Notes under the pieces: model-generated | What the model saw: the letters and a program-made list of their open reading frames with translations, nothing else | The model's database searches: none | What the model was told of the DNA's origin: nothing | Part shown: positions 1 to 64,000 of the stretch, piece after piece | Layout of the letters: every line of letters starts with the position of its first letter | How positions within the stretch are numbered: position 1 is the first letter of the stretch | Position numbers and translations under genes: made by a program | Assembly: GCA_019695345.1 (NCBI GenBank) | Contig: JAIBAE010000010.1 | Span: 1-64,000, forward strand | Direction of reading: 5' to 3' | From: Bacteroidota bacterium | GTDB taxonomy: Bacteria > Bacteroidota > Ignavibacteria > Kapaibacteriales > NICIL-2 | Length of the DNA: 64,000 nt

Positions 1-120
1 AACAAGCGTACAATCTCTAGAAATTTTGCCTTCGAAATTCTTGAACGGACAATTTTGCTTGTAAATGGCTTCATGACTGGCTTCTAAGCTAATTATTTAT
101 TGCTTATCTAGTCATGACCC

Positions 121-882
121 TTATTTTATTACAGTCAGAGTTCTTGATGTTGTAAAACCATCACTTGTACGTAAAGAATACGTATAAGTTCCGGCAGGAA
201 GTTTTTCAACGTTAAAACTGAAGAAGTTAGTGCCCTGAGTAAACTGAGTATTAGCAATGTTCTGTATTAGCTTACCTTGGATATCATATAAATCAATGCG
301 TACTTGTTGGTCTTTATCCAATGTGAATTCAAATACAGTTTCGGTTACCGCAGGGTTTGGATAATTACGTACTAAAAAGCCATCGTTATCACCATCAATT
401 ACAGATAAAGGAGTGGTACGGTTTAGATAAAGCTTATTATTGGCAGAATCGAAAATGTACGGATATTTTGTTAGTGCTGGTAAATTAGCACCTGCACCAC
501 TTGCACCTCGTTTACAAGTTCCATTGGCATCAAATTGTGCTGAGTGGAGTGTACACGTAAAAACACCATTACTAAATGTGGTGGACATTCTTCCACCTTC
601 ATGTGTACAGGAATCATTTAATACGGTAAAAGTTCCGGCTGCATCTAAACGCATAACTAACAAACTTGAAGATATACCAGAACCTGTAACTTTAACAAGT
701 TTATTCACCGTTGCTAAATTAGCGTACTTTGCTAACGATAAATCCAACACATACTCTGCTAAGATGGTGTTGTCCGGGTTCTCAGTGATTTTGGGTACTA
801 CCTGACCCAATACCTTACCCGATGCAGCAGATACAACTACGCCGGTAAAAAACTGCGCTAAAAAATCTCTTCTGGATGCCAT
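121..882 (-). CDS. Tat-exported Rieske [2Fe-2S] protein with T9SS C-terminal sorting domain
   Basis: 253 residues. The N-terminus reads SRRDFLA followed by a hydrophobic stretch, a good twin-arginine signal (RR at 4-5). A Rieske cluster motif follows: C92-x-H94 and C110-xx-H113. From about residue 172 there is a typical T9SS sorting domain (NYPNP start, IDLYDIQGKLI core, final LTVIK). Rieske proteins normally receive their cluster in the cytoplasm and cross the membrane folded, which fits a Tat signal. The T9SS tail then predicts passage through the outer membrane to the cell surface. A role in surface or periplasmic redox chemistry is inferred; the partner is unknown. It lies 117 bp downstream of nuoE on the same strand. 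Confidence 0.85.
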   Translation of the reverse strand: MASRRDFLAQFFTGVVVSAASGKVLGQVVPKITENPDNTILAEYVLDLSLAKYANLATVNKLVKVTGSGISSSLLVMRLDAAGTFTVLNDSCTHEGGRMSTTFSNGVFTCTLHSAQFDANGTCKRGASGAGANLPALTKYPYIFDSANNKLYLNRTTPLSVIDGDNDGFLVRNYPNPAVTETVFEFTLDKDQQVRIDLYDIQGKLIQNIANTQFTQGTNFFSFNVEKLPAGTYTYSLRTSDGFTTSRTLTVIK

Positions 883-999
883 AAATTTACTTCCTATGCT
901 GTGTACAATATGTTACCACATGTAATGTTTGTGTAATAAACCTAAATGTTACACTTGGTAACTCAAAACAATGAGTTAATATATTTGCTTCAGAACTGG

Positions 1000-1488
1000 T
1001 TACAAACTCTGTAATAGTTTTTCAACCTGATCTAAAGAAACATTTTCGTAAAAATCTTCGTTAATGGCAATCATTGGCGCACCGCTGCAAGCACCCATGC
1101 ATTCCACTTCTTCTATCGACAGTTTACCATCGGTAGTTGTTTCATTATGGCGTATGCCGTACTTATTGCAAAGGTGTTCATAAATCGAATCACCACCGCG
1201 TAGCATACACGATATATTTGTGCAAACTTGTATATGATGTTTCCCCATTGGCTTCTTAAAATACATTGTGTAAAAAGTTGCCACACCAAGAACATGTGCA
1301 TACGGCAGTGTAAAAAGGTCGGCAACGTATTTCATCACATCTTCCGAAAGCCAGCCCCATTTTTTCTGAGCCATCCATAAAACGGGCATAATAGCCGCCT
1401 TATGTTCCGGATACAACGATTGCAGACGTTCAACCTCTTTTAACTCATCAGCTGTAAATGCAATTGTACTTGTGTTTTCCATAGCCAA
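1000..1488 (-). CDS. nuoE: NADH-quinone oxidoreductase subunit E (thioredoxin-like [2Fe-2S])
   Basis: 162 residues, the usual length for NuoE. It has the thioredoxin-like ferredoxin fold with four cluster ligands, C89-x4-C94 and C130-x3-C134 (CTNISC and CMGAC). The helical N-terminal half has the family's KWGWLSED and ATFYTMY segments. In complex I it sits in the NADH-oxidising arm beside NuoF; related subunits serve hydrogenases and formate dehydrogenases. No nuoF or nuoG is visible next to it here, so assignment to complex I rather than a related NAD-linked enzyme rests on sequence alone. Translation may start at M1 or M3. Confidence 0.88.
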   Translation of the reverse strand: MAMENTSTIAFTADELKEVERLQSLYPEHKAAIMPVLWMAQKKWGWLSEDVMKYVADLFTLPYAHVLGVATFYTMYFKKPMGKHHIQVCTNISCMLRGGDSIYEHLCNKYGIRHNETTTDGKLSIEEVECMGACSGAPMIAINEDFYENVSLDQVEKLLQSL

Positions 1489-1620
1489 AATTGTAAGTGT
1501 AAAATGTGCACAAAATTAAAAAAGATAAGCACCTAAACCGCATTCAACCTCACAAAATTTTATGATTTATATAAATATTCATTGGGAAGTCATTTGTAAG
1601 GGTAGTATTTAGCTTCAGTG

Positions 1621-1693
1621 TGCTTCCCGCTTCTGCCGAAGCAACCCATTCAGCACCGCAACCCGGTCGGGAAAAAGCGGTACAGCATCGCAA
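1621..1693 (+). repeat. B-type half-element (left-facing)
   Basis: Begins near CTTCTGCCGAAGCAACCC, with mini-hairpin TGC-CGAA-GCA. It continues with ACCGC-AACCCGGTCGGG and GCGGT, so ACCGC can pair with GCGGT. Very close to the copy at 4887. Confidence 0.8.
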
Positions 1694-1925
1694 GGTTTTT
1701 GAAGCGTGGATATTGAAAAATTTTTAGTTAAGTTAAAAAGGTAAAGTGGAAGCTATTCATCAAATCTATGTTTAGCTGTATCAATTTTTTAAGGTTAGGT
1801 AGATTCATGAATCGTGCTACTGTTTCGTACAGACTTATAATTAAGACTTTATAAGTATCAGCGAAGCAAGATTGAGTTAAAAAGAAAATTACCATTCACG
1901 ATAAACAATGTAGTGTATGTGAGGT

Positions 1926-1988
1926 TCTGTCCGGCAAGTGTTGGGTGTATTTTAGTAGTTAATTTGATGCCGAAATGCGTTAGCAAAT
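1926..1988 (+). repeat. A-type half-element (right-facing)
   Basis: CCGGCA at the left pairs with TGCCG 40 bp later, followed by the terminal mini-hairpin TGC-GTTA-GCA. It ends 39 bp before the start codon at 2028. Confidence 0.8.
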
Positions 1989-2027
1989 AGTTAGTAACTG
2001 TATATATACATATTATCCGTTGTAGTT

Positions 2028-4841
2028 ATGAAACCTATTGTTTGTTTTCTGTTGTTGTTTGTAGTTTCACTTCCGATTATTGCCCAACCCGATAATGGAT
2101 GGCGTCCACTTGGTAAGCAAGGTATGCTGGGCGCGCACGTGTTAGGGTTTACCCAAGCAAAAGGTGGTGATATGCTGATGCTTTCCCGCCAAACTGTGTA
2201 TCGCAGCACTAATATGGGCGGGCAGTGGTATGCAAGTAATAAAGGTTTGCCCTACGGGAAAGATAGTGTGTTCTGTATTACATCGAATAAAAACGGTGAT
2301 GTGTTTATAGGCACAGTTGATGGAGTTTATAGAAGTTTGGATACCGGTAATACATGGCAACTTGTAACCAATAAGCTGGGGCGAATTGCTATCTCAACTA
2401 TTTTTCCGGATACTACCGGAGTGCTGCTTGCCGGTGCATTTGGAAGGATGCTTCGTTCTACTGATAACGGAAATACATGGACTGAAGTAGCATTAGATAT
2501 TCCTACCGATTACAAGAAGGGCGTTCCGCAGTTTGTATATAGCTTCAATGATGGACTAAAGGTAACGTTTGGTTCATGGTATTTTCAATCGTTCAACCAG
2601 GGTGCAACGTGGAAGAACCTAACTTCTGCTTCAGACCCAAACGTGTATTTCAGCAGAGTAATGGCGTATGATACAAAGAGTACCATAGAAGCAAGGATTG
2701 AGTATTATAATGGTTGGGTTGTATTTCTTAATCGTAATAGTGATTCCTTAAAAGTAGGATTTGATTTAGGATATTTTTGGAGCTTTGTAGGAACCAAATT
2801 TTACAACCAGTTATTTCCATTTACAAACGATAACTTTTATTCGTGCTTTGGATTTGTTGGAAAAGATTCGGTGTTGATGGGGAGTTATAGTCATGGTATT
2901 CATAAAATTAGTTGCTGTAAGTATTGTAAAAATGATTCCAATAACCAAACAGGAAGATTTGTAAACAGTGGCTTAAAAAATCTAAATGTAACAACCTTAT
3001 TCAAGGCATCTAATGGATGGTTTTTTTGTGGAACCCGCGGTGGCGGTGTTTATTACTCAACAAATAATGGTGAATATTGGAATGAAGCAAATACCGGATT
3101 AACTGAACCAACTGTTAACTCGTTCTTAATACCAAGCACAGGGAATCCAAATTACTATGCAGCAACCGCAGCAGGAATATACGTTTCAAGCGATAGTGCA
3201 CGAACATGGAAAAGAAGCATATCAGGTTTAGACAATTATGCAGTACTAACGTTAGAACTTACAAATAAAGGTACAGTGTTGGCGGGTACTCAAAATGGCA
3301 TGTACCGCTCTACAAACAAAGGAGTTTCATGGCAAAAAGTTGTATCGCCTTCCGAGCGTTTATCATATAGTGAAACACCACCAACACCAATGCTTGCCAT
3401 TACTGATTTTGTGAATTTCAAAAATGGGATGATAATCTGTTCAGCTTATGGTGGGTTGGTGTATGCCTCCAAAGATGATGGTATCAACTGGGAGAAACGT
3501 AAGAACCTTTTTGAAGATGCTGATGAAGTGAGAAACTTTGTAATGGAGATGAGCGTAGATAGCTCTAATGGGATGATGTATCTGGCAACCGGTAAAAACC
3601 TACTGTACTCAAAAGATACCGGTAAAACCTACATAGATTATTTCTTGGATATTTCTTTAAATAGTGTAGTGTACTCTGCTAACCGAAAGTTGATTTATGC
3701 TTGTGGTGAAGATAATATTCTGTACAAAGAAGTTGACCCATTACAGAACCAGACAACTGATTTAACAGCGGATTTGAAAGGTGCTGCATTTCCTGAGTTT
3801 ACTGCCAATTCTATTAAGACAGACCCACTCAACCATTTGATGTTAGCTACTGCTACCAAAGGAGCATACTTCTTTGATAACAAGGGACAAAGCTGGAAGC
3901 AATGGAACAAGGGATTACCCGATGGAGACTTGCTAAACTTTGTGCAAGATGATAAATACTATCTTTATGCTTGCACGGCAAATAATGGAATTTATATTTC
4001 GGAAAAGCCAACGGCAATGTTAGAAGCGCCTGTTCTTGTTAACCCAAAGCACGATAGCACAGATGCTGTAACAGATATTACCTTTACGTGGAAACCGGTT
4101 GTGAATGCACAGAAATATCATCTTCAGATTTCAAAAGATTCATCGTTTGCATCTCCAGCCTTTGATGTGCAACAAATACTAACTACCAATAAGGCGGTAT
4201 CACTGCAAAATGGAGTAACGTATTATTGGTGCGTAAGAGGAACAATGGATGGATTGATTGGCCAATGGTCAGAAATACGTACTCTATCAACACTTGCTAT
4301 ACTCCCCGAAAAACCGGTACTCAAGTCACCTGTCAACGATTCCATACTCCCAACAACTGCTGTTCAATTTGAATGGAACCAAAGTAAACGTACAGATTCT
4401 TACACCATACAATACAGTACAGATAGTACTTTTACCAACGCAAAAAATCAAATTACCGGTGTGAAAATCTTATCGCAAAGTACTACTACCGTGCAGCCAC
4501 AAACTGTGTATTATTGGCGCGTACAAGGTGTTAATACTATTGGTGTGGGAGAGTGGAGCGATGTATGGAAATTTACAACAGGTAGTAGCACAGAAGTATC
4601 GGAAGAGGAAACAGCACAACAAATACTCATCATTCCACAACCAAGTAGTAACGATGTTTCATTTGTTACACCCAATGCTACAATCTCTATGATTACTATG
4701 TATAATGTTAACGGTACAGTAGTACTGCGAAGTGAATCTTCAGTTTTCAATATACAATCGCTAAGTAATGGAATTTATAATTGCGATGTTACCTTAAGTA
4801 ATGGTGTGCAGATTCGTAAACGTCTTATAATCTTGCGATAA
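2028..4841 (+). CDS. Secreted Asp-box beta-propeller protein with FnIII domains and T9SS tail
   Basis: 937 residues. Signal peptide at 1-19 (LLLFVVSLPIIAQ). Residues of about 50-640 contain at least eight Asp-box or BNR-like motifs of the form S-x-D-x-G-x-x-W (for example STDNGNTW, STNNGEYW, STNKGVSW), as in sialidase, sortilin and YCF48-type propellers. Two fibronectin type III-like domains follow at about 660-770 and 770-865. The end is a T9SS sorting domain (final KRLIILR). Asp-boxes are structural, so no enzyme activity can be inferred. The likely role is a surface or secreted binding or scaffold protein. Single gene, preceded by a repeat pair and followed by a B half-element. Confidence 0.85.
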   Translation: MKPIVCFLLLFVVSLPIIAQPDNGWRPLGKQGMLGAHVLGFTQAKGGDMLMLSRQTVYRSTNMGGQWYASNKGLPYGKDSVFCITSNKNGDVFIGTVDGVYRSLDTGNTWQLVTNKLGRIAISTIFPDTTGVLLAGAFGRMLRSTDNGNTWTEVALDIPTDYKKGVPQFVYSFNDGLKVTFGSWYFQSFNQGATWKNLTSASDPNVYFSRVMAYDTKSTIEARIEYYNGWVVFLNRNSDSLKVGFDLGYFWSFVGTKFYNQLFPFTNDNFYSCFGFVGKDSVLMGSYSHGIHKISCCKYCKNDSNNQTGRFVNSGLKNLNVTTLFKASNGWFFCGTRGGGVYYSTNNGEYWNEANTGLTEPTVNSFLIPSTGNPNYYAATAAGIYVSSDSARTWKRSISGLDNYAVLTLELTNKGTVLAGTQNGMYRSTNKGVSWQKVVSPSERLSYSETPPTPMLAITDFVNFKNGMIICSAYGGLVYASKDDGINWEKRKNLFEDADEVRNFVMEMSVDSSNGMMYLATGKNLLYSKDTGKTYIDYFLDISLNSVVYSANRKLIYACGEDNILYKEVDPLQNQTTDLTADLKGAAFPEFTANSIKTDPLNHLMLATATKGAYFFDNKGQSWKQWNKGLPDGDLLNFVQDDKYYLYACTANNGIYISEKPTAMLEAPVLVNPKHDSTDAVTDITFTWKPVVNAQKYHLQISKDSSFASPAFDVQQILTTNKAVSLQNGVTYYWCVRGTMDGLIGQWSEIRTLSTLAILPEKPVLKSPVNDSILPTTAVQFEWNQSKRTDSYTIQYSTDSTFTNAKNQITGVKILSQSTTTVQPQTVYYWRVQGVNTIGVGEWSDVWKFTTGSSTEVSEEETAQQILIIPQPSSNDVSFVTPNATISMITMYNVNGTVVLRSESSVFNIQSLSNGIYNCDVTLSNGVQIRKRLIILR

Positions 4842-4886
4842 TAGTATTGTAGCAGAGATTGTTATCAGATGTATTTGTTTTTGTTG

Positions 4887-4956
4887 TTCTCGCATCTGCC
4901 GAAGCAACCCTTCAGCACCGCAACCCGGTCGGGAAAAAGCGGCACAGCGTCGCAGT
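4887..4956 (+). repeat. B-type half-element (left-facing)
   Basis: Mini-hairpin TGC-CGAA-GCA, then CACCGCAACCCGGTCGGG and GCGGCACAGCGTCGCA. Near-identical to 1621-1693. With the inverted B copy at 6416-6481 it brackets the two orphan genes at 5072 and 5694. Confidence 0.8.
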
Positions 4957-5004
4957 TTTATTAGTAGTTTGCAAAACAGAAAACAATCAATAGTTGTAGA
5001 AACC

Positions 5005-5050
5005 TTCGTCATGACGAACTTTACAAACTAACGAAGTCATGACGTAACTA
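5005..5050 (+). repeat. C-type inverted repeat
   Basis: Contains the perfect palindrome CGTCATGACG and, 20 bp on, GAAGTCATGACGTAACTAG. The second half matches the CGAAAGT-CTGACGTAAC core at 47594-47630 and, less well, 46657-46693. It lies just upstream of an orphan gene, as does the copy at 46657. Confidence 0.5.
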
Positions 5051-5071
5051 GAAATTGGGGGCAAGTTCAAA

Positions 5072-5500
5072 ATGCAAGTAAAATTCTTGATTTTGTTAAT
5101 ATCAACAGTAATGATTCTGTCGTTTTTAAGTTGTTGGACTATTGACCAACAAATTATTAATAGTCATAATGAAATCATTTTAAAGGTACTTTCTAACCCA
5201 AAGATACTCTATAATAATATACAAACAGCAAATTGCTACTATAGCCCTGGGAAGTGTACTGTTTGTGTTGATAAATATGTTAATACTATTGAAAAATACT
5301 TTCCCTTTAATAATTATTACCGAACAATATCTTACCCTTTTGATTGGAATGGAGACTGTGAGGACATCTTTATCAAGAGCACAAAAGAAGAAGAACGTTA
5401 TATCATATTCAGCTTTTGTAGGAAAAATAGAAATGATTCTATGTGGATTATGAATATACTTTTTAATGATAAAGCTGAAAAGTTGGACAGCATAGATTAA
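5072..5500 (+). CDS. Hypothetical small lipoprotein, Cys-rich
   Basis: 142 residues, not recognised. The N-terminus is a lysine-containing hydrophobic signal ending in a lipobox-like FLSC (Cys about 21), so a lipid-anchored envelope protein is plausible. The mature part has a cysteine cluster (CYYSPGKCTVC) and further single cysteines (DCEDI, SFCRK), suggesting disulfides or metal binding, but no known motif. Codon use is more A+T-rich than neighbouring core genes. It sits in a 1.5 kb islet bracketed by inverted B half-elements. Confidence 0.55.
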   Translation: MQVKFLILLISTVMILSFLSCWTIDQQIINSHNEIILKVLSNPKILYNNIQTANCYYSPGKCTVCVDKYVNTIEKYFPFNNYYRTISYPFDWNGDCEDIFIKSTKEEERYIIFSFCRKNRNDSMWIMNILFNDKAEKLDSID

Positions 5501-5693
5501 ATCATATGTTTGTTCTTTCAGGTTCCGTCATGAATTGTGTTATCAAGCAAGAGAAAATTGAACAACCACCAGGGTTTTACGCTGTGATAGGAGTAAACGA
5601 AGTGTTTCCTGACACACGTCGCCACCAAGTCTTGAAGCCCTTCGCTTACTCAAGAAGTCCTGCCGGAACTGAAATTTTATAAAAAGGAGTTAA

Positions 5694-6140
5694 ATGTTTA
5701 AGATAATTTTATTGGTTGTTTTCTTTTTTTTAGGGATTAACCTACATGCTAACCAAGAAAGTAAAGATAAAGTTAGTATTGAAAACATAACTATTTATTA
5801 CACAGATTTTCAAAATGAGACTTTTGCTAATGTTAGTTGTAATGACTTTAAATCAGAGTTTTTTTTGGATCTAAAAAGTATAATTATATATAATCAAAAA
5901 ATTATAGCCGATATAATAATGTTAATTAAGAAGTTAGAGCCAGATACTGCCTATGAAGAAATAGATGCAAGGGCAAAAATTGAAATAACTTATTCTTATC
6001 TAAAGAAAGATGTTTTGTGTATAGATATGTTTACAACAATGTTAAATGGTCAGCAAATGAAAAATGATGAAGGTTTAATAAAAAAAATCAGAGATATTGT
6101 TTATCAACATAGTAGAAAAAGAAAACATAGGATAAGATAG
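5694..6140 (+). CDS. Hypothetical secreted protein, A+T-rich
   Basis: 148 residues, not recognised. Signal peptide MFKIILLVVFFFLGINLHA with likely cleavage after LHA. A strong Shine-Dalgarno (AAAAAGGAG) precedes the ATG. The mature part is Lys, Ile and Asp rich with a basic C-terminus (SRKRKHRIR). The gene is visibly richer in A+T than nearby core genes, which suggests recent acquisition. Second gene of the islet bracketed by B half-elements at 4887 and 6481. Confidence 0.5.
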   Translation: MFKIILLVVFFFLGINLHANQESKDKVSIENITIYYTDFQNETFANVSCNDFKSEFFLDLKSIIIYNQKIIADIIMLIKKLEPDTAYEEIDARAKIEITYSYLKKDVLCIDMFTTMLNGQQMKNDEGLIKKIRDIVYQHSRKRKHRIR

Positions 6141-6290
6141 ATAGAGTTAATAGCATTGATTTAGCCTATCTAATATTTCAAGTTCTATCAGGTCTTCCGA
6201 GTCTTCGAGGGCGACCTGACGGGTGTTGTATTACGAATTACGATTTATGGTGCGCAACAATAAAACAAGATTGACCTGCAAAATGTAAAA

Positions 6291-6306
6291 ACGTTCCGCG
6301 GAACGT
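6291..6306. repeat. Perfect 16 bp palindrome
   Basis: ACGTTCCGCGGAACGT is fully self-complementary and could be an operator or a cruciform. No T-run of terminator quality follows on either strand (only CTTT on plus). It lies in an otherwise non-coding stretch. Confidence 0.5.
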
Positions 6307-6415
6307 CTTTACGATAGAATGGATTATGTTGATACGCTCCCCAGTGAGTTTTGTTTTTCACTTAGCCGTAAGCTAAAAACAGACGGCAATTATAACTTGA
6401 TATAACATAATCTTC

Positions 6416-6481
6416 TGCGACACGCATTGGTTGGTTCGGACCGGGTTGCCGCACAGGTGCGGTTGCTTCGGCAGAGGAGGG
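6416..6481 (-). repeat. B-type half-element (right-facing)
   Basis: Reads TGCGACACGCATTGG then GGACCGGGTTGCCG, a small CCGCAC/GTGCGG hairpin, and GGTTGCTTCGGCAG at its outer end, the reverse complement of the B terminus. It ends 12 bp before the hpnD stop codon. Confidence 0.8.
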
Positions 6482-6493
6482 AAACACAAAAAA

Positions 6494-7393
6494 TCAGGAA
6501 TCACTTTCCTTAACACGACGCACCATTATTCGGGTGTACATCCACAGTTTTAACGCTATCCAGATTTTATGAATGGTTGCTACGCTGATTTTCTTTTTGC
6601 TGTACACGTTGAAATCTTTTAGCTCGATTTTTTCTAACAGGCGGTAGTAGATTGCATCCATGATTTCTGCGGCAAACATGGTTATACGTTCGTCGGCGCG
6701 TAAAGCCATGCGCGCTTTGTTGTAGTATTCGCGTGCGCGCCGTGCCTGAAAGCTCATTAGTTGAATAAAGCGTTCATCATATACTTCGTTCTGTATGTCT
6801 TCCTGCGTTAAGTGAAAGCGTTCTAAGTCTTCCTGAGGAATGTATATGTAGCCGCGATTTTTATCGTGCTTGATGTCGCGTAGGATGTTGGTTAACTGTA
6901 GTGCATAGCCAAGGTTGATTGCGTACTCTTTGGTTTCTTCGTACTTGTAACCGAAAATCTCTATGGAGATTAACCCAACTATGCTTGCCACAGAATAACA
7001 ATACGTTTTTAGGTCGTCGAATGTTTGGTAGTTCCGTTGAACTAAGTCACGCTCGCATCCATCAATCAACGTCAGGAAGTACTGTTTAGGGATTGTAAAA
7101 TTTTTGATGACCGTTGATAGTGGTATGAGTAAGGTTTGCACAGGAGCACCTGCATACAAGTTCTCAATTTCATTTCTCCACCATTGCAGGCGTTCGCGTT
7201 TACGTAGAATGATGTCAGCGTCAAGCGATGAGTTTTCATCTACGATGTCGTCAATTTGTCGGCAAAAAGCATAGACGGTATTAATAGCATTACGCTCCTC
7301 TTTGGGTAGGAAAGAGAAGGAGTAATAAAAGTTGGTTTTAACGGATGTTGGTAAAACAAACTGCTCTGTATCGGATAATACCGCGTGACTCAT
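6494..7393 (-). CDS. hpnD: Presqualene diphosphate synthase (HpnD-type)
   Basis: 299 residues of the trans-isoprenyl diphosphate head-to-head synthase family. Two Asp-rich metal and diphosphate motifs are visible: DDIVD at 48-52 and DIKHD at 173-177. The N-terminal FYYSFSFLPKEER and YAFCRQIDD segments are typical of HpnD. In the bacterial route two farnesyl diphosphates give presqualene diphosphate, which HpnC and HpnE convert to squalene. The start overlaps the hpnC stop by 4 bases (ATGA), so the two are probably co-translated. A phytoene synthase role is the main alternative, but pairing with an HpnC homologue favours HpnD. No hpnE or squalene cyclase is in the window. Confidence 0.8.
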   Translation of the reverse strand: MSHAVLSDTEQFVLPTSVKTNFYYSFSFLPKEERNAINTVYAFCRQIDDIVDENSSLDADIILRKRERLQWWRNEIENLYAGAPVQTLLIPLSTVIKNFTIPKQYFLTLIDGCERDLVQRNYQTFDDLKTYCYSVASIVGLISIEIFGYKYEETKEYAINLGYALQLTNILRDIKHDKNRGYIYIPQEDLERFHLTQEDIQNEVYDERFIQLMSFQARRAREYYNKARMALRADERITMFAAEIMDAIYYRLLEKIELKDFNVYSKKKISVATIHKIWIALKLWMYTRIMVRRVKESDS

Positions 7394-8328
7394 AGTTTCG
7401 TGTTGTGACCTTTACTGTAATACGTTAACGTACGAACCAATAATTGTATTGAATGAAGTGGTGATAAAGAAGGTCTGATTGAAAAAATATCCAAACCTAA
7501 TTTCTTTGATTTATTGAGTATTAATGTACCACCGGCTATGGTGGCTGCTAATTCTGCTTTTAATCGTTTTGAAGATACTACATCTATCAATCTACTTCCT
7601 TGCCGGTATAACTCTGTTGTATATTGATATATTTCTTGTAGTAAGTTTTGGGTTTCAACAGGGAATTTAGTGTAAAAATCAACGCTATCCAAAAAGGTTT
7701 CCGGAAGATTTTGATTCCGTAATACCGATTTGGGAATATAGCGACGGTTATTGGGTAAATCTCTGCTGAAATCCTGCCAGAAATTTGTCAGTTGCAAAGC
7801 TGTACAAATTGCATCGGAATAGCCAATAGTTTGGTTGTTACACTCGCCAAAGATTCGGAGTACAATTTCACCAACTGGATTTGCCGAATGTTTGCAATAG
7901 AACAATACATCGTCCCACGTTTCAGGTTGCTTAAAATCACTATCCAGAATAAATGCTTGCAACAACATTTCAAACGGAGTGTAAGGGATGTTGAGTTCTT
8001 GCCTAGTGTTGTTCAAAGCAACAAATATGGGATGTTTACTAGTTGGTTCTGATAGTTGAGTTTTTAACGAAGTGAGATATTCAAATTTGGTGGCAGGGGA
8101 GAGTTGTAACTCATCTGCAATATCATCAGCCAACCGTGCAAAGGCATAAACAGCATGGAAGTGATGAACTCGTTCCTTGCCAACTAATACCGAACCAACC
8201 GGGAAATTCTCGTAATGGGATGTACTGATTGATTTACAAAATGCGTAGGCATCGGGAATGGTATGTACTGCATACTTGCCACCATTAGGTAATAGGAGTT
8301 GTTCTATGATATGCTGTTGTATAGCCAT
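7390..8328 (-). CDS. hpnC: Hydroxysqualene synthase (HpnC-type)
   Basis: 312 residues from the chosen ATG. Family motifs: SHYENFPVGS, DDIAD at 68-72, and NFWQDFSRD in the second metal site. HpnC converts presqualene diphosphate to hydroxysqualene. The reading frame is open 57 bases further upstream, but that stretch is a perfect terminator-like hairpin (8341-8376). I therefore place the start at the internal ATG, MAIQQHIIEQ, 12 bases after the hairpin. It overlaps hpnD by 4 bases. The pair implies squalene or hopanoid-type lipids, with later steps elsewhere. Confidence 0.8.
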   Translation of the reverse strand: MAIQQHIIEQLLLPNGGKYAVHTIPDAYAFCKSISTSHYENFPVGSVLVGKERVHHFHAVYAFARLADDIADELQLSPATKFEYLTSLKTQLSEPTSKHPIFVALNNTRQELNIPYTPFEMLLQAFILDSDFKQPETWDDVLFYCKHSANPVGEIVLRIFGECNNQTIGYSDAICTALQLTNFWQDFSRDLPNNRRYIPKSVLRNQNLPETFLDSVDFYTKFPVETQNLLQEIYQYTTELYRQGSRLIDVVSSKRLKAELAATIAGGTLILNKSKKLGLDIFSIRPSLSPLHSIQLLVRTLTYYSKGHNTKL

Positions 8329-8340
8329 TTGTAACGGTAT

Positions 8341-8376
8341 AAAAAAAGCCCTTCGGATATACTCTCCGAAGGGCTT
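8341..8376 (-). terminator. Rho-independent terminator after the PpiD-like gene
   Basis: On the minus strand an 11 bp stem AAGCCCTTCGG / CCGAAGGGCTT with a short loop, followed by seven T. It lies 18 bases after the PpiD-like stop codon and only 12 bases before the hpnC start, so it may also act as an attenuator for hpnC-hpnD. Confidence 0.85.
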
Positions 8377-8394
8377 GATATCCAAACAAATTTG

Positions 8395-10566
8395 TTACTG
8401 TCTGTTATAAATCTTAATACGATTGTCTTCTATATCGGCGTGGTCGCGTACTGCGCTAAACCATTTATAGAAAGCACTTTGTTTCATTTCGGAAGCAACC
8501 TGTTTTGTGATTGCATCGCGGTCTGTAGCAAATTTGGACATATCTGCTTTAGTAGCATTTGTAACTTGGCAAACATAATAGCCACGTTCACCACGAATAG
8601 CTTTTGATATTTTACCAACTTCTTGAAGCATTACAGCAGCAGTAAAGGCGTTGTCGGCACCTAATTCAGGAACCTGACCGTTGTCTTTCATTTTAGCTGC
8701 GCTACGTACTTTGTACGATGAATCAACTGTTTTAGCTGCATCTAAGGTACCAGCGCTCATACATTGTTGTGCTAAAGCTTCAGCTTTAGATTTAACAACA
8801 TCCAACTTTTTACCACGCATCAATTTTGCCTTGATTTCATCTTTTACGTCTTCAAGTAATTTGATGCCTTTTTCACGTTCATCGGATACTTGTACAACTG
8901 TGTAACCCTGGCGTGGTAACTCATATACCTTAGAAACAGTGCCTTTGTGGTTAGCAAATGCAAATCCGGTTATCTCTGCCGAAAGCATTGGTTGACTTTG
9001 CTCAAAGAATACAGATTCTACAGCAAACTTCTTTAACTGTTTTGCTAATGTATCAATGTTACCACCGTTTTTAACTTGTTCAGCTAAGTTGTTGGCTTCA
9101 ATTTTCAAACGCTTTTTAGTGCTGCTTGATACTGTATTAGATAAGGTAATTTCAGAGTATTTTACTTTCTCTGTAATACGGTCGGTTACTTTAATAATAT
9201 GGTAACCAAATTGTGTTTCAACCGGACCAACAATAGAACCAACCGAAGCTGCAAATGCTGCTTTTTCAAACTCAGGAACCATTCTGCCACGTGAGAAATA
9301 TCCTAAATCTCCACCTTGTTGTGCTGAACCATCGGTTGATACCTCGCGAGCAACTGTAGCAAAATCTTCTCCACCTTTAACGCGTGCAAGAGCTTTCTCA
9401 ATCTTAGCCTTTGCACTGTCTTTGTTTGCTCCAAATGGAACTAAGATGTGACTTGCTTTAACAGAAGTATCTCCTCCGCTTTGGCGACCATCCAAACGGA
9501 TGAAAGTTGTTTTACCCATTATCTGAATAGGTCCACGAATTTCATGCTCAGTCATAGTACCTAAGATAGAACTAATTGATGGCTCAATATCTTTCATTAA
9601 TTGGAAATCTTTTACAGTTCCATTATACTGAGGTATATATGATTCAAACAATGAATCACGCGACTTTACATCAGGTGTGGATGATAAACCATTTGCAATG
9701 GTGGAAACACTTTTTAGGAATCTTGTAGTATCATCGGAAGAAGGTACAAGAGGGAACGAAACACTTTTAATTTTACGAGCCGGCTTCTGTTTAAAGTACT
9801 GTTTGTTGGATTCGTAATATTTATTTACTTCATCATCAGATACCTTTACATCTTTTTCCGAAACCATATTAGCATCAATAAACACAAAGTTTACATCGGC
9901 ACTGGAATTTTCAACATTGTATTTCCGTTGAAGATAAACTTCCGATATTCCACTTGATGCAGCTGTTAACCCTTGAAGGTTCTCTTGCAATTTGGTTTGG
10001 ATTATTTGAGTTTCAATCTGATGTAATTGCTTTTTGATGGTCTCTGTTTGTTTCTCTTTTTCATTTTCCGGGATGTTAGGATTTGAAGCAATGAAACCCT
10101 CTGGGTCTGTCATCAGTTTATTGTATTGTTCCCGCATAAATGTACCGTTGGAATCGGTAAAGCTTTTCTTTAAGTATTCTGGTGGGTTATCAAAAATAAC
10201 ATCTGCCAATTCTTCATCGCTAACAGAGATACCTGCTTTTTTAGCTTCGCTACGCATTAGAACTTCGCTTACCCATTGGTTCCAAACTTGTTCTCTAACC
10301 TGCGATTCATCTATCTCTTGGTTTTGGCCTTGCTGAGCCATTTGAGCACGTTGTTGTTCAACTGCCTCTTTAACTTTCTCATCAAATTCAGATTTCAAAA
10401 ACTTCTCACCATCAATTTCGCCAATTACTGTATTTGGACCTACATTTCGTATTGATCCAATCATTTCATTAATATCGTTGGGCAATATCATCAAAAGCAA
10501 GAAAAATATTATTATTCCCGTGACGAGAATTGGGGAAAGAGAACGTATTCGCTGCATCATACCCAT
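8395..10566 (-). CDS. PpiD/SurA-like periplasmic peptidyl-prolyl isomerase and chaperone
   Basis: 723 residues. One N-terminal membrane anchor at about 12-29 (ILVTGIIIFFLLLMIL) after a basic start, so the body is periplasmic. A SurA-N-type chaperone region (about 50-200, with coiled-coil character and a QQRAQMAQQGQNQ stretch) is followed by a parvulin rotamase domain near 365-465 (VKASHILVPF, GGDLGYFSRGRMVPEFEKAAF, FGYHIIKV). A second, divergent rotamase-like region may follow. It helps fold exported proteins, in keeping with the many secreted proteins here. PpiD by architecture rather than soluble SurA. Single gene with its own terminator. Confidence 0.85.
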   Translation of the reverse strand: MGMMQRIRSLSPILVTGIIIFFLLLMILPNDINEMIGSIRNVGPNTVIGEIDGEKFLKSEFDEKVKEAVEQQRAQMAQQGQNQEIDESQVREQVWNQWVSEVLMRSEAKKAGISVSDEELADVIFDNPPEYLKKSFTDSNGTFMREQYNKLMTDPEGFIASNPNIPENEKEKQTETIKKQLHQIETQIIQTKLQENLQGLTAASSGISEVYLQRKYNVENSSADVNFVFIDANMVSEKDVKVSDDEVNKYYESNKQYFKQKPARKIKSVSFPLVPSSDDTTRFLKSVSTIANGLSSTPDVKSRDSLFESYIPQYNGTVKDFQLMKDIEPSISSILGTMTEHEIRGPIQIMGKTTFIRLDGRQSGGDTSVKASHILVPFGANKDSAKAKIEKALARVKGGEDFATVAREVSTDGSAQQGGDLGYFSRGRMVPEFEKAAFAASVGSIVGPVETQFGYHIIKVTDRITEKVKYSEITLSNTVSSSTKKRLKIEANNLAEQVKNGGNIDTLAKQLKKFAVESVFFEQSQPMLSAEITGFAFANHKGTVSKVYELPRQGYTVVQVSDEREKGIKLLEDVKDEIKAKLMRGKKLDVVKSKAEALAQQCMSAGTLDAAKTVDSSYKVRSAAKMKDNGQVPELGADNAFTAAVMLQEVGKISKAIRGERGYYVCQVTNATKADMSKFATDRDAITKQVASEMKQSAFYKWFSAVRDHADIEDNRIKIYNRQ

Positions 10567-10729
10567 TTGCTACTGACTCCTAAGTAATAGTATAATTTAC
10601 ATTTGTTCAAAATTTCGGACGGCAAAACTACCTATGATGACTGAATTATGCAACGGATTTGATACATTTAGCCTGCACCTCCGTAATTTTGCTGTAATCA
10701 TTGCAATCAAAATACTGTAAATATTTGAT

Positions 10730-10792
10730 TCTGCTAACGCATGACCGCGCCAAACAACAGCAATGCAAGACCCTTTTCGTGCGTGACAGATC
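10730..10792 (-). repeat. A-type half-element (left-facing)
   Basis: Starts TCTGCTAACGCATGACCGCGCC, the reverse of the A terminus, with mini-hairpin TGC-TAAC-GCA. The long-range stem is poorer here (GCGC region against GCGTG). Confidence 0.65.
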
Positions 10793-10866
10793 CCTAATCA
10801 TTCAAAATGGGGTAATCGTTTGGTGAAGTGAAGAACGAAAAAGATAATGTTGTACAGTGTATGGTG

Positions 10867-10926
10867 TTTCCGGCAAGTGGTGGCTAATTTTTATCAAGAA
10901 GGCCGGAGCCGTCCTGCGGAAGCAGA
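10867..10926 (+). repeat. A-type half-element (right-facing)
   Basis: TTTCCGGCAAG at the left, GGAGCCGTCC near the right, then TGC-GGAA-GCAGA. It ends 20 bases before the metallo-hydrolase start. Confidence 0.7.
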
Positions 10927-10946
10927 AAAATTAATAAAGGAAAACT

Positions 10947-11792
10947 ATGCAATTAGGAAAATTTACCATAACTGCTTTAGAAACTTGCCGCTTTGGTTTG
11001 GATGGTGGCGCAATGTTTGGCGTGGTGCCAAAAAATTTATGGAGTAAGGCGTATCATCCCGGTGATGAACAGAACCGGATTGATATGGCTGCAAGAGTAT
11101 TATTAGTAGAGTGGGAGAATAAGAAAGTATTGGTGGATACCGGTAACGGAAATAAGATGAATGAGAAGTTGAAGAATATCTACAAGATTGATAATTCGTT
11201 ATTCTCATTGGATAAGGCATTGAGCGAAAGAAATCTTAACCCCAACGATATAACCGATATTATTCTAACGCATTTACATTTCGACCACGCAGGTGGCACA
11301 ACACAATTTGCAGGAAATGATGTTGTGCCTGTGTTTCCAAACGCAAAGTGTTATGTACAAAAGGAACAACTTGCGTGGGCACGCAACGCATCGGAAAAAG
11401 ATCGAGCATCGTTTATGGCAGAAAACTACGAGCCACTTGTTGCCAACGGAATGCTTGAATTGTTGGATGGCGATGGAGAGGTGTTCCCCGGAATATCTGT
11501 TCATCCAATTTACGGTCACACCAAGGCCATGCAGATGATAAAGATTACCGACGAAGGGCAATCGTTGTTGTTCCCGGCCGATTTAATGCCAACCCATGCA
11601 CATGTGCCTGTTCCGTATGTTATGGGGTATGATAATTTCCCTTTAACAACTATGGAGGAAAAAAAGAAGTGGCTACCCATTGCCGCCGAAGAACGTTGGA
11701 TAATTTGTTTTGAACATGATGCATTTGTTGAAGCTGGAATAGTAACTGCCGGAGAAAAAGGATTTTCGGTAACAGAGAAAGTGACGTTATAA
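10947..11792 (+). CDS. Metallo-beta-lactamase-fold hydrolase
   Basis: 281 residues. The zinc-binding HxHxDH motif is complete (H109-L-H111-F-D113-H114). Later ligand candidates are the His in IYGHT, the Asp in FPADL and the His in CFEHD, as in the lactonase/AttM-like branch. The substrate cannot be read from sequence; lactone or thioester hydrolysis are common in the family. AAGGA lies upstream of the ATG. Its stop codon overlaps the next start by one base (TAATG), so it forms a tight operon with a Rieske protein and queG. Confidence 0.85.
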   Translation: MQLGKFTITALETCRFGLDGGAMFGVVPKNLWSKAYHPGDEQNRIDMAARVLLVEWENKKVLVDTGNGNKMNEKLKNIYKIDNSLFSLDKALSERNLNPNDITDIILTHLHFDHAGGTTQFAGNDVVPVFPNAKCYVQKEQLAWARNASEKDRASFMAENYEPLVANGMLELLDGDGEVFPGISVHPIYGHTKAMQMIKITDEGQSLLFPADLMPTHAHVPVPYVMGYDNFPLTTMEEKKKWLPIAAEERWIICFEHDAFVEAGIVTAGEKGFSVTEKVTL

Positions 11793-12175
11793 TGAACGAA
11801 GATGCAGCTGCTATTATGATTAATGGTAAAGAATACAAACCTGTTTGTGCTTCGTCGGATGTGTTTCATAAAAAAGGTATGTGTGTTGAAGTTGATGAGT
11901 TTACCTCGCTTGCGTTATTTAGAATAGATAATGTTTGTTATGCAGTAACAAATGTGTGTCCACATCAGCACCAACCTGTAATTAGTGTAGGCGTATTAGA
12001 AGGCAAGAATATAACATGCCCAATGCACGGCTGGCAATTTGATATAACTACGGGAGTTCCATCGGAAGGAAATAAAGGCACGGCAACTTTGCAAACATTT
12101 CCGGTGGTTGAGCGAGATGGTGTTGTGTATGTACACATTGGTACACCAAAGATTCCCAAATGGATGATGGATTAA
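11792..12175 (+). CDS. Rieske [2Fe-2S] ferredoxin, NirD-like
   Basis: 127 residues with no signal peptide. Cluster motif C56-P-H58 and C76-P-M-H79. Size and layout match stand-alone Rieske ferredoxins and the small subunit of nitrite reductase. A soluble electron-transfer role is likely. It is joined by one-base TAATG overlaps to the metallo-hydrolase before it and queG after it. No oxygenase or nitrite reductase large subunit is nearby, so its partner is unknown; the neighbouring hydrolase is a candidate. Confidence 0.85.
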   Translation: MNEDAAAIMINGKEYKPVCASSDVFHKKGMCVEVDEFTSLALFRIDNVCYAVTNVCPHQHQPVISVGVLEGKNITCPMHGWQFDITTGVPSEGNKGTATLQTFPVVERDGVVYVHIGTPKIPKWMMD

Positions 12176-13122
12176 TGACTACGGCGCATTTCCATACTCA
12201 AGATGCTAAACAAGCACTCCAACACAAAGCAAAAGAACTTGGATTCTGTGAAATTAGTTTTGCAAAAGCAGAACCATTGCAAACTGAAGCGAAACAAATG
12301 CAAGAGTGGTTGAATGCGGGACATCACGGTACAATGGGGTATCTTGAACGAAATATGGATAAGCGAGAAGATGTACGCTTGTTATTGCCATCTGCACAAA
12401 CTGTGATTGTTGTTGCATATAATTATTACACACCTGTTCAACACGAGAGTAATACTGGGAAAATATCGCGATATGCTTGGGGTGATGATTATCACGAGGT
12501 TATTCCTCCTAAACTTGATGAACTCATTAATATGATACGTGCATTGTATCCCGAGAGTGAATCGAGACGATTTGTAGATACTGCCCCTGTTATGGAAAAG
12601 CAATGGGCTGTACGGGCAGGAATTGGTTGGCAGGGAAAACACAGCAATATTATTTCGCGTAATCATGGCTCGTATTTCTTTTTAGGTGTTATCCTGACCA
12701 GTGTTGAATTTGAAGTGGATAACCCGATAGATGATTATTGCGGTACATGTACAGCTTGTATTGATGCGTGCCCTACGCAAGCAATTATACAACCTCATGT
12801 TGTTGATGGAACTAAGTGCATATCGTATTGGACAATTGAGGCAAAACCTGATGTTGAGTTCCCGTTAGAGATTGTACAACATTTAGACGGTTGGGCATTT
12901 GGTTGCGATGTTTGCCAAGATGTTTGCCCGTGGAATCGGTTTAAGAAACCAACGCAGGAAGTACGCTTTCTACCAAGGAATGAAGAGACAACCCTAAATA
13001 TTAGCGCTATTGAGAACATGCAACAGGAAGAGTTTAGCACAAGGTTTAGAAAGAGTCCCATAAAAAGAACAAAACTTGCTGGTTTACTGCGCAACATAAA
13101 GTATCTGAAAAACGATGAGTAA
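12175..13122 (+). CDS. queG: Epoxyqueuosine reductase
   Basis: 315 residues from the ATG overlapping the previous stop (MTTAHFHTQ). The last step of queuosine tRNA modification reduces epoxyqueuosine using cobalamin and two [4Fe-4S] clusters. Both ferredoxin motifs are present: CGTCTACIDACP and CDVCQDVCPWN. Family segments PYSE-like (YPESESRRFVDTAPVMEK) and GWQGKHSNIISR match QueG. An in-frame ATG five codons upstream would give MDDGL, but the TAATG overlap repeats the arrangement of the previous gene pair and is preferred. Confidence 0.9.
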   Translation: MTTAHFHTQDAKQALQHKAKELGFCEISFAKAEPLQTEAKQMQEWLNAGHHGTMGYLERNMDKREDVRLLLPSAQTVIVVAYNYYTPVQHESNTGKISRYAWGDDYHEVIPPKLDELINMIRALYPESESRRFVDTAPVMEKQWAVRAGIGWQGKHSNIISRNHGSYFFLGVILTSVEFEVDNPIDDYCGTCTACIDACPTQAIIQPHVVDGTKCISYWTIEAKPDVEFPLEIVQHLDGWAFGCDVCQDVCPWNRFKKPTQEVRFLPRNEETTLNISAIENMQQEEFSTRFRKSPIKRTKLAGLLRNIKYLKNDE

Positions 13123-13129
13123 TGGAATG

Positions 13130-14002
13130 TTATTGAACAGCAATTAGTTCTTCCTCAAGTTCCATTCGTAAGGTTATATCCTTTAACTGACTATACCGCT
13201 GAATTGAGTAAGGAATCGTATCCAAACCCGATGCAAACTTTAAAATGTAATTGTAGATACCAAGCAAACTTCCGGCTAATAGGTTTTCTCCCGCTAAGTC
13301 GGTGGCCATCATCAATGAGTAGGTAATTACTACCAACACCATCAATTCCATAAACCCAAAGTTCCATGCTTCTTGGTCGGAGATGCAAATCTGTGATGTA
13401 CGTAATTGCTGATAGTAACGTTGTATTTGATTAGGGTCGCCTGTAGCAATTACATCAACCTGTTCTTCTAATTGGTCGTTTTTAATACGGTTGAGTTTCT
13501 TCATTTTCTTACCGTAAAAGTAGCTTACCGCCATAACTGGAATCATGATTAACAAACAGATTCCTACTACCTGACGTTCGTAGAAATAGAGGAGGATTAA
13601 CGAGCCAATAAGATTATACGCTGCTTCGATAACATAGCGTAAATCATATTCTAAAAAGTCAACAAACTCTCGTGCAAGTGTAGAGTGTGCGCTAAGTTTG
13701 GAAACTTCCGAAGCATCGAACTTCCTAGAGAGTAATCGGGTTACTATTGTTGTATAAATAGAAGTGTACGTACGGGTATCATACATGTGCCGTATTGAAC
13801 CAATAATCAACCACGCCAAATGGGTTGATGCAAGTACTATCAATCCTTTGTACGAGCCCTCAAAAATGTCATCCATCGCCTTACCAAGAAAGTACGGGCG
13901 AAGTAGGGTTCCAAGCATTTCCAACCCAAATAACGTATATGTTATAATGAGCTGAAACTTATGCTTTAGAAAGACTGATTTGAGTGATGTAAATCTGGAC
14001 AT
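13130..14002 (-). CDS. ABC-exporter-type six-helix membrane domain without ATPase
   Basis: 290 residues. It resembles the transmembrane half of type IV ABC exporters: about six hydrophobic helices (near 15-35, 50-70, 125-145, 148-165, 215-235, 240-260) joined by charged cytoplasmic loops (KKMKKLNRIKNDQLEEQVD). No Walker A, signature or Walker B follows; the protein stops naturally after the sixth helix, with no ATPase remnant downstream before queG, 7 bp away and convergent. Stand-alone domains of this kind are annotated in Bacteroidota. It may pair with a separate ATPase or be a non-transport membrane protein. Confidence 0.7.
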   Translation of the reverse strand: MSRFTSLKSVFLKHKFQLIITYTLFGLEMLGTLLRPYFLGKAMDDIFEGSYKGLIVLASTHLAWLIIGSIRHMYDTRTYTSIYTTIVTRLLSRKFDASEVSKLSAHSTLAREFVDFLEYDLRYVIEAAYNLIGSLILLYFYERQVVGICLLIMIPVMAVSYFYGKKMKKLNRIKNDQLEEQVDVIATGDPNQIQRYYQQLRTSQICISDQEAWNFGFMELMVLVVITYSLMMATDLAGENLLAGSLLGIYNYILKFASGLDTIPYSIQRYSQLKDITLRMELEEELIAVQ

Positions 14003-14051
14003 TTGATTTTTAATACCACATCAGTGATAACCGCTGTTTGTAGCTGTAGAG

Positions 14052-14112
14052 TTCTCTCCGGCAGTAGAAGGTTTAATTGGAATGAAACACAGATTGCCGT
14101 CTGCGTTAGCAA
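14052..14112 (+). repeat. A-type half-element (right-facing)
   Basis: CTCCGGCAG at the left, TTGCCG near the right, ending TGC-GTTA-GCA directly at the aldehyde dehydrogenase terminator. Confidence 0.75.
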
Positions 14113-14144
14113 AAACTCCCATAAAATTTAATCTATGGGAGTTT
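14110..14144 (-). terminator. Rho-independent terminator of the aldehyde dehydrogenase gene
   Basis: On the minus strand an 11 bp stem AAACTCCCATA / TATGGGAGTTT followed by TTTTTGC, 14 bases after the stop codon. Confidence 0.85.
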
Positions 14145-14157
14145 CTGTATGTTGAAT

Positions 14158-15639
14158 TTAGTAGTTGTCGATTTGAGCCCGTTGCAATCCGCCGCTGTAA
14201 TCTATGTACACTGTTTTCCATTCGGTAAAGATGTCGAATACCGTCCAGCCACCTTCGCGGTGACCGTTTCCAGTTCCTTTAATTCCGCCAAAAGGCATGT
14301 GCGCTTCTGCACCAATGGTTGGGGCGTTAATATATGTTATGCCTGCTTCGATTGAACGAATAGCAGAGAAAGCCAGATTAACATCGCTTGTGTAAATAGA
14401 GGAGGAAAGACCGTACTCACAATCGTTTGCAAGTTCAATTGCATGACTGTACGAGTTTGCCTTAGATACCGATAACACCGGACCAAATATCTCTTCTTTA
14501 AAGATGCGCATATCGTTGGTGACATCGGCAAATACAGTTGGTTGAATAAAGTTTCCATGTTCAACATCTGCGCCTTCTGCCTTTGCACCACCGGTAACTA
14601 AACGTGCGCCTTGTTCTTTACCTATTTCAATATACCCTAAGATTTTTTCGTATTGTTTTTTGTTGATTACCGGACCAACCTGCGTTGAATCTTCCAGTCC
14701 CGCACCAAGTTTTAAGGCAATAGTTTTTTCAGTTAACTTTTGTAAAAAGATATCGTACACATCTTTATGAACAATTGCGCGGGATGTTGCTGTGCAACGC
14801 TGACCTGTTGTACCAAACGCACCCCATAACACACCTTCTATTGCTAAATCTATATCTGCGTCGTTCATAATAATCACAGCGTTTTTTCCGCCCATTTCAA
14901 GCGACACTTTTTTGTTTAACGCTCCGCAACGCTCTGCAATTTTTTTACCTGTTACGGTGGAACCTGTAAATCCAATTAGCTTAACATCGGGATGCTCAAC
15001 AATTGCAGAGCCTGTTTCACCCAGACCATGAATGACATTAAACACACCTTTAGGAACTCCGGCTTCTTCTAATATCTCAGCAAAAATATTTGCCGACATT
15101 GGCGAATCTTCCGATGGTTTCCAAACAATGGTATTTCCGCAAGCAAGTGCCGGTAAAATTTTCCAGGATGGTACAGCAATAGGGAAGTTCCATGCAGTAA
15201 TAATACCACACACACCAATTGGCATTCTGAACGAAAGATTCATTTTGTTAGGCATTTCGCTAGGGGCTGTGTAACCAAACAATCTGCGGGTTTCGGTTGC
15301 AGAATAATACGCGGTATCAATTGCTTCCTGTATATCACCTTTAGTTTCAAAAACTGGTTTACCCATTTCGCGCGTCATCACTCTTGCCAATTCGTCTTTT
15401 CTACGGTTGAAAATATCACCCGCCACACGTAAAATATCTCCACGTTTCGGGGCAGGCATTGCGCTCCAAACTTTATATGCCGTTGAAGCTGCCTCAATAG
15501 CTTTTGCAACATCAGCATTGCCGGATTTAGGAAATGTGCCAATAATATCGCGGGAATCCGCCGGATTTACATTCTCAAATGTTTCTCCACTGGCCGATTC
15601 CGTCCATTCTCCATTCACATAATTCTTAAAATTGCTCAT
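14158..15639 (-). CDS. NAD(P)-dependent aldehyde dehydrogenase
   Basis: 493 residues from MSNFKNYVNGEW; 11 codons further upstream are open but look non-coding. Family landmarks: cofactor site WNFPIAVPSWK and KPSEDSP, glycine motif FTGSTVTG, general base Glu in LEMGGKN, catalytic Cys in GQRCTATSRAI, and EEIFGPVLSV. Closest in style to semialdehyde dehydrogenases of amino-acid and sugar-acid breakdown (alpha-aminoadipate or ketoglutarate semialdehyde types). The exact substrate cannot be assigned. Single gene with its own terminator, divergent from bshC. Confidence 0.87.
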   Translation of the reverse strand: MSNFKNYVNGEWTESASGETFENVNPADSRDIIGTFPKSGNADVAKAIEAASTAYKVWSAMPAPKRGDILRVAGDIFNRRKDELARVMTREMGKPVFETKGDIQEAIDTAYYSATETRRLFGYTAPSEMPNKMNLSFRMPIGVCGIITAWNFPIAVPSWKILPALACGNTIVWKPSEDSPMSANIFAEILEEAGVPKGVFNVIHGLGETGSAIVEHPDVKLIGFTGSTVTGKKIAERCGALNKKVSLEMGGKNAVIIMNDADIDLAIEGVLWGAFGTTGQRCTATSRAIVHKDVYDIFLQKLTEKTIALKLGAGLEDSTQVGPVINKKQYEKILGYIEIGKEQGARLVTGGAKAEGADVEHGNFIQPTVFADVTNDMRIFKEEIFGPVLSVSKANSYSHAIELANDCEYGLSSSIYTSDVNLAFSAIRSIEAGITYINAPTIGAEAHMPFGGIKGTGNGHREGGWTVFDIFTEWKTVYIDYSGGLQRAQIDNY

Positions 15640-15870
15640 AGTTTTAATCTTAGTTAATGAAACAGTCCACAAAGATACAATGGGTTTATCTTAAGAAATA
15701 TGAGATTATTTTCTATGCTAAGCCGTTCCAAACGTCTGTTTTCAAAAAAACTCAAGCGCGGTTTCAGAATCGTACACGTAATCCACAGGGTAATCGTGGA
15801 TATATTTTTCATGCGTACAAATCAATGAAAACGTATTTTTGTGCGCAGCATAAAATAACCCTCACTCAAC

Positions 15871-17472
15871 ATGACATCAATAGATTTAACCGAATTGCCC
15901 GGTCAGTCAACGCTATTTGTTGACTTTATTAACGGACAAGAGTCAATTCGTGAACGATTTACTTCTTCATCAACAGAAGGAAATATCTCTGCACCACGGC
16001 AAGATGTGGCAGACGTAATTCTCAAATCCATGCATAACGTAGAGTTATCAATGGAGCAAGAATCAAATCTGGAAAAGTTTCGTAAGAATGCACTAACCAT
16101 TGTTACCGGACAGCAAGTTGGTTTTCTGGGCGGTCCGCTCTATACATTATACAAAATTCAAACAGCCATAACTATTGCAGAACAACTCACAAACAAAGGC
16201 AGAACTGCCGTACCTGTGTTTTGGGTAGAGGATAACGACCACGATGCTAAAGAAGCCGCAAAAGCAAGCATCCCAACAAAAGAATTCGGATGCTTTGATA
16301 CTCAAGCCGCAAGCAATATAGATGCATTGCTAAGAATTCCCGTAAGCGACTGGCAGTTTGGAAATGACATAGTGAACATCATTAACAACATAGCTGAGAT
16401 ATTACCGGAAGCAGCACATAAAACCGATACGGTTACATTTCTAAATAACATCTACAAACAAGGTACAACCTGGAGCGATGCCTTTATACAGTTTGTTCAC
16501 ACAATATTCGCAGAGTCCGGGTTGTTGATAATCAGAGCATCAACAGCACGTTTGCATGGGTTAATGAAACCAATCGTACAATTTGAAATGCAAAACAAAG
16601 GATTGCTAGAGCAAAGTGTTGTTAAAGCCAATGATTCACTATCAACAAAAGGGTATCATACACAAGCTAAACCTTCACATATCAATTTGTTCCTGCATAA
16701 TGAATCAGGTAGGCATAAAATTAACAATATACACGGTGATGCTGGCAATTATGCCGTAGGACCTTTGTTATATGCAACACAGGAATTATCCAGACTTGTT
16801 GATTCCGCACCGGAACGTTTTTCACCTAGTGTGTTGTTACGTCCGTTAATACAAGATTATATCCTTTCTTCTCACATGTACATTGCAGGCCCGGGTGAGG
16901 TTGGATACCTGTCTCAGTTAAAAGAGGCATATCAGGCCTTTCATATATCAATGCCTGTTATTCAACAGAGGAGTAGTGCAACATTGTTACCTAAGCGTAT
17001 TCTCCGCTTTTTAGAAAAACAACAGTTGTCGTATTCCTACTTTTTTCAACCGTGGGCAGAAGTTGAAAAGAAAACATTGGCAACATTAAGCGGTCAGGAG
17101 GTTCTAGAAAATATAAATGCCTCTCAACAAACAATACACAAAATCTTTGATGAAGTTAAGAAAAGCGTAAAAACGATTGATGCCACGTTAGAACCAACAG
17201 TTGGTTCTGCAGAGCGTGCATTAGAAAAAGAATTTGAGACGATGAGTAAGAAAGTGAACGCCGCTATAAAACGCCGTTCAGAACAAATATTTAGCAAATT
17301 TCGTGAAACAAGTACGTTTATTTTTCCAAATGCCGGACTTCAGGAACGGCAGTTATCGCCGATATTCGTGTTATGCGAGGTGGGTTTTGATGGTTTGCGA
17401 CAGTTACTGAAAAACATTGCAATACAACAAAACACCAAACATCATATCGTCGAGATTTCGGGCGAACAATAA
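15871..17472 (+). CDS. bshC: Bacillithiol synthase, cysteine-adding enzyme
   Basis: 533 residues, the normal length for BshC. Recognisable core: TIVTGQQVGFLGGPLYTLYK followed by PVFWVEDNDHD, and later AGPGEVGYLSQL. A C-terminal coiled-coil segment runs through about 420-480. BshC joins cysteine to glucosaminyl-malate, the last step of bacillithiol formation, so this organism probably uses bacillithiol rather than glutathione. bshA and bshB are not in the window. No clear Shine-Dalgarno precedes the ATG. Confidence 0.9.
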   Translation: MTSIDLTELPGQSTLFVDFINGQESIRERFTSSSTEGNISAPRQDVADVILKSMHNVELSMEQESNLEKFRKNALTIVTGQQVGFLGGPLYTLYKIQTAITIAEQLTNKGRTAVPVFWVEDNDHDAKEAAKASIPTKEFGCFDTQAASNIDALLRIPVSDWQFGNDIVNIINNIAEILPEAAHKTDTVTFLNNIYKQGTTWSDAFIQFVHTIFAESGLLIIRASTARLHGLMKPIVQFEMQNKGLLEQSVVKANDSLSTKGYHTQAKPSHINLFLHNESGRHKINNIHGDAGNYAVGPLLYATQELSRLVDSAPERFSPSVLLRPLIQDYILSSHMYIAGPGEVGYLSQLKEAYQAFHISMPVIQQRSSATLLPKRILRFLEKQQLSYSYFFQPWAEVEKKTLATLSGQEVLENINASQQTIHKIFDEVKKSVKTIDATLEPTVGSAERALEKEFETMSKKVNAAIKRRSEQIFSKFRETSTFIFPNAGLQERQLSPIFVLCEVGFDGLRQLLKNIAIQQNTKHHIVEISGEQ

Positions 17473-17559
17473 ACTTGGCACAATCATTGCCAAACTTGAA
17501 AGAAAAATGGAATTTACTGTATAACAAATTTACATTTATCAGCTGTTCAGGAGGAACGC

Positions 17560-17982
17560 ATGGAAAAACCTTATGTATTGGTTGTAGATGACAACCGAAT
17601 CACAACAAAACTTCTTCGCCGTTATTTAGAGGCACACGGATTTGAAGCATCAGAGGCATATGATGGTATTGAGTGCTTAGAAAAAGTTGCACAACGTCAA
17701 CCAGATACCATTGTGCTTGATGTAATGATGCCTCGCATGGACGGATATGAAACCGTGCGACGTCTTCGTGAAAATCCTGATACAGCAAAAGTTCCGGTAG
17801 TTATTGTAACAGCATTAAACGATGTTGCAAATCAATTGAAAGCAATTGAATCCGGAGCAGATGACTTCTTAAGCAAACCAATCGAAGAAAAATTACTGAT
17901 TGCAAAAGTTAAACTATTAACTACACTTAACTTGCAACGCACTCGTGCAGAACAATTAGCAAAACAGTTAGAAAACGCATAA
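17560..17982 (+). CDS. Stand-alone response regulator receiver domain (CheY-like)
   Basis: 140 residues, a receiver domain only. The acidic pocket D10-D11, phospho-acceptor D54 (IVLDVMMP), switch T84 and K106 (SKP) are all present, so it should be phosphorylatable. There is no output domain. The C-terminus ends in a short helix (LQRTRAEQLAKQLENA). AGGAGG lies upstream of the ATG. No histidine kinase is adjacent; it probably signals by protein contact. Followed by a strong terminator. Confidence 0.9.
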   Translation: MEKPYVLVVDDNRITTKLLRRYLEAHGFEASEAYDGIECLEKVAQRQPDTIVLDVMMPRMDGYETVRRLRENPDTAKVPVVIVTALNDVANQLKAIESGADDFLSKPIEEKLLIAKVKLLTTLNLQRTRAEQLAKQLENA

Positions 17983-18004
17983 GCAATATTAGATGGTAGT
18001 TACC

Positions 18005-18037
18005 AAAACCGTTGTGTTGTATAACACAGCGGTTTTT
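18005..18037 (+). terminator. Rho-independent terminator after the response regulator
   Basis: Stem AAAACCG-TGTGTT with AACACA-CGGTTTTT, loop GTAT, ending in a T-run, 22 bases after the stop codon. Confidence 0.85.
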
Positions 18038-18132
18038 GTGTTTCATACAAGGGGAATTTGTATTTTGTAACCCAAATCATAAAACAAGTTTCTATAACAA
18101 GGAAAGTTTTATTCACATATTAAAGGTTGGCT

Positions 18133-18753
18133 ATGAAACGTCTGACTCTGCTTGCAGTTTTTGCAGTATTTATAACATTAAATGGTTGCTCACAATTGCA
18201 ATCAATTAAAAGTGCTTTAACAGACTTACAGCGTCTTCAGTTCAAATTAAATAATGTAAATGGATTCCGTTTGGCAGGGATTGATATTACAAATAAATCA
18301 TCGGTTAGTGATTTCAGCATGATGGATGGCTTAAACGCATTAAATGCTTACCGTTCCAATAAACTCCCGGCGGAATTTATCCTAAATCTCGATGTTAAAA
18401 ATCCTAATGATGGTTCAAATGGTTCACGTAATGTACCTGCAACTCTAACAGGATTGGAATTCCGCATGCTTATAGATAATCAACCAACAATAACGGGTAA
18501 CATTGCTAAAGAGTTTACTATTCCTGCAGGTGGAAATGCAACAACAGTTCCTATTTCCATAAGTCTTGATTTGTATGAGTTCTTTGGTAAACAGGGATAT
18601 GAAAAGTTAGCAGATTTAGCATTTGCAATTGGTGGCAAAAACGGTAGTGCAAGCCGTATTACACTTGATGCCAAACCAACCGTAAAAACCAGTTTAGGTG
18701 CTATCACATATCCCGGAAGAATTAACATAGTAGATAAATCATTTACAAACTAA
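18133..18753 (+). CDS. Lipoprotein with LEA type 2/WHy-like domain
   Basis: 206 residues from MKRLTLLAVF; AAAGG lies 6 bases upstream. Lipoprotein signal with a Cys at 19 (TLNGC). The mature part has the LEA-2/WHy pattern: LDVKNPND, then a beta-rich segment with PATLTGLEFRMLIDNQP and FTIPAGGNATTVPISISLDL. Such lipoproteins occur widely in Bacteroidota envelopes, with roles in envelope stability proposed but not settled. Followed by an A half-element 5 bases after the stop. Confidence 0.75.
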   Translation: MKRLTLLAVFAVFITLNGCSQLQSIKSALTDLQRLQFKLNNVNGFRLAGIDITNKSSVSDFSMMDGLNALNAYRSNKLPAEFILNLDVKNPNDGSNGSRNVPATLTGLEFRMLIDNQPTITGNIAKEFTIPAGGNATTVPISISLDLYEFFGKQGYEKLADLAFAIGGKNGSASRITLDAKPTVKTSLGAITYPGRINIVDKSFTN

Positions 18754-18758
18754 GGTCA

Positions 18759-18820
18759 TTTGCTATCGCAGGACGGCACCAACCGTCGCCAAATAAACAA
18801 TCATGCAATGCCGATAGAAA
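18759..18820 (-). repeat. A-type half-element (left-facing)
   Basis: Starts TTTGCTATCGCAGGACGGCACC and ends ATGCCGATA; CGGCA and TGCCG form the long-range stem. Begins 5 bases after the lipoprotein stop codon. Confidence 0.8.
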
Positions 18821-18856
18821 CATCAATTTTAACAAGTAGTACCATTAGGAGTTGAT

Positions 18857-19075
18857 ATGACAGAAAGAAAGATGATTGTTTTGATATATGCTATATCGTT
18901 AGCAATATCAATCTATGGATTTATTATAGACAGTGATCCACGTGTTCCAAACGTATTCACAAATGTGTTTGAAATACTCATGATGTCGTTTGTGGTTTGT
19001 GTACCATTATTGAGTATATCTTTTATTGCCTTATTTGCTTTCAGAGCATTTAGAAAAAGAACTGTTAGCGTGTAA
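18857..19075 (+). CDS. Small two-helix membrane protein
   Basis: 72 residues. Two hydrophobic helices (about 7-24 and 41-64) flank a short polar loop (DSDPRVPN), with a basic C-terminal tail (RAFRKRTVSV). AGGAG precedes the ATG. It lies 9 bases before the CNNM/CorC gene and is probably co-transcribed. Function not recognised. Confidence 0.6.
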   Translation: MTERKMIVLIYAISLAISIYGFIIDSDPRVPNVFTNVFEILMMSFVVCVPLLSISFIALFAFRAFRKRTVSV

Positions 19076-19084
19076 TCTATATCT

Positions 19085-20167
19085 ATGGACTTTCAACCAA
19101 TTGAAATAGGATTTATCATTCTCGGATTATGTATCTCCGGTTTATCTACATTGATAAGCGCGGTGATTGCATCCATTAGTTCAGGTAGATTGGAAGAAAT
19201 AGAACAGAGTGATTCTACAACAGCAACACGGTTGTTTGATGCTAAGCAATATCGTTCTAGGGCAGAACATTCTTTAACCTTCACCGACTTCACCGGGATT
19301 ATTCTTGCTGCAGTGTTTGCAGGTCATGTTTCGGTGTATTACGAAGGCTCATGGTTAGTTACCTTGTATGCTTCGTTACTGCTATTTGCGTTTATTCTAT
19401 TGTTTAAAGCGTTACTACAAGGAATAGGGGATAGATATGCAAATCAGTTAGCGATATTTTCCTCGGCAATGTTAGGAGTGATTGTTCCTGTAACAAAACC
19501 ATTTGTACTATTAATGCAGTGGTTTACAAGTATTCTTGCCAGCGAGCAAACAGCTGAAGAAGTCCGCGAAGAGATGGAAGACGAGATTACAGCAATTATG
19601 GATGAAGCTGTTGAAGAAGGTACTCTTGACGCTGACGAATACCGAATCCTAACCAACATCATGCAGTTTAGCGAGGTGACTGTTGAAGATGTAATGACAC
19701 CCCGTAATGTGGTGTTTAGTGTTCCTTCTTCAAAAACGATAGGCGAAGTTGTATCAATGCACGAACTCATGATGTATTCCAGATTTCCGATATGGGAAGA
19801 GGAGTCGTTAGATAGTGTAATTGGATATGTTATGACAAAAGATGTACTTCGTGCTGCATTAAATGGAAAATCTGAGAATACAATCAAGACCATTCTGCGT
19901 GAAGTGTACTTCATACCGGAGAATGTACAGCTTGATAAAGCTTTAGAAGAATTCTTGCAACGCAGACAACACATGTTTGTGGTTGTAGATGAATACGGAG
20001 GAGTTGAAGGGTTGATTACTATGGAGGATGTTGTTGAAACTATTTTGGGTGCTGAAATTGTTGATGAAGCTGATAGAATAGTTGATATGCGTCAGCTTGC
20101 AAAACACCGCCGCGATAAACGTATTGCTGCTAACATTGTAGTGCGAGATGAATCTCCCGAAGTGTAA
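19085..20167 (+). CDS. CNNM/CorC (HlyC-CorC) family membrane protein with CBS pair
   Basis: 360 residues. A DUF21/CNNM membrane region at about 5-160 holds three to four helices. An acidic linker (EEVREEMEDEITAIMDEAVEEG) follows, then two CBS modules at about 200-320 (VEDVMTPRNVVFSVP, FVVVDEYGGVEGLITMEDVVETILG). The C-terminal CorC/HlyC transporter-associated domain of longer relatives is missing; the protein ends about 40 residues after the CBS pair. Members are linked to Mg2+/Co2+ transport, and GldE in gliding Bacteroidota belongs here. Confidence 0.82.
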   Translation: MDFQPIEIGFIILGLCISGLSTLISAVIASISSGRLEEIEQSDSTTATRLFDAKQYRSRAEHSLTFTDFTGIILAAVFAGHVSVYYEGSWLVTLYASLLLFAFILLFKALLQGIGDRYANQLAIFSSAMLGVIVPVTKPFVLLMQWFTSILASEQTAEEVREEMEDEITAIMDEAVEEGTLDADEYRILTNIMQFSEVTVEDVMTPRNVVFSVPSSKTIGEVVSMHELMMYSRFPIWEEESLDSVIGYVMTKDVLRAALNGKSENTIKTILREVYFIPENVQLDKALEEFLQRRQHMFVVVDEYGGVEGLITMEDVVETILGAEIVDEADRIVDMRQLAKHRRDKRIAANIVVRDESPEV

Positions 20168-20194
20168 ACGATTAATACTTTGAAACGCAAAACA

Positions 20195-20258
20195 TACTGT
20201 CCCGCATTAGGAGGAACGATAGTAATAAGGTCATTTGGTGCGGTTTGCGAAGCAGAAA
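20195..20258 (+). repeat. A-type half-element (right-facing)
   Basis: TGTCCCGCATT at the left, GGTGCGG near the right, then TGC-GAA-GCAGA. CCGCA pairs with TGCGG, the compensated variant of the stem. Confidence 0.8.
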
Positions 20259-20262
20259 TATT

Positions 20263-20298
20263 AAAGCGACTTGAAAAATACTTCAGGTCGCTTTTTTA
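20263..20298. terminator. Bidirectional rho-independent terminator
   Basis: AAAGCGACTTGAA / TTCAGGTCGCTTT stem with one G-T pair and T-runs on the plus strand. Lies between the convergent CNNM/CorC gene and the glycosidase-like gene. Confidence 0.85.
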
Positions 20299-23238
20299 TT
20301 ATCGTTGTATTACAAATTTTTTCGTGATTGTTTGTTGTTCATCTATAAATTGAAGTATGTAAACACCATTTGTATACCTGCTACAATCTATGCGGACTGT
20401 ACTTGAATTGATTTCAGGGTTTATTGTTGAAATCACTTCACCGGTTATGGATGAAATTCTGATAGCAGAATGTTCGTTTGCTTCCGGGTACTCGAGTGTG
20501 ATAGAATTATCTGCGGGATTGGGAAAGATGTCTACAGTTTCTACAATCGTGGCTTCTTCTTGTACCGGTGTTGCGTTTAATTTTTGTTCTACTGCATACC
20601 ACAAACATTTTGTTTGAGATTGGTTTAGGGTAAAACGGAACTTGTTGTTGGTACCTTTTTGAGCTACAATTGGAGTACCTGTAATTTCTCCTTGAGCATT
20701 AAGAGGATAGACTATAAGAGTATCGAAAGTGCTTGTTACGGTGAAGCGTGCTGTTAATGCTTCCAACTCCGTGTATTCATTTCCCCAGCTTTTCCATAGT
20801 GAAGAATCGCCTTCCCAAATTGCACCATGATTTTGTATTCTGGATGATGTAAAAGTGAGGAATGATTTAGCTGATTGATTAATGTTGATTGTATCTAAAC
20901 TAACCCAGGATAGAGCACCATAGACAGTGTTGTCAGTTTTCTCAATTGAGATTGTTGAATCGAACGAAATGATACCTTTATTGAGCTTCCCTGTGATTGA
21001 CATAAAACGACCGGTGTTTGCTTTTACCCAACCGTCAACCTGATTCCATTGTATTTGCTTTGTGTCGGTGGTGATATTGCTCATATCCAAACCATTTACA
21101 TCAGTAAACTCCGGGATTTCATTCTGAGGTAAAAACGTTTGTACTTTAGCATCCAAAGAATCTATTTCTGTTCTTCTGAAGTAAGGAATTCTATTATCGC
21201 AACTCTGTGGTAGAAAGTATGCACTGGTTTGCCATGCCGGGTTCTTTGCCAGATACGATGAATAGTTAAAGGGGAGTGATGTTGTACCCGGTTGTACAAA
21301 GCCTTGTTGTAGAGCATACGTTATAGCCGGAAGTTGAGAATGTATGTTATATTGACCTTTAACTTCCCACCATCCTAAACGAGTAATGTTTGCTGAGTCC
21401 ATCTTATTAATATCACTACACCACTCGCCAAAGAAAATTCCATCCCAATCTTGAAAAGAAGAATATATTGGCATCATAGTAGTTAACTCGAGATTATTGG
21501 AAGATGGGTAAATCTGATACATATTGTTAACGATGTATGGTTTACCTTTTTGTTTGCCTAAAGCTAGTGAAGCTAATTGTGCTCCGTAAGGACTTTCTGC
21601 CATAGGATACCTATACATTTGCCAAGGTTTTCCATCTTCAAATGAGTTCAAGAAATATCCCCAATACCCTGTGGCACAAGTATAATCTGCGTTTTTGTTC
21701 GTTACAACATCGCTTAAAGAATTAGTGATACCGTTGCCGGAAAGCATAATCTGCGATTTTAAGGTATCTCGGAATAGTTGGAAAATAGATTGGTAATAAC
21801 TTGACGTAATCTCCTGAATAAACTCCAAAGCAGACTCTGTACGTTTATTGCTTACTGTGTTTCTTCCCCATAAAGCTGATACATTATTCGTTACCAAAGA
21901 TTCTCCGGGTAGCAACGTAGTAGGAGCTTCCTCGGTAAACGAAACATTATCCAAATACACATCACCCATAGAACCGCCTAAACCAAAAATTAGCAAGGCA
22001 GTGGGGTATGTTGTATTGGCAACAAATGTAAATGAGTACTGTTTCCAAGCACTTGTTATAGTATCTGTAACATTTATTCCAAAGGGGTCATAGGGTGTAT
22101 TGTCGCGCACTAATAAAATTGATAATGGCCGCTTTACTTGTTGAGTTGTTGTTTTTGCCCAGAAAGTGATTTTATATTGTCTTCCCTGAATAATATTACA
22201 TTGTCCTTGTCGTAACTGAAGTTCGTAAGGATAAGACCCTGATGTTTGTATTCGTACTCTTGCTGACTGCGATCCTTCAACTTTATCGCCATCGCTATAA
22301 GCAAGTACTGCCGAAGTTGTAGAACCTACACTCAAAGTCCAAGGGCTGGAGAAGGCATCTTCAAACCCAGGATCGCGTAGAATATTGTTAGAGTTGATGG
22401 TACCATTACTCCAAGCTAATTTTAGTGTTGCATCATTAGAATACTTCTTCTTTAACCAAGAGTTAAAGAGAGTATCGAATAACATTCTGTGTGAATAACA
22501 GAAAAGGGGTGTTGAACCATTTTGAAAATTTCTTGACCAATATGTTGCAAGTGAATTTTCGTCGGTTATGTTAATAAGTGCAATCGTGGGGTCGTCTTTA
22601 TATGCAACTTTTGAAAATTGATTAACATGTTGCATGATATTCTTTATAAACTTACGCTGAGCGTTCTGATACGAAGGATGAAACGATTGTAGTGCTAACA
22701 CATTCCATGAGTAATTAATAGAGTCATATTTCCATACGCCATCACGTTGACGGGGGGTAAAAGCATTGAAGTTAAGAAAGACGTAAACACCATGTTGTTG
22801 CAGTTGATATATAAACCAATCTAACTTTTTGATATTATCGTTATTAAATACAGTATCAGTTGTTGAGGCTTGCCACGGTAATAAGTATCCCCAAGTGGCG
22901 GTTACATCCCACCCACGGAAACGGACTGCATTAATACCCAAATCCTGAAAACGTCTTGCAATACGAATGGCTTGGGCACTATCCGGATAACATGCAGAAT
23001 ACGAAAGTAATGAACCAAGTAAACGGATACGTTCACCCTTTTGGTTTACAAAATGACCATTCTTACTAACAATTCTATCATCCTTACCAATAACATGTGT
23101 ATTCCTTTTAGGAAACCATCTGGTGTTAATGGTATCGGTTAGTGGTTGCGTGTATTTAAATGGGTTCAAAAATGGCTGTGCATACAATGCACTGGAAAAT
23201 AAACTCGCAAATACTACTATGTTTAGAATTGATTTCAT
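20299..23238 (-). CDS. Secreted glycoside-hydrolase-like protein with CBM and T9SS tail
   Basis: 979 residues. Signal peptide at 1-20. The N-terminal half looks like a GH5-type (beta/alpha)8 barrel: NAVRFRGWD, a possible acid/base Glu in INITDENSLATYW, and a later WDGIFFGEW segment with a possible nucleophile Glu. A CenC-like carbohydrate-binding domain (about 286-437, ending DVYLDNVSFTEE) interrupts the barrel. Beta-rich domains and a T9SS sorting domain (NPADNS to KKFVIQR) follow. Probably cuts or binds polysaccharide at the cell surface. It is a paralogue of the gene 6 bases upstream and co-transcribed with it. Confidence 0.75.
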   Translation of the reverse strand: MKSILNIVVFASLFSSALYAQPFLNPFKYTQPLTDTINTRWFPKRNTHVIGKDDRIVSKNGHFVNQKGERIRLLGSLLSYSACYPDSAQAIRIARRFQDLGINAVRFRGWDVTATWGYLLPWQASTTDTVFNNDNIKKLDWFIYQLQQHGVYVFLNFNAFTPRQRDGVWKYDSINYSWNVLALQSFHPSYQNAQRKFIKNIMQHVNQFSKVAYKDDPTIALINITDENSLATYWSRNFQNGSTPLFCYSHRMLFDTLFNSWLKKKYSNDATLKLAWSNGTINSNNILRDPGFEDAFSSPWTLSVGSTTSAVLAYSDGDKVEGSQSARVRIQTSGSYPYELQLRQGQCNIIQGRQYKITFWAKTTTQQVKRPLSILLVRDNTPYDPFGINVTDTITSAWKQYSFTFVANTTYPTALLIFGLGGSMGDVYLDNVSFTEEAPTTLLPGESLVTNNVSALWGRNTVSNKRTESALEFIQEITSSYYQSIFQLFRDTLKSQIMLSGNGITNSLSDVVTNKNADYTCATGYWGYFLNSFEDGKPWQMYRYPMAESPYGAQLASLALGKQKGKPYIVNNMYQIYPSSNNLELTTMMPIYSSFQDWDGIFFGEWCSDINKMDSANITRLGWWEVKGQYNIHSQLPAITYALQQGFVQPGTTSLPFNYSSYLAKNPAWQTSAYFLPQSCDNRIPYFRRTEIDSLDAKVQTFLPQNEIPEFTDVNGLDMSNITTDTKQIQWNQVDGWVKANTGRFMSITGKLNKGIISFDSTISIEKTDNTVYGALSWVSLDTININQSAKSFLTFTSSRIQNHGAIWEGDSSLWKSWGNEYTELEALTARFTVTSTFDTLIVYPLNAQGEITGTPIVAQKGTNNKFRFTLNQSQTKCLWYAVEQKLNATPVQEEATIVETVDIFPNPADNSITLEYPEANEHSAIRISSITGEVISTINPEINSSTVRIDCSRYTNGVYILQFIDEQQTITKKFVIQR

Positions 23239-23244
23239 AGTTTG

Positions 23245-26217
23245 TTATCGTAATATGAGAACTTTTTGTGTTTGTACAGTATTGTTGGATTCTGCTATAA
23301 CTGTATATAATCCGTTAGATAAATCTGTAACAGGTATTCTTTGTAATATTGATTGAGATGAAGCAATACCTTCCCATAATGTTTTTTGATTACCAGTTAC
23401 ATCTACTATGGATATTCTTAGATAACCACTTGACGGTGCATCACATTCAAATCGTAGCTCATCACTAATAATGTTTGGACTAATCTGATGGAGTGTAAAA
23501 GTATTTGATGTGTTGGCAGATTCTTCAACTCCGGTTGGATCGTATTTGATAAACTTAAATATATACCACAAGGCCTTTGTTTGCGACTGATCAAGAGTAG
23601 AGCGCAGCCTGTTTGAAGACTTTGAAATAAATTGTCGTTGGCTTGCTATAGCTCGACCAAGTGAATCTAACGGAACAACTAGCAGTGAGTCAAATTCATT
23701 CTTAAATGTAAACCCAACATTCATAGGTTCAATTTGCATTTGCGCCGTACCCCAATTAGAAAATATAGTTGAATCACCGCCCCAAACTGCTCCGGCATTT
23801 CCTGCTCTGCTGTTTATTGTGACTAGATACGTGCTGCTCCATTTATCTGTTGTGTCCGGTTGATGTAACATCGTAAAAGTACCGTACAGCCCGTTATCTT
23901 TTCTTTCGATGATAACTGAATCATTTCTGAATGAGACAATTTTATTTCGCAATACTCCATTAGCACAAAGATATTCCGGCGACTGGATTTTGAATAAGGT
24001 ATCATCCGCGTTCCAAAGGAGTTCTTCTGTATCTGTGTTTAAGTTTTTTGTATCTACTACACCATTGGGATCTGCTAAGGCAGGTATCTCAAGATGAGGT
24101 CGAAAAGATTGTAATGAAGCATTGAATGAATCAATTTCAATTCTTCTAAACAATAAGATACGCTGGTCAGTTGTTGCTTCCAGAAAATAACCACCACCGC
24201 CTACTTGTGCAAAACCTGGGAACTGTAATGATTCTATAGTCTGATGAAGTGGTAATACTGTATTGGCTGGTTTGATTTTACCGTAAACAAAGGCATCCGC
24301 TGTTGTTGGAATAAGTGAAAGTAAACCGGGGTTCCCACAAATCTCATTGTGAGCATTTTTCGCCACAAAGTTAGTTGTCATTGTTGGTTTTGTGTTAGCC
24401 CAGTAGGTGAGATATAATGCATCCACATCCTGATACGCTGCATACGCAGGTACTTGTGTAACCATTTCATTAATATTTGCCATAGGGAATGGTTGTCCAT
24501 AGCTACTCAAAACCATTGGTTTGTCTTTAACCTTTGTACGAGCAAAGATGAACAGGTTTCCACCGTTCTTGTTCGATACTTGAGCATCATTAGCAATATA
24601 CCATACTGTATCCGGTAAAGCTGTACTGGTTCTTCTACGGAAATCCCACGATGAGGCTACATTCGTATAATCCATTTTACTCATATGATACACATCATTT
24701 ACTAAGCTAACCTGATTTCCACACGAAAGTAATGCTTTACATTTAAGGGTATCTTTTATTAACCGTACAAAGCGTTGGTTGTAGTTGTCAACAAGGTTGA
24801 AATAGAACTCATTCAAATCGCGCCAGCGTTTATGCGGTGTGCGAGTCATTTCCGAGTAGAGCAATCTGCGTAGCGAGAAACTGCTTACATTATCGTTTGC
24901 AACAAATGGTGATTCCGGAACTGCATTGATACGCACATCATCAAGCCAAACATTGCCGTACATTGCTCCCATTTGTACATAGAAAAACGATGGACCGTTT
25001 ACACTCGATCTGAATGTATAAGTATATTCTTTCCATTGTGTAGTCAAGGTATCGCGGAATGCAAAGTTTGCAATCGAAAAAGTAACAAGTCGCTTAGTTG
25101 TATCTGTTCTTGCCCAGAGTTTTATCTGATACATTGCATACCGTTGTAATGTAGGTAATGAATTATAAAAGCGTAAACTGCTTATGGCTGTTCCGGGATT
25201 TTGAATGGCGATATTCATTGAATATTGACCTTCTTTTTTATCATTTTTATCGGGAATAGTAATTGCACGAGCACCGCCGGTAAAAGTAGAAAACGTCCAA
25301 GAATTATCAAACAAATCCTCAAAACCATTATTCTTTGTAATTACGTTGTTTTGATTAGTAGGTGTATTTGTCCATGCAGCCCTGATACCTGCTTCATCTT
25401 TGTATTTTACTAAACACCATTGGGTAAATAATGTATCAAGCTTCCGCGAATAATTATAACAGATTGTATTATTTCCGTTTTGATACGGACGGTTTAGGTT
25501 GTTATTAATCCAATGTGTGTAAATGGAATTGTTCTCATCTAATTCAAGGAATGCCACCGCAGATTCATCTTTATAGCGTGTTCGTGTAAACGGATTAAAG
25601 TGCATCAATAAATCGTTTACATATTTAGCAATCAAATCGCGGTACGCTGGTTCTATGTAATTCACTGCTCTGCCGGAACTGCCTATCGAATCCCAACGTG
25701 CAATACCATCGTTTCTTCTGGCCATTCTAACGGAGCGCAATACCAGATTGACATATATACCGTTCTTTTTTAATTGGTATATAAACCAATCAAACTTGCG
25801 TAAGCGGGTAGTATCAAAACCAATACTGGTTTGTGTTGAAGCATTCGGAAGTATTGAAGCCGCATCATAGTTTGTGTAATCAAACTGCGAAAACTTCACT
25901 GCATTAAATCCCAGACTGTGTAAGCGTTCTGCAACTTGTATTGCTGCTGCACTGTCCGGAAAACAAGCTTCACCAATCATGATTGTACCAAAGAAACGGG
26001 CACGATTACCATTAGGTAAGGTAAAGTGACCGTTGTTTATGGTTATGTAACCATCTTCACCAGCCGGGCGTGATTCTTTTGCAGTTGGAAGGTATGCAGA
26101 ATCAAGTGCCTTGTAGGCATTCAAAGAATAGTTAAAAGGATTTTGCAAGGGTTGGCTAAAAGCAAACGAAACACAAAGTACACTTGCTATAAAGTATGGT
26201 ATGCAATAACGAACCAT
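23245..26217 (-). CDS. Secreted glycoside-hydrolase-like paralogue with CBM and T9SS tail
   Basis: 990 residues with the same architecture as its downstream neighbour: signal peptide, barrel-like N-terminus (NAVKFSQFD, FLELDENNSIYTHW), an inserted CenC-like binding domain (about 295-440, ending NVWLDDVRI), and a T9SS tail ending KVLILR. The DEN motif is conserved, but the second acidic site differs: the neighbour has FFGEW where this protein has YLTYW. It may therefore be catalytically altered or a binding partner. Probably arose by tandem duplication followed by strong divergence. Confidence 0.72.
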   Translation of the reverse strand: MVRYCIPYFIASVLCVSFAFSQPLQNPFNYSLNAYKALDSAYLPTAKESRPAGEDGYITINNGHFTLPNGNRARFFGTIMIGEACFPDSAAAIQVAERLHSLGFNAVKFSQFDYTNYDAASILPNASTQTSIGFDTTRLRKFDWFIYQLKKNGIYVNLVLRSVRMARRNDGIARWDSIGSSGRAVNYIEPAYRDLIAKYVNDLLMHFNPFTRTRYKDESAVAFLELDENNSIYTHWINNNLNRPYQNGNNTICYNYSRKLDTLFTQWCLVKYKDEAGIRAAWTNTPTNQNNVITKNNGFEDLFDNSWTFSTFTGGARAITIPDKNDKKEGQYSMNIAIQNPGTAISSLRFYNSLPTLQRYAMYQIKLWARTDTTKRLVTFSIANFAFRDTLTTQWKEYTYTFRSSVNGPSFFYVQMGAMYGNVWLDDVRINAVPESPFVANDNVSSFSLRRLLYSEMTRTPHKRWRDLNEFYFNLVDNYNQRFVRLIKDTLKCKALLSCGNQVSLVNDVYHMSKMDYTNVASSWDFRRRTSTALPDTVWYIANDAQVSNKNGGNLFIFARTKVKDKPMVLSSYGQPFPMANINEMVTQVPAYAAYQDVDALYLTYWANTKPTMTTNFVAKNAHNEICGNPGLLSLIPTTADAFVYGKIKPANTVLPLHQTIESLQFPGFAQVGGGGYFLEATTDQRILLFRRIEIDSFNASLQSFRPHLEIPALADPNGVVDTKNLNTDTEELLWNADDTLFKIQSPEYLCANGVLRNKIVSFRNDSVIIERKDNGLYGTFTMLHQPDTTDKWSSTYLVTINSRAGNAGAVWGGDSTIFSNWGTAQMQIEPMNVGFTFKNEFDSLLVVPLDSLGRAIASQRQFISKSSNRLRSTLDQSQTKALWYIFKFIKYDPTGVEESANTSNTFTLHQISPNIISDELRFECDAPSSGYLRISIVDVTGNQKTLWEGIASSQSILQRIPVTDLSNGLYTVIAESNNTVQTQKVLILR

Positions 26218-26354
26218 TGTTTCCCCGGTTAAAGGTTCTTAAAATCAGTAGAACGAATTTACGGAGCAACCGCATGGAAATCAATAGCTATTATTAGCGT
26301 TCTGTGGTTACACGTAAGATAGGAAAGTATAGATACGAACTAAATATTGTGTTT

Positions 26355-26414
26355 TTGCTATCGCAAACCGCACCAAACCTAGGTGTATTCACACCCAGCC
26401 ACTTGCGGGACAGA
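26355..26414 (-). repeat. A-type half-element (left-facing)
   Basis: Starts TTTTGCTATCGCAAACCGCACC and ends CTTGCGGGAC. CCGCA pairs with TGCGG. Confidence 0.8.
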
Positions 26415-26464
26415 ATCTCGTACTATTAACAACCTAAACGATGAACGTACATAACATGGGTACC

Positions 26465-26522
26465 GTTCTGCCCGGCAATATGAATGTTGTTTGGTGGTAG
26501 CGATTAGGTGCCGCGTAACAAA
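26465..26522 (+). repeat. A-type half-element (right-facing), in duplication copy 1
   Basis: TGCCCGGCAAT at the left, GGTGCCGCGTAACAAAG at the right. CGGCA pairs with TGCCG; the terminal mini-hairpin is eroded (GCGTAAC). Confidence 0.7.
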
Positions 26523-26530
26523 GATAATTA

Positions 26531-26702
26531 TTATGCAAACAAGTCCATTGTATGCTTAGCAATTCTGAGAAGTTTCTCATCTTCAAACTCTGCGGCTTGA
26601 AGTTGCATACCCAGCGGCATTGAGTTGGCACCGTTCCCAACCGGAATACTAATAGCCGGAATTCCTGCCAAGTTAGCCGAGACGGTGTACAAGTCGCTTA
26701 GA
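26531..26702 (-). pseudogene. Duplicated 3' fragment of gatA
   Basis: Repeats the C-terminal 57 codons of gatA with the same stop codon. No start or upstream gene portion accompanies it, so it is a non-functional remnant of the 281 bp duplication. Confidence 0.85.
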
Positions 26703-26983
26703 ACTATTAACAACCTAAACGATGAACGTACATAACATGGGTACCGTTCTGCCCGGCAATATGAATGTTGTTTGGTGGTAGCGATTAGGTGCCGCGTAAC
26801 AAAGATAATTATTATGCAAACAAGTCCATTGTATGCTTAGCAATTCTGAGAAGTTTCTCATCTTCAAACTCTGCGGCTTGAAGTTGCATACCCAGCGGCA
26901 TTGAGTTGGCACCGTTCCCAACCGGAATACTAATAGCCGGAATTCCTGCCAAGTTAGCCGAGACGGTGTACAAGTCGCTTAGA
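26703..26983. repeat. 281 bp tandem duplication, copy 2
   Basis: Identical to 26422-26702. This copy supplies the true gatA 3' end, since the gatA frame continues through it from the right. Confidence 0.95.
26746..26803 (+). repeat. A-type half-element (right-facing), in duplication copy 2
   Basis: Same sequence as 26465-26522. It ends 8 bases before the gatA stop codon. Confidence 0.7.
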
Positions 26984-28227
26984 TACATGGATACAGGGTC
27001 TTTGGATTTCTCGCCGAACTTAAATGCTGTTGATGGAGTGGTTGGCAAAAAGAGAACATCGCATGCAGCAAAAATCTCTTTGTAACCGTTGTGAACTAAT
27101 CTTCGTGCCTGCTGACCTTTTTTATAATACGCGTCATAATATCCACTGGAAAGCACATACGTACCAAGCATGATGCGGCGTTTAACTTCAGGACCAAACC
27201 CTAACGAGCGAGTTGATGTAAAAACGTCCATACCTTCATTCTCTGGTCCACGGAAACCGTAACGAATCCCATCAAACCGTGAAAGGTTTGCAGATGCCTC
27301 GGCGGTTGCAAGAATATAATACGTAGGAATCCACGCTGACTTACCGGGGATTTCAACCGTTGTTATGGAATATCCGGACGTTCTTAGTTTTTGTATACAA
27401 TTGTGGTATGCTGAGATTACATCTTCGTTACAACCTTCTAACATTTCATCGGGCAATACACCTACGGTAACATTGTCGTCGTGGTGATGTAATGCGTAAA
27501 AAGATTGAGTTGGTGGCAGATTAGCTGTTGTTGAATCAAGCGGGTCATGACCGCTCATAGTATCCAACAAAAGGGCAGTATCTTCAATTGAATTTGCAAA
27601 TGGTCCAATCTGGTCTAACGAGGAAGCAAATGCAACAAGTCCGTAACGTGAGATTCTTCCATACGTTGGTTTGAATCCTATGATTCCACAGAAAGCAGCA
27701 GGTTGACGAATTGAACCGCCTGTATCCGAACCTAACGATGTATGTGCTAAACCACCGGCAACAGCAACAGCAGAACCACCGGATGAACCTCCGGGAACAT
27801 ACTCGTTGTTTATTGGGTGTAATACATTTCCGTATGCTGAGTTCTCGTTGGAAGAACCCATTGCAAACTCATCGCAATTTGTTTTACCAATAATTATTCC
27901 GCCGGCATTTCTGATTCGTTCAATCACCGTTGCATTGTACACCGGCTTGAAGTTCTGCAACATTTTAGAACCACAGGTTGTTGTTAAACCTTTAGTTGAT
28001 ATGTTGTCTTTGATTGCAACTACCATACCTTCTAACGGTCGGGGAGTATCATCCTTAAACCGAACATCCGCTTCTTTTGCAGATTGACGTGCATCATCGG
28101 TATTAACAGTCAAAAAAGCATTTAAATCTGAACGTTGCTCTATGGATTGTAAATAATATTCAACTGCAAGCTCGCACGTTGTTTGATTTTGCTGAACGTT
28201 TTGTCTGAATAGAGAATACGATGTCAT
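26812..28227 (-). CDS. gatA: Glutamyl-tRNA(Gln) amidotransferase subunit A
   Basis: 471 residues, full length. Amidase-signature catalytic triad K73, S148 and S172 in AIKDNIS, GGSSGGS and GSDTGGSIRQPA, with the family spacing of 75 and 24 residues. GatA releases ammonia from glutamine, which the GatCAB complex uses to amidate Glu-tRNA(Gln). gatB and gatC are not adjacent. Last gene of a minus-strand series that starts with psd. Its 3' end was tandemly duplicated without harming this copy. Confidence 0.93.
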   Translation of the reverse strand: MTSYSLFRQNVQQNQTTCELAVEYYLQSIEQRSDLNAFLTVNTDDARQSAKEADVRFKDDTPRPLEGMVVAIKDNISTKGLTTTCGSKMLQNFKPVYNATVIERIRNAGGIIIGKTNCDEFAMGSSNENSAYGNVLHPINNEYVPGGSSGGSAVAVAGGLAHTSLGSDTGGSIRQPAAFCGIIGFKPTYGRISRYGLVAFASSLDQIGPFANSIEDTALLLDTMSGHDPLDSTTANLPPTQSFYALHHHDDNVTVGVLPDEMLEGCNEDVISAYHNCIQKLRTSGYSITTVEIPGKSAWIPTYYILATAEASANLSRFDGIRYGFRGPENEGMDVFTSTRSLGFGPEVKRRIMLGTYVLSSGYYDAYYKKGQQARRLVHNGYKEIFAACDVLFLPTTPSTAFKFGEKSKDPVSMYLSDLYTVSANLAGIPAISIPVGNGANSMPLGMQLQAAEFEDEKLLRIAKHTMDLFA

Positions 28228-28304
28228 GGTAGAATAAAAGTAATAGTTACAGTCTGCAAAGATAGCAAGCGGAGAGTTGACTACTAAAGTAAACTTGAAA
28301 TGTG

Positions 28305-28745
28305 TTACCGCGAAATAGTGCCTTCAGCTGGTTTAATTGAAACTGGGGGAGGCATTTCAGGTTCCGGTGGTTGAGGTAACTCATCGGTACTCTGTTGTTC
28401 AACCTCGGGAGGTTGTTGGTTAATAGACGTTTCTACGTCCAAAGCCACTTCGGGTTCAGGTAACTGAGGGGTAACAGACGTACTGTTGTATTGTTGTTCA
28501 ACAGCTGACAACGTTTGTGTTGCAGAGGAAGAAATCTCGGTTACTTCTTTAGAAACAGATTGAACTTCGCTTTCTACTTGTGTAGAAATATCGCGGATAT
28601 GCTGTGTGAATTCATCTTGTGCTTCGCGGAATTTTCGCACACCTTTCCCAATCATCTGTGCTACCTCCGGTATTTTTTTAGGACCGAACAGCAACAAGAC
28701 GGCGAAAATTATAAGCATTAGTTCGCCACCGCCAACATCAAACAT
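28305..28745 (-). CDS. tatB: Twin-arginine translocase TatB/TatA-like subunit
   Basis: 146 residues. N-terminal membrane helix (LMLIIFAVLLLFGPKKIPEV), then a charged amphipathic helix (GKGVRKFREAQDEFTQHI) and a long Pro, Glu and Gln-rich tail. The FGPKKIPE hinge and the longer length favour TatB over TatA, though Bacteroidota often have only TatA-like proteins. It follows tatA by 35 bases. It is needed for export of folded proteins such as the Rieske protein at 121-882. Confidence 0.75.
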   Translation of the reverse strand: MFDVGGGELMLIIFAVLLLFGPKKIPEVAQMIGKGVRKFREAQDEFTQHIRDISTQVESEVQSVSKEVTEISSSATQTLSAVEQQYNSTSVTPQLPEPEVALDVETSINQQPPEVEQQSTDELPQPPEPEMPPPVSIKPAEGTISR

Positions 28746-28780
28746 TAATTCACCTGCGTTATAAAAGAATCACTACAAGA

Positions 28781-28948
28781 TTATGATTTACTTTCTTCTT
28801 TCTTTTCATCTGTTCCGTTAGCAGCCTGCTTGAATTCTTTAATACCGGAACCTAACCCTTTCATTAACTCAGGTATTTTTTTACCACCAAACAAAAGGGT
28901 GATAATTAAAAGCACAACTAAAATTTCTGTAAATCCAATGGATGGCAT
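28781..28948 (-). CDS. tatA: Twin-arginine translocase subunit TatA
   Basis: 55 residues. [20 protein letters not shown] membrane helix, [14 protein letters not shown] hinge and amphipathic helix, then a short lysine and glutamate-rich tail (DEKKEESKS). A typical minimal TatA, the pore-forming part of the Tat system. The ATG is preceded on the minus strand by TAGGAG. tatC is not in the window. Confidence 0.88.
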
Positions 28949-29002
28949 ATAAACTCCTAAAAATGATTTTTCAGATGTAATGACACAAACTATTAACTTA
29001 TG

Positions 29003-29719
29003 TTACGCATGCACACTTTGCAACGCATGAACAAGAGATTGAAATACGCCAACACCGTCGGTTGATCCAAGTAAGGGATCGCAAACACGTTCCGGGTGTG
29101 GCATCATACCAAACACATTACCGGACTTATTGATGATACCGGCAATATTGTTGATTGAACCATTTGGATTTGATGAATCAGTTAACAAGCCGTTTGTTTC
29201 GCTATAACGAAATACAACCTGATTGTTACCTTCAAGTTCTTTAATGGTATTTGCGTCGGCAAAGTAGTTTCCTTCACCGTGGGCAATGGGAACTCCAAGT
29301 ATCGAACCAAGTTCGTACGACGAACTAAAAGCGGTTTGGTTGTTAACTGTTTTAAGATAAACGGTTTTGCAATTAAACAGCTGGTTGATATTCCTTGCTA
29401 ATGCTCCGGGTAATAATCCGGCTTCAGTTAACACTTGGAAGCCATTGCAAATACCAACAACATATCCGCCTCGGTTAGCAAAAGCTATAACTTCTTTCAT
29501 GATTGGTGAGAAACGAGCAATTGCACCGCTACGTAAATAATCACCATAGGAAAAGCCACCGGGTAAGATGACGCAATCAATATCTGCCGGTATTGCTGTT
29601 TCCTTATGCCAAAGAAATCTAGATTCTGCATCTACAGCATGAGAAGTTGCATAAAGTGCGTCGTTATCGCAGTTTGAGCCCGGAAACTGGACCACCCCAA
29701 ACTGAACTTTGGAACTCAT
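29003..29719 (-). CDS. purQ: Phosphoribosylformylglycinamidine synthase, glutaminase subunit
   Basis: 238 residues. Class I glutamine amidotransferase with nucleophile C91 in VGICNGFQVL and a C-terminal MMPHPERV His/Glu pair. GGFSYGDYLRSG is typical of PurQ. It supplies ammonia to PurL for step four of purine synthesis. It overlaps purS by 4 bases, so small-subunit PurS and PurQ are coupled as in the three-part enzyme. purL is not in the window. Confidence 0.93.
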   Translation of the reverse strand: MSSKVQFGVVQFPGSNCDNDALYATSHAVDAESRFLWHKETAIPADIDCVILPGGFSYGDYLRSGAIARFSPIMKEVIAFANRGGYVVGICNGFQVLTEAGLLPGALARNINQLFNCKTVYLKTVNNQTAFSSSYELGSILGVPIAHGEGNYFADANTIKELEGNNQVVFRYSETNGLLTDSSNPNGSINNIAGIINKSGNVFGMMPHPERVCDPLLGSTDGVGVFQSLVHALQSVHA

Positions 29720-29970
29720 GCTACCTCCTTAACCGTAATATGGAAGTCTTCCATGATAGGGTTGGCGATGAGTTTTTCGCATGCAGCTTTAACTGCTTCG
29801 TATGCCGAATCTTGAGTAGGTGCTTCGATGTTTAATTCTACAAACTTTCCGATGCGTACATTACTAATTGAACCGAATTCCATTGAGTGGAGTGCATGTT
29901 CAACGGTTTTACCTTGTACGTCCAGGATACCCTGACGTAATGTGATGTCAACTGATGCGTGGTATTTCAT
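29716..29970 (-). CDS. purS: Phosphoribosylformylglycinamidine synthase, PurS subunit
   Basis: 84 residues, normal length. Begins KYHASVDITLRQGILDVQGKTVEHAL, characteristic of PurS, and ends with the second ferredoxin-like strand (DFHITVKEV). It bridges PurQ and PurL. Coupled to purQ by a 4-base overlap and 19 bases after pssA. Confidence 0.92.
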   Translation of the reverse strand: MKYHASVDITLRQGILDVQGKTVEHALHSMEFGSISNVRIGKFVELNIEAPTQDSAYEAVKAACEKLIANPIMEDFHITVKEVA

Positions 29971-29989
29971 AACTGTAATAAGTGTTTAA

Positions 29990-30754
29990 TCAATCAGATT
30001 CTTCGTCATCATCATCTTCTTCGTCTTCATCAATTTCGTTTCGTTCTTTCCACCATGTGGCAGTTTGGCGTATTGCACCAATTGCCATATACAACATCAT
30101 AAATGGAAAAACAAACGTTCCCTTGGTAGCAACAATTACAATAAACCCTATTAGAAAAAAGCTATAAACAAAGGGATGTAATTTGAAGTTATTTATGCTT
30201 GGTCTGGGGAAATTATCATACTTAATTGTGCTAATCATTGCAAACGAAGTAACAATGTTTACAAAGTTAACGCTTGCATCAATGTAATTGGCTGGAATAA
30301 TATTTTTTAACAGAAAAAATATTACAAAGGAAACAATGGTTAACGCACCCGATGGAATTGGCATCCCGCGGAAATACTGTTTATCTTCTAAACTTGTAAG
30401 TTGAGCGTTAAAACGAGCTAAGCGGTAAACTCCTGCCATGGCTGGTAAAGCCGCCAGCAAAAGCCCAAGTTCTCCGATATTCTTGTAATACACACTGTAC
30501 AACAAAAACGATGGTGCTACACCAAATGAGACTGCATCGCACAAAGAATCGAGTTCAACACCAAGTTCGCTGGCTGAGTTTGTAAGGCGCGCCATATAGC
30601 CGTCAAACATATCAAAGATTCCGGCTAAGAAGATAAACTTTGCACCGTTTTCAAATTCTCCCTTAGAGAACATAACGATTGCACAAAATCCGCTGAACAA
30701 ATTTGCCAGTGTAAACAGGTTGGGTACTATAGAACGTGTAATTCTTATAGGCAT
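29990..30754 (-). CDS. pssA: CDP-diacylglycerol-serine O-phosphatidyltransferase
   Basis: 254 residues, multi-pass membrane protein. The CDP-alcohol phosphotransferase motif is complete: DGYMAR-x8-G-x3-D-x3-D (DGYMARLTNSASELG, then VELDSLCD). It makes phosphatidylserine, which the product of the gene just upstream decarboxylates. The C-terminus is an unusual acidic tail of nearly all Asp and Glu. It lies 7 bases after psd. Confidence 0.92.
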   Translation of the reverse strand: MPIRITRSIVPNLFTLANLFSGFCAIVMFSKGEFENGAKFIFLAGIFDMFDGYMARLTNSASELGVELDSLCDAVSFGVAPSFLLYSVYYKNIGELGLLLAALPAMAGVYRLARFNAQLTSLEDKQYFRGMPIPSGALTIVSFVIFFLLKNIIPANYIDASVNFVNIVTSFAMISTIKYDNFPRPSINNFKLHPFVYSFFLIGFIVIVATKGTFVFPFMMLYMAIGAIRQTATWWKERNEIDEDEEDDDDEESD

Positions 30755-30761
30755 AATAGAC

Positions 30762-31421
30762 TTATTGTAATTTGGCTATAATACTTTCTGCGCCAACTAC
30801 TACGTCTCCTTCTTTTACTAAAATTTCTGTCCCAATGGGAACGCAAACATCCATTCTGGAGCCAAACTTCATCATCCCAAAACGGTCGCCAATGTTGGCA
30901 GTATCGCCTTCTTTGGTATCATACACAATTCTGCGGGCAAGGTATCCCGTAATCTGTTTGAACATGATATTTCCGTGAGTGTTCTCTAATCCAAAAACAC
31001 TACGTTCGTTTAATTCCGATGACTTAGGATGCCATGCAACAAGATATTCGCCCGGATAATACTTTACTAATTTAATTACACCGTTTGCAGGGTAACGGTT
31101 AACGTGAACATTTAATGGCGATAAGAAAATACTTATCTGTATTGCATCACTCTTTAAATATTCTTTTTCGTATATCTTTTCAATTTGCACTACTTTTCCA
31201 TCGGCAGGGGAGACAATGAGTGATTCGGAATTTTTAGCTTGGTCGGGAACGATACGTTCCGGGTCGCGGAAAAACCAAAGAGTTAAAGCCAGTAGTGCAA
31301 GTCCAATAACATATAAAGGATACTTGAAATACACATTCTCCAAAAAGTATCCAATAAGGAGTATTACCAACGAAGCAGCTACCAGAATCAGTAAGTTATC
31401 GTAACCGTATTTTGAAAACAT
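30762..31421 (-). CDS. psd: Phosphatidylserine decarboxylase (short, archaeal-type)
   Basis: 219 residues, the short Psd class. Two N-terminal membrane helices (about 9-26 and 30-49), then a decarboxylase core with VSPADGKVVQI, LNVHVNRYPANG and a C-terminal KFGSRMDVCVP. Self-cleavage at the Gly-Ser of FGS yields the pyruvoyl group. With pssA it forms the phosphatidylethanolamine pathway. It is the first gene of the minus-strand series leaving the 31.5 kb strand switch. Confidence 0.9.
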   Translation of the reverse strand: MFSKYGYDNLLILVAASLVILLIGYFLENVYFKYPLYVIGLALLALTLWFFRDPERIVPDQAKNSESLIVSPADGKVVQIEKIYEKEYLKSDAIQISIFLSPLNVHVNRYPANGVIKLVKYYPGEYLVAWHPKSSELNERSVFGLENTHGNIMFKQITGYLARRIVYDTKEGDTANIGDRFGMMKFGSRMDVCVPIGTEILVKEGDVVVGAESIIAKLQ

Positions 31422-31445
31422 AAAAAGTACTCGTAATCATAAAAA

Positions 31446-31498
31446 CATGGGTCGGGTCGGGCAGGGTCGCCGCGCTGAAGGGGCTGAATTTGCGTGAC
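31446..31498 (-). repeat. Degenerate B-type half-element
   Basis: ATGGGTCGGGTCGGGCAGGG then TCGCCGCGCTGAAG resembles the body of B copies at 6416 and 61346, but the outer mini-hairpin is not recognisable. Confidence 0.5.
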
Positions 31499-31518
31499 CG
31501 TAACCACAATTATCTGTA

Positions 31519-31527
31519 TGTGGATAA
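31519..31527 (-). promoter_or_regulatory. DnaA box
   Basis: TGTGGATAA is the exact complement of the consensus TTATCCACA. Confidence 0.6.
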
Positions 31528-31529
31528 AC

Positions 31530-31538
31530 TTTTCCACA
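31530..31538 (+). promoter_or_regulatory. DnaA box-like site
   Basis: TTTTCCACA differs from the consensus TTATCCACA at one position and faces the box at 31519. Confidence 0.5.
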
Positions 31539-31662
31539 TTTTTTTAACCCAAGAAGCCACTTGAATGGCTTGTTTGTAATTTGCACAGGCAAATCGAACA
31601 ACAAATTTGCAAAATCATTTTGTTTCAGACCAACCTTTTTCATTTATTGGAGTTCTCGTTCA

Positions 31663-32784
31663 ATGAAGTTCACTATTCCGCTTCCTGAGTTTCAGAAAGC
31701 AATTCAACTAGTTCTTCCTGCTATTCCGCCGAAGTCAACGTTGTATGTTTTGGAGCATATCCATTTTTCTCTGAATGAGGGAACATTAACGTTAGTGGCA
31801 ACCGACCAGGAGTTAACTATCTCTACCTCGCTATCGGTTATGAGCGTAGAAGATGGTTCTATTCTGATTCCGGCGCGCAAGCTTTGGGAGATTGTGAAAG
31901 CATTGGGTAGTGAAGGAATGGTAGAATTCACCGCAAACCCAAGTTCGTACTTGGTGTCTCTCAGGATGAGTTTTGGTGAATATGCAATCAAAGGAATGAA
32001 CCCGCAGGAGTTCCCGGAAATACCTGAGTTTCCGCAGGGGACTACTACCAATCTTTCCCGTGCCGATGTTATTCGTATTGCAGCTAAAACAACTTTTGCC
32101 GTGTCATCGGAAGAATATCGCCCGTCTATGACCGGTGTGTTATTCGAGTTTGCAGGCGAATCGTTAACAACCGTAGCAACCGACGGGTATCGTTTGGTAA
32201 AACTGTTAACACCGGCAAACGGTGGAGCATTTCCATCGCAACTTTCGGCAATTATTCCGGCACGTGCAGTTGCCTTACTTGCTAAAGCAGAAGGTGATGC
32301 AATTATGGCAATTAACAAAACACATGCACAGTTTATCTTTGATAGCACACGCATTGTAACCCGAATTATTGATGAGAAATTTCCTCAGTACGAGAACGTT
32401 ATTCCTAAGGACAACACAAAACAATGTTTGGTTCAGCAAAGCCAGTTGTTATCGGCAATTCGCAGATGTTCGCTGTTTACAAGCAGTACTTCGCCACAGA
32501 TTCGTTTTTCTATAGACCAACATCAATTAGTGGTGAGCGCAGAAGATAGCGAATCGGGCAACAAGGCAAAAGAATCGGTTACGTGCGAGTTTGCTGAAGA
32601 CCCAATGGAAGTTGGCTTCAACTATAAATATATGGAAGAAGCATTATCGCACATTTCGGGCGAGGACACACAAAACAATCAAATCATTATATCATTATCA
32701 ACGCCAACACGCGCAGTACTCATTCGCCCAAACAGCGAAACAGATACATTGTTAATGTTAGTAATGCCTATGAGAATATCATAG
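31663..32784 (+). CDS. dnaN: DNA polymerase III beta subunit (sliding clamp)
   Basis: 373 residues from MKFTIPLPEF; the frame is open upstream, but only this start gives the normal clamp N-terminus. Three clamp folds are recognisable, with ATDQELTIS, FAVSSEEYRPSMTGVLFE, ATDGYRLVK and the conserved end LVMPMRIS. The ring tethers the replicative polymerase. It is preceded by an inverted DnaA-box pair and followed by a strong terminator. Confidence 0.95.
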   Translation: MKFTIPLPEFQKAIQLVLPAIPPKSTLYVLEHIHFSLNEGTLTLVATDQELTISTSLSVMSVEDGSILIPARKLWEIVKALGSEGMVEFTANPSSYLVSLRMSFGEYAIKGMNPQEFPEIPEFPQGTTTNLSRADVIRIAAKTTFAVSSEEYRPSMTGVLFEFAGESLTTVATDGYRLVKLLTPANGGAFPSQLSAIIPARAVALLAKAEGDAIMAINKTHAQFIFDSTRIVTRIIDEKFPQYENVIPKDNTKQCLVQQSQLLSAIRRCSLFTSSTSPQIRFSIDQHQLVVSAEDSESGNKAKESVTCEFAEDPMEVGFNYKYMEEALSHISGEDTQNNQIIISLSTPTRAVLIRPNSETDTLLMLVMPMRIS

Positions 32785-32805
32785 TTGAAAGCGCAGTAGA
32801 AGTAG

Positions 32806-32840
32806 AAAACCTTTCATCGTTTCAGGTGAGAGGTTTTTTT
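32806..32840 (+). terminator. Rho-independent terminator of dnaN
   Basis: AACCTTTCA / TGAGAGGTT stem with one G-T pair and a run of seven T, 21 bases after the stop codon. Confidence 0.85.
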
Positions 32841-32845
32841 GTTCC

Positions 32846-32895
32846 AGTCGGCACCGAACATCGGTTTCTCAATAACCTCACCTTGCCGGATAGAA
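32846..32895 (-). repeat. A-type half-element (left-facing, truncated)
   Basis: CAGTCGGCACCGAAC and CCTTGCCGGATAG; CGGCA pairs with TGCCG. The outer mini-hairpin is missing, replaced by the terminator tail. Confidence 0.6.
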
Positions 32896-33010
32896 CCGCT
32901 GTTACGTAACAACGATAATCGTTTACATGTGTAAAACTTGAATGTTTGAACTTGGAACGTACTGATTATATTCGTGATTCGATTTATTTTAACCCCTTAA
33001 AAGTTGCGTT

Positions 33011-35992
33011 ATGGCAGTGAAAGAAACGAAGCGGAAGACCACCAAAAAAGCATCTGCAAAAGATGTCGGCAGCACACTATCAAACTCAGCCTCTGTTTTT
33101 GAAAACGATATTCCACAAGAAATAACGCACATCAATATTCAAGGTGCTCGGGAGCATAACTTAAAGAATGTCTCGTTAACGATACCGCGGGATAAACTGA
33201 TTGTCATTACTGGTCTTTCCGGTTCGGGGAAATCATCGCTTGCATTTGATACACTCTATGCCGAAGGGCAACGCCGCTATGTGGAATGTTTGTCACCGTA
33301 TGCACGTCAGTTCTTGGGAATGATGAAGAAACCCGATGTTGATGTTGTTGAAGGTATATCACCGGCTATTTCAATTGAGCAGAAATCCGTTGGTCATAGC
33401 CTTCGCTCAACTGTTGGTACTGTAACCGAGATTTATGATTATCTGCGTTTGTTGTATGCAAAAATTGGTGTGCAATATTGTGTGAATTGTGATATACCAG
33501 TTCAATCACAAACAACCGACCAAATTGTAGATGTCATACTTCAACTTCCACACGAAACCAGAATACAAATTTTAGCTCCTTTTGTACGTGGAAGGAAAGG
33601 TCATTACCGAGAGCTGTTTGAAACATTACGTAAACAAGGATACACACGTGTACGCATAGATGGCGAGGTACAAGAGATTGTTGATGGAATGCAACTTGAC
33701 CGTTACAAGGTACACAACATAGAACTTGTTGTTGATAGAATTGCAGTAACTCAAGAGCAACGTTCAAGAATTAACCAAAGTGTCGAGCTGGCATTAAATA
33801 TAGGCGAACAGCGGATAATGGTGTTAAGCGAAATACACGGTAACTGGAACGAACAGCTTTTCAGTACTGCGTATTCGTGCCCATCATGTAATACTTCGTA
33901 CGAGCAACTTGCACCAAATATGTTCTCGTTCAACTCTCCTTATGGTGCCTGTGAATATTGTTCCGGCATTGGCGATTTACGTGACTTTGACTTGAAGCGA
34001 GTTATCCCGGATGAAGGAATGACAATAGAAGAAGGAGGGATTGCTGTACTTGGTAAACTACGAGATACGTGGTTATGGAAACAAGTGCAGGCAGTATGTA
34101 CCAGCCAATCAATACCGTTAGATAAACCACTTAGCGAACTGACACAGCAACAACGTAACACGTTATTATTTGGCGGCGATAACTTAAAGGTAAAGGTTGA
34201 AGTACTTGAGAATAATGACGACTATTCTTATACTCAACAATTTATTGGTATAATTCCAACCTTCAAACATCAATACGGGAATACAACATCTGCAAAGATT
34301 CGTAACTGGCTTGAAACCTTTATGGGGGAAGTACCTTGCCCAAAATGTAATGGCGGCAGGTTGAAACAAGAAAATCTGTTTGTGCGGATTAATGGTAAGA
34401 ATATTCACCAAGCTACAAGTGTTGATATACCCGATGCTTTTGACCAATTTAAGCAGCTGCCGCAATTTCTAACAGAACGGGAAATGCGTATTGCAAATTT
34501 GATTTTGAAAGAGATTACCTCGCGGTTAAGCTTTTTGCAAAACGTTGGATTAGGATATCTATCACTGAATAGGACTGCACGCTCGTTAAGTGGCGGTGAA
34601 TCTCAAAGGATACGTTTGGCATCGCAAATTGGTTCGCAATTGGTTGGAGTAATGTATGTGCTTGATGAGCCAAGTATAGGATTACATCAGCATGATAATT
34701 CCAAGCTGATTCATTCCTTAAAAGAGTTGCGGGACTTAGGCAACACCGTAGTTGTTGTTGAACATGACCGCGAAATGATTGAAGAAGCTGATTATTTAGT
34801 TGATATTGGACCCGGTGCGGGTGTTCATGGTGGTGAAGTATTGTTTGTAGGAGAGCCAACATCTATGACTGATAATGTAAACCAAAAAACAAAGCAATCA
34901 ACTACCGGTATGTACCTTACAGCCAAGAAAGAGATACCTCTGCCTGATAAACGCAGAACTGGTAATGGGAAGGTACTGAAACTAACAGGTGCAAAAGGCA
35001 ATAACTTACAAAACGTTGATTTGACAATTCCACTTGGAACACTTACATGTATTACAGGAATGAGTGGTTCGGGGAAATCTTCGTTAGTGAATCATACGCT
35101 GTATCCAATTCTCAACAAACATTTTTTTAATGGCGAGCAAGTACCGCTAGAACATACAGAAGTAATTGGATTGGATAACATTGATAAAATCATTGAGATT
35201 GACCAATCACCCATTGGTAGAACGCCGCGGTCGAATCCGGCAACGTACACCGGATTGTTTACGTTGATTCGAGACCACTTTACAATGATGACGGAATCGA
35301 AAATACGTGGATATAAAGCCGGACGTTTTTCGTTTAATGTTCCGGGTGGGCGATGTGAAGAGTGCGAAGGTGCCGGTATAAAAAAGATTGAGATGAACTT
35401 CTTGCCGGATGTGTATGTGCAGTGCGATGTGTGCGGTGGTAAGCGATACAATACCGAAACGTTGCAAGTACTGTACAAAGGGAAGTCAATCTCGGATGTA
35501 CTTGATATGACAGTAGAAGAAGCACTAACATTCTTTAGTGAGATTCCTAAAATCAGAACAAAGCTCCAAACATTGTTTGATGTTGGTTTAACCTATATCA
35601 CATTGGGTCAGCAAGCGCCAACACTTAGCGGAGGTGAAGCACAACGAGTTAAACTAGCAACAGAGTTGAGTAAAGTTAGTACAGGTAATACGATGTACCT
35701 GTTAGATGAACCAACCACAGGTCTCCATTTTGAAGATATTAATATTCTGTTGAAGCTTCTTTATAGGTTGACCGATAAAGGCAATACTGTAGTTGTTATT
35801 GAGCATAATCTTGATGTTATTAAATGCGCAGATTGGATTGTTGATTTGGGTCCGGAAGGAGGCAAACACGGCGGCAAAATAATAGCTGAAGGTACACCGG
35901 AATATGTTGCAGAAATTGCAAATTCGTTTACCGGTAAGTACTTGAAAAAGGAATTGGAACGGACACAATCGGTAATGAAGCAGCTACAATAA
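33011..35992 (+). CDS. uvrA: Excinuclease ABC subunit A
   Basis: 993 residues, about 45 longer than E. coli UvrA through a basic N-terminal extension ([14 protein letters not shown]). Two ABC modules: Walker [11 protein letters not shown] and [10 protein letters not shown], signatures [12 protein letters not shown] and [12 protein letters not shown]. Zinc sites CPSC with CEYC, CPKC (VPCPKCNGG), and CEEC with CDVC are intact. It recognises damaged DNA in nucleotide excision repair; mfd at 53 kb feeds the same pathway. Confidence 0.96.
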
Positions 35993-36012
35993 TCAAGTAA
36001 TAATTCCTATAA

Positions 36013-36055
36013 TTTATGGGTCGGTTCGCACAGGGTTGGCGCGCTGAACGCTGTG
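36013..36055 (-). repeat. Degenerate B-type half-element
   Basis: ATGGGTCGGTTCGCACAGGG then TTGGCGCGCTGAACG matches the body of the copy at 31446 and of B elements, without the outer mini-hairpin. Confidence 0.45.
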
Positions 36056-36175
36056 AAATACAGTGAGAGTGCCCAATTTTTTCGGAAAACGTACTACAGT
36101 ATGTGAGTTTTAACCGCTATTTTTGTAATCCCTTAGAAAATTTTGATTAGTATTTCAGTTTATTAGGATGAAAGA

Positions 36176-36922
36176 ATGAATATTCTTGTTTGTATTTCAC
36201 AAGTACCTGATACCACGGCAAAGATTGTAATTAATTCTGCCGGAAATGCAGTTGACCCTGCGGGCATTAAGTTTATACTTAACCCGTACGATGAGTATGC
36301 CATTGAAGAAGGATTGCGTTTGCGTGAGAAATTTACCGGAACTGTAACAGCGGTTACTGTTGGCGGTGATTCGGCAAAAGAGATTTTACGCACGGCCTTG
36401 GCAATGGGAGTTGATAAAGCTGTTATTATTAAGAATGCAGAAAAATCGGATTCGTTTTCGGTTGCAAAAAACATTGCAGACTATGCTACAACGTTGAATC
36501 CTGATGTGATTTTATTAGGACGCCAAAGCATTGATTACGATTCATTCCAAATGTCTGGTACATTAGGCGAACTAATGAACATGGCTTCGGTATCTATGGT
36601 ATCGAAATTGGAAATTACCGGAACAGATGTAGCAATGGAGCGCGATATTGAAGGTGGTAAAGAATCTGTTCAAACAAGTTTGCCATGTGTTATTGGAGTG
36701 CAGAAGGGGATTAACGAACCACGTTACCCAAAACTTCCGGACATCATGAAAGCAAAGTCCAAACCAATAGAAGAATTTTCACCTTCATCGCAAGAAACAC
36801 GTGTGCAGACCATTACAATGGATATTCCTGCATCGAAACGTGTTGGTAAAATATTAGGTGATACCGATGCAGACATTGCAGAGTTTGTAAGATTGTTGCA
36901 TGAAGATGCAAAGGCATTTTAA
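36176..36922 (+). CDS. etfB: Electron transfer flavoprotein beta subunit
   Basis: 248 residues. Typical start NILVCISQVPDT, NPYDEYAIEEGLRLRE, the AMP/FAD-side VDKAVIIK, and the C-terminal family segment. It pairs with EtfA to move electrons from acyl-CoA and similar dehydrogenases toward the quinone pool. AGGATGAAAGA before the ATG gives a good ribosome site. EtfA follows 37 bases later. Neighbours do not show which dehydrogenases it serves. Confidence 0.93.
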   Translation: MNILVCISQVPDTTAKIVINSAGNAVDPAGIKFILNPYDEYAIEEGLRLREKFTGTVTAVTVGGDSAKEILRTALAMGVDKAVIIKNAEKSDSFSVAKNIADYATTLNPDVILLGRQSIDYDSFQMSGTLGELMNMASVSMVSKLEITGTDVAMERDIEGGKESVQTSLPCVIGVQKGINEPRYPKLPDIMKAKSKPIEEFSPSSQETRVQTITMDIPASKRVGKILGDTDADIAEFVRLLHEDAKAF

Positions 36923-36959
36923 TAATTCCATAACTACAGAATATTACACTTAGAACATT

Positions 36960-37916
36960 ATGAAAATAGCAGTATTTATTGAGACACATAATGCGCAGGG
37001 AATTCGTTCTGCAAAGGAAGCGTTAACAGCTGCGCGTAGTTTAAATGCAGAGATTGTTGGTATTACAACAAGTAATGCTGATGCACTTCATCAATTTGCA
37101 GAATATGGTTTAACAACCTGTATTACAGTAAGCCACGATTTGTTGGCAACCTACTCTTCCACAGCAATTGCTAGTGCTGTTGCACAAGCAGCAAAAAGTG
37201 CTAATGCAAACGTGGTAATGTTTGGTGGCAATGCATCCGGTAAAGAGATTGCACCACGTGTTGCTGTGAAATTACAAGCAGGTTATATACCCGATGTTGT
37301 AGAAGTACAAGATGCAAATGGCGCGTTGCAGTGTGTCCGCCCTGTATTTGCAGGTAAAGCTCGTGAGCATGTTAAAGCTACTACCACGGTAACTGTTGTT
37401 ACGCTAAGACCCAATGTGTTTACCGCAAAAGCAGTTGGCGGTGGAGCAGTTACAACCTCTGCATTTACACCGGAATTAACCGGCAACGATGCAAAAGTTA
37501 AAACAACAGGTGTTACCCGTAACGAGGGTAAACTTGATGTATTAGAAGCAGATATTATTGTATCGGGCGGAAGAGGAATGAAAGGTCCGGAACACTTTAC
37601 ATTGGTAGAAGATTTAGCAAAACCACTTGGTGCAGCGGTAGGTGCATCGCGTGCGGTAGTAGATGCTGGTTGGCGTCCGCATGGCGACCAAGTAGGGCAG
37701 ACGGGGAAAACCGTTTCGCCAAGTTTGTATGTTGCATGTGGAATTAGTGGTGCAGTACAACACTTAGCCGGTATGTCGTCATCCAAAGTTATTGTTGCTA
37801 TAAACAAAGATAAAGAGGCACCAATATTTAAAGTTGCCGATTACGGTATTATAGGTGATGTGTTTGAAGTATTACCAAAGTTAACAGCTAAAATTAAAGA
37901 AGTAACTGGTAAGTAA
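36960..37916 (+). CDS. etfA: Electron transfer flavoprotein alpha subunit
   Basis: 318 residues. The C-terminal FAD domain is clear: SGGRGMKGPEHF, LGAAVGASRAVVDAGW, GQTGKTVSPSLYVACGISGAVQHLAGM and VAINKDKEAPIF. N-terminal domain is the usual nucleotide-like fold. It forms the heterodimer with EtfB directly upstream. Confidence 0.95.
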   Translation: MKIAVFIETHNAQGIRSAKEALTAARSLNAEIVGITTSNADALHQFAEYGLTTCITVSHDLLATYSSTAIASAVAQAAKSANANVVMFGGNASGKEIAPRVAVKLQAGYIPDVVEVQDANGALQCVRPVFAGKAREHVKATTTVTVVTLRPNVFTAKAVGGGAVTTSAFTPELTGNDAKVKTTGVTRNEGKLDVLEADIIVSGGRGMKGPEHFTLVEDLAKPLGAAVGASRAVVDAGWRPHGDQVGQTGKTVSPSLYVACGISGAVQHLAGMSSSKVIVAINKDKEAPIFKVADYGIIGDVFEVLPKLTAKIKEVTGK

Positions 37917-38000
37917 TACACCAAACAACACAATACTTTTTTGTGAGGCGCAGGATACCTAAATTTGTTCTGCAACAACCACCCATACAGGGTTATCAAT

Positions 38001-38645
38001 ATGAGTAAAATTCAATTAGAAATCTTAGGGCTATCCGCCAGCCCGGCAAGTAACGGCGCGTATGCATTAATACTAAAGGAAACAGGCGGTACACGCCGTT
38101 TACCAATAGTAATTGGTGCGCCCGAGGCACAAGCAATTGCTGTGGAAATGGAAGGTGTTAAACCACCACGCCCCATGACACACGATTTGCTGAAGAACAT
38201 TATTGAACAATTTGGCGGAACGGTTAGCGAAGTAAGTATTGTTGATATGAAAGATAGTACCTTCTTTGCAGTTATAATTATTGATGGTCTATCGTTAGAA
38301 ATTGATGCCAGACCAAGCGATGCCATTGCAATTGCTGTACGTTTCAATGCACCCATTTATATCACGGAATCTATTTTGGAAGAAGCAGGGTTTTACCCCG
38401 AAAACGCCGATGATTCTTTAGGTGATGACGACAGCGATGAAGAAGAAAACGATTTACTCGATTTACTTCGCGAAAGCAAACAGGAAACAGATAAAGACGA
38501 CGAGGATAAGGAACCACCTTCAACCGAAGGCATGAGTTACTTTGAACAGCTTAAAGTGAAGTTAGCAGCTGCAATCAGTAAAGAAGATTACGAAGAGGCA
38601 GCAAAAATTAGAGATGAAATGCAAAAAATTCAATCTAATGGATAG
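38001..38645 (+). CDS. Bifunctional nuclease (BFN/DUF151) domain with C-terminal UVR motif
   Basis: 214 residues from MSKIQLEILG. The BFN domain fills about 1-130 (LPIVIGAPEAQAIAVEMEG, RPMTHDLL, IDARPSDAIAIAVRF). A very acidic linker follows (DDSLGDDDSDEEEND), then a short UvrB/UvrC-interaction helix (KLAAAISKEDYEEAAKIRDEM). This domain order is known in Bacteroidota-type genomes. Nuclease activity was reported for plant members, but the bacterial role is unclear. The UVR motif suggests contact with repair or Clp-type proteins. Confidence 0.85.
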   Translation: MSKIQLEILGLSASPASNGAYALILKETGGTRRLPIVIGAPEAQAIAVEMEGVKPPRPMTHDLLKNIIEQFGGTVSEVSIVDMKDSTFFAVIIIDGLSLEIDARPSDAIAIAVRFNAPIYITESILEEAGFYPENADDSLGDDDSDEEENDLLDLLRESKQETDKDDEDKEPPSTEGMSYFEQLKVKLAAAISKEDYEEAAKIRDEMQKIQSNG

Positions 38646-38695
38646 GAAGTTTGCCGCGATGTGTTATATTCGCGTCCCAAAATTGAACAACAGTT

Positions 38696-38769
38696 GCCGG
38701 GGTAGCTCAGTCGGTTAGAGCAATGGAATCATAATCCATGTGTCGGGGGTTCAAATCCCTCCCCCGGTA
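38696..38769 (+). tRNA. tRNA with CAU anticodon (elongator Met or lysidine Ile)
   Basis: 74 nt cloverleaf: acceptor GCCGGGG / CCCCGGT with a G1-U72 wobble, D-arm GCTC/GAGC, anticodon stem ATGGA/TCCAT with loop ATCATAA, T-arm GGGGG-TTCAAAT-CCCTC, discriminator A. No CCA is encoded. The three G-C pairs of initiator tRNA are absent from the anticodon stem. The flanks GTTGCC and GGCAAC are complementary and could extend the acceptor stem in the precursor. Confidence 0.92.
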
Positions 38770-38776
38770 CGGCAAC

Positions 38777-38811
38777 AAAACCTCTATCATGTTTGTGGTA
38801 GAGGTTTTTTT
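38777..38811 (+). terminator. Rho-independent terminator of the tRNA gene
   Basis: AAAACCTCTA / TAGAGGTTTT stem with a T-run, 7 bases after the tRNA. Confidence 0.88.
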
Positions 38812-38828
38812 ATGTAATAAAGTTTGTA

Positions 38829-38898
38829 TTTCCCGCCTCTGCCGAAGCAATCGTTTAGCGCGGCAACCCGGTCCGAATCCGACCCGCGTGCGGCGCAT
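38829..38898 (+). repeat. B-type half-element (left-facing)
   Basis: CCCGCCTCTGCCGAAGCAATC then GCGCGGCAACCCGGTCCGA and CCGCGTGCGGCGCA. Mini-hairpin TGC-CGAA-GCA, plus a GCGCGG / CCGCGT stem. Confidence 0.8.
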
Positions 38899-38910
38899 TA
38901 AAAAATGTTC

Positions 38911-38971
38911 TTTCCGGCATAGTGAGTTTTGTACGATGCTGACTATTCGGTGCCGTCCCGCGATAGCAGAA
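38911..38971 (+). repeat. A-type half-element (right-facing)
   Basis: TTTCCGGCATAG at the left, GGTGCCG near the right, then CGC-GATA-GCAGA. Forms an outward-facing mixed pair with the B copy at 38829. Confidence 0.75.
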
Positions 38972-39051
38972 AAAACTAAATATTGAGTTCAACTTGCCGA
39001 CGTGCGAATAATCCGATATTTTTGAACCGCAGTATAATTTTAACCAAAACC

Positions 39052-39378
39052 ATGAGCGAGGAAGTTCAACAAAGTCCCGGCGCACAAAAAAACCGTCTGA
39101 AACGCAGGCGTTACCTTTCTATTTCTATTATAGGTGTGGCGGTATTGGCGTTTCTGTTGTTCTCTAAGTATGGTGTGATAACGCGATTCTCGTTAGAGCG
39201 GAAAAAGACCTCGTATTATTCCGAGATTGATGCGTTACGGATTTTTCAGGACTCACTTCGTACCGATATTAAAAAACTCCAATACGATACTCTTGAGATT
39301 GAGCGCATTGCACGCGAACAATACGGCATGGTTAAACCCGGCGAAAAAGTTTTTATTGTTAAGAAAGATGAGAAGTGA
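39052..39378 (+). CDS. FtsB/DivIC-like septum formation protein
   Basis: 108 residues from [10 protein letters not shown]. Basic cytoplasmic N-terminus (KNRLKRRRY), one membrane helix (about 23-42, [15 protein letters not shown]), then a short coiled coil ([22 protein letters not shown]) and the family end [14 protein letters not shown]. Such proteins join FtsL/FtsQ in the divisome. Its stop overlaps the next start by one base (TGATG). Confidence 0.8.
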
Positions 39379-39839
39379 TGAAACAGAACATCACGATATT
39401 TATCATTCTACTACTTCAATTATTGGTTGCTTCTTGTTCAACTATACATCACAAATCCATGAAAGAAATTATTTATACCGAATCAGCTCCGGCACCAATT
39501 GGTCCGTACTCGCAAGGCGTTAAAGTTAGCGGCAACTTGTATTACTTTTCGGGTCAGATTGCCTTAGATGCGCACGGTGCAATTGTAGAAGGCGGTATTA
39601 AAGAGCAAACACATCAGGTGTGCAAGAACATTGGGTTGTTGCTTAGCTCGCAAGGGTTAACGTTTAACAATGTTCCCAAAACCACCGTGTTCCTGAAAGA
39701 TATGGGAGAGTTTGCCGCCATGAATGAAGTGTATTCCGAATACTTTGGCGAAAGCAAACCCGCACGCTCCACGGTAGAGGTTGCCCGCTTACCTAAAGAT
39801 GTGCGCGTTGAGATAGAAATTATAGCAGTGGCAAATTGA
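39378..39839 (+). CDS. RidA-family enamine/imine deaminase with lipoprotein signal
   Basis: 153 residues. A complete RidA domain (about 27-153) includes [19 protein letters not shown], the substrate-binding Arg in [13 protein letters not shown] and final [10 protein letters not shown]. It is preceded by a convincing lipoprotein signal ([16 protein letters not shown], Cys 20). RidA proteins are usually cytoplasmic and hydrolyse reactive enamines from PLP enzymes. Export would be unusual, though an internal ATG (MKEIIYT) could give a cytoplasmic form. Translationally coupled to the ftsB-like gene. Confidence 0.82.
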
Positions 39840-39902
39840 ACAAAAGTTTTGCTTACGTCAATATTTGTGTAGAGCTGAGTTCTTTCTTATAAACTGAACA
39901 CT

Positions 39903-39990
39903 GTCATTCCCGAAAATGCGAATAAGCATTTATCGGGAATCTATATCTCTTTGTACGTACTTTGGATACCCGATTTCTCGGGTATGACAG
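39903..39990. repeat. ATTCCCGA/TCGGGAAT palindromic repeat (D-type)
   Basis: Two hairpins: ATTCCCGAAAATGC / GCATTTATCGGGAAT and TACCCGA / TCGGGTA. The first recurs in similar form at 49832-49866. Confidence 0.7.
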
Positions 39991-40024
39991 TTCCTGACTC
40001 ATTCTTAAACGGTTCCTTATTCAT

Positions 40025-40594
40025 GTGAAAAATATTCTATTTAATAGTGTTGCAATTGTTGCGGTGATTTTGTGTTCCTTTGAGGTAGCATTTGCAATGG
40101 GCGATTCCACCAGCACCCGAACTGCCAAACCGGTTGTGCCTGATTCTGTTGTTAAGGCAGACACTGCGCAAACGCAAAAAACAGGCATGACGAAATCACC
40201 CACAGGTGCTGTGTTGCGCTCTATTGCTTGCCCGGGTTGGGGACAGTTGTATAACGAATCGTACATAAAATCCGCATTGTTCTTTGGGGGCGCCGCAACA
40301 TGTGTAACTATCATTGTATGGAACCAACAGCAATTTGCAAACGCAACCACCTTGTATGAAAACACACCAGATACCGACCCCAACAAAAACCTGAATTACC
40401 GACGAAAAGAATTCTACCGCGACCAGCGAGATGTTGCCGGCTTGTGGTTACTTGGCGTCTATGCACTCTCGGCAATTGATGCCTACGTTGGCGCGCACCT
40501 CTACGACTTTGATGTAAGCGATAAAAACGTAACCGTACTTCCTGTCTCCGACGGCAGGAACTTTGTTTCGCTTCAATGTAGTATCCGTTGGTGA
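40025..40594 (+). CDS. DUF5683-type membrane protein
   Basis: 189 residues from a GTG start; the ATG overlapping it leads straight into a stop. Signal peptide or first helix 1-25 (VAIVAVILCSFEVAFA), then LRSIACPGWGQLYNESYIKSALFFGG, the DUF5683 hallmark, with further hydrophobic segments at about 90-105 and 140-160. Function unknown; common in Bacteroidota. Confidence 0.75.
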   Translation: MKNILFNSVAIVAVILCSFEVAFAMGDSTSTRTAKPVVPDSVVKADTAQTQKTGMTKSPTGAVLRSIACPGWGQLYNESYIKSALFFGGAATCVTIIVWNQQQFANATTLYENTPDTDPNKNLNYRRKEFYRDQRDVAGLWLLGVYALSAIDAYVGAHLYDFDVSDKNVTVLPVSDGRNFVSLQCSIRW

Positions 40595-40858
40595 TTATTG
40601 GTTGGAGCGAGGTTGGTGCAATACTATCTAACCTTCTGCTGCTTCTCATGTACGTCAGCAAGAATTTCGCATTATACCTGCTAACCCCAAAGGGTGCGGA
40701 ACAAAACTACCGTGCTACAGAGTATGAACTCCATGATTTAGCTATTAATTATCGTACATCAAGCAAAATGTGATGTGCTAAGTGGCTGTTTCATTGTAAG
40801 TTTGCACCCACAATTCTATCCCGATATTTACAAGTTTCAACCAATATAACGTACGTTC

Positions 40859-42355
40859 ATGAAGACACAATTTGTACAAGGTGGAGTTAAAACTCTAAAA
40901 AATGATGGTATAGCACTTTTCTTTTTTGAGGATGCGAAACTATTTGCGGAAAAAGCAAAATCGGTTCAGCGTGTATTTCCTCACTCTAAAGGTGTTATAG
41001 AAAGTGGCGATTTTAGCGGTAAGAAAAACACCGTTAGCTTATGCTACTACGGAAGTGGCAAAACAACCAAAAGAATATATTTAGTTGGTTTAGGTAAAAA
41101 AGCAGATTTCAGCGCAGAACAAATGCGCCGTTCGGCATCTGCTGTATCGCGCGTAGCAAGTAAATCCAAGATTTCAAACTTAGCGTGCGAGTTACTTGCA
41201 AACGACGTTCTCAATGCACAAGCAACAGCCGAAGCAACTGTAGAAGGTGCATACCTAGGACCCTACAAGTTTGATAAATACATTAACGGTGGCAAAAATG
41301 CAAGCAAACTAAAAACACTCGCATTCTTTACCGATAGCAAAACAACCGTTGCCGAAAGCAAAGCAGGCGTTGCATTTGCAACAGCTCTGTGCGAAGGTGT
41401 GTATTTAACACGCGACTTAGCTAACGCACCGAACAACGAGATTTACCCTGAAACATTAGCAGAGCGCGCTGTTGCCGCCGGCGAGAAAGCAGGATTCAGC
41501 GTTACCGTTCTTGGTAAAAAAGAAATTGAAGATTTGAAAATGGGTGGCTTGCTTGCGGTTAACCAGGGTAGTGTTCGCCCGCCGGTGTTTATTATTATGG
41601 AATACAAAGGGGGCGCAGAAGGCGAAGCACCTGTGGTGTTAGTAGGTAAAGGCGTTACCTTTGATACAGGTGGTATTTCCATTAAACCGGGTGCCGGCAT
41701 GAGCGATATGAAGATTGATATGCACGGTTCTGCTTCGGTTATTGGTGGTATTTATGCTATTGCTAAAAACAAGCTACCAATGAACGTGATTGCCTTAGTA
41801 CCCGCTACCGAAAACATGCCAAGCGGAACAGCATACGTTCCGGGTGATGTTATTACACACATGAACGGTAAAACAAGTGAGATTGACAATACCGACGCAG
41901 AAGGTCGTTTGATTTTAGCAGATGCACTAACCTACGCAGATAGATACAAACCAGCTGCGGTTATTGACATTGCTACATTAACAGGCGCATGCGGTATTGC
42001 ATTAGGCGGCGTTACAACCGGATTAATGGGTAACGATGACAGTTTGAAAGCACGCATTAAAGCAGCTGCCGGAAACACAAGCGAATACGTTTGTGAATTA
42101 CCTTTATACGAAGAATACGAAGAGCAAATTAAGAGCGATGTAGCTGATGTTAAAAACAGCGGCGGTCGTCCGGCGGGTGCAATTACCGCAGCATTGTTCT
42201 TAAAGATGTTTATTGGTAACTACAAATGGGCACACTTGGATATAGCAGGCACCGGCATTGCATCCAAAGATGGCTATTACACACCAAAAGGTGGTAGTGG
42301 TGTAGGTGTGCGTTTGTTTGTTGATTTAATCCGTAACTGGAAAAACAACGGATAA
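40859..42355 (+). CDS. pepA: Leucyl aminopeptidase (M17, PepA-type)
   Basis: 498 residues. Catalytic domain with metal and active-site segments VGKGVTFDTGGISIKPG, KIDMHGSASV and the family signature NTDAEGRLILADAL. N-terminal macro-like domain about 1-160. It removes N-terminal residues from peptides in the cytoplasm as a two-metal hexamer. A 10 bp palindrome (AACGTACGTT, 40848-40857) sits directly before the ATG. Followed by a terminator. Confidence 0.95.
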   Translation: MKTQFVQGGVKTLKNDGIALFFFEDAKLFAEKAKSVQRVFPHSKGVIESGDFSGKKNTVSLCYYGSGKTTKRIYLVGLGKKADFSAEQMRRSASAVSRVASKSKISNLACELLANDVLNAQATAEATVEGAYLGPYKFDKYINGGKNASKLKTLAFFTDSKTTVAESKAGVAFATALCEGVYLTRDLANAPNNEIYPETLAERAVAAGEKAGFSVTVLGKKEIEDLKMGGLLAVNQGSVRPPVFIIMEYKGGAEGEAPVVLVGKGVTFDTGGISIKPGAGMSDMKIDMHGSASVIGGIYAIAKNKLPMNVIALVPATENMPSGTAYVPGDVITHMNGKTSEIDNTDAEGRLILADALTYADRYKPAAVIDIATLTGACGIALGGVTTGLMGNDDSLKARIKAAAGNTSEYVCELPLYEEYEEQIKSDVADVKNSGGRPAGAITAALFLKMFIGNYKWAHLDIAGTGIASKDGYYTPKGGSGVGVRLFVDLIRNWKNNG

Positions 42356-42376
42356 AATTCAGACGGAGATTATGCT

Positions 42377-42413
42377 AAGGCGATTCATTATGTATGAGTC
42401 GCCTTTTATTTTT
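42377..42413 (+). terminator. Rho-independent terminator of pepA
   Basis: AAGGCGA-TCAT / ATGA-TCGCCTT stem followed by TTTTATTTTT, 22 bases after the stop codon. Confidence 0.85.
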
Positions 42414-42461
42414 CTGTTACTTCTAAACGGTGAAGGTTTGTTATTTTTACTGAGGAACTCT

Positions 42462-42518
42462 CTCCCGCACAACAAGGCACGTTGATGGTTGCTATTTGGT
42501 GCGGATTGCGTTAGCAAA
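42462..42518 (+). repeat. A-type half-element (right-facing)
   Basis: CTCCCGCACAAC at the left, GGTGCGG near the right, then TGC-GTTA-GCA. CCGCAC pairs with GTGCGG. It ends 21 bases before the M1 peptidase start. Confidence 0.8.
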
Positions 42519-42539
42519 CAATACTTATTTGAATCTGCT

Positions 42540-44627
42540 ATGAAAAACATATTCCTGTTGATGTTACTTAGTGTAACGGTATCGGTTGCCCAAATACCAA
42601 ACTCACTTTTAACCGAGCCACGAGAAGTCATTGAGTTTACCGATGTACCACCTGTTTGTTATGTTAAAAACAATCTAGATGTTCAATCAACAGAAGTCTC
42701 GGGACCTACATCATACATACCACAGAACTTTGATGTGTTGCATTACAATGTGTATTTAAATTTATTGAAGTTGCCCGCGTTAAAACTTGATACAGTGCAT
42801 TGTGTTATTACGTTTGTGTGGACATCAACACCGGATACCTTTCGTTTCCATTTACGTGGTTTAGTACCTGATGCAATTCAATGGAAAAGTGCTGCGCAAA
42901 CAACGTATAAGAGTATTCCTTTTACGGCGTTTGGTGTGCCTGCCCAACCAAATTTCCATTACACCGTTGCTGCTACGCAGGATATGAAAACAGGCGATAC
43001 AATACAAATGTCTATTACGTATAGCGGTACCATGACTCAGGAAGTTGGTGGTGGTAATTGGGGCGGTGTGCAAGTAGATGGCAAAGGGGTGTATGCAATG
43101 GGTGTTGGGTTTAAGAATAATTATGTTTCGGCAACACAACACTGGATGCCATGTTACGACCACCCAAGTGATAAAGCTACCTTTGAAGGTGTGTTTGTAA
43201 CAAAGAGTAATTACACCGTGGCATCGAACGGATTGTTGCAGTCACGCACAGTAGTTGATGACACTACCGTAGTATATCATTGGAAAATGAATGACCCGTG
43301 TGCAACGTATTTAATGACCTTTGCAGCCGATGAATATGTTACCGTAAACTTTACAGGAATGAGTAAACCTGCGGTTGTGTATTCGCGAGTTTCCGACTCA
43401 GCTGCTACCCGAAAATCTTTTAGCTTGTTACCGCGTGTACTTGCCATGTGCGAACGCTACTTTGGTGCATACCCACACGAAAAAATTGGCTATGCAAATA
43501 CACAAAAAGGTTCAATGGAACATCAATCAATGGTGTGTGTTGCAAAGAGTATAAGCCAAAGCCGTGATACAGTAAATCAAAACGGATTCCATGAGTTAGC
43601 GCATCAGTGGTTTGGCGATTTAGTAACACCGTACGATTTCCGTGACGCGTGGCTAACCGAATCATTTGCCACATTCTGCGAAACACTTTGGCATCAGGAA
43701 TTGTTTGGTAATGCAGGTTATATGGCAGAAATGCAACGCAAGATTAACAGGTTCCTTACGGTGCTTGGTAAGCCGGGAGGTCCCGGCTTTGAAGGCATTT
43801 TGCCTCTGTATAATTTCCCGCGTGCCACGCCATCATCAAATTACCCCGAAACAATTTACCAGAAAGGCGCGGCAGTACTTGGTATGTTGCGGTATCACGT
43901 GGGCGATTCAGCATTCTTTGCAACACTGCGTAGTTACTTAGATAAACATGCGTTTGGTAATGCAACCATTGATACCATGCAACAAGCTTTCGAAACTTTT
44001 GCACCGGCTGATAAAAAAGCTACCATCAAACCATTCTTTGATGAATGGGTTCGTGGCAGAGGTTGGTGTACAGTTAATATTGATGCACTTAAATTGTTTA
44101 AAGATGGCGGATGGCAAGGTGTGTTAAACATTACTCAGGTACAATCGGATACATTTGGTGTGAACGGATTGTTTACGGTGCTACCGCTTGAGGTAACATT
44201 TACCGATGCCTCGGGTAATAAGGTTCATCGTGTAATTACAATAACTTCAAAAACAAAAGAGTACACTTTGGATTCCCTAAACGATTTTACCGATGTAAAT
44301 ATCAACAAAGGGAATGCAGTTCGTTCGCTTGCATTGCTTTCAAAAAGTCCGGTAATTACTGCTGTTGATGATGCAACGCCAATAACTTCCATTCAAGCAT
44401 ATCCAACACCGGCTTCATCGGTTGTGTGGTATTCAATTCTAACCGAGGGTACATACACATTACAGGTTACAAATTATCTGGGTCAGGAAGTAGTACATTC
44501 TCTTGTAAGAAGCCAGGACGGCGAACTTCACGCGCTCGATGTTCTTGCATTACAGAACGGCGTGTATCAATGTACCCTTTCTGGCGACGCAACACACAGC
44601 ACGTTCCCAATTATTATAGCACGTTAA
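42540..44627 (+). CDS. Secreted M1-family metallopeptidase with T9SS tail
   Basis: 695 residues from MKNIFLLMLL (signal peptide to about 17). Zinc site HELAHQWFGD with the distal Glu in WLTESFATF. The M1 substrate motif appears as GSMEHQS, the form typical of Bacteroidota secreted members rather than GAMEN. N-terminal beta domain about 50-250. C-terminal T9SS sorting domain (YPTPASSVVWY to FPIIIAR). A surface or secreted aminopeptidase, followed by GH57 18 bases later. Confidence 0.88.
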   Translation: MKNIFLLMLLSVTVSVAQIPNSLLTEPREVIEFTDVPPVCYVKNNLDVQSTEVSGPTSYIPQNFDVLHYNVYLNLLKLPALKLDTVHCVITFVWTSTPDTFRFHLRGLVPDAIQWKSAAQTTYKSIPFTAFGVPAQPNFHYTVAATQDMKTGDTIQMSITYSGTMTQEVGGGNWGGVQVDGKGVYAMGVGFKNNYVSATQHWMPCYDHPSDKATFEGVFVTKSNYTVASNGLLQSRTVVDDTTVVYHWKMNDPCATYLMTFAADEYVTVNFTGMSKPAVVYSRVSDSAATRKSFSLLPRVLAMCERYFGAYPHEKIGYANTQKGSMEHQSMVCVAKSISQSRDTVNQNGFHELAHQWFGDLVTPYDFRDAWLTESFATFCETLWHQELFGNAGYMAEMQRKINRFLTVLGKPGGPGFEGILPLYNFPRATPSSNYPETIYQKGAAVLGMLRYHVGDSAFFATLRSYLDKHAFGNATIDTMQQAFETFAPADKKATIKPFFDEWVRGRGWCTVNIDALKLFKDGGWQGVLNITQVQSDTFGVNGLFTVLPLEVTFTDASGNKVHRVITITSKTKEYTLDSLNDFTDVNINKGNAVRSLALLSKSPVITAVDDATPITSIQAYPTPASSVVWYSILTEGTYTLQVTNYLGQEVVHSLVRSQDGELHALDVLALQNGVYQCTLSGDATHSTFPIIIAR

Positions 44628-44645
44628 CAGAAAAGAAAGTAAGGC

Positions 44646-46292
44646 ATGAGTTTACCGCTTCGCGTAGCATTTCTTTGGCATCAACATCAACCATATTACC
44701 GCAAAGACGATGAGTTTGTATTACCGTGGGTTCGCCTGCACGGAATAAAAGATTATTACGATTTACCCGCACTGCATTGGGAATTCCCTGAACTGCGAGT
44801 AACGTACAATATAGTGCCGTCGTTACTAATGCAATTGCATGAGTATAAGGAGGGGATTACCGATTCCATTCAACGCCTAACCGAGATTCCTGCAGAACAC
44901 CTTAACGAACAAGAGAAGCGCGACATCGTAACACAGTTCTTTATGTGTAACCACGAAACGATGTTACATCCACTTGCCCGTTATCAGGAGTTGTATCAAC
45001 GCGCCATAACCGAAAACTCATTGCAAACATTTCAAACGCAGGATTGGTTAGACCTGCAAGTGTTGTATAACCTAACGTGGATTGGCGCGCTTTCGCGCAT
45101 GGAACCTATTATCCAATACTTGTTCCGCAAAGAGCGCAATTATACCGAGCAGGATAAACGTATTCTTATCAGCCGTCAGCGTTTACTACTCAACGCCATA
45201 ATACCGGTTATGAAGGAACTGCAACACGCAGGTCTGGCGGAGTTAAGTGTAACGCCGTTGCATCATCCAATCATGCCATTACTTATCGATACCGATTCCG
45301 CATTAGAGGCCACGCCCGATATACTTTTACCGCAGCACCGTTACACGCGGTTAGATGATGCCGACTATCAGTTACAACGCGGGCAACTGATTTTTGAACA
45401 GAACTTTGATGTAGCCGCAAAAGGTGTGTGGTGTTCCGAGGGAAGTGTAAGCGAGCCAACTTTGCGCTTACTTGCAGAGCGTGGTGTGCAATGGACAGCT
45501 ACCGACGAACAGGTACTGATGAACACCAAACGCGAAGACTACAAACACACCGATAAATACTTCCCGCATGTTGTACAAACCAAGTACGGAAAAACCATCT
45601 CCGTGTTTTTCCGCGACCATGAGTTAAGCGATGCTATTGGCTTTGTATACCAAAAGTGGAATGCACACGATGCCGTTTCAGACTTCATCAATAAACTGCA
45701 TTCCATACGCAACACCATAATTCAGGAACATGGCGAAGATGCGTTACAACAAGCTGTTGTGCCCGTAATATTAGATGGAGAAAATTGTTGGGAGTATTAT
45801 CAGGATAACGGCATTCATTTTCTGCGCGAGTTGTACAAACGCTTAACAACCGATGAGCATCTTACAACCATTACGTTTAACGATGCAGTTACAACAATAC
45901 CAACTTCCTATACCTATACATTAGATGGCATTTGTGCCGGCTCGTGGATTTATGGGAACTTCAAGATATGGATTGGCGACGAAGAAAAAAACACTGCGTG
46001 GGATGCGTTGTTTAAGGCACGCAAACTAATTGAATCACGCCGGGTAACACGCAAGCAATGGCAGGAAAGTATGGAGCACATCTACATTGCCGAGGGCAGC
46101 GATTGGTATTGGTGGTATGGTAACGACCACAGTGCCGATACCCGTTACATGTTCGATGAACTCTTTCGTTATCACTTGCAATGTGTGTACGAACTTTACG
46201 AGGAGCCAGTTCCATCGGTGCTAAAAAAGCCAATTATGAAAAACCCGCATACAACAAACGCCATGTCTGCCATGCACAGGGTAACAGAATAA
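44646..46292 (+). CDS. Glycoside hydrolase family 57 protein
   Basis: 548 residues, no signal peptide. Begins with the GH57 hallmark FLWHQHQPYYR, then GVWCSEGSVSEPTLRLL with a candidate nucleophile Glu, an Asp in WTATDEQ, and ILDGENCWEYY. GH57 enzymes are retaining alpha-amylases, 4-alpha-glucanotransferases or branching enzymes; the cytoplasmic location suggests glycogen or maltodextrin metabolism. The precise activity cannot be read here. Confidence 0.87.
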   Translation: MSLPLRVAFLWHQHQPYYRKDDEFVLPWVRLHGIKDYYDLPALHWEFPELRVTYNIVPSLLMQLHEYKEGITDSIQRLTEIPAEHLNEQEKRDIVTQFFMCNHETMLHPLARYQELYQRAITENSLQTFQTQDWLDLQVLYNLTWIGALSRMEPIIQYLFRKERNYTEQDKRILISRQRLLLNAIIPVMKELQHAGLAELSVTPLHHPIMPLLIDTDSALEATPDILLPQHRYTRLDDADYQLQRGQLIFEQNFDVAAKGVWCSEGSVSEPTLRLLAERGVQWTATDEQVLMNTKREDYKHTDKYFPHVVQTKYGKTISVFFRDHELSDAIGFVYQKWNAHDAVSDFINKLHSIRNTIIQEHGEDALQQAVVPVILDGENCWEYYQDNGIHFLRELYKRLTTDEHLTTITFNDAVTTIPTSYTYTLDGICAGSWIYGNFKIWIGDEEKNTAWDALFKARKLIESRRVTRKQWQESMEHIYIAEGSDWYWWYGNDHSADTRYMFDELFRYHLQCVYELYEEPVPSVLKKPIMKNPHTTNAMSAMHRVTE

Positions 46293-46298
46293 CAGTAT

Positions 46299-46369
46299 GC
46301 TTCCCGCCTCTGCCGAAGCGACCGCAACTGCGCCGTCACACGGGCGGGGCAGGGCGTTACAGTTTCGCG
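46299..46369 (+). repeat. B-type half-element (left-facing)
   Basis: CCCGCCTCTGCCGAAGCGACC then CTGCGCCGTCACACGGGCGGGG. The same variant recurs at 48376-48446 in inverse, 56407 and 61233. Confidence 0.8.
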
Positions 46370-46400
46370 TTTGATGCACACCTACTTCTCAATTACATTC

Positions 46401-46513
46401 AACCCCACCCAAACCCTCCCCACAAGGGAGGGCTTCAGAATCTTCATCACTCATTCATTTGTCAACCACAACACGTCTTCTCCCTCTCCTTGGGAGAGGG
46501 CTGGGGTGAGGTC
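46401..46513. repeat. CCTCCCC..GGGAGG and CTCCCTCTCC..GGGAGAGGG repeat
   Basis: Two G/C-rich hairpins 60 bp apart; the second ends GGGAGAGGGCTGGGGTGAGG. This motif is a widespread class of bacterial intergenic repeat, seen here once. Confidence 0.65.
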
Positions 46514-46656
46514 AAAACAGACTGATGCATTCTTACCCAAGAATCTCCTTTGCCGTTGAAAAATATATATGTAAGTTTTATCAATACCAAATCGTACTGG
46601 TAGGTTTTTCCTAAGGTGACTTTACAAAAAATCAACAGAGTAAGATATGATCTCAG

Positions 46657-46693
46657 TCAATCTCCGTCAGGCGAAAAGTACTGACATCACAAG
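46657..46693 (+). repeat. C-type inverted repeat
   Basis: CCGTCAGGCGAAAAGTACTGACATCACAAG; CGTCAG pairs with CTGACa. It matches 47594-47630 at most positions. Confidence 0.65.
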
Positions 46694-46742
46694 AATATAG
46701 GAAAGCTTATCAAGACATGAATAATGTTAGGTGTGAATAGAT

Positions 46743-47480
46743 ATGAAAACAACGAAGTACCAACTGCTCGTATTTACATTTGTTTTGTTTTTACCTATTA
46801 AGGTATTTTCTCAACAGGAAATATTACGGACATATTTAGTTTATGTTAATGAAGATTTTTCAGACTGTTTACATTACAGTACATACTGTGATTGTCGTAA
46901 TAAGTTTAGGAAAGAACCTTATCTAATAATCCTGGATTCGAGTTATAATGAAAAGTCAACCAATTGTACTTTGTATTTTGGAGCCGACCTAGAGCCCTAT
47001 GAATATTATTCCATACAGCAAAAGGATGATAAAATCAATTTGTACACTCTTAAGGAGGATTCGATGGAATACTTTTGTTTGCTACAACTACGAAAGAGTA
47101 ATTTGACTGCAATGAATAAGTCTTTTTTCTCAACATTTAGACGTTTAACAATTGTGAAGTCCGTTGAACAACCCAGTGAATATGACAACAAAATCAACAG
47201 ATTAATTGCTAAGTCATTTGAGTATAGCTTAAGAATAAACGGCTATGGGACATTTAAACAACTCTTTCACACAGATAGTCTGAATTACAAATGCGATCCT
47301 ATGCATGATATAAACTATTTGAGCTTTCAGTCAGGAGAAGTAAAACATGAATATATACTTGAACAGCATGGAGATATGTTGTGCCTCTATAGTTATAAAA
47401 TTATTTTTCCAGAGCCAGATTATCCAACTTATGATATAACAAACAAAAAATTGGAGTTATCATTTATTCTGAAAAAATAA
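46743..47480 (+). CDS. Hypothetical secreted protein, A+T-rich
   Basis: 245 residues, not recognised. Signal peptide 1-23 (YQLLVFTFVLFLPIKVFSQ). The mature part is Tyr, Asp and Lys rich, with an early cysteine group (DCLHYSTYCDCRNKF, then CTLYF) that could form disulfides. Codon use is more A+T-rich than neighbouring GH57 or purB. It sits inside the 2 kb islet bracketed by inverted B half-elements, about 50 bases after a C-type repeat. Confidence 0.55.
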   Translation: MKTTKYQLLVFTFVLFLPIKVFSQQEILRTYLVYVNEDFSDCLHYSTYCDCRNKFRKEPYLIILDSSYNEKSTNCTLYFGADLEPYEYYSIQQKDDKINLYTLKEDSMEYFCLLQLRKSNLTAMNKSFFSTFRRLTIVKSVEQPSEYDNKINRLIAKSFEYSLRINGYGTFKQLFHTDSLNYKCDPMHDINYLSFQSGEVKHEYILEQHGDMLCLYSYKIIFPEPDYPTYDITNKKLELSFILKK

Positions 47481-47571
47481 TCAATCAGATTTTGTGATTT
47501 ATTTCAGTATAAACTTACATTACTTTGAATTCTTATTTAATAAAAATAAGCTACTTCATGCCAACTAAACA

Positions 47572-48105
47572 ATGGAGTTTAGTATGAAAGCTGTCAATCC
47601 TCGTCAGCACGAAAGTTCTGACGTAACAAGGGTTGTAAAAGACTTGACGAGACTTAAATATGCTTTATCCAAACTTTGTAGCCTTATTATGCTTAGTTGC
47701 TTTTTAGTTTCGTCCCTATACTCCCAACACGATAGTACTTCGAAGACTGAGATTAATACAGAAGAAAGAGTCCTAAGTTATAATAATTACTTTTTCAAAT
47801 TGGATAGTATCAAGCGATATTACCATGAAAGGTATATAACATCGAGTTGTTTAAGTAAGCAAAATTGGTTGTTATCAACAAAAGAAAGTAGTGAGAAGCT
47901 GAAATTTGGTACAATCGATATTCTAAAGGAACATCCTACTGATAATAACTTATTCATAGCGCAATTGGTTGTGACATATAAGAATAAAGATTGGAAATTC
48001 CAGAACAAGGATCAAAGATGTAGAATTCTTGTGGTAGTAGATAGCTCGTTTTTGTATAATCCATTGAAGATACAAATTGGTAGTACTTTCTTTGAATCAG
48101 GTTAA
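47572..48105 (+). CDS. Hypothetical secreted protein, probably interrupted at its 3' end
   Basis: 177 residues as the longest frame, not recognised. The first 24 codons lie on a C-type repeat and are probably not translated. A better start is TTG at 47644, giving TRLKYALSKLCSLIMLSCFLVSSLYSQ, a good signal peptide; ATG 47689 is another option. The frame ends at a TAA (48103-48105) after FFESG, but stays open for 57 more codons to 48279, so the gene may have lost its last quarter. A+T-rich, inside the B-bracketed islet. Confidence 0.45.
   Translation: MEFSMKAVNPRQHESSDVTRVVKDLTRLKYALSKLCSLIMLSCFLVSSLYSQHDSTSKTEINTEERVLSYNNYFFKLDSIKRYYHERYITSSCLSKQNWLLSTKESSEKLKFGTIDILKEHPTDNNLFIAQLVVTYKNKDWKFQNKDQRCRILVVVDSSFLYNPLKIQIGSTFFESG
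47594..47630 (+). repeat. C-type inverted repeat
   Basis: CCTCGTCAGCACGAAAGTTCTGACG then TAACAAGG; CGTCAG pairs with CTGACG across a 10-base loop. Close match to 46657-46693. Confidence 0.65.
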
Positions 48106-48279
48106 TTCAAATTTGTCTTTTCTAAAGATAGTCTTAAATTCTATAGAGTGAATGATATAGGGCTGGTGCTTCGCATGAATAAAAATACTATTGAACGTTA
48201 TGCAGTATTTCAGTATAATGAAAAGGTTTTCTCACAAGAATCGTTTATAAAACGAATCTTTACTTTTTTAGGTAACTGA
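48106..48279 (+). pseudogene. In-frame continuation of the interrupted orphan gene
   Basis: Directly after the TAA at 48103 the same frame continues FKFVFSKDSLKFYRVND and on to KRIFTFLGN before a TGA. The composition resembles the preceding protein (Phe, Lys, Ser, Asn rich). A nonsense mutation, a sequencing error or stop readthrough would all explain it. Confidence 0.45.
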
Positions 48280-48375
48280 AGGTATTGATAAAAACAGTAA
48301 GGACTCTTAAGTATATAGTCAAAAATTAACTTCAACAGTATAATAGTTAACCTTAACTATTACAAACTAATAACT

Positions 48376-48446
48376 CGCGACACTTAACGCTTGTTTCCGC
48401 CCGGGTGACGGCGCAGTACGGGTTGCTTCGGTAGTTGTGGGAACCA
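48376..48446 (-). repeat. B-type half-element (right-facing)
   Basis: CGCGACACTTAACG, then CCGCCCGGGTGACGGCGCAG and GGGTTGCTTCGGTAG. It is the reverse of the variant at 46299 and closes the orphan-gene islet, ending 2 bases before the OmpA-type stop codon. Confidence 0.75.
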
Positions 48447-48448
48447 AA

Positions 48449-49726
48449 TTATTTATAGGTAACAACTATTTCCACGCGTCGGTTTTTTTCGCGGTCTGCA
48501 TCGGTAGTGTTTGAAGTAGCAGGGAAGTCCGCGCCGAGACCTTTGGCTGTTATAACAAACTTGCCAAGATGCAGAGTGTTGAGATAACTCTTCATTGCAT
48601 CCGCACGTTGTTGTGATAGCACTTGGTTGTACTGGGTAGTTCCAAGGGAATCGCAATGACCGGTGATGCTGATACTTGGCGCAGGAACAAGCGGAATGGA
48701 AGCAAGTTCTGTAAGTTGTTGCAGGTCTTGCTTGTGGGGAACCGAACTGTTGTAATCGAAATACACTGTATATGATTTTACTTTTTGCTGCGATGTGTTT
48801 GATGTTGTTGGCTGAGTAATTCGCAGCTCTTGCGGAATGATGATTTGATATATACCAAGCCGCTCGAAGATACTATCGGTTGAAACGATAAAGCCACGCT
48901 CGCCGTTTTGGGTTAAGGTAAAACAATGGTCTATCCCTGTTGTGTTGATGTTGTTGCCAAGCGACACAGGCGCAGACCATTTCTGCCACGTGGAATCCAA
49001 CCGCCGCGATGAAAACATATCCATGCTACCTAAACTTCCGTGAGCCATTGAAGAAAAGTAGAGTGTTTGTTCATCGTAACCAATAAAGGGCGAGCCCTCC
49101 ATTGAAGCGGTGTTAATGGTTGCCCCAAGATTCTTTGGTTCGGAGTAGGTGTTGGAATTCCCTTGGCGGAATGAAACGTACAAGTCTAAATCGCCACGGG
49201 AATCATTGTTATCAATGGCAAGCAATAGTATCTTGGTAGATGGTAACATGCTTGCATAGAAGTACCCTGATTTATTCTTATAGTTTGTTATGGTAATGGG
49301 GTCGAGTTTAGACCAACCCTTTTTATTGTTGATGAGCGTATGAAACCCAAATTGTTGTTCGTTACCGTGATCGGTTGCAATGTTATGAACCACAAACGCT
49401 GTTTGCCCATCGGGCGAGAGGGAGAAGAGGACATCGCTTAATGGCGTGTTGATGGTTGGTCCGGCATTGACGGGCTCTAACCAATGGTTGCCGCCTATGT
49501 TATCGGTGTACCAAATATCATCGGGGTCGTTCACGCCGCCGATATTATCCGGATGAAACTTCCTTGAGAAATACAAACGTTTCCCATCTAACGAAAGCAC
49601 CGGCATTACTACTTTAGTAAAACTGTTTACCGTTTCGGGTAAACGTATTTTTACACGAGTTGAATCGGAACCGTAAAGTTCCGATTCAACAAGTAGAAGT
49701 AAAAGTAAGAGTGTAAGAAATTTCAT
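48449..49726 (-). CDS. OmpA-family protein with PD40/WD40-like repeats
   Basis: 425 residues. Signal peptide 1-19. Residues about 40-290 hold PD40-type beta-propeller repeats (GKRLYFSRKF, LSPDGQTAFVV, EQTLYFSSMAHGSLGSMDMF). An OmpA peptidoglycan-binding domain follows at about 315-425 (VYFDYNSS, ISITGHCDSLG, NQVLSQQRADAMKSYL, ENRR-like EKNRRVEI). Probably an outer-membrane or periplasmic protein tied to peptidoglycan, of the same broad type as T9SS-associated PorE-like proteins. Confidence 0.82.
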   Translation of the reverse strand: MKFLTLLLLLLLVESELYGSDSTRVKIRLPETVNSFTKVVMPVLSLDGKRLYFSRKFHPDNIGGVNDPDDIWYTDNIGGNHWLEPVNAGPTINTPLSDVLFSLSPDGQTAFVVHNIATDHGNEQQFGFHTLINNKKGWSKLDPITITNYKNKSGYFYASMLPSTKILLLAIDNNDSRGDLDLYVSFRQGNSNTYSEPKNLGATINTASMEGSPFIGYDEQTLYFSSMAHGSLGSMDMFSSRRLDSTWQKWSAPVSLGNNINTTGIDHCFTLTQNGERGFIVSTDSIFERLGIYQIIIPQELRITQPTTSNTSQQKVKSYTVYFDYNSSVPHKQDLQQLTELASIPLVPAPSISITGHCDSLGTTQYNQVLSQQRADAMKSYLNTLHLGKFVITAKGLGADFPATSNTTDADREKNRRVEIVVTYK

Positions 49727-49831
49727 GATATGTTGTCTATCAGACGCGAAGCATCGCGTGGCTACAAATTAAATAACTATCAACATCGTGCACTATAACA
49801 ATAGTCATTCATAATATCTCAATTTGGGATA

Positions 49832-49866
49832 GATTCCCGATAAACGTTTTTCAACGTTTTCGGGAA
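49832..49866. repeat. ATTCCCGA/TCGGGAAT palindromic repeat (D-type)
   Basis: ATTCCCGATAAACGT / AACGTTTTCGGGAAT hairpin with loop TTTTC, similar to the first hairpin at 39903. Confidence 0.7.
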
Positions 49867-49926
49867 TGACATTCATTAGTGTAATATTATGAAAATTGGT
49901 TTTTGTGTTTATGGTGTACAACGTTT

Positions 49927-49986
49927 CTTCCCGCAGATGATTGTTGTGTTGCGCAGGAGATTCGGTGCGGTCATGCGTTAGCAGAA
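49927..49986 (+). repeat. A-type half-element (right-facing)
   Basis: TTCCCGCAGATG at the left, GGTGCGG near the right, then TGC-GTTA-GCAGA. CCGCA pairs with TGCGG. It ends 2 bases before the purB stop codon. Confidence 0.8.
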
Positions 49987-49988
49987 AA

Positions 49989-51284
49989 TTATAATCCGCA
50001 ACGTTCAAAGATGTAATCTACATTCCCCAACGATTTTTTACCACTGAAGAGTTCTTGCAAATCTTCCAAAGTAACGTGTGAACGCAGTTGTTCGTTCTCC
50101 CATAATGTATCAATCAACGGACGTTGCTCGTTCCATGTTTTCATTGCCGATGATTGCACAATGGCGTAGGCATCTTCGCGGGTTAAGCCACGACGCACCA
50201 ACTCAAGCAAAACGGTTTGCGACCACACCAACCCATGCGAGCGTGCAATGGTGTTGAGCATGGCATCGGGATATACTAAAAGTGTATCAACAAGTTTGAT
50301 GGTTAAGCCAAGCATGTAATCGAGTGTTATGGTTGAGTCGGGGCAGATAACGCGCTCAACGGAACTGTGTGATATATCGCGCTCGTGCCATAGTGCATTG
50401 TTCTCTAACGCAGCCATGGCGTTGGAGCGAAGTAAACGCGCCAGACCGCATATACGCTCGCTTACAATAGGATTGCGCTTGTGTGGCATTGCGCTTGAAC
50501 CTTTTTGTCCTTTGCTAAAAAACTCTTCGGCTTCGCGAACTTCTGTGCGTTGTAGATGACGAACTTCTAACGCAATTTTCTCTAACGAAGAACCTATAAT
50601 TGCAAGCGTAGATAAATACTCTGCATGTCGGTCGCGTTGAATAACCTGTGTTGAAACAGGTGCAGGTTGTAAACCAAGTTTAGCGCACACGTATTCTTCA
50701 ACCTTTGGTGAGAGATGTTCGAACGTACCAATAGCACCACTAATCATACCAAACGAAATACGTTCAATAGCATTTTCCAAACGTTCAATATTGCGTTTAC
50801 ATTCTTCGTAAAATAGTGCGAACTTTAAACCAAAGGTCATTGGCTCTGCGTGAATACCATGCGAGCGACCAACACAAATAGTGTGTTTAAATTCCTTCGC
50901 GCGGCGTGCAAGAATATCTCGCAACGAGATAAGTTCTTTCATCAACAACTCGCCGGCTTGCTTTAACTGTACCGAAAGGCACGTATCAAGCACATCGCTC
51001 GAAGTCATTCCCAAATGCAACCAGCGCGAAGCCGGCGAGCCAATATGCTCATTCACATTAGTAAGGAACGCAATAACATCGTGCTTAGTGGTTTCCTCAA
51101 TTTCCAAAATACGTTTTACATTAAACGCCGCCTTTGCACGAATCTCATCAACATCTTCACGCGGCACAATACCTAGTTCGCACTGCGCCTCGGTTGCTAA
51201 AATTTCAATATCAAGCCAAATACGGTACTTGTTTTCATCATCCCAAATTGCACCCATTGCCGGGCGTGTATAACGTTCAATCAT
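49989..51284 (-). CDS. purB: Adenylosuccinate lyase
   Basis: 431 residues from MIERYTRPAM; ten upstream codons are open but fall in a leader. Family signature GSSAMPHKRNP, the conserved TSSDVLDTCLS and GRSHGIHAEP segments with the catalytic His, and the C-terminal ADSL domain. It acts twice in purine synthesis, releasing fumarate from SAICAR and from adenylosuccinate. It is flanked on both sides by A half-elements in opposite orientation. Confidence 0.95.
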   Translation of the reverse strand: MIERYTRPAMGAIWDDENKYRIWLDIEILATEAQCELGIVPREDVDEIRAKAAFNVKRILEIEETTKHDVIAFLTNVNEHIGSPASRWLHLGMTSSDVLDTCLSVQLKQAGELLMKELISLRDILARRAKEFKHTICVGRSHGIHAEPMTFGLKFALFYEECKRNIERLENAIERISFGMISGAIGTFEHLSPKVEEYVCAKLGLQPAPVSTQVIQRDRHAEYLSTLAIIGSSLEKIALEVRHLQRTEVREAEEFFSKGQKGSSAMPHKRNPIVSERICGLARLLRSNAMAALENNALWHERDISHSSVERVICPDSTITLDYMLGLTIKLVDTLLVYPDAMLNTIARSHGLVWSQTVLLELVRRGLTREDAYAIVQSSAMKTWNEQRPLIDTLWENEQLRSHVTLEDLQELFSGKKSLGNVDYIFERCGL

Positions 51285-51313
51285 AACTTGTAAAAAATAG
51301 TGTTGAATAATCA

Positions 51314-51371
51314 TTTGCTACCGCAGACCGCACCATGACTTGCTTACAGGCAGAGCCGCCATCTGCGGGAA
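51314..51371 (-). repeat. A-type half-element (left-facing)
   Basis: TTTGCTACCGCAGACCGCACC at the left, ATCTGCGGGAA at the right. CCGCA pairs with TGCGG. Begins 29 bases upstream of the purB start. Confidence 0.8.
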
Positions 51372-51390
51372 AGAACCGACTTCTAAGATA

Positions 51391-52068
51391 CTACATTTCC
51401 GTCACTTTAACTTTAGGCACAAACTCCTGATGATAACTTGGCGCAAAACTGGTTGCATCTACAAACTTCTGTTGCTCAAAAAACCGAACTGCCAACCGTG
51501 CTATAAACCGTGGCGTTAATCTGTTTAACCCGGAAAGTTGTAAACCACCAAACTCATGTGCTGCATTGCCACACACTACTGTTGTTGAAGTAATATGTTG
51601 TTGTACATCCTGATGTTCAACTAACTTAACATCGGAAAGTGGGTTGGCTGTGTTATCGAACATTTGCATAAAGTACACCCCGCGTTGCGATGAATTCACC
51701 ACCAGTATTTTATCGGCATTACACATGGTTGCAAACTCATCGGCTGCGCTAGCGGTTGCTTGCAAAGTTGGTATAGCAATAAGTTTGGGTGTGTTATCAA
51801 AACACAGAGCTTTAGCAAAGTTGATACCGATGCGTAAACCTGTAAACGAGCCGGGTCCGGCAGAAACAGCCACCGCATCAAGTTGTTGAATTGTTATGTT
51901 GCTTTGCGCCAGTAAACTCCGCGTCATTTCTGCCAGAGCTTTATCGTGAATGTTAGGTATTAACAAGGAGAATTCACCGCTTAGTGCACCGTTTACCGTT
52001 AAAGCAACTCCACAAGTTACGGATGATGTTTCAATGCTGAGAATAGAGGTTGATTGTTTGTCTTTCAT
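51391..52068 (-). CDS. tsaB: tRNA t6A threonylcarbamoyltransferase complex subunit TsaB
   Basis: 225 residues. Actin-like ATPase-fold start ILSIETSSVTCGVAL and the segment VSAGPGSFTGLRIGINFAKAL, both diagnostic of TsaB. With TsaD and TsaE it installs t6A at position 37 of ANN-decoding tRNAs. It lies downstream of the birA-mfd pair, separated by an A half-element. Confidence 0.92.
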   Translation of the reverse strand: MKDKQSTSILSIETSSVTCGVALTVNGALSGEFSLLIPNIHDKALAEMTRSLLAQSNITIQQLDAVAVSAGPGSFTGLRIGINFAKALCFDNTPKLIAIPTLQATASAADEFATMCNADKILVVNSSQRGVYFMQMFDNTANPLSDVKLVEHQDVQQHITSTTVVCGNAAHEFGGLQLSGLNRLTPRFIARLAVRFFEQQKFVDATSFAPSYHQEFVPKVKVTEM

Positions 52069-52172
52069 AGTACAAATTTACGAGTATTGTCGGGAAAAAT
52101 TGGGCTGTTATTGCCTATTGATAATACTCTCTATTTACAGTTAGATGATAAATGTTGTGTTTTGAGGGAGGT

Positions 52173-52232
52173 ACTATCCAGCAACGATTACTTTGTGTTG
52201 TTAGTAAGGTTTGGAGCTGCTTGCGAAGCAGA
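52173..52232 (+). repeat. A-type half-element (right-facing), third stem variant
   Basis: TATCCAGCAACG at the left, GGAGCTGC near the right, then TGC-GAA-GCAGA. CAGC pairs with GCTG where other copies have CGGC/GCCG or CCGC/GCGG. It abuts the birA stop codon. Confidence 0.75.
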
Positions 52233-53012
52233 TTATTCAAGATTGTAAATGATTGAGTCACCATCGTGGATTGTGCGAAGTTGGTGTGTTTGAATGTGTT
52301 GTACTTTAAGCAATCCTTCGGGTGTGAAACCGTAAAATTTCCATTCATCGGAATTACCAAGTATAGTAAAGGTTTTATTTTCTACATCAAGTAGCATTTG
52401 CCATTGTTTAATAATTTCACTCTCAGATAAAGCAAACAACTCTTGAATTTTGTTTACAAGTGTTTGCATTAACTCCGCCGGGTTGTAGTGCTTACCTGTT
52501 AGTTGAAAAAGGGAAGTAGCTTTACTTTGTAAATCGGTAGGGAAGGACTGCACGTTACAATTAATACCAATTCCTAATACCGATTTTGTTATAACGTTAT
52601 TTTGAACATCACACTCTAACAACACACCCGATACTTTTTTGAAAATGTTCTGGTTGGTTTTGATATATACATCGTTTGGATATTTGATTTTGTAGTATAG
52701 CTGTGGTTCTACGAGTAATAAAGTTTGAAGTACAGCTATTGTTCCAATCATCTGTAATAATGCGCCATGCTGAAGAGCTAATGGTTGCTTGTATTCCATA
52801 CCTATGCTACAACACACATTATCGGATGTATCCGATTGCCAGTGTTTCCCATAACGACCGCGTCCTTTTGTTTGTTGAAATGCCCGCACGCATACAAACG
52901 GAAATTCGCTATAATGTGTGTGTATCACATCGTTCGTTGACGTAGTTGATTGAAGCGAAATGATTGTTGGTGACAAAGTTGAAAAATCTTTAAATGGAAA
53001 GATGTTATTCAT
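52233..53012 (-). CDS. birA: Biotin-[acetyl-CoA-carboxylase] ligase
   Basis: 259 residues. Biotin-protein ligase core with TTSTNDVIHTHY, the biotinyl-AMP loop QQTKGRGRYGKHW, KYPNDVYI and GVLLECDV, GIGINCN. There is no N-terminal helix-turn-helix, so it should only attach biotin and not repress transcription. It overlaps the mfd stop by 8 bases, suggesting co-translation. Confidence 0.92.
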   Translation of the reverse strand: MNNIFPFKDFSTLSPTIISLQSTTSTNDVIHTHYSEFPFVCVRAFQQTKGRGRYGKHWQSDTSDNVCCSIGMEYKQPLALQHGALLQMIGTIAVLQTLLLVEPQLYYKIKYPNDVYIKTNQNIFKKVSGVLLECDVQNNVITKSVLGIGINCNVQSFPTDLQSKATSLFQLTGKHYNPAELMQTLVNKIQELFALSESEIIKQWQMLLDVENKTFTILGNSDEWKFYGFTPEGLLKVQHIQTHQLRTIHDGDSIIYNLE

Positions 53013-56000
53013 GCGTAACCTCGTACACTACACGAGCAAACTGTTCCATTATGTTTATTGCTTCATCTCTTCCACCGTACATTATTTCAACGTATCCCTT
53101 TTTACCTTTTTGTAAAAACCTTGCGCCATGCATTCCGGCAACCGTTGATGCAATTGGTGTAAATGCTTTTTCGTAGAATTGTGTTGCAGATGATTCGGGT
53201 AACTCAATACTCATACTATTTGCGCGAACTATAACGCGAACAAATCCGGTAGGTAGGGTAATCATACGTAAGCGGACTGCAAACAACAGTTCTTCAGCTT
53301 CTTTTGGTAATGCGCCATATCTATCACGAAGTTCACTTACTATTTCATTGAGTTTAAACTCGCTGTCGGCATTGTATAACTTCTTATAGAATTCAAAACG
53401 CTCAGTATCTTTTGGTATGTACGTATCCGGTAATAGAGCATCGGTATCAAGTTCAATACTAAGTTCATCGTTTGATAGATTAACCGGTATAGGTTTATCC
53501 TGAAACACCGTACTAAATTCTTCCTGACGGAGCTCTTGTACTGCCTCATCTAAAATCTTTTGATATAACTCAAATCCCATTTCAGCAATAAACCCACTCT
53601 GTTCACCACCTAATAGATTGCCCGCTCCACGGATTTCTAAATCTCGCATTGCAAGGTGGAATCCACTTCCTAAATCGGTATGTTCTTCAATAGCTTGTAA
53701 TCTACGGATGGCTATTCGGTTCAGTGTTTTAACAGGTGGTACAATAAGATAACAGTATGCTTGCCGTGTTGAACGACCTACGCGTCCGCGTAATTGATAC
53801 AACTCTGCCAAACCAAACCTATCAGCACGATTGATAAAGATTGTATTTACATTAGGTATATCCAAACCACTTTCTACAATCTTTGTTGCAAGTAATACAT
53901 CAAACTTCCTTTCAAGAAATCGTTCCATTACCGTTTCTAACTTACTGCTATCCATTTGACCGTGTGCAATTCCAAATCGGAGTCCGGGTACGATTTCCGT
54001 TAATTGCATTGCTATTGCATCGAGGTTCTCAATTTTATCGTTAACAAAATACAACTGTCCGCCACGCTCTAATTCACGTGTAATACCTTTACGTATTTCA
54101 TCGTCGTCCCATTGAATAATATTTGTATCAATTGGTAGGCGGTTTCTTGGGGGAGTTTCGATATTACTCAAATCCCGTGCTCCCATCAGCGAGAAGTTTA
54201 AAGTACGGGGGATTGGCGTTGCAGTTAATGTTAGTGTATCTATGTTGGTTCGTAGCTGACGTAATTTTTCTTTAGCACCAACTCCAAATCGTTGTTCTTC
54301 ATCAATAATCAACAATCCAAGGTTTTTGAATTGCATGTCTTTGCTGAGGATGCGATGAGTTCCAATAAGAATGTCAATTGTTCCGGCTTCTAATCCATTA
54401 GAAATAGACTTTTGTTCATCGGTGGAACGAAAACGGGAAATAACATCTACTTTAACGGGGTACCGTTTTAAGCGTTCACTAAATGTAATATGATGTTGGT
54501 GAGCTAAGATTGTGGTTGGAACTAACACGGCAACTTGCTTTCCGCCTTGTGCCGCCTTAAATGCTGCACGAATTGCTACTTCAGTTTTTCCAAACCCAAC
54601 ATCCCCACATACCAATCTGTCCATTGGTGTATCAGATTCCATATCGTGTTTAACTTCTGCGGTAGCGCGGGCCTGGTCTGGCGTATCTTCATACATAAAC
54701 GAAGCTTCAAACTCTTTTTGCCATACTGTATCGGTCGGGAAGGCAAAGCCACGTTGCGATTTACGCAAGGCATAGAGTTTTATTAGCTCGCGGGCAATGT
54801 CCTTGATTTTCTTTTTTGTTCGTGCTTTCTTACGTTCCCATTCGCCGCTTCCAAGTTTGCTAAGTTTAGGTGCAACCCCTTCCTGTGATGAATAGCGTTG
54901 CAGTTTGTTCACATAATTAAGGTGAACATACAGTACATCGCCTTCAGCAAAAATTAAACGGATTGTTTCTTGTTTGCTTCCACCAATGGTAATTGTTTCT
55001 AAGCCATCAAACTGACCAACACCCTTATCAATATGTACAATCAAGTCGCCTTTGCGCAGCTGTTGTAATTCTCGTAAGGTAATACCGTTAGGATTTTGGT
55101 GTCGGTTTGCATCGCGGAAACGTTGTCGGTTAAACACCTGATGCTCGGTGTAACAAACTATACCTTCGTCATCCCATCTGAATCCTGAGTGTAAGGTTGA
55201 GTTTGCCCAATGAATTTTATGTGTTGAAACAGGTTTGTATTCTAAATGGTCTTGGTCGTAACGTTCCTCAACGTTTTCAATCAGCTCTCGTATTCTTTTA
55301 GTATGAATTGTTCCTTCTGCACAAATAAAAATCTTCTTCTGTAGCTCTTCATCTTCTCCTAAAGCAGTGAAAAATTTCTCTACCGAAGACTCGAAGTTAG
55401 GTTGTTGAGCGGAACGTGTTTCAATATCAGTATTGCCAAATGGATTGATACTGATAATTCTGTTGTTACGTAGTTGATGAAATATAGTACTACTTTCCGC
55501 TTTTTCAAACACCGATTCCAGTTGCTCAGGTTCATCCAAAATTACTATTGTATTTTCATCTATGTAATCCAACAGTGTCGCGCCAAATTCATCACTTTGT
55601 TCATGGAAATATTTAGCCACAAATTCAATGGAAGTATGTTCTCTGATACTTCGTTGAGAGAGCGGGTCGAACTCACGGATTGATTCAATAGTATCACCCC
55701 AAAATTCAATACGTAAAGGCGTGCTCCAACCAATTGGGAAAACATCAACAATCCCACCGCGAATTGAAATATCACCGGGTTTAGAAACATAATCCTGACG
55801 TTCAAATCCATGAAGCAACAAATGATGTTGAAACTCCTCGTATGGAACATGTTGGTCACGTTTTAGTGCATATAAATTCTCTGTTACAACATCTCGTTTT
55901 GGTAACGAAAGTAAAAACGATTCAGGTGAACAAACTACTGCCGCTATAGGATTTCGTTCTAACGTTGTTACAGTATCAACGATATCCAGCAATTCAACAT

Positions 56001-56307
56001 TGTATCCTTCATCCAGAGATTTTTTTCTTCGTACTTGTTGCTTACAATAGGTAGAATTATCCTCGCCAAGCAGAACAATCAAGTCATGATACCAACTCAA
56101 TACACTATCATCATTCGTAACCACTAAAAGTCTTGTTCCAAGCTTTTGCCACAGCGAGGCAACCGTTACAGCTTTTAGCGAACCGGATAATGTTTTGATT
56201 GAAAGTGAAGTTTTATTCTTTGATACTTCTGAGATAATAGAAGTATAAAACGCAGTTTTTTGAAACGCGGAAAGTAACTGTGGGATTTGTGGTGATGCTG
56301 AGTTCAT
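53005..56307 (-). CDS. mfd: Transcription-repair coupling factor
   Basis: 1,100 residues. UvrB-like N-terminal region, the RNA polymerase-binding domain (about 420-500, GDLIVHIDKGVGQFDGL), and a RecG-like helicase motor with GDVGFGKTEVAIRAAF, DEEQRFG, TATPIPRTL and QLRGRVGRS. A C-terminal TRCF domain follows. It removes RNA polymerase stalled at lesions and recruits UvrA. A GGCGAT-ACC / GGTAATCGCC hairpin lies 24 bases upstream of its start (56331-56354). Confidence 0.96.
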   Translation of the reverse strand: MNSASPQIPQLLSAFQKTAFYTSIISEVSKNKTSLSIKTLSGSLKAVTVASLWQKLGTRLLVVTNDDSVLSWYHDLIVLLGEDNSTYCKQQVRRKKSLDEGYNVELLDIVDTVTTLERNPIAAVVCSPESFLLSLPKRDVVTENLYALKRDQHVPYEEFQHHLLLHGFERQDYVSKPGDISIRGGIVDVFPIGWSTPLRIEFWGDTIESIREFDPLSQRSIREHTSIEFVAKYFHEQSDEFGATLLDYIDENTIVILDEPEQLESVFEKAESSTIFHQLRNNRIISINPFGNTDIETRSAQQPNFESSVEKFFTALGEDEELQKKIFICAEGTIHTKRIRELIENVEERYDQDHLEYKPVSTHKIHWANSTLHSGFRWDDEGIVCYTEHQVFNRQRFRDANRHQNPNGITLRELQQLRKGDLIVHIDKGVGQFDGLETITIGGSKQETIRLIFAEGDVLYVHLNYVNKLQRYSSQEGVAPKLSKLGSGEWERKKARTKKKIKDIARELIKLYALRKSQRGFAFPTDTVWQKEFEASFMYEDTPDQARATAEVKHDMESDTPMDRLVCGDVGFGKTEVAIRAAFKAAQGGKQVAVLVPTTILAHQHHITFSERLKRYPVKVDVISRFRSTDEQKSISNGLEAGTIDILIGTHRILSKDMQFKNLGLLIIDEEQRFGVGAKEKLRQLRTNIDTLTLTATPIPRTLNFSLMGARDLSNIETPPRNRLPIDTNIIQWDDDEIRKGITRELERGGQLYFVNDKIENLDAIAMQLTEIVPGLRFGIAHGQMDSSKLETVMERFLERKFDVLLATKIVESGLDIPNVNTIFINRADRFGLAELYQLRGRVGRSTRQAYCYLIVPPVKTLNRIAIRRLQAIEEHTDLGSGFHLAMRDLEIRGAGNLLGGEQSGFIAEMGFELYQKILDEAVQELRQEEFSTVFQDKPIPVNLSNDELSIELDTDALLPDTYIPKDTERFEFYKKLYNADSEFKLNEIVSELRDRYGALPKEAEELLFAVRLRMITLPTGFVRVIVRANSMSIELPESSATQFYEKAFTPIASTVAGMHGARFLQKGKKGYVEIMYGGRDEAINIMEQFARVVYEVTHE

Positions 56308-56406
56308 TCTGATACCATAAAATAAAACCAGGCGATTACCTTATGGGTATCGCCATTTCATTGCAAAAATACGCTTGAGTCATAGAATACATCAGAATAT
56401 TTTGGG

Positions 56407-56475
56407 CTCTGTCATCTGCCGAAGCGAGCTATACTGCGCCGTCACACGGGCGGGGTCTGAGCGTTGCAGCGGCGC
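56407..56475 (+). repeat. B-type half-element (left-facing)
   Basis: TCATCTGCCGAAGCGAGC then CTGCGCCGTCACACGGGCGGGG. Left half of a composite closely matching 61233-61416. Confidence 0.82.
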
Positions 56476-56519
56476 ATATCCATAATCCTGGTATAATTTT
56501 AACCGAACTTTCTTCTCTG

Positions 56520-56584
56520 TGCGACACGCATTGGTTGGATCGGACCGGGTTGCCGAGCTTATCGGTTGCTACGGCAGCTGCGAG
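56520..56584 (-). repeat. B-type half-element (right-facing)
   Basis: TGCGACACGCATTGG, GGACCGGGTTGCCGAGC, then CGGTTGCTACGGCAG. Right half of the composite; the 44 bp between the halves also resembles the spacer of the copy at 61300-61345. Confidence 0.82.
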
Positions 56585-56743
56585 AATTCCAAGGTCAAGT
56601 TTACATGTCTTCTTTTACCATGAATGTGTACTTTAATACCAAAAAATATTAAGTTCTCACCCGAATAAATTCTACTGCTAATTGAAAATAAGTTGCTTAA
56701 ATTAAAGTTACTTAATAAGCAAAGCCAAATTGATGGAGTAGCA

Positions 56744-59700
56744 ATGAGAGTCTTTTTCATCTTAATGATTGTTCCGTTATCATTAATAGCACAAGTTGGT
56801 AAACATGGCAGTAAGACTATCAGCAGTCAAACTATTGTAAATGAATATACCTATCTTACACAAGATGCAATATCAACTAATATTCTGCATGTTACCAATT
56901 CCTTTTTGAATCAGAATAATAGATTCCAAACCAACCTTAGTCCTGGTGATTTGATAATGGTAATTCAGATGCAGGGTGCAATAATTAATGGCACTCCACA
57001 GGATTCATCGTGGGGTAGTGTACTAAGTTATCAAGGTAGTGGACTACACGAATTTGCAGAAGTTTTAGAAGTCCCTGATAACACTACAATAATTATAAAA
57101 TGCAGACTAAAATATAATTATTCATACTTAGCCAAGACTCAAGTAATTCGTGTGCCGCGATACACAACCCTGACTATTTCAGATAACGCAACACTTACAT
57201 GTCCTGAATGGAATGGACAGATGTATGGTGTAGTTGTTGTAGAAGCCAATAATAATTTTCAGGTAAATGCAAGTGGTGTAATATCAGCGAACGAAAAAGG
57301 TTTCCGGGGTGGTAGGAAAGTAAATAATGGCGGCTCGTTCAATATTCAAGATTACTATTCAACGAATACAAATATTGCAGGTGAAAAAGGAGAAGGAATA
57401 GCAGGGTTTACAACCGATCTTAATGTATATGGCGGCTATTTTTGCAGAGGTGCCGCCGCAAATGGTGGCGGTGGAGGAGACGCCCACAATGCAGGGGGCG
57501 GCGGCGGTGGTAATGGTGGTGACATAACTTATTACTCCGGTTTTGGAGTGCCAGATATTTCTACTCAGTTTTACATTAATGTTTGGAATACTGAACGTGC
57601 AGGGTTAGCCAATGAGCTCTCACCCGGAGGTGGGAGAGGTGGTGCAACTTGGGCAAGAAACAACATAGACCCTAGTGTATATCCTCCCGGAAATAGTTTA
57701 TACAGTGGTGATAACAAACATGTTACTGGTGGATTAGGTGGGCGACCATTAGATTACTCAACAGGTAGAATATTTCTTGGTGGTGGTGGTGGTTCCGGTG
57801 ATGGCAATAACTCTGCTGGAACTGCCGGAGGTAGGGGTGGAGGTTTAATTTATCTTCTTTGTAATGGAACTTTAACTGGCAATGGCTATATAGTTGCTAA
57901 TGGTGCTACTGCACTTGCTACAAATGGTGGAGGTAACGATGGTGCCGGTGGTGGTGGAGCCGGAGGTACTATTGTTTTAAATTGCAATACATCTATTTCA
58001 TCTCAACTGATTATTGCAGCTAAAGGTGGTGATGGTGGAAATTATGTTGCAATTCCCGGGGCTTTACAAGATGCATGCGGACCCGGAGGAGGAGGAGGTG
58101 GTGGTGTTCTGGTTACAACATTTGCAGTTCCTAATATTCTAATTGGTGGACTAAGTGGAACAAGTAATTCCTCAAGCAGTCCAACATTTCCCTGTTACCA
58201 TTCTACAAAGGGTAATTTAGGAAAAGTCTACCCATTAGTTTATACACCATTAGTTTTCAATGCTGCCTTTGCGGATGCAGGTCCAAATCAGGAATATTGC
58301 CTGTCAGGCGATTCTATTGTATTAAAGGTTACAACAACAGGTACAGCAGTGAGGACTGTGAAATGGTCGCCAAGAAATTATGTTGGCTGTGAAAACTGCA
58401 TTGAAACAAAAGTTCATCCTTCAGGCAACACTATGTTTTATGTAACTGTAACGGATAGTTCCGGTTGTTCTGCAGTTGATTCAGTATATGTAAAAGTTAA
58501 ATTCAATAGCTCACCTATTATACTAAGCAAGAATGCTACAATATGTGCTCAAAATGATTCTGCCGTCATCTCTTTTTCGGGTAATCTTGATAATCCTCGA
58601 TGGTCACCATCAATTGGGTTAAAGTGTGATAGTTGCAACAGCACTGTTGCAAAGCCGACCACTACAACCTGGTATAAATTAACGGGAAACGATCCAAACG
58701 GATGTCCATATAAAGATTCTGTTCTTGTAAGTGTTTTACCCAAAGCAGTTATTAATGCTGAGCCAGATACAGTATTATGTACTTCAACAGGTGTGATATT
58801 AACTGCAACAGGTAATTTTCAGACTGTTGAATGGTTCCCTCCAACAGGGATTTCTTGCACTACATGCCCGCAGACTGTTGCAACACCGCCTAAAAAAGAC
58901 ATGGTGTATTATGCTATTGGTAGAGTAGGTAATGGTAATAAATGTGATGCCATGGATTCAGTTAGAATCAGATATGCACCAGGCGTTGAAGGGCTATTAC
59001 CAAAGACTCTAAGTATTTGTGATGGACAGTCAACAACTCTAACTGTACCTTTTGGTGGAAAGGTTAAGTGGACTCCAACTTCAGCTGTAAACTGCGATAC
59101 ATGCAAGACAGTTACTGTGAATGTTAAAGCAAATACTATTATCACCGTTGAAGGCGATTCAGCGGGATGTAAATCAAAGGTTCAGATTGATGTTAAGATT
59201 ATAAATTCTACAATAAATTTTTCGTTGAGAAAGGATACTGCAATTTGCAGAGGAGAAAGTGTTGAGTTGAAAACAACAGGAATATCTGGTGCGTCCGAAG
59301 TAAGTTGGTCACCTATAGATGGCTTGAATTGTTCTACATGTGTTAGCCCAGTTGCATCACCCAATAAAACAACAAAATATTATGTGAAGGTTGGTTCAGG
59401 GAGTTGTTCCAAAGTAGATTCTGTTACGGTGTCTGTTAAGTATGCAAATATTGCAAGCGTTCAGCCTGCTCAGATTACTCTTTGTAAGAAAGATACAACT
59501 CAGGTTCATATTCAACGCCAAAATCCAAATTCAACCATAACGTGGACACCAGCGAAAGGACTGTCATGTAGTACCTGTCCCGACCCAATTTTAACTGCGG
59601 ATAGCAGTAAAACATATAGCATCATTATTCATGATGATGGTGGTTGTGATACCACATTACAACTTACAGTAACAGTAAATTCTCCTCCGGTATTTTCTGT

Positions 59701-61219
59701 ACAAAATAAGTTCCTAACTGTATGCAAAGGTGAATTTACACAAGTGAATGTTGTTGGGGACACAACCGGTGAAATTACATGGATACCAAGTATAGGAGTT
59801 GGTTGTACAACATGTGCGTCAACTACATTACAACCATCACTCTCAACAACATATTACATCAGGCAACGGAATGCTAGTACCAACTGCGAATCCTTGGATT
59901 CGGTACATGTAACAGTTAAACCATTACCCGTTGTTGATAGTGTAACACCAAATCTAAAAATCTGTGTTAATGGGGCGGTACAACTCTATGCATCAAAAGG
60001 GACATCATATAAATGGACACCATCGCAAGGATTAGATAGAGATGACATTCAATCGCCAACTGCAAAACCAAATCTTACAACGTTGTACAATGTCAGTATA
60101 TTTAATATAGAAGCATGCTATAAAGATACAACTGTGCTGGTAGAAGTTATCCAATGTGGTGATGAAATTACAATTACTTCCAATCCTACATTTGATACTA
60201 TAGTAGCATGTGATACATCATTAGTTACTTTGAATATTACAAACAAAGGGCAAATACCAAATACCATTGATAGTATAACCATTGAACAACTTCTAAATTG
60301 TACTATTGATAAAGTATTTCTCAAATCATCTCAAAGTACAAACCTTCCATATACAGTTAACCCAAATGAAACCTATACAGGACTAAGTGTAAAGGTACTA
60401 CCCAATAGTAACGGTCCGTATTCGGCTTTGATTAGAATACACAACAGCCATGTTGATAGGGTAGATACTATTCGGATAGATGGAAATGCAGTTAATAGAA
60501 TGGTTAAAGCAGAAATACCGGGTAACACCATTGAAATTGATACTTCGTTTATTTTACCGGTAAGTGTAACCTCAATGTATTGGAATGAATTGCAGATAAA
60601 CCAAGTTAGAGCTGTAATTACTACCGAAATGGGTAGTATGACTTTAGATTCCTCTGTTAAAATTGTATTGGGACCAGTAACTGATACTTCATGGTCTGTT
60701 ACATATAATTCACAGGAAAGCACACCCAATACATTTGTATTCTACTTATCCGGTTCTACACCGTTACATAGTAATGGAATGTTGTTTCAGCCAAGTTTTA
60801 TTTCATTACTAAATAATACGTTTTCTTTTAAACCAACTATTTCACTTTCATATCCCGGATTACGGATAGATTGTGTTGATGAAGAAAGTAGTTCAGATTC
60901 CATTAATGTATTTACATGTGCAGCATTTATTAGGAGAGTTCGTATTGGTGCAGTTACCGGATTTTTAACTCTCAAACCAAATCCTGTTTCTGATGGTACT
61001 GAGGTTATGTGTAATTACCAATTAGGTCATCATGAAAGAGTTATCATTAAAGTTGTTGATGTGGTAGGAAGAACCATACAAATCCTTAAAGATGAATACC
61101 AAAGGGAAGGAATACATACTGTAACCATCAATGCAGAATCCACTGAGTCTGGTTTGTATTATATAGTCTTACATGCGGGTGGCGATGTGTACATGCAGCC
61201 TTTAGTAATTTCAAAATAG
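56744..61219 (+). CDS. Giant secreted surface protein: Gly-rich domain, eight Cys-rich Ig-like repeats, T9SS tail
   Basis: 1,491 residues from MRVFFILMIV, with GGAG 6 bases upstream. Signal peptide 1-17. An N-terminal beta-rich region is followed by a glycine-rich block (about 185-495, many GGGG runs). Eight tandem repeats of about 75-80 residues follow (about 505-1140). Each begins with a strand carrying one Cys and has a W-x-P...G-L-x-C-xx-C centre (GCENC, KCDSC, SCTTC, NCDTC, NCSTC, SCSTC, GCTTC); the eighth keeps WTPSQGLD but lacks the CxxC. The end is a T9SS domain (KPNPVSDG to PLVISK). Probably an adhesin or matrix protein. Confidence 0.85.
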   Translation: MRVFFILMIVPLSLIAQVGKHGSKTISSQTIVNEYTYLTQDAISTNILHVTNSFLNQNNRFQTNLSPGDLIMVIQMQGAIINGTPQDSSWGSVLSYQGSGLHEFAEVLEVPDNTTIIIKCRLKYNYSYLAKTQVIRVPRYTTLTISDNATLTCPEWNGQMYGVVVVEANNNFQVNASGVISANEKGFRGGRKVNNGGSFNIQDYYSTNTNIAGEKGEGIAGFTTDLNVYGGYFCRGAAANGGGGGDAHNAGGGGGGNGGDITYYSGFGVPDISTQFYINVWNTERAGLANELSPGGGRGGATWARNNIDPSVYPPGNSLYSGDNKHVTGGLGGRPLDYSTGRIFLGGGGGSGDGNNSAGTAGGRGGGLIYLLCNGTLTGNGYIVANGATALATNGGGNDGAGGGGAGGTIVLNCNTSISSQLIIAAKGGDGGNYVAIPGALQDACGPGGGGGGGVLVTTFAVPNILIGGLSGTSNSSSSPTFPCYHSTKGNLGKVYPLVYTPLVFNAAFADAGPNQEYCLSGDSIVLKVTTTGTAVRTVKWSPRNYVGCENCIETKVHPSGNTMFYVTVTDSSGCSAVDSVYVKVKFNSSPIILSKNATICAQNDSAVISFSGNLDNPRWSPSIGLKCDSCNSTVAKPTTTTWYKLTGNDPNGCPYKDSVLVSVLPKAVINAEPDTVLCTSTGVILTATGNFQTVEWFPPTGISCTTCPQTVATPPKKDMVYYAIGRVGNGNKCDAMDSVRIRYAPGVEGLLPKTLSICDGQSTTLTVPFGGKVKWTPTSAVNCDTCKTVTVNVKANTIITVEGDSAGCKSKVQIDVKIINSTINFSLRKDTAICRGESVELKTTGISGASEVSWSPIDGLNCSTCVSPVASPNKTTKYYVKVGSGSCSKVDSVTVSVKYANIASVQPAQITLCKKDTTQVHIQRQNPNSTITWTPAKGLSCSTCPDPILTADSSKTYSIIIHDDGGCDTTLQLTVTVNSPPVFSVQNKFLTVCKGEFTQVNVVGDTTGEITWIPSIGVGCTTCASTTLQPSLSTTYYIRQRNASTNCESLDSVHVTVKPLPVVDSVTPNLKICVNGAVQLYASKGTSYKWTPSQGLDRDDIQSPTAKPNLTTLYNVSIFNIEACYKDTTVLVEVIQCGDEITITSNPTFDTIVACDTSLVTLNITNKGQIPNTIDSITIEQLLNCTIDKVFLKSSQSTNLPYTVNPNETYTGLSVKVLPNSNGPYSALIRIHNSHVDRVDTIRIDGNAVNRMVKAEIPGNTIEIDTSFILPVSVTSMYWNELQINQVRAVITTEMGSMTLDSSVKIVLGPVTDTSWSVTYNSQESTPNTFVFYLSGSTPLHSNGMLFQPSFISLLNNTFSFKPTISLSYPGLRIDCVDEESSSDSINVFTCAAFIRRVRIGAVTGFLTLKPNPVSDGTEVMCNYQLGHHERVIIKVVDVVGRTIQILKDEYQREGIHTVTINAESTESGLYYIVLHAGGDVYMQPLVISK

Positions 61220-61232
61220 GGATTGAATGGAT

Positions 61233-61299
61233 TCGCTCTTCTGCCGAAGCGAGCAATACTGCGCCGTCACACGGGCGGGATAGAGCCTTACTTTTTCGC
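61233..61299 (+). repeat. B-type half-element (left-facing)
   Basis: CTTCTGCCGAAGCGAGC then CTGCGCCGTCACACGGGCGGG. Starts 14 bases after the giant gene's stop codon. Confidence 0.82.
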
Positions 61300-61345
61300 T
61301 GAAATGAGAAAAAGTCCTGATACCATTTTACCAAGACTTTCTCCT

Positions 61346-61416
61346 TCCTGCGACAGGCATTGGTCGGGTCGGACTGGGTTGCCGAGCTTGTCGGTTGCTT
61401 CGGCTATAGCGGGGAA
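61346..61416 (-). repeat. B-type half-element (right-facing)
   Basis: CCTGCGACAGGCATTGG, GGACTGGGTTGCCGAGC, then CGGTTGCTTCGGC. Ends 2 bases before the next gene's stop codon. Confidence 0.82.
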
Positions 61417-61418
61417 TA

Positions 61419-62126
61419 CTAATTGGTAATTTCAAGTCCGCCAAACAATACTGTAGTACGTATTGTAAGTGTGCATGTATGTTCACCTCCAATTGCTCGT
61501 AACATAGTATCGTTGCTAATACCACCAAACATAGGTGAGCCCTGAACTACTACATGCCAATGTTGCGGAACCTTGATTTCAACTCCGGCAAACGATACAT
61601 CAACGTCAAGCGATGCTTCGTTGCTTGCCATAGATGCATTGCGTAAGTCTAATTCAACTCCGGCAAAGGTAGACGATATTTTACCGCCACGAAACTTTTG
61701 AGAAACTACATTAGATTCAGTTCCACTGAATACAGCATGAATATCAATCACTTCATCATCTAATTGTGATGAACTTGTTTTATTACCTAAACTAAAATTA
61801 TGATTTATGGTAAACTTTGCTTCACGGTCTTTATCGCGAATTAAAAAACCTATTCCCCAAATTATGAGTGCAAGTGGTAATGCTGTAGCCCAAAAGTCTA
61901 TTTTGTACAGGTTATCAGCAATTAACAACCCGCCTAATGAAATTAACACCAAACTACCCATCAATTTGTTTGGTCTGGAAATCAACTGAACAACTCCCAT
62001 AACCACAAAGATGAGTGGCCACCAAGCTGAAAAAACATCTCCAAACGGTATAATTTGGAAACGGTCGAGTAGAAACCCTATTCCTAAAAGAATAAGAATG
62101 AGCCCCATGATATACCTTGAATTCAT
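61419..62126 (-). CDS. LiaF-like membrane protein (LiaI/LiaF transmembrane plus C-terminal beta domain)
   Basis: 235 residues. Four hydrophobic helices in about 1-105 (MGLILILLGIGFLLDRF, WWPLIFVVMGVVQLI, LMGSLVLISLGGLLIA, ALPLALIIWGIGFLI), then a C-terminal beta-helix-like domain (SSTFAGVELDLRNA, FAGVEIKVPQHW, VLFGGLEITN). This is the cell-wall-active antibiotic response (LiaF/YvqF) architecture. In Gram-positive bacteria LiaF restrains a stress two-component system; no such system is adjacent, so the role here is open. Confidence 0.78.
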   Translation of the reverse strand: MNSRYIMGLILILLGIGFLLDRFQIIPFGDVFSAWWPLIFVVMGVVQLISRPNKLMGSLVLISLGGLLIADNLYKIDFWATALPLALIIWGIGFLIRDKDREAKFTINHNFSLGNKTSSSQLDDEVIDIHAVFSGTESNVVSQKFRGGKISSTFAGVELDLRNASMASNEASLDVDVSFAGVEIKVPQHWHVVVQGSPMFGGISNDTMLRAIGGEHTCTLTIRTTVLFGGLEITN

Positions 62127-62191
62127 AATTCCTCCACTAGTCGATAGTTGTACGCAGTTGACTTACGTTGATAATCTTTTCAGGTTGCGAA

Positions 62192-63133
62192 TTATTTTCG
62201 TTCAGCTAAAAAGAGCGTTTGCCATGCCTCTTGGATTTGTCCAACAGTTAGATAACTTTGGGCAACTCTGTGATATAAGTTGCTTCTATTGTTTAGGTTA
62301 GAATTTTGTGTTAGTACAGATAACGCACCTGCGGGGTTATTTGTTTGCAACTCTATTTCAAACGAATCAGCAGTACTTACAATCTGAGTTTGTAACCAAT
62401 CGTTGTCAACACCCGGTATTGCAGTTACTCCAGCTAACTTCGCTAAATCACTACCGGTTAGAACTGTACTTTCTATAATATATTGTGGTAAGGCATCGAA
62501 GCCAATACCCTTAACCCGAGGCTGGGCGCATTCAAAGCACGATTCCGGCGTAACTCTCGAATACCATTTATAACCCATTCTCGCAACAAAGTCCATTTTT
62601 CGAGGGTCGATTTTACCATCGGTTAACACGGATTCTTTTACATGGAGTCTTAATACTCGTAATAACATAATATTACCGTTACCTCCTTCTTCTCGAAAAA
62701 GCTCGATGTTATTAATAAGTGAACACTCCATTGAAAAAGGAGATTCTTCTACTAACGGTGGCTTAACGGCTGTACTTTGTTTTTTATGAAATCCTGCTTT
62801 TACAAATTCATCAATGCCATATTCATAATCGGTGGATGCAAGATTCATTTGCTCAACCATTGAATAGGTAACAGCATTAATAGTACATTCCTTAGTCTCC
62901 ATAATATTCTTCCATGTATCTTTTACTTTTCCGGTGGCGGCTGCAATAGCAGGACCTATAGCAACCACAGGTGGCTTAGATGCATAGGCATTAAAGAAAC
63001 TGAAAGGGGAGAGATTGCAATTCCCATTAGCATCTATAGTTGACACAAAAGCTATGGGTCGGGGAGCAACTCCACTTAATAATATCTGATGAAAATCTTT
63101 GTGAGATATGTCTGAAGGTTCGTAGCTAAGCAT
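62192..63133 (-). CDS. Flavin reductase-like FMN-binding split-barrel protein
   Basis: 313 residues. The first 200 or so form a flavin reductase-like domain: LLSGVAPRPIAFVSTIDANGNCNLSPFSFFNAYASKPPVVAIGPA and TKECTINAV. The remaining 110 residues are an extension with a DALPQYIIESTVLTGSDLAKLAGV segment and a helical end, not recognised. Likely binds FMN and either reduces flavin or acts as an oxidoreductase on an unknown substrate. Confidence 0.8.
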   Translation of the reverse strand: MLSYEPSDISHKDFHQILLSGVAPRPIAFVSTIDANGNCNLSPFSFFNAYASKPPVVAIGPAIAAATGKVKDTWKNIMETKECTINAVTYSMVEQMNLASTDYEYGIDEFVKAGFHKKQSTAVKPPLVEESPFSMECSLINNIELFREEGGNGNIMLLRVLRLHVKESVLTDGKIDPRKMDFVARMGYKWYSRVTPESCFECAQPRVKGIGFDALPQYIIESTVLTGSDLAKLAGVTAIPGVDNDWLQTQIVSTADSFEIELQTNNPAGALSVLTQNSNLNNRSNLYHRVAQSYLTVGQIQEAWQTLFLAERK

Positions 63134-63315
63134 AATTGATTTTGAGGTTTAATAACAGTAAATAGTCTAATAAGACAAATATAGCCGACGAATTTATCAC
63201 AATTGATTAAAAATTTTGTTGTGGAATGGGTAGTGTGGTGTTATTTTCACGCACCTATTTGGGGAAACTAACTTCGCATTTAACATAATAATCACTTTAC
63301 AGTAAGGAAAAGGAT

Positions 63316-64000
63316 ATGCGTAAACTCACGTCTATTCTGTTGCTATGTGTTATGGCTTATGGAATTTTTGGATGTAGCGGTTGTGGTAAAAAGAAAGAAC
63401 ACAAACTCCCACCAAGTAATTCCGGCAACTTTAAACTTTGGAAGAAATACGACACACCTCCTGGAGCAGACCCAAGTGTTCCTGATACATTAGGTGGTGC
63501 AGGATTTGAAAAGATAGCTGAGAAAATGGGTTTTATAACTTATGTTCCTAAAGAAGAAGAGCTCAAATACTTTGGCGACCCACGTGCAAAAACAGGTGGC
63601 GAGATACACATAATATCAAATCAGTTTCCTGCCGTTTTCAGACCCGAAGGACAAAACTCAAATTCTGTTTATAACCAAGATATTAAGTCATCAGTTTATG
63701 AAACGTTGATTGGAACTCATCCTGTTACCCGAGAATATATTCCGGCATTAGCATCTCATTGGAAAATTTCTGATGATAAAATGACATTTACCTTCCGAAT
63801 TGACCCTAATGCACGTTTTAGTGATGGTAAACCGGTAACTGCTGAAGATGTTGTTGCGACCTTCAAACTATTAATGGACGAATCTTTACTTGAGCCTTCT
63901 AACATTGTAGTATTCAGTAAGTTCGAAACCCCAGTTGCATTAAGTAAGTATATAGTACAAGTTAAATGTAAGTCATTAAATTTCAGGAATCTATTATACT
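63316..64000 (+). CDS. Peptide/nickel ABC transporter substrate-binding lipoprotein, partial
   Basis: First 228 residues; the gene runs off the window. AAGGAAAAGG precedes the ATG. Lipoprotein signal MRKLTSILLLCVMAYGIFGC with Cys 20, then the SBP_bac_5 fold: GEIHIISNQFPAVFRPEG, SSVYETLIG, and the family segment ALASHWKISDDKMTFTFRIDPNARFSDGKPVTAEDVVATF. The insert between the lipid anchor and the fold (about 25-95) is longer than usual. It would deliver oligopeptides to a permease encoded to the right. Confidence 0.85.
   Translation, partial: MRKLTSILLLCVMAYGIFGCSGCGKKKEHKLPPSNSGNFKLWKKYDTPPGADPSVPDTLGGAGFEKIAEKMGFITYVPKEEELKYFGDPRAKTGGEIHIISNQFPAVFRPEGQNSNSVYNQDIKSSVYETLIGTHPVTREYIPALASHWKISDDKMTFTFRIDPNARFSDGKPVTAEDVVATFKLLMDESLLEPSNIVVFSKFETPVALSKYIVQVKCKSLNFRNLLY

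Follow-up and report, generated by a model that had tools for sequence, protein, structure and literature searches.

Why do two small, A+T-rich genes of no recognizable family lie between two ordinary genes in this Bacteroidota genome, and do the inverted repeats on either side of them form part of a unit that moves, or do they simply occupy the place where the genes came to rest? The locus lies in a window of 64,000 nucleotides, the whole stretch of DNA analysed here, and its basic layout is as the original prediction had described it, with a type B repeat opening the region, its inverse closing it, and two A+T-rich orphan genes with signal-peptide-like N-termini (judged by eye) inside. The resulting islet is 2.0 kb long with a GC content of 0.32, and the flanking genes, one for a GH57 glycosidase on the left and one for a PD40/OmpA protein on the right, converge on it. 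Coordinates of these features, and of the other islets discussed below, are given in Table 1. We consider it reasonably probable, at about 60%, that the islet represents an accessory segment of two genes sitting between members of a new REP/BIME-like repeat family.

Table 1. Features of the focal islet and of three further A+T-rich islets between facing elements; positions are those of the window unless another locus is named.
Feature	Position	Strand	Remarks
GH57 glycosidase gene (left neighbour)	44646..46292	+	GC 0.45
Left REP-like element, type B	46300..46369	+	5' start 7 bp past the GH57 stop codon; profile and alignment
Two further G+C-rich palindromes	CCCTCCCCACAAGGGAGGG 46414-46432; CCCTCTCCTTGGGAGAGGG 46482-46500		Left inner edge of islet; read in sequence
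C leader 1	46632..46736	+	Upstream of orphan gene 1; ATG at 46647, 17-codon open frame, GTCAG/CTGAC stem-loop
Orphan gene 1	46743..47480	+	245 aa, GC 0.31, no known family; N-terminus export-like by eye
C leader 2	47569..47673	+	In frame with orphan gene 2
Orphan gene 2	47572..48105	+	177 aa to first stop, GC 0.32
Right REP-like element, type B, inverted	48376..48444	-	4 bp past the OmpA stop codon; profile and alignment
PD40/OmpA protein gene (right neighbour)	48449..49726	-	GC 0.44
Facing islet, arms A1 and A2	4886-6484		GC 0.31, two ORFs
Facing islet, A3/B	L042:1325-5045		GC 0.31; 861-aa NB-ARC/STAND-type protein and 196-aa orphan
Facing islet, B/A1	L041:4979-6997		GC 0.29, three small ORFs; one weak CdiI_2 immunity match, E 0.0028, under the curated cut-off

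The repeats belong to a large family. Across the 4.56-Mb assembly there are 73 copies of the core CTGCGCCGTCAC and none of its reversed control, and a profile search identified 261 elements in 1.09 Mb of the same genome, a count that applies to this sample (the stretches around exact cores CTGCGCCGTCAC and TGCCGAAGCAAC) and is not a genome total; a covariance search scored 150 candidates in the genome. Nearly all 261 elements sit between ORFs, the gene calls in the sample being plain ORFs. The 69-nt consensus, TTTCCCnCnTCTGCCGAAGCAACCCTnCTGCGCCGCAACCCGGTCGGAACCAAnCGTTnCAGCGTCGCA, is centred on a short hairpin with a bulged base and a covarying 4-bp stem, and across 90 copies 99.7% of cells are paired and 104 are changed on both sides, with none of 500 shuffles performing as well. 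Four types are distinguished by stem and loop: B (CCG/CGG, loop TCACNCGGG), A1 (CCG/CGG, loop CAACCCGGT), A2 (CGG/CCG) and A3 (CGC/GCG). Two clear copies, one A3 and one B, are present in the nearest sister genus, and no further genome searched within the order yielded an element at the threshold used. The genus of the source is represented by one genome; in that sister genus the GH57 gene has a different neighbour, without B, and gene order there differs.

The arrangement of the elements follows a pairing rule. Pairs less than 400 bp apart are facing, with 3' ends inward, in all 51 cases and take no other orientation, and most facing pairs are of this kind, too close together to hold a gene; B is thus not specific to islets. 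The two members of a close facing pair always differ in type (same type in 0 of 46, where 30% would be expected; p 6e-8), and the same binomial applied to facing pairs 0.4-6 kb apart finds two of 24 alike (p about 0.01). Back-to-back neighbours share a type at the chance rate (14 of 43, with 14.1 expected), and co-oriented neighbours do so above chance (8 of 12 and 15 of 20). A binding of element type to one strand across whole contigs was considered and does not hold. Relative to genes, the commonest positions for the 5' end of an element are about 7 bp past the stop of a co-oriented gene and some 50-150 bp ahead of a start codon. We note that on contigs C3, C13, C31, C32, C37 and C66 single unpaired elements, in one orientation and mostly of a single type (A3 or A2), form runs from one gene boundary to the next.

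REP and BIME sequences are the closest known counterparts. In Escherichia coli they comprise units Y, Z1 and Z2, and REP families tagged with GTAG or CGTC have been described (PMC3733652, PMC2817692); published REP dimers adopt a facing orientation, are frequently heterodimers, sit under 20 bp away from the 3' ends of ORFs and may have DNA inserted between the partners (PMC3733652), and REPs are known insertion targets (PMC1525189). The B family resembles them as a high-copy intergenic palindrome, with hundreds of short units, a compensatory stem-loop, opposite-orientation pairs that face one another near ORF 3' ends, a strong preference for heterotypic dimers, and DNA sometimes inserted between partners. 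Heterodimers occur in many, although not all, REP families, and most families have a terminal GTAG or CGTC tag at the foot of the hairpin. Here the B family differs, since its consensus has no conserved terminal GTAG, CGTC is found only within the B-type hairpin and is missing from the A types, and no consistent tag stands at the hairpin foot; it differs also in its 69-nt length, in having only the 4-bp bulged covarying stem, and in the clear bias of A+T-rich DNA to its inner side. The B family is best described as a lineage-specific, previously unlisted, REP/BIME-like palindromic spacer repeat.

REPINs, which are mobilised by RAYT transposases (PMC3116915), offer a second comparison. They too are inverted repeat pairs scattered across one genome, and intact RAYT-like Y1 genes are also present in this genome, but here no element lies within about 1.5 kb of a Y1 gene, which rules out a RAYT flanked by B; the pairs, moreover, are heterotypic, with widely variable spacer length. 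In minimal mobile elements of Neisseria, genes that vary and are often rich in A+T occupy fixed gene boundaries next to small repeats, a layout resembling that of the islets. The attC sites of integrons are imperfect hairpins with a bulged base beside small orphan genes, as are the B elements at the focal islet, but most B elements lie between ordinary genes and no array of elements is seen around this islet.

The bias to the inner side can be measured. Among 146 elements outside close dimers, the inner kilobase has a mean GC content of 0.386 and the outer kilobase 0.420 (Wilcoxon p 3e-10); kilobases with GC below 0.35 number 29 on the inner side and two on the outer, and with the first 200 bp left out the imbalance persists at 27 to four. 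Likewise, GC is at or below 0.335 in eight of 24 facing intervals of 0.4-6 kb, compared with one of 71 intervals in other orientations. These eight hold mostly orphans, apart from the NB-ARC/STAND protein of L042 and the weak CdiI-like match of L041. The remaining 16 are above 0.335 in GC, and many of them hold ordinary genes such as those for a tRNA synthetase, MTHFR and a sulfate permease, which by the original prediction's own criterion counts partly against it.

Our favoured explanation is that the repeats mark places where extra DNA is tolerated. The units occupy intergenic spaces, tight on stop codons and away from promoters, and many form facing dimers of two hairpin types with 5' ends outward and 3' ends inward. 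A+T-rich accessory DNA entering such a space would survive mainly when it landed between the arms, since it would otherwise hit coding or promoter sequence, and the arms would thereby come to bracket orphan genes. Placement tight on stops and short of promoters would make inserted DNA least harmful between facing arms, and this alone would give the inner-side bias. The focal islet would be an example in a convergent-gene space, with two exported-type orphan genes sharing a common C leader, one of them perhaps decaying. The repeat itself may have been spread by a RAYT-like enzyme acting in trans, and the orphan genes, presumably gained by horizontal transfer, may have been retained because the site is harmless. 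Against this explanation weigh the B/B composition of the focal pair, the absence of an enclosing facing pair for 45 of the 54 A+T-rich segments sampled, and the missing REP tag and flanking RAYT.

The composition of the focal pair is what gives the strongest alternative its force. The two arms are complementary at 77% over 57 nt, and both are of type B, an identity found in just two of 71 facing pairs, so that the islet is less typical than the original prediction supposed. Being contrary to the dimer rule, the B/B pair may not be the two arms of one split dimer. Each convergent gene could instead have its own 3' B element, in keeping with arms that both lie 4-7 bp from a stop codon, or the arms may be what is left of two dimers, each reduced to its outer half by loss of the inner one, although a search within the islet for a remnant partner arm found none. 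The arms would then never have formed one unit, and the orphan genes would merely sit in a long convergent gap. We think this unlikely on balance, since independence does not predict that A+T-rich intervals should be so much commoner between facing elements than elsewhere, nor does it sit well with the scarcity of same-type pairs among facing elements 0.4-6 kb apart.

Neither orphan gene matches a Pfam family; searches of 395 genomes of the phylum returned no homologue except two marginal matches at 24-26% identity, and the genome itself holds no convincing one. A phage or plasmid source was considered and yielded no match, either for both genes among viral contigs or for gene 1, the only query used there, among phage and plasmid records. 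From composition and the absence of homologues alone, we infer that both genes were acquired horizontally. Structure models, with mean pLDDT of 37 and 49, are too poor for use. In orphan gene 2 an in-frame TAA at 48103-48105 interrupts a reading frame that then runs on through 57 open codons before its next stop, at 48277-48279, and the gene may thus be broken; it may be the remains of a longer gene, perhaps decaying, with the TAA being either a premature stop or a sequencing error. Type IX secretion sorting domains are present among the proteins of this genome and point to a Bacteroidota-like lineage.

Both orphan genes are associated with a C sequence, which the original prediction took for a type of repeat. 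The two focal copies are indeed homologous (76% over 38 nt, and about 100 nt in a model), sharing a conserved ATG, a short open frame and a GTCAG/CTGAC stem-loop. A dispersed mobile repeat is nevertheless ruled out, as the genome contains only three copies, the third lying on contig C109 ahead of a long gene whose product is of secreted type. All three directly precede a gene whose product is exported, as judged from sequence, and C is a leader common to a few exported-protein genes. We also note a second palindrome family, CCCTCTCC..GGAGAGGG with GGGGTGAGGTCAAA adjoining, upstream of the C leaders in the focal islet and on contig C109 (L062).

Other islets bear on whether the arms and their contents move together. 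The original prediction spoke of two loci with the same order of parts. The islet at 4886-6484 does contain two A+T-rich ORFs between arms that face each other, but it lacks C. Its first ORF, at 5072-5500, is 40% identical to an ORF at 13881-14309 in a facing islet of locus L043, and this is the only protein family common to separate A+T-rich islets. The A3/B islet of L042 is possibly a defence gene set, to judge by its STAND-type protein; a PADLOC search for defence families in the A+T-rich islets tested found nothing convincing. Inverted arms around small A+T-rich gene sets, seen at eight places in the sample, together with the family shared by two islets, are what one would expect if the B arms were terminal inverted repeats of a cassette or MITE-like transposon, moving with the enclosed genes by means of an enzyme in trans. 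We regard this as improbable, given that the flanks show no target-site duplication (3.86 shared bases, against 3.87 when shuffled), no transposase gene was found adjoining or flanked by the repeats, the arms of a pair are no more similar to each other than to arms of other pairs, and ordinary genes fill many facing intervals. The small cargo-bearing system envisaged in the original prediction is not upheld by these observations.

That B acts as an RNA element at gene 3' ends (a terminator, attenuator or mRNA-stabilising hairpin), with the orphan genes incidental, would suit its tight placement past stop codons and its covarying hairpin but is very improbable, since the gene upstream is divergent for roughly 40% of elements, which leaves no co-oriented 3' end there, no T-run lies 3' of the hairpin, an Rfam search matched no family, and the folding of five whole dimers was no more stable than that of shuffled sequences (z-scores -0.4 to 0.5), which also excludes a long stable RNA hairpin from whole dimers. 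A quite speculative idea, to which we give very little credence, is that heterotypic facing hairpin dimers are docking sites, read as folded single strands by a putative recombinase that inserts accessory genes between the arms; if true, this would amount to integron-like gene loading at hundreds of gene boundaries.

The B repeats add to the known REP-like sequences a new family, whose members were seen here only in this genome and, in two copies, in a sister genus; it is without the usual tags and yet obeys the same unexplained heterodimer rule as REPs. They also display a measurable polarity, with A+T-rich accessory DNA on their inner side, and this polarity opens to test, through comparison of strains, the idea that spacer repeats serve new genes as landing zones.
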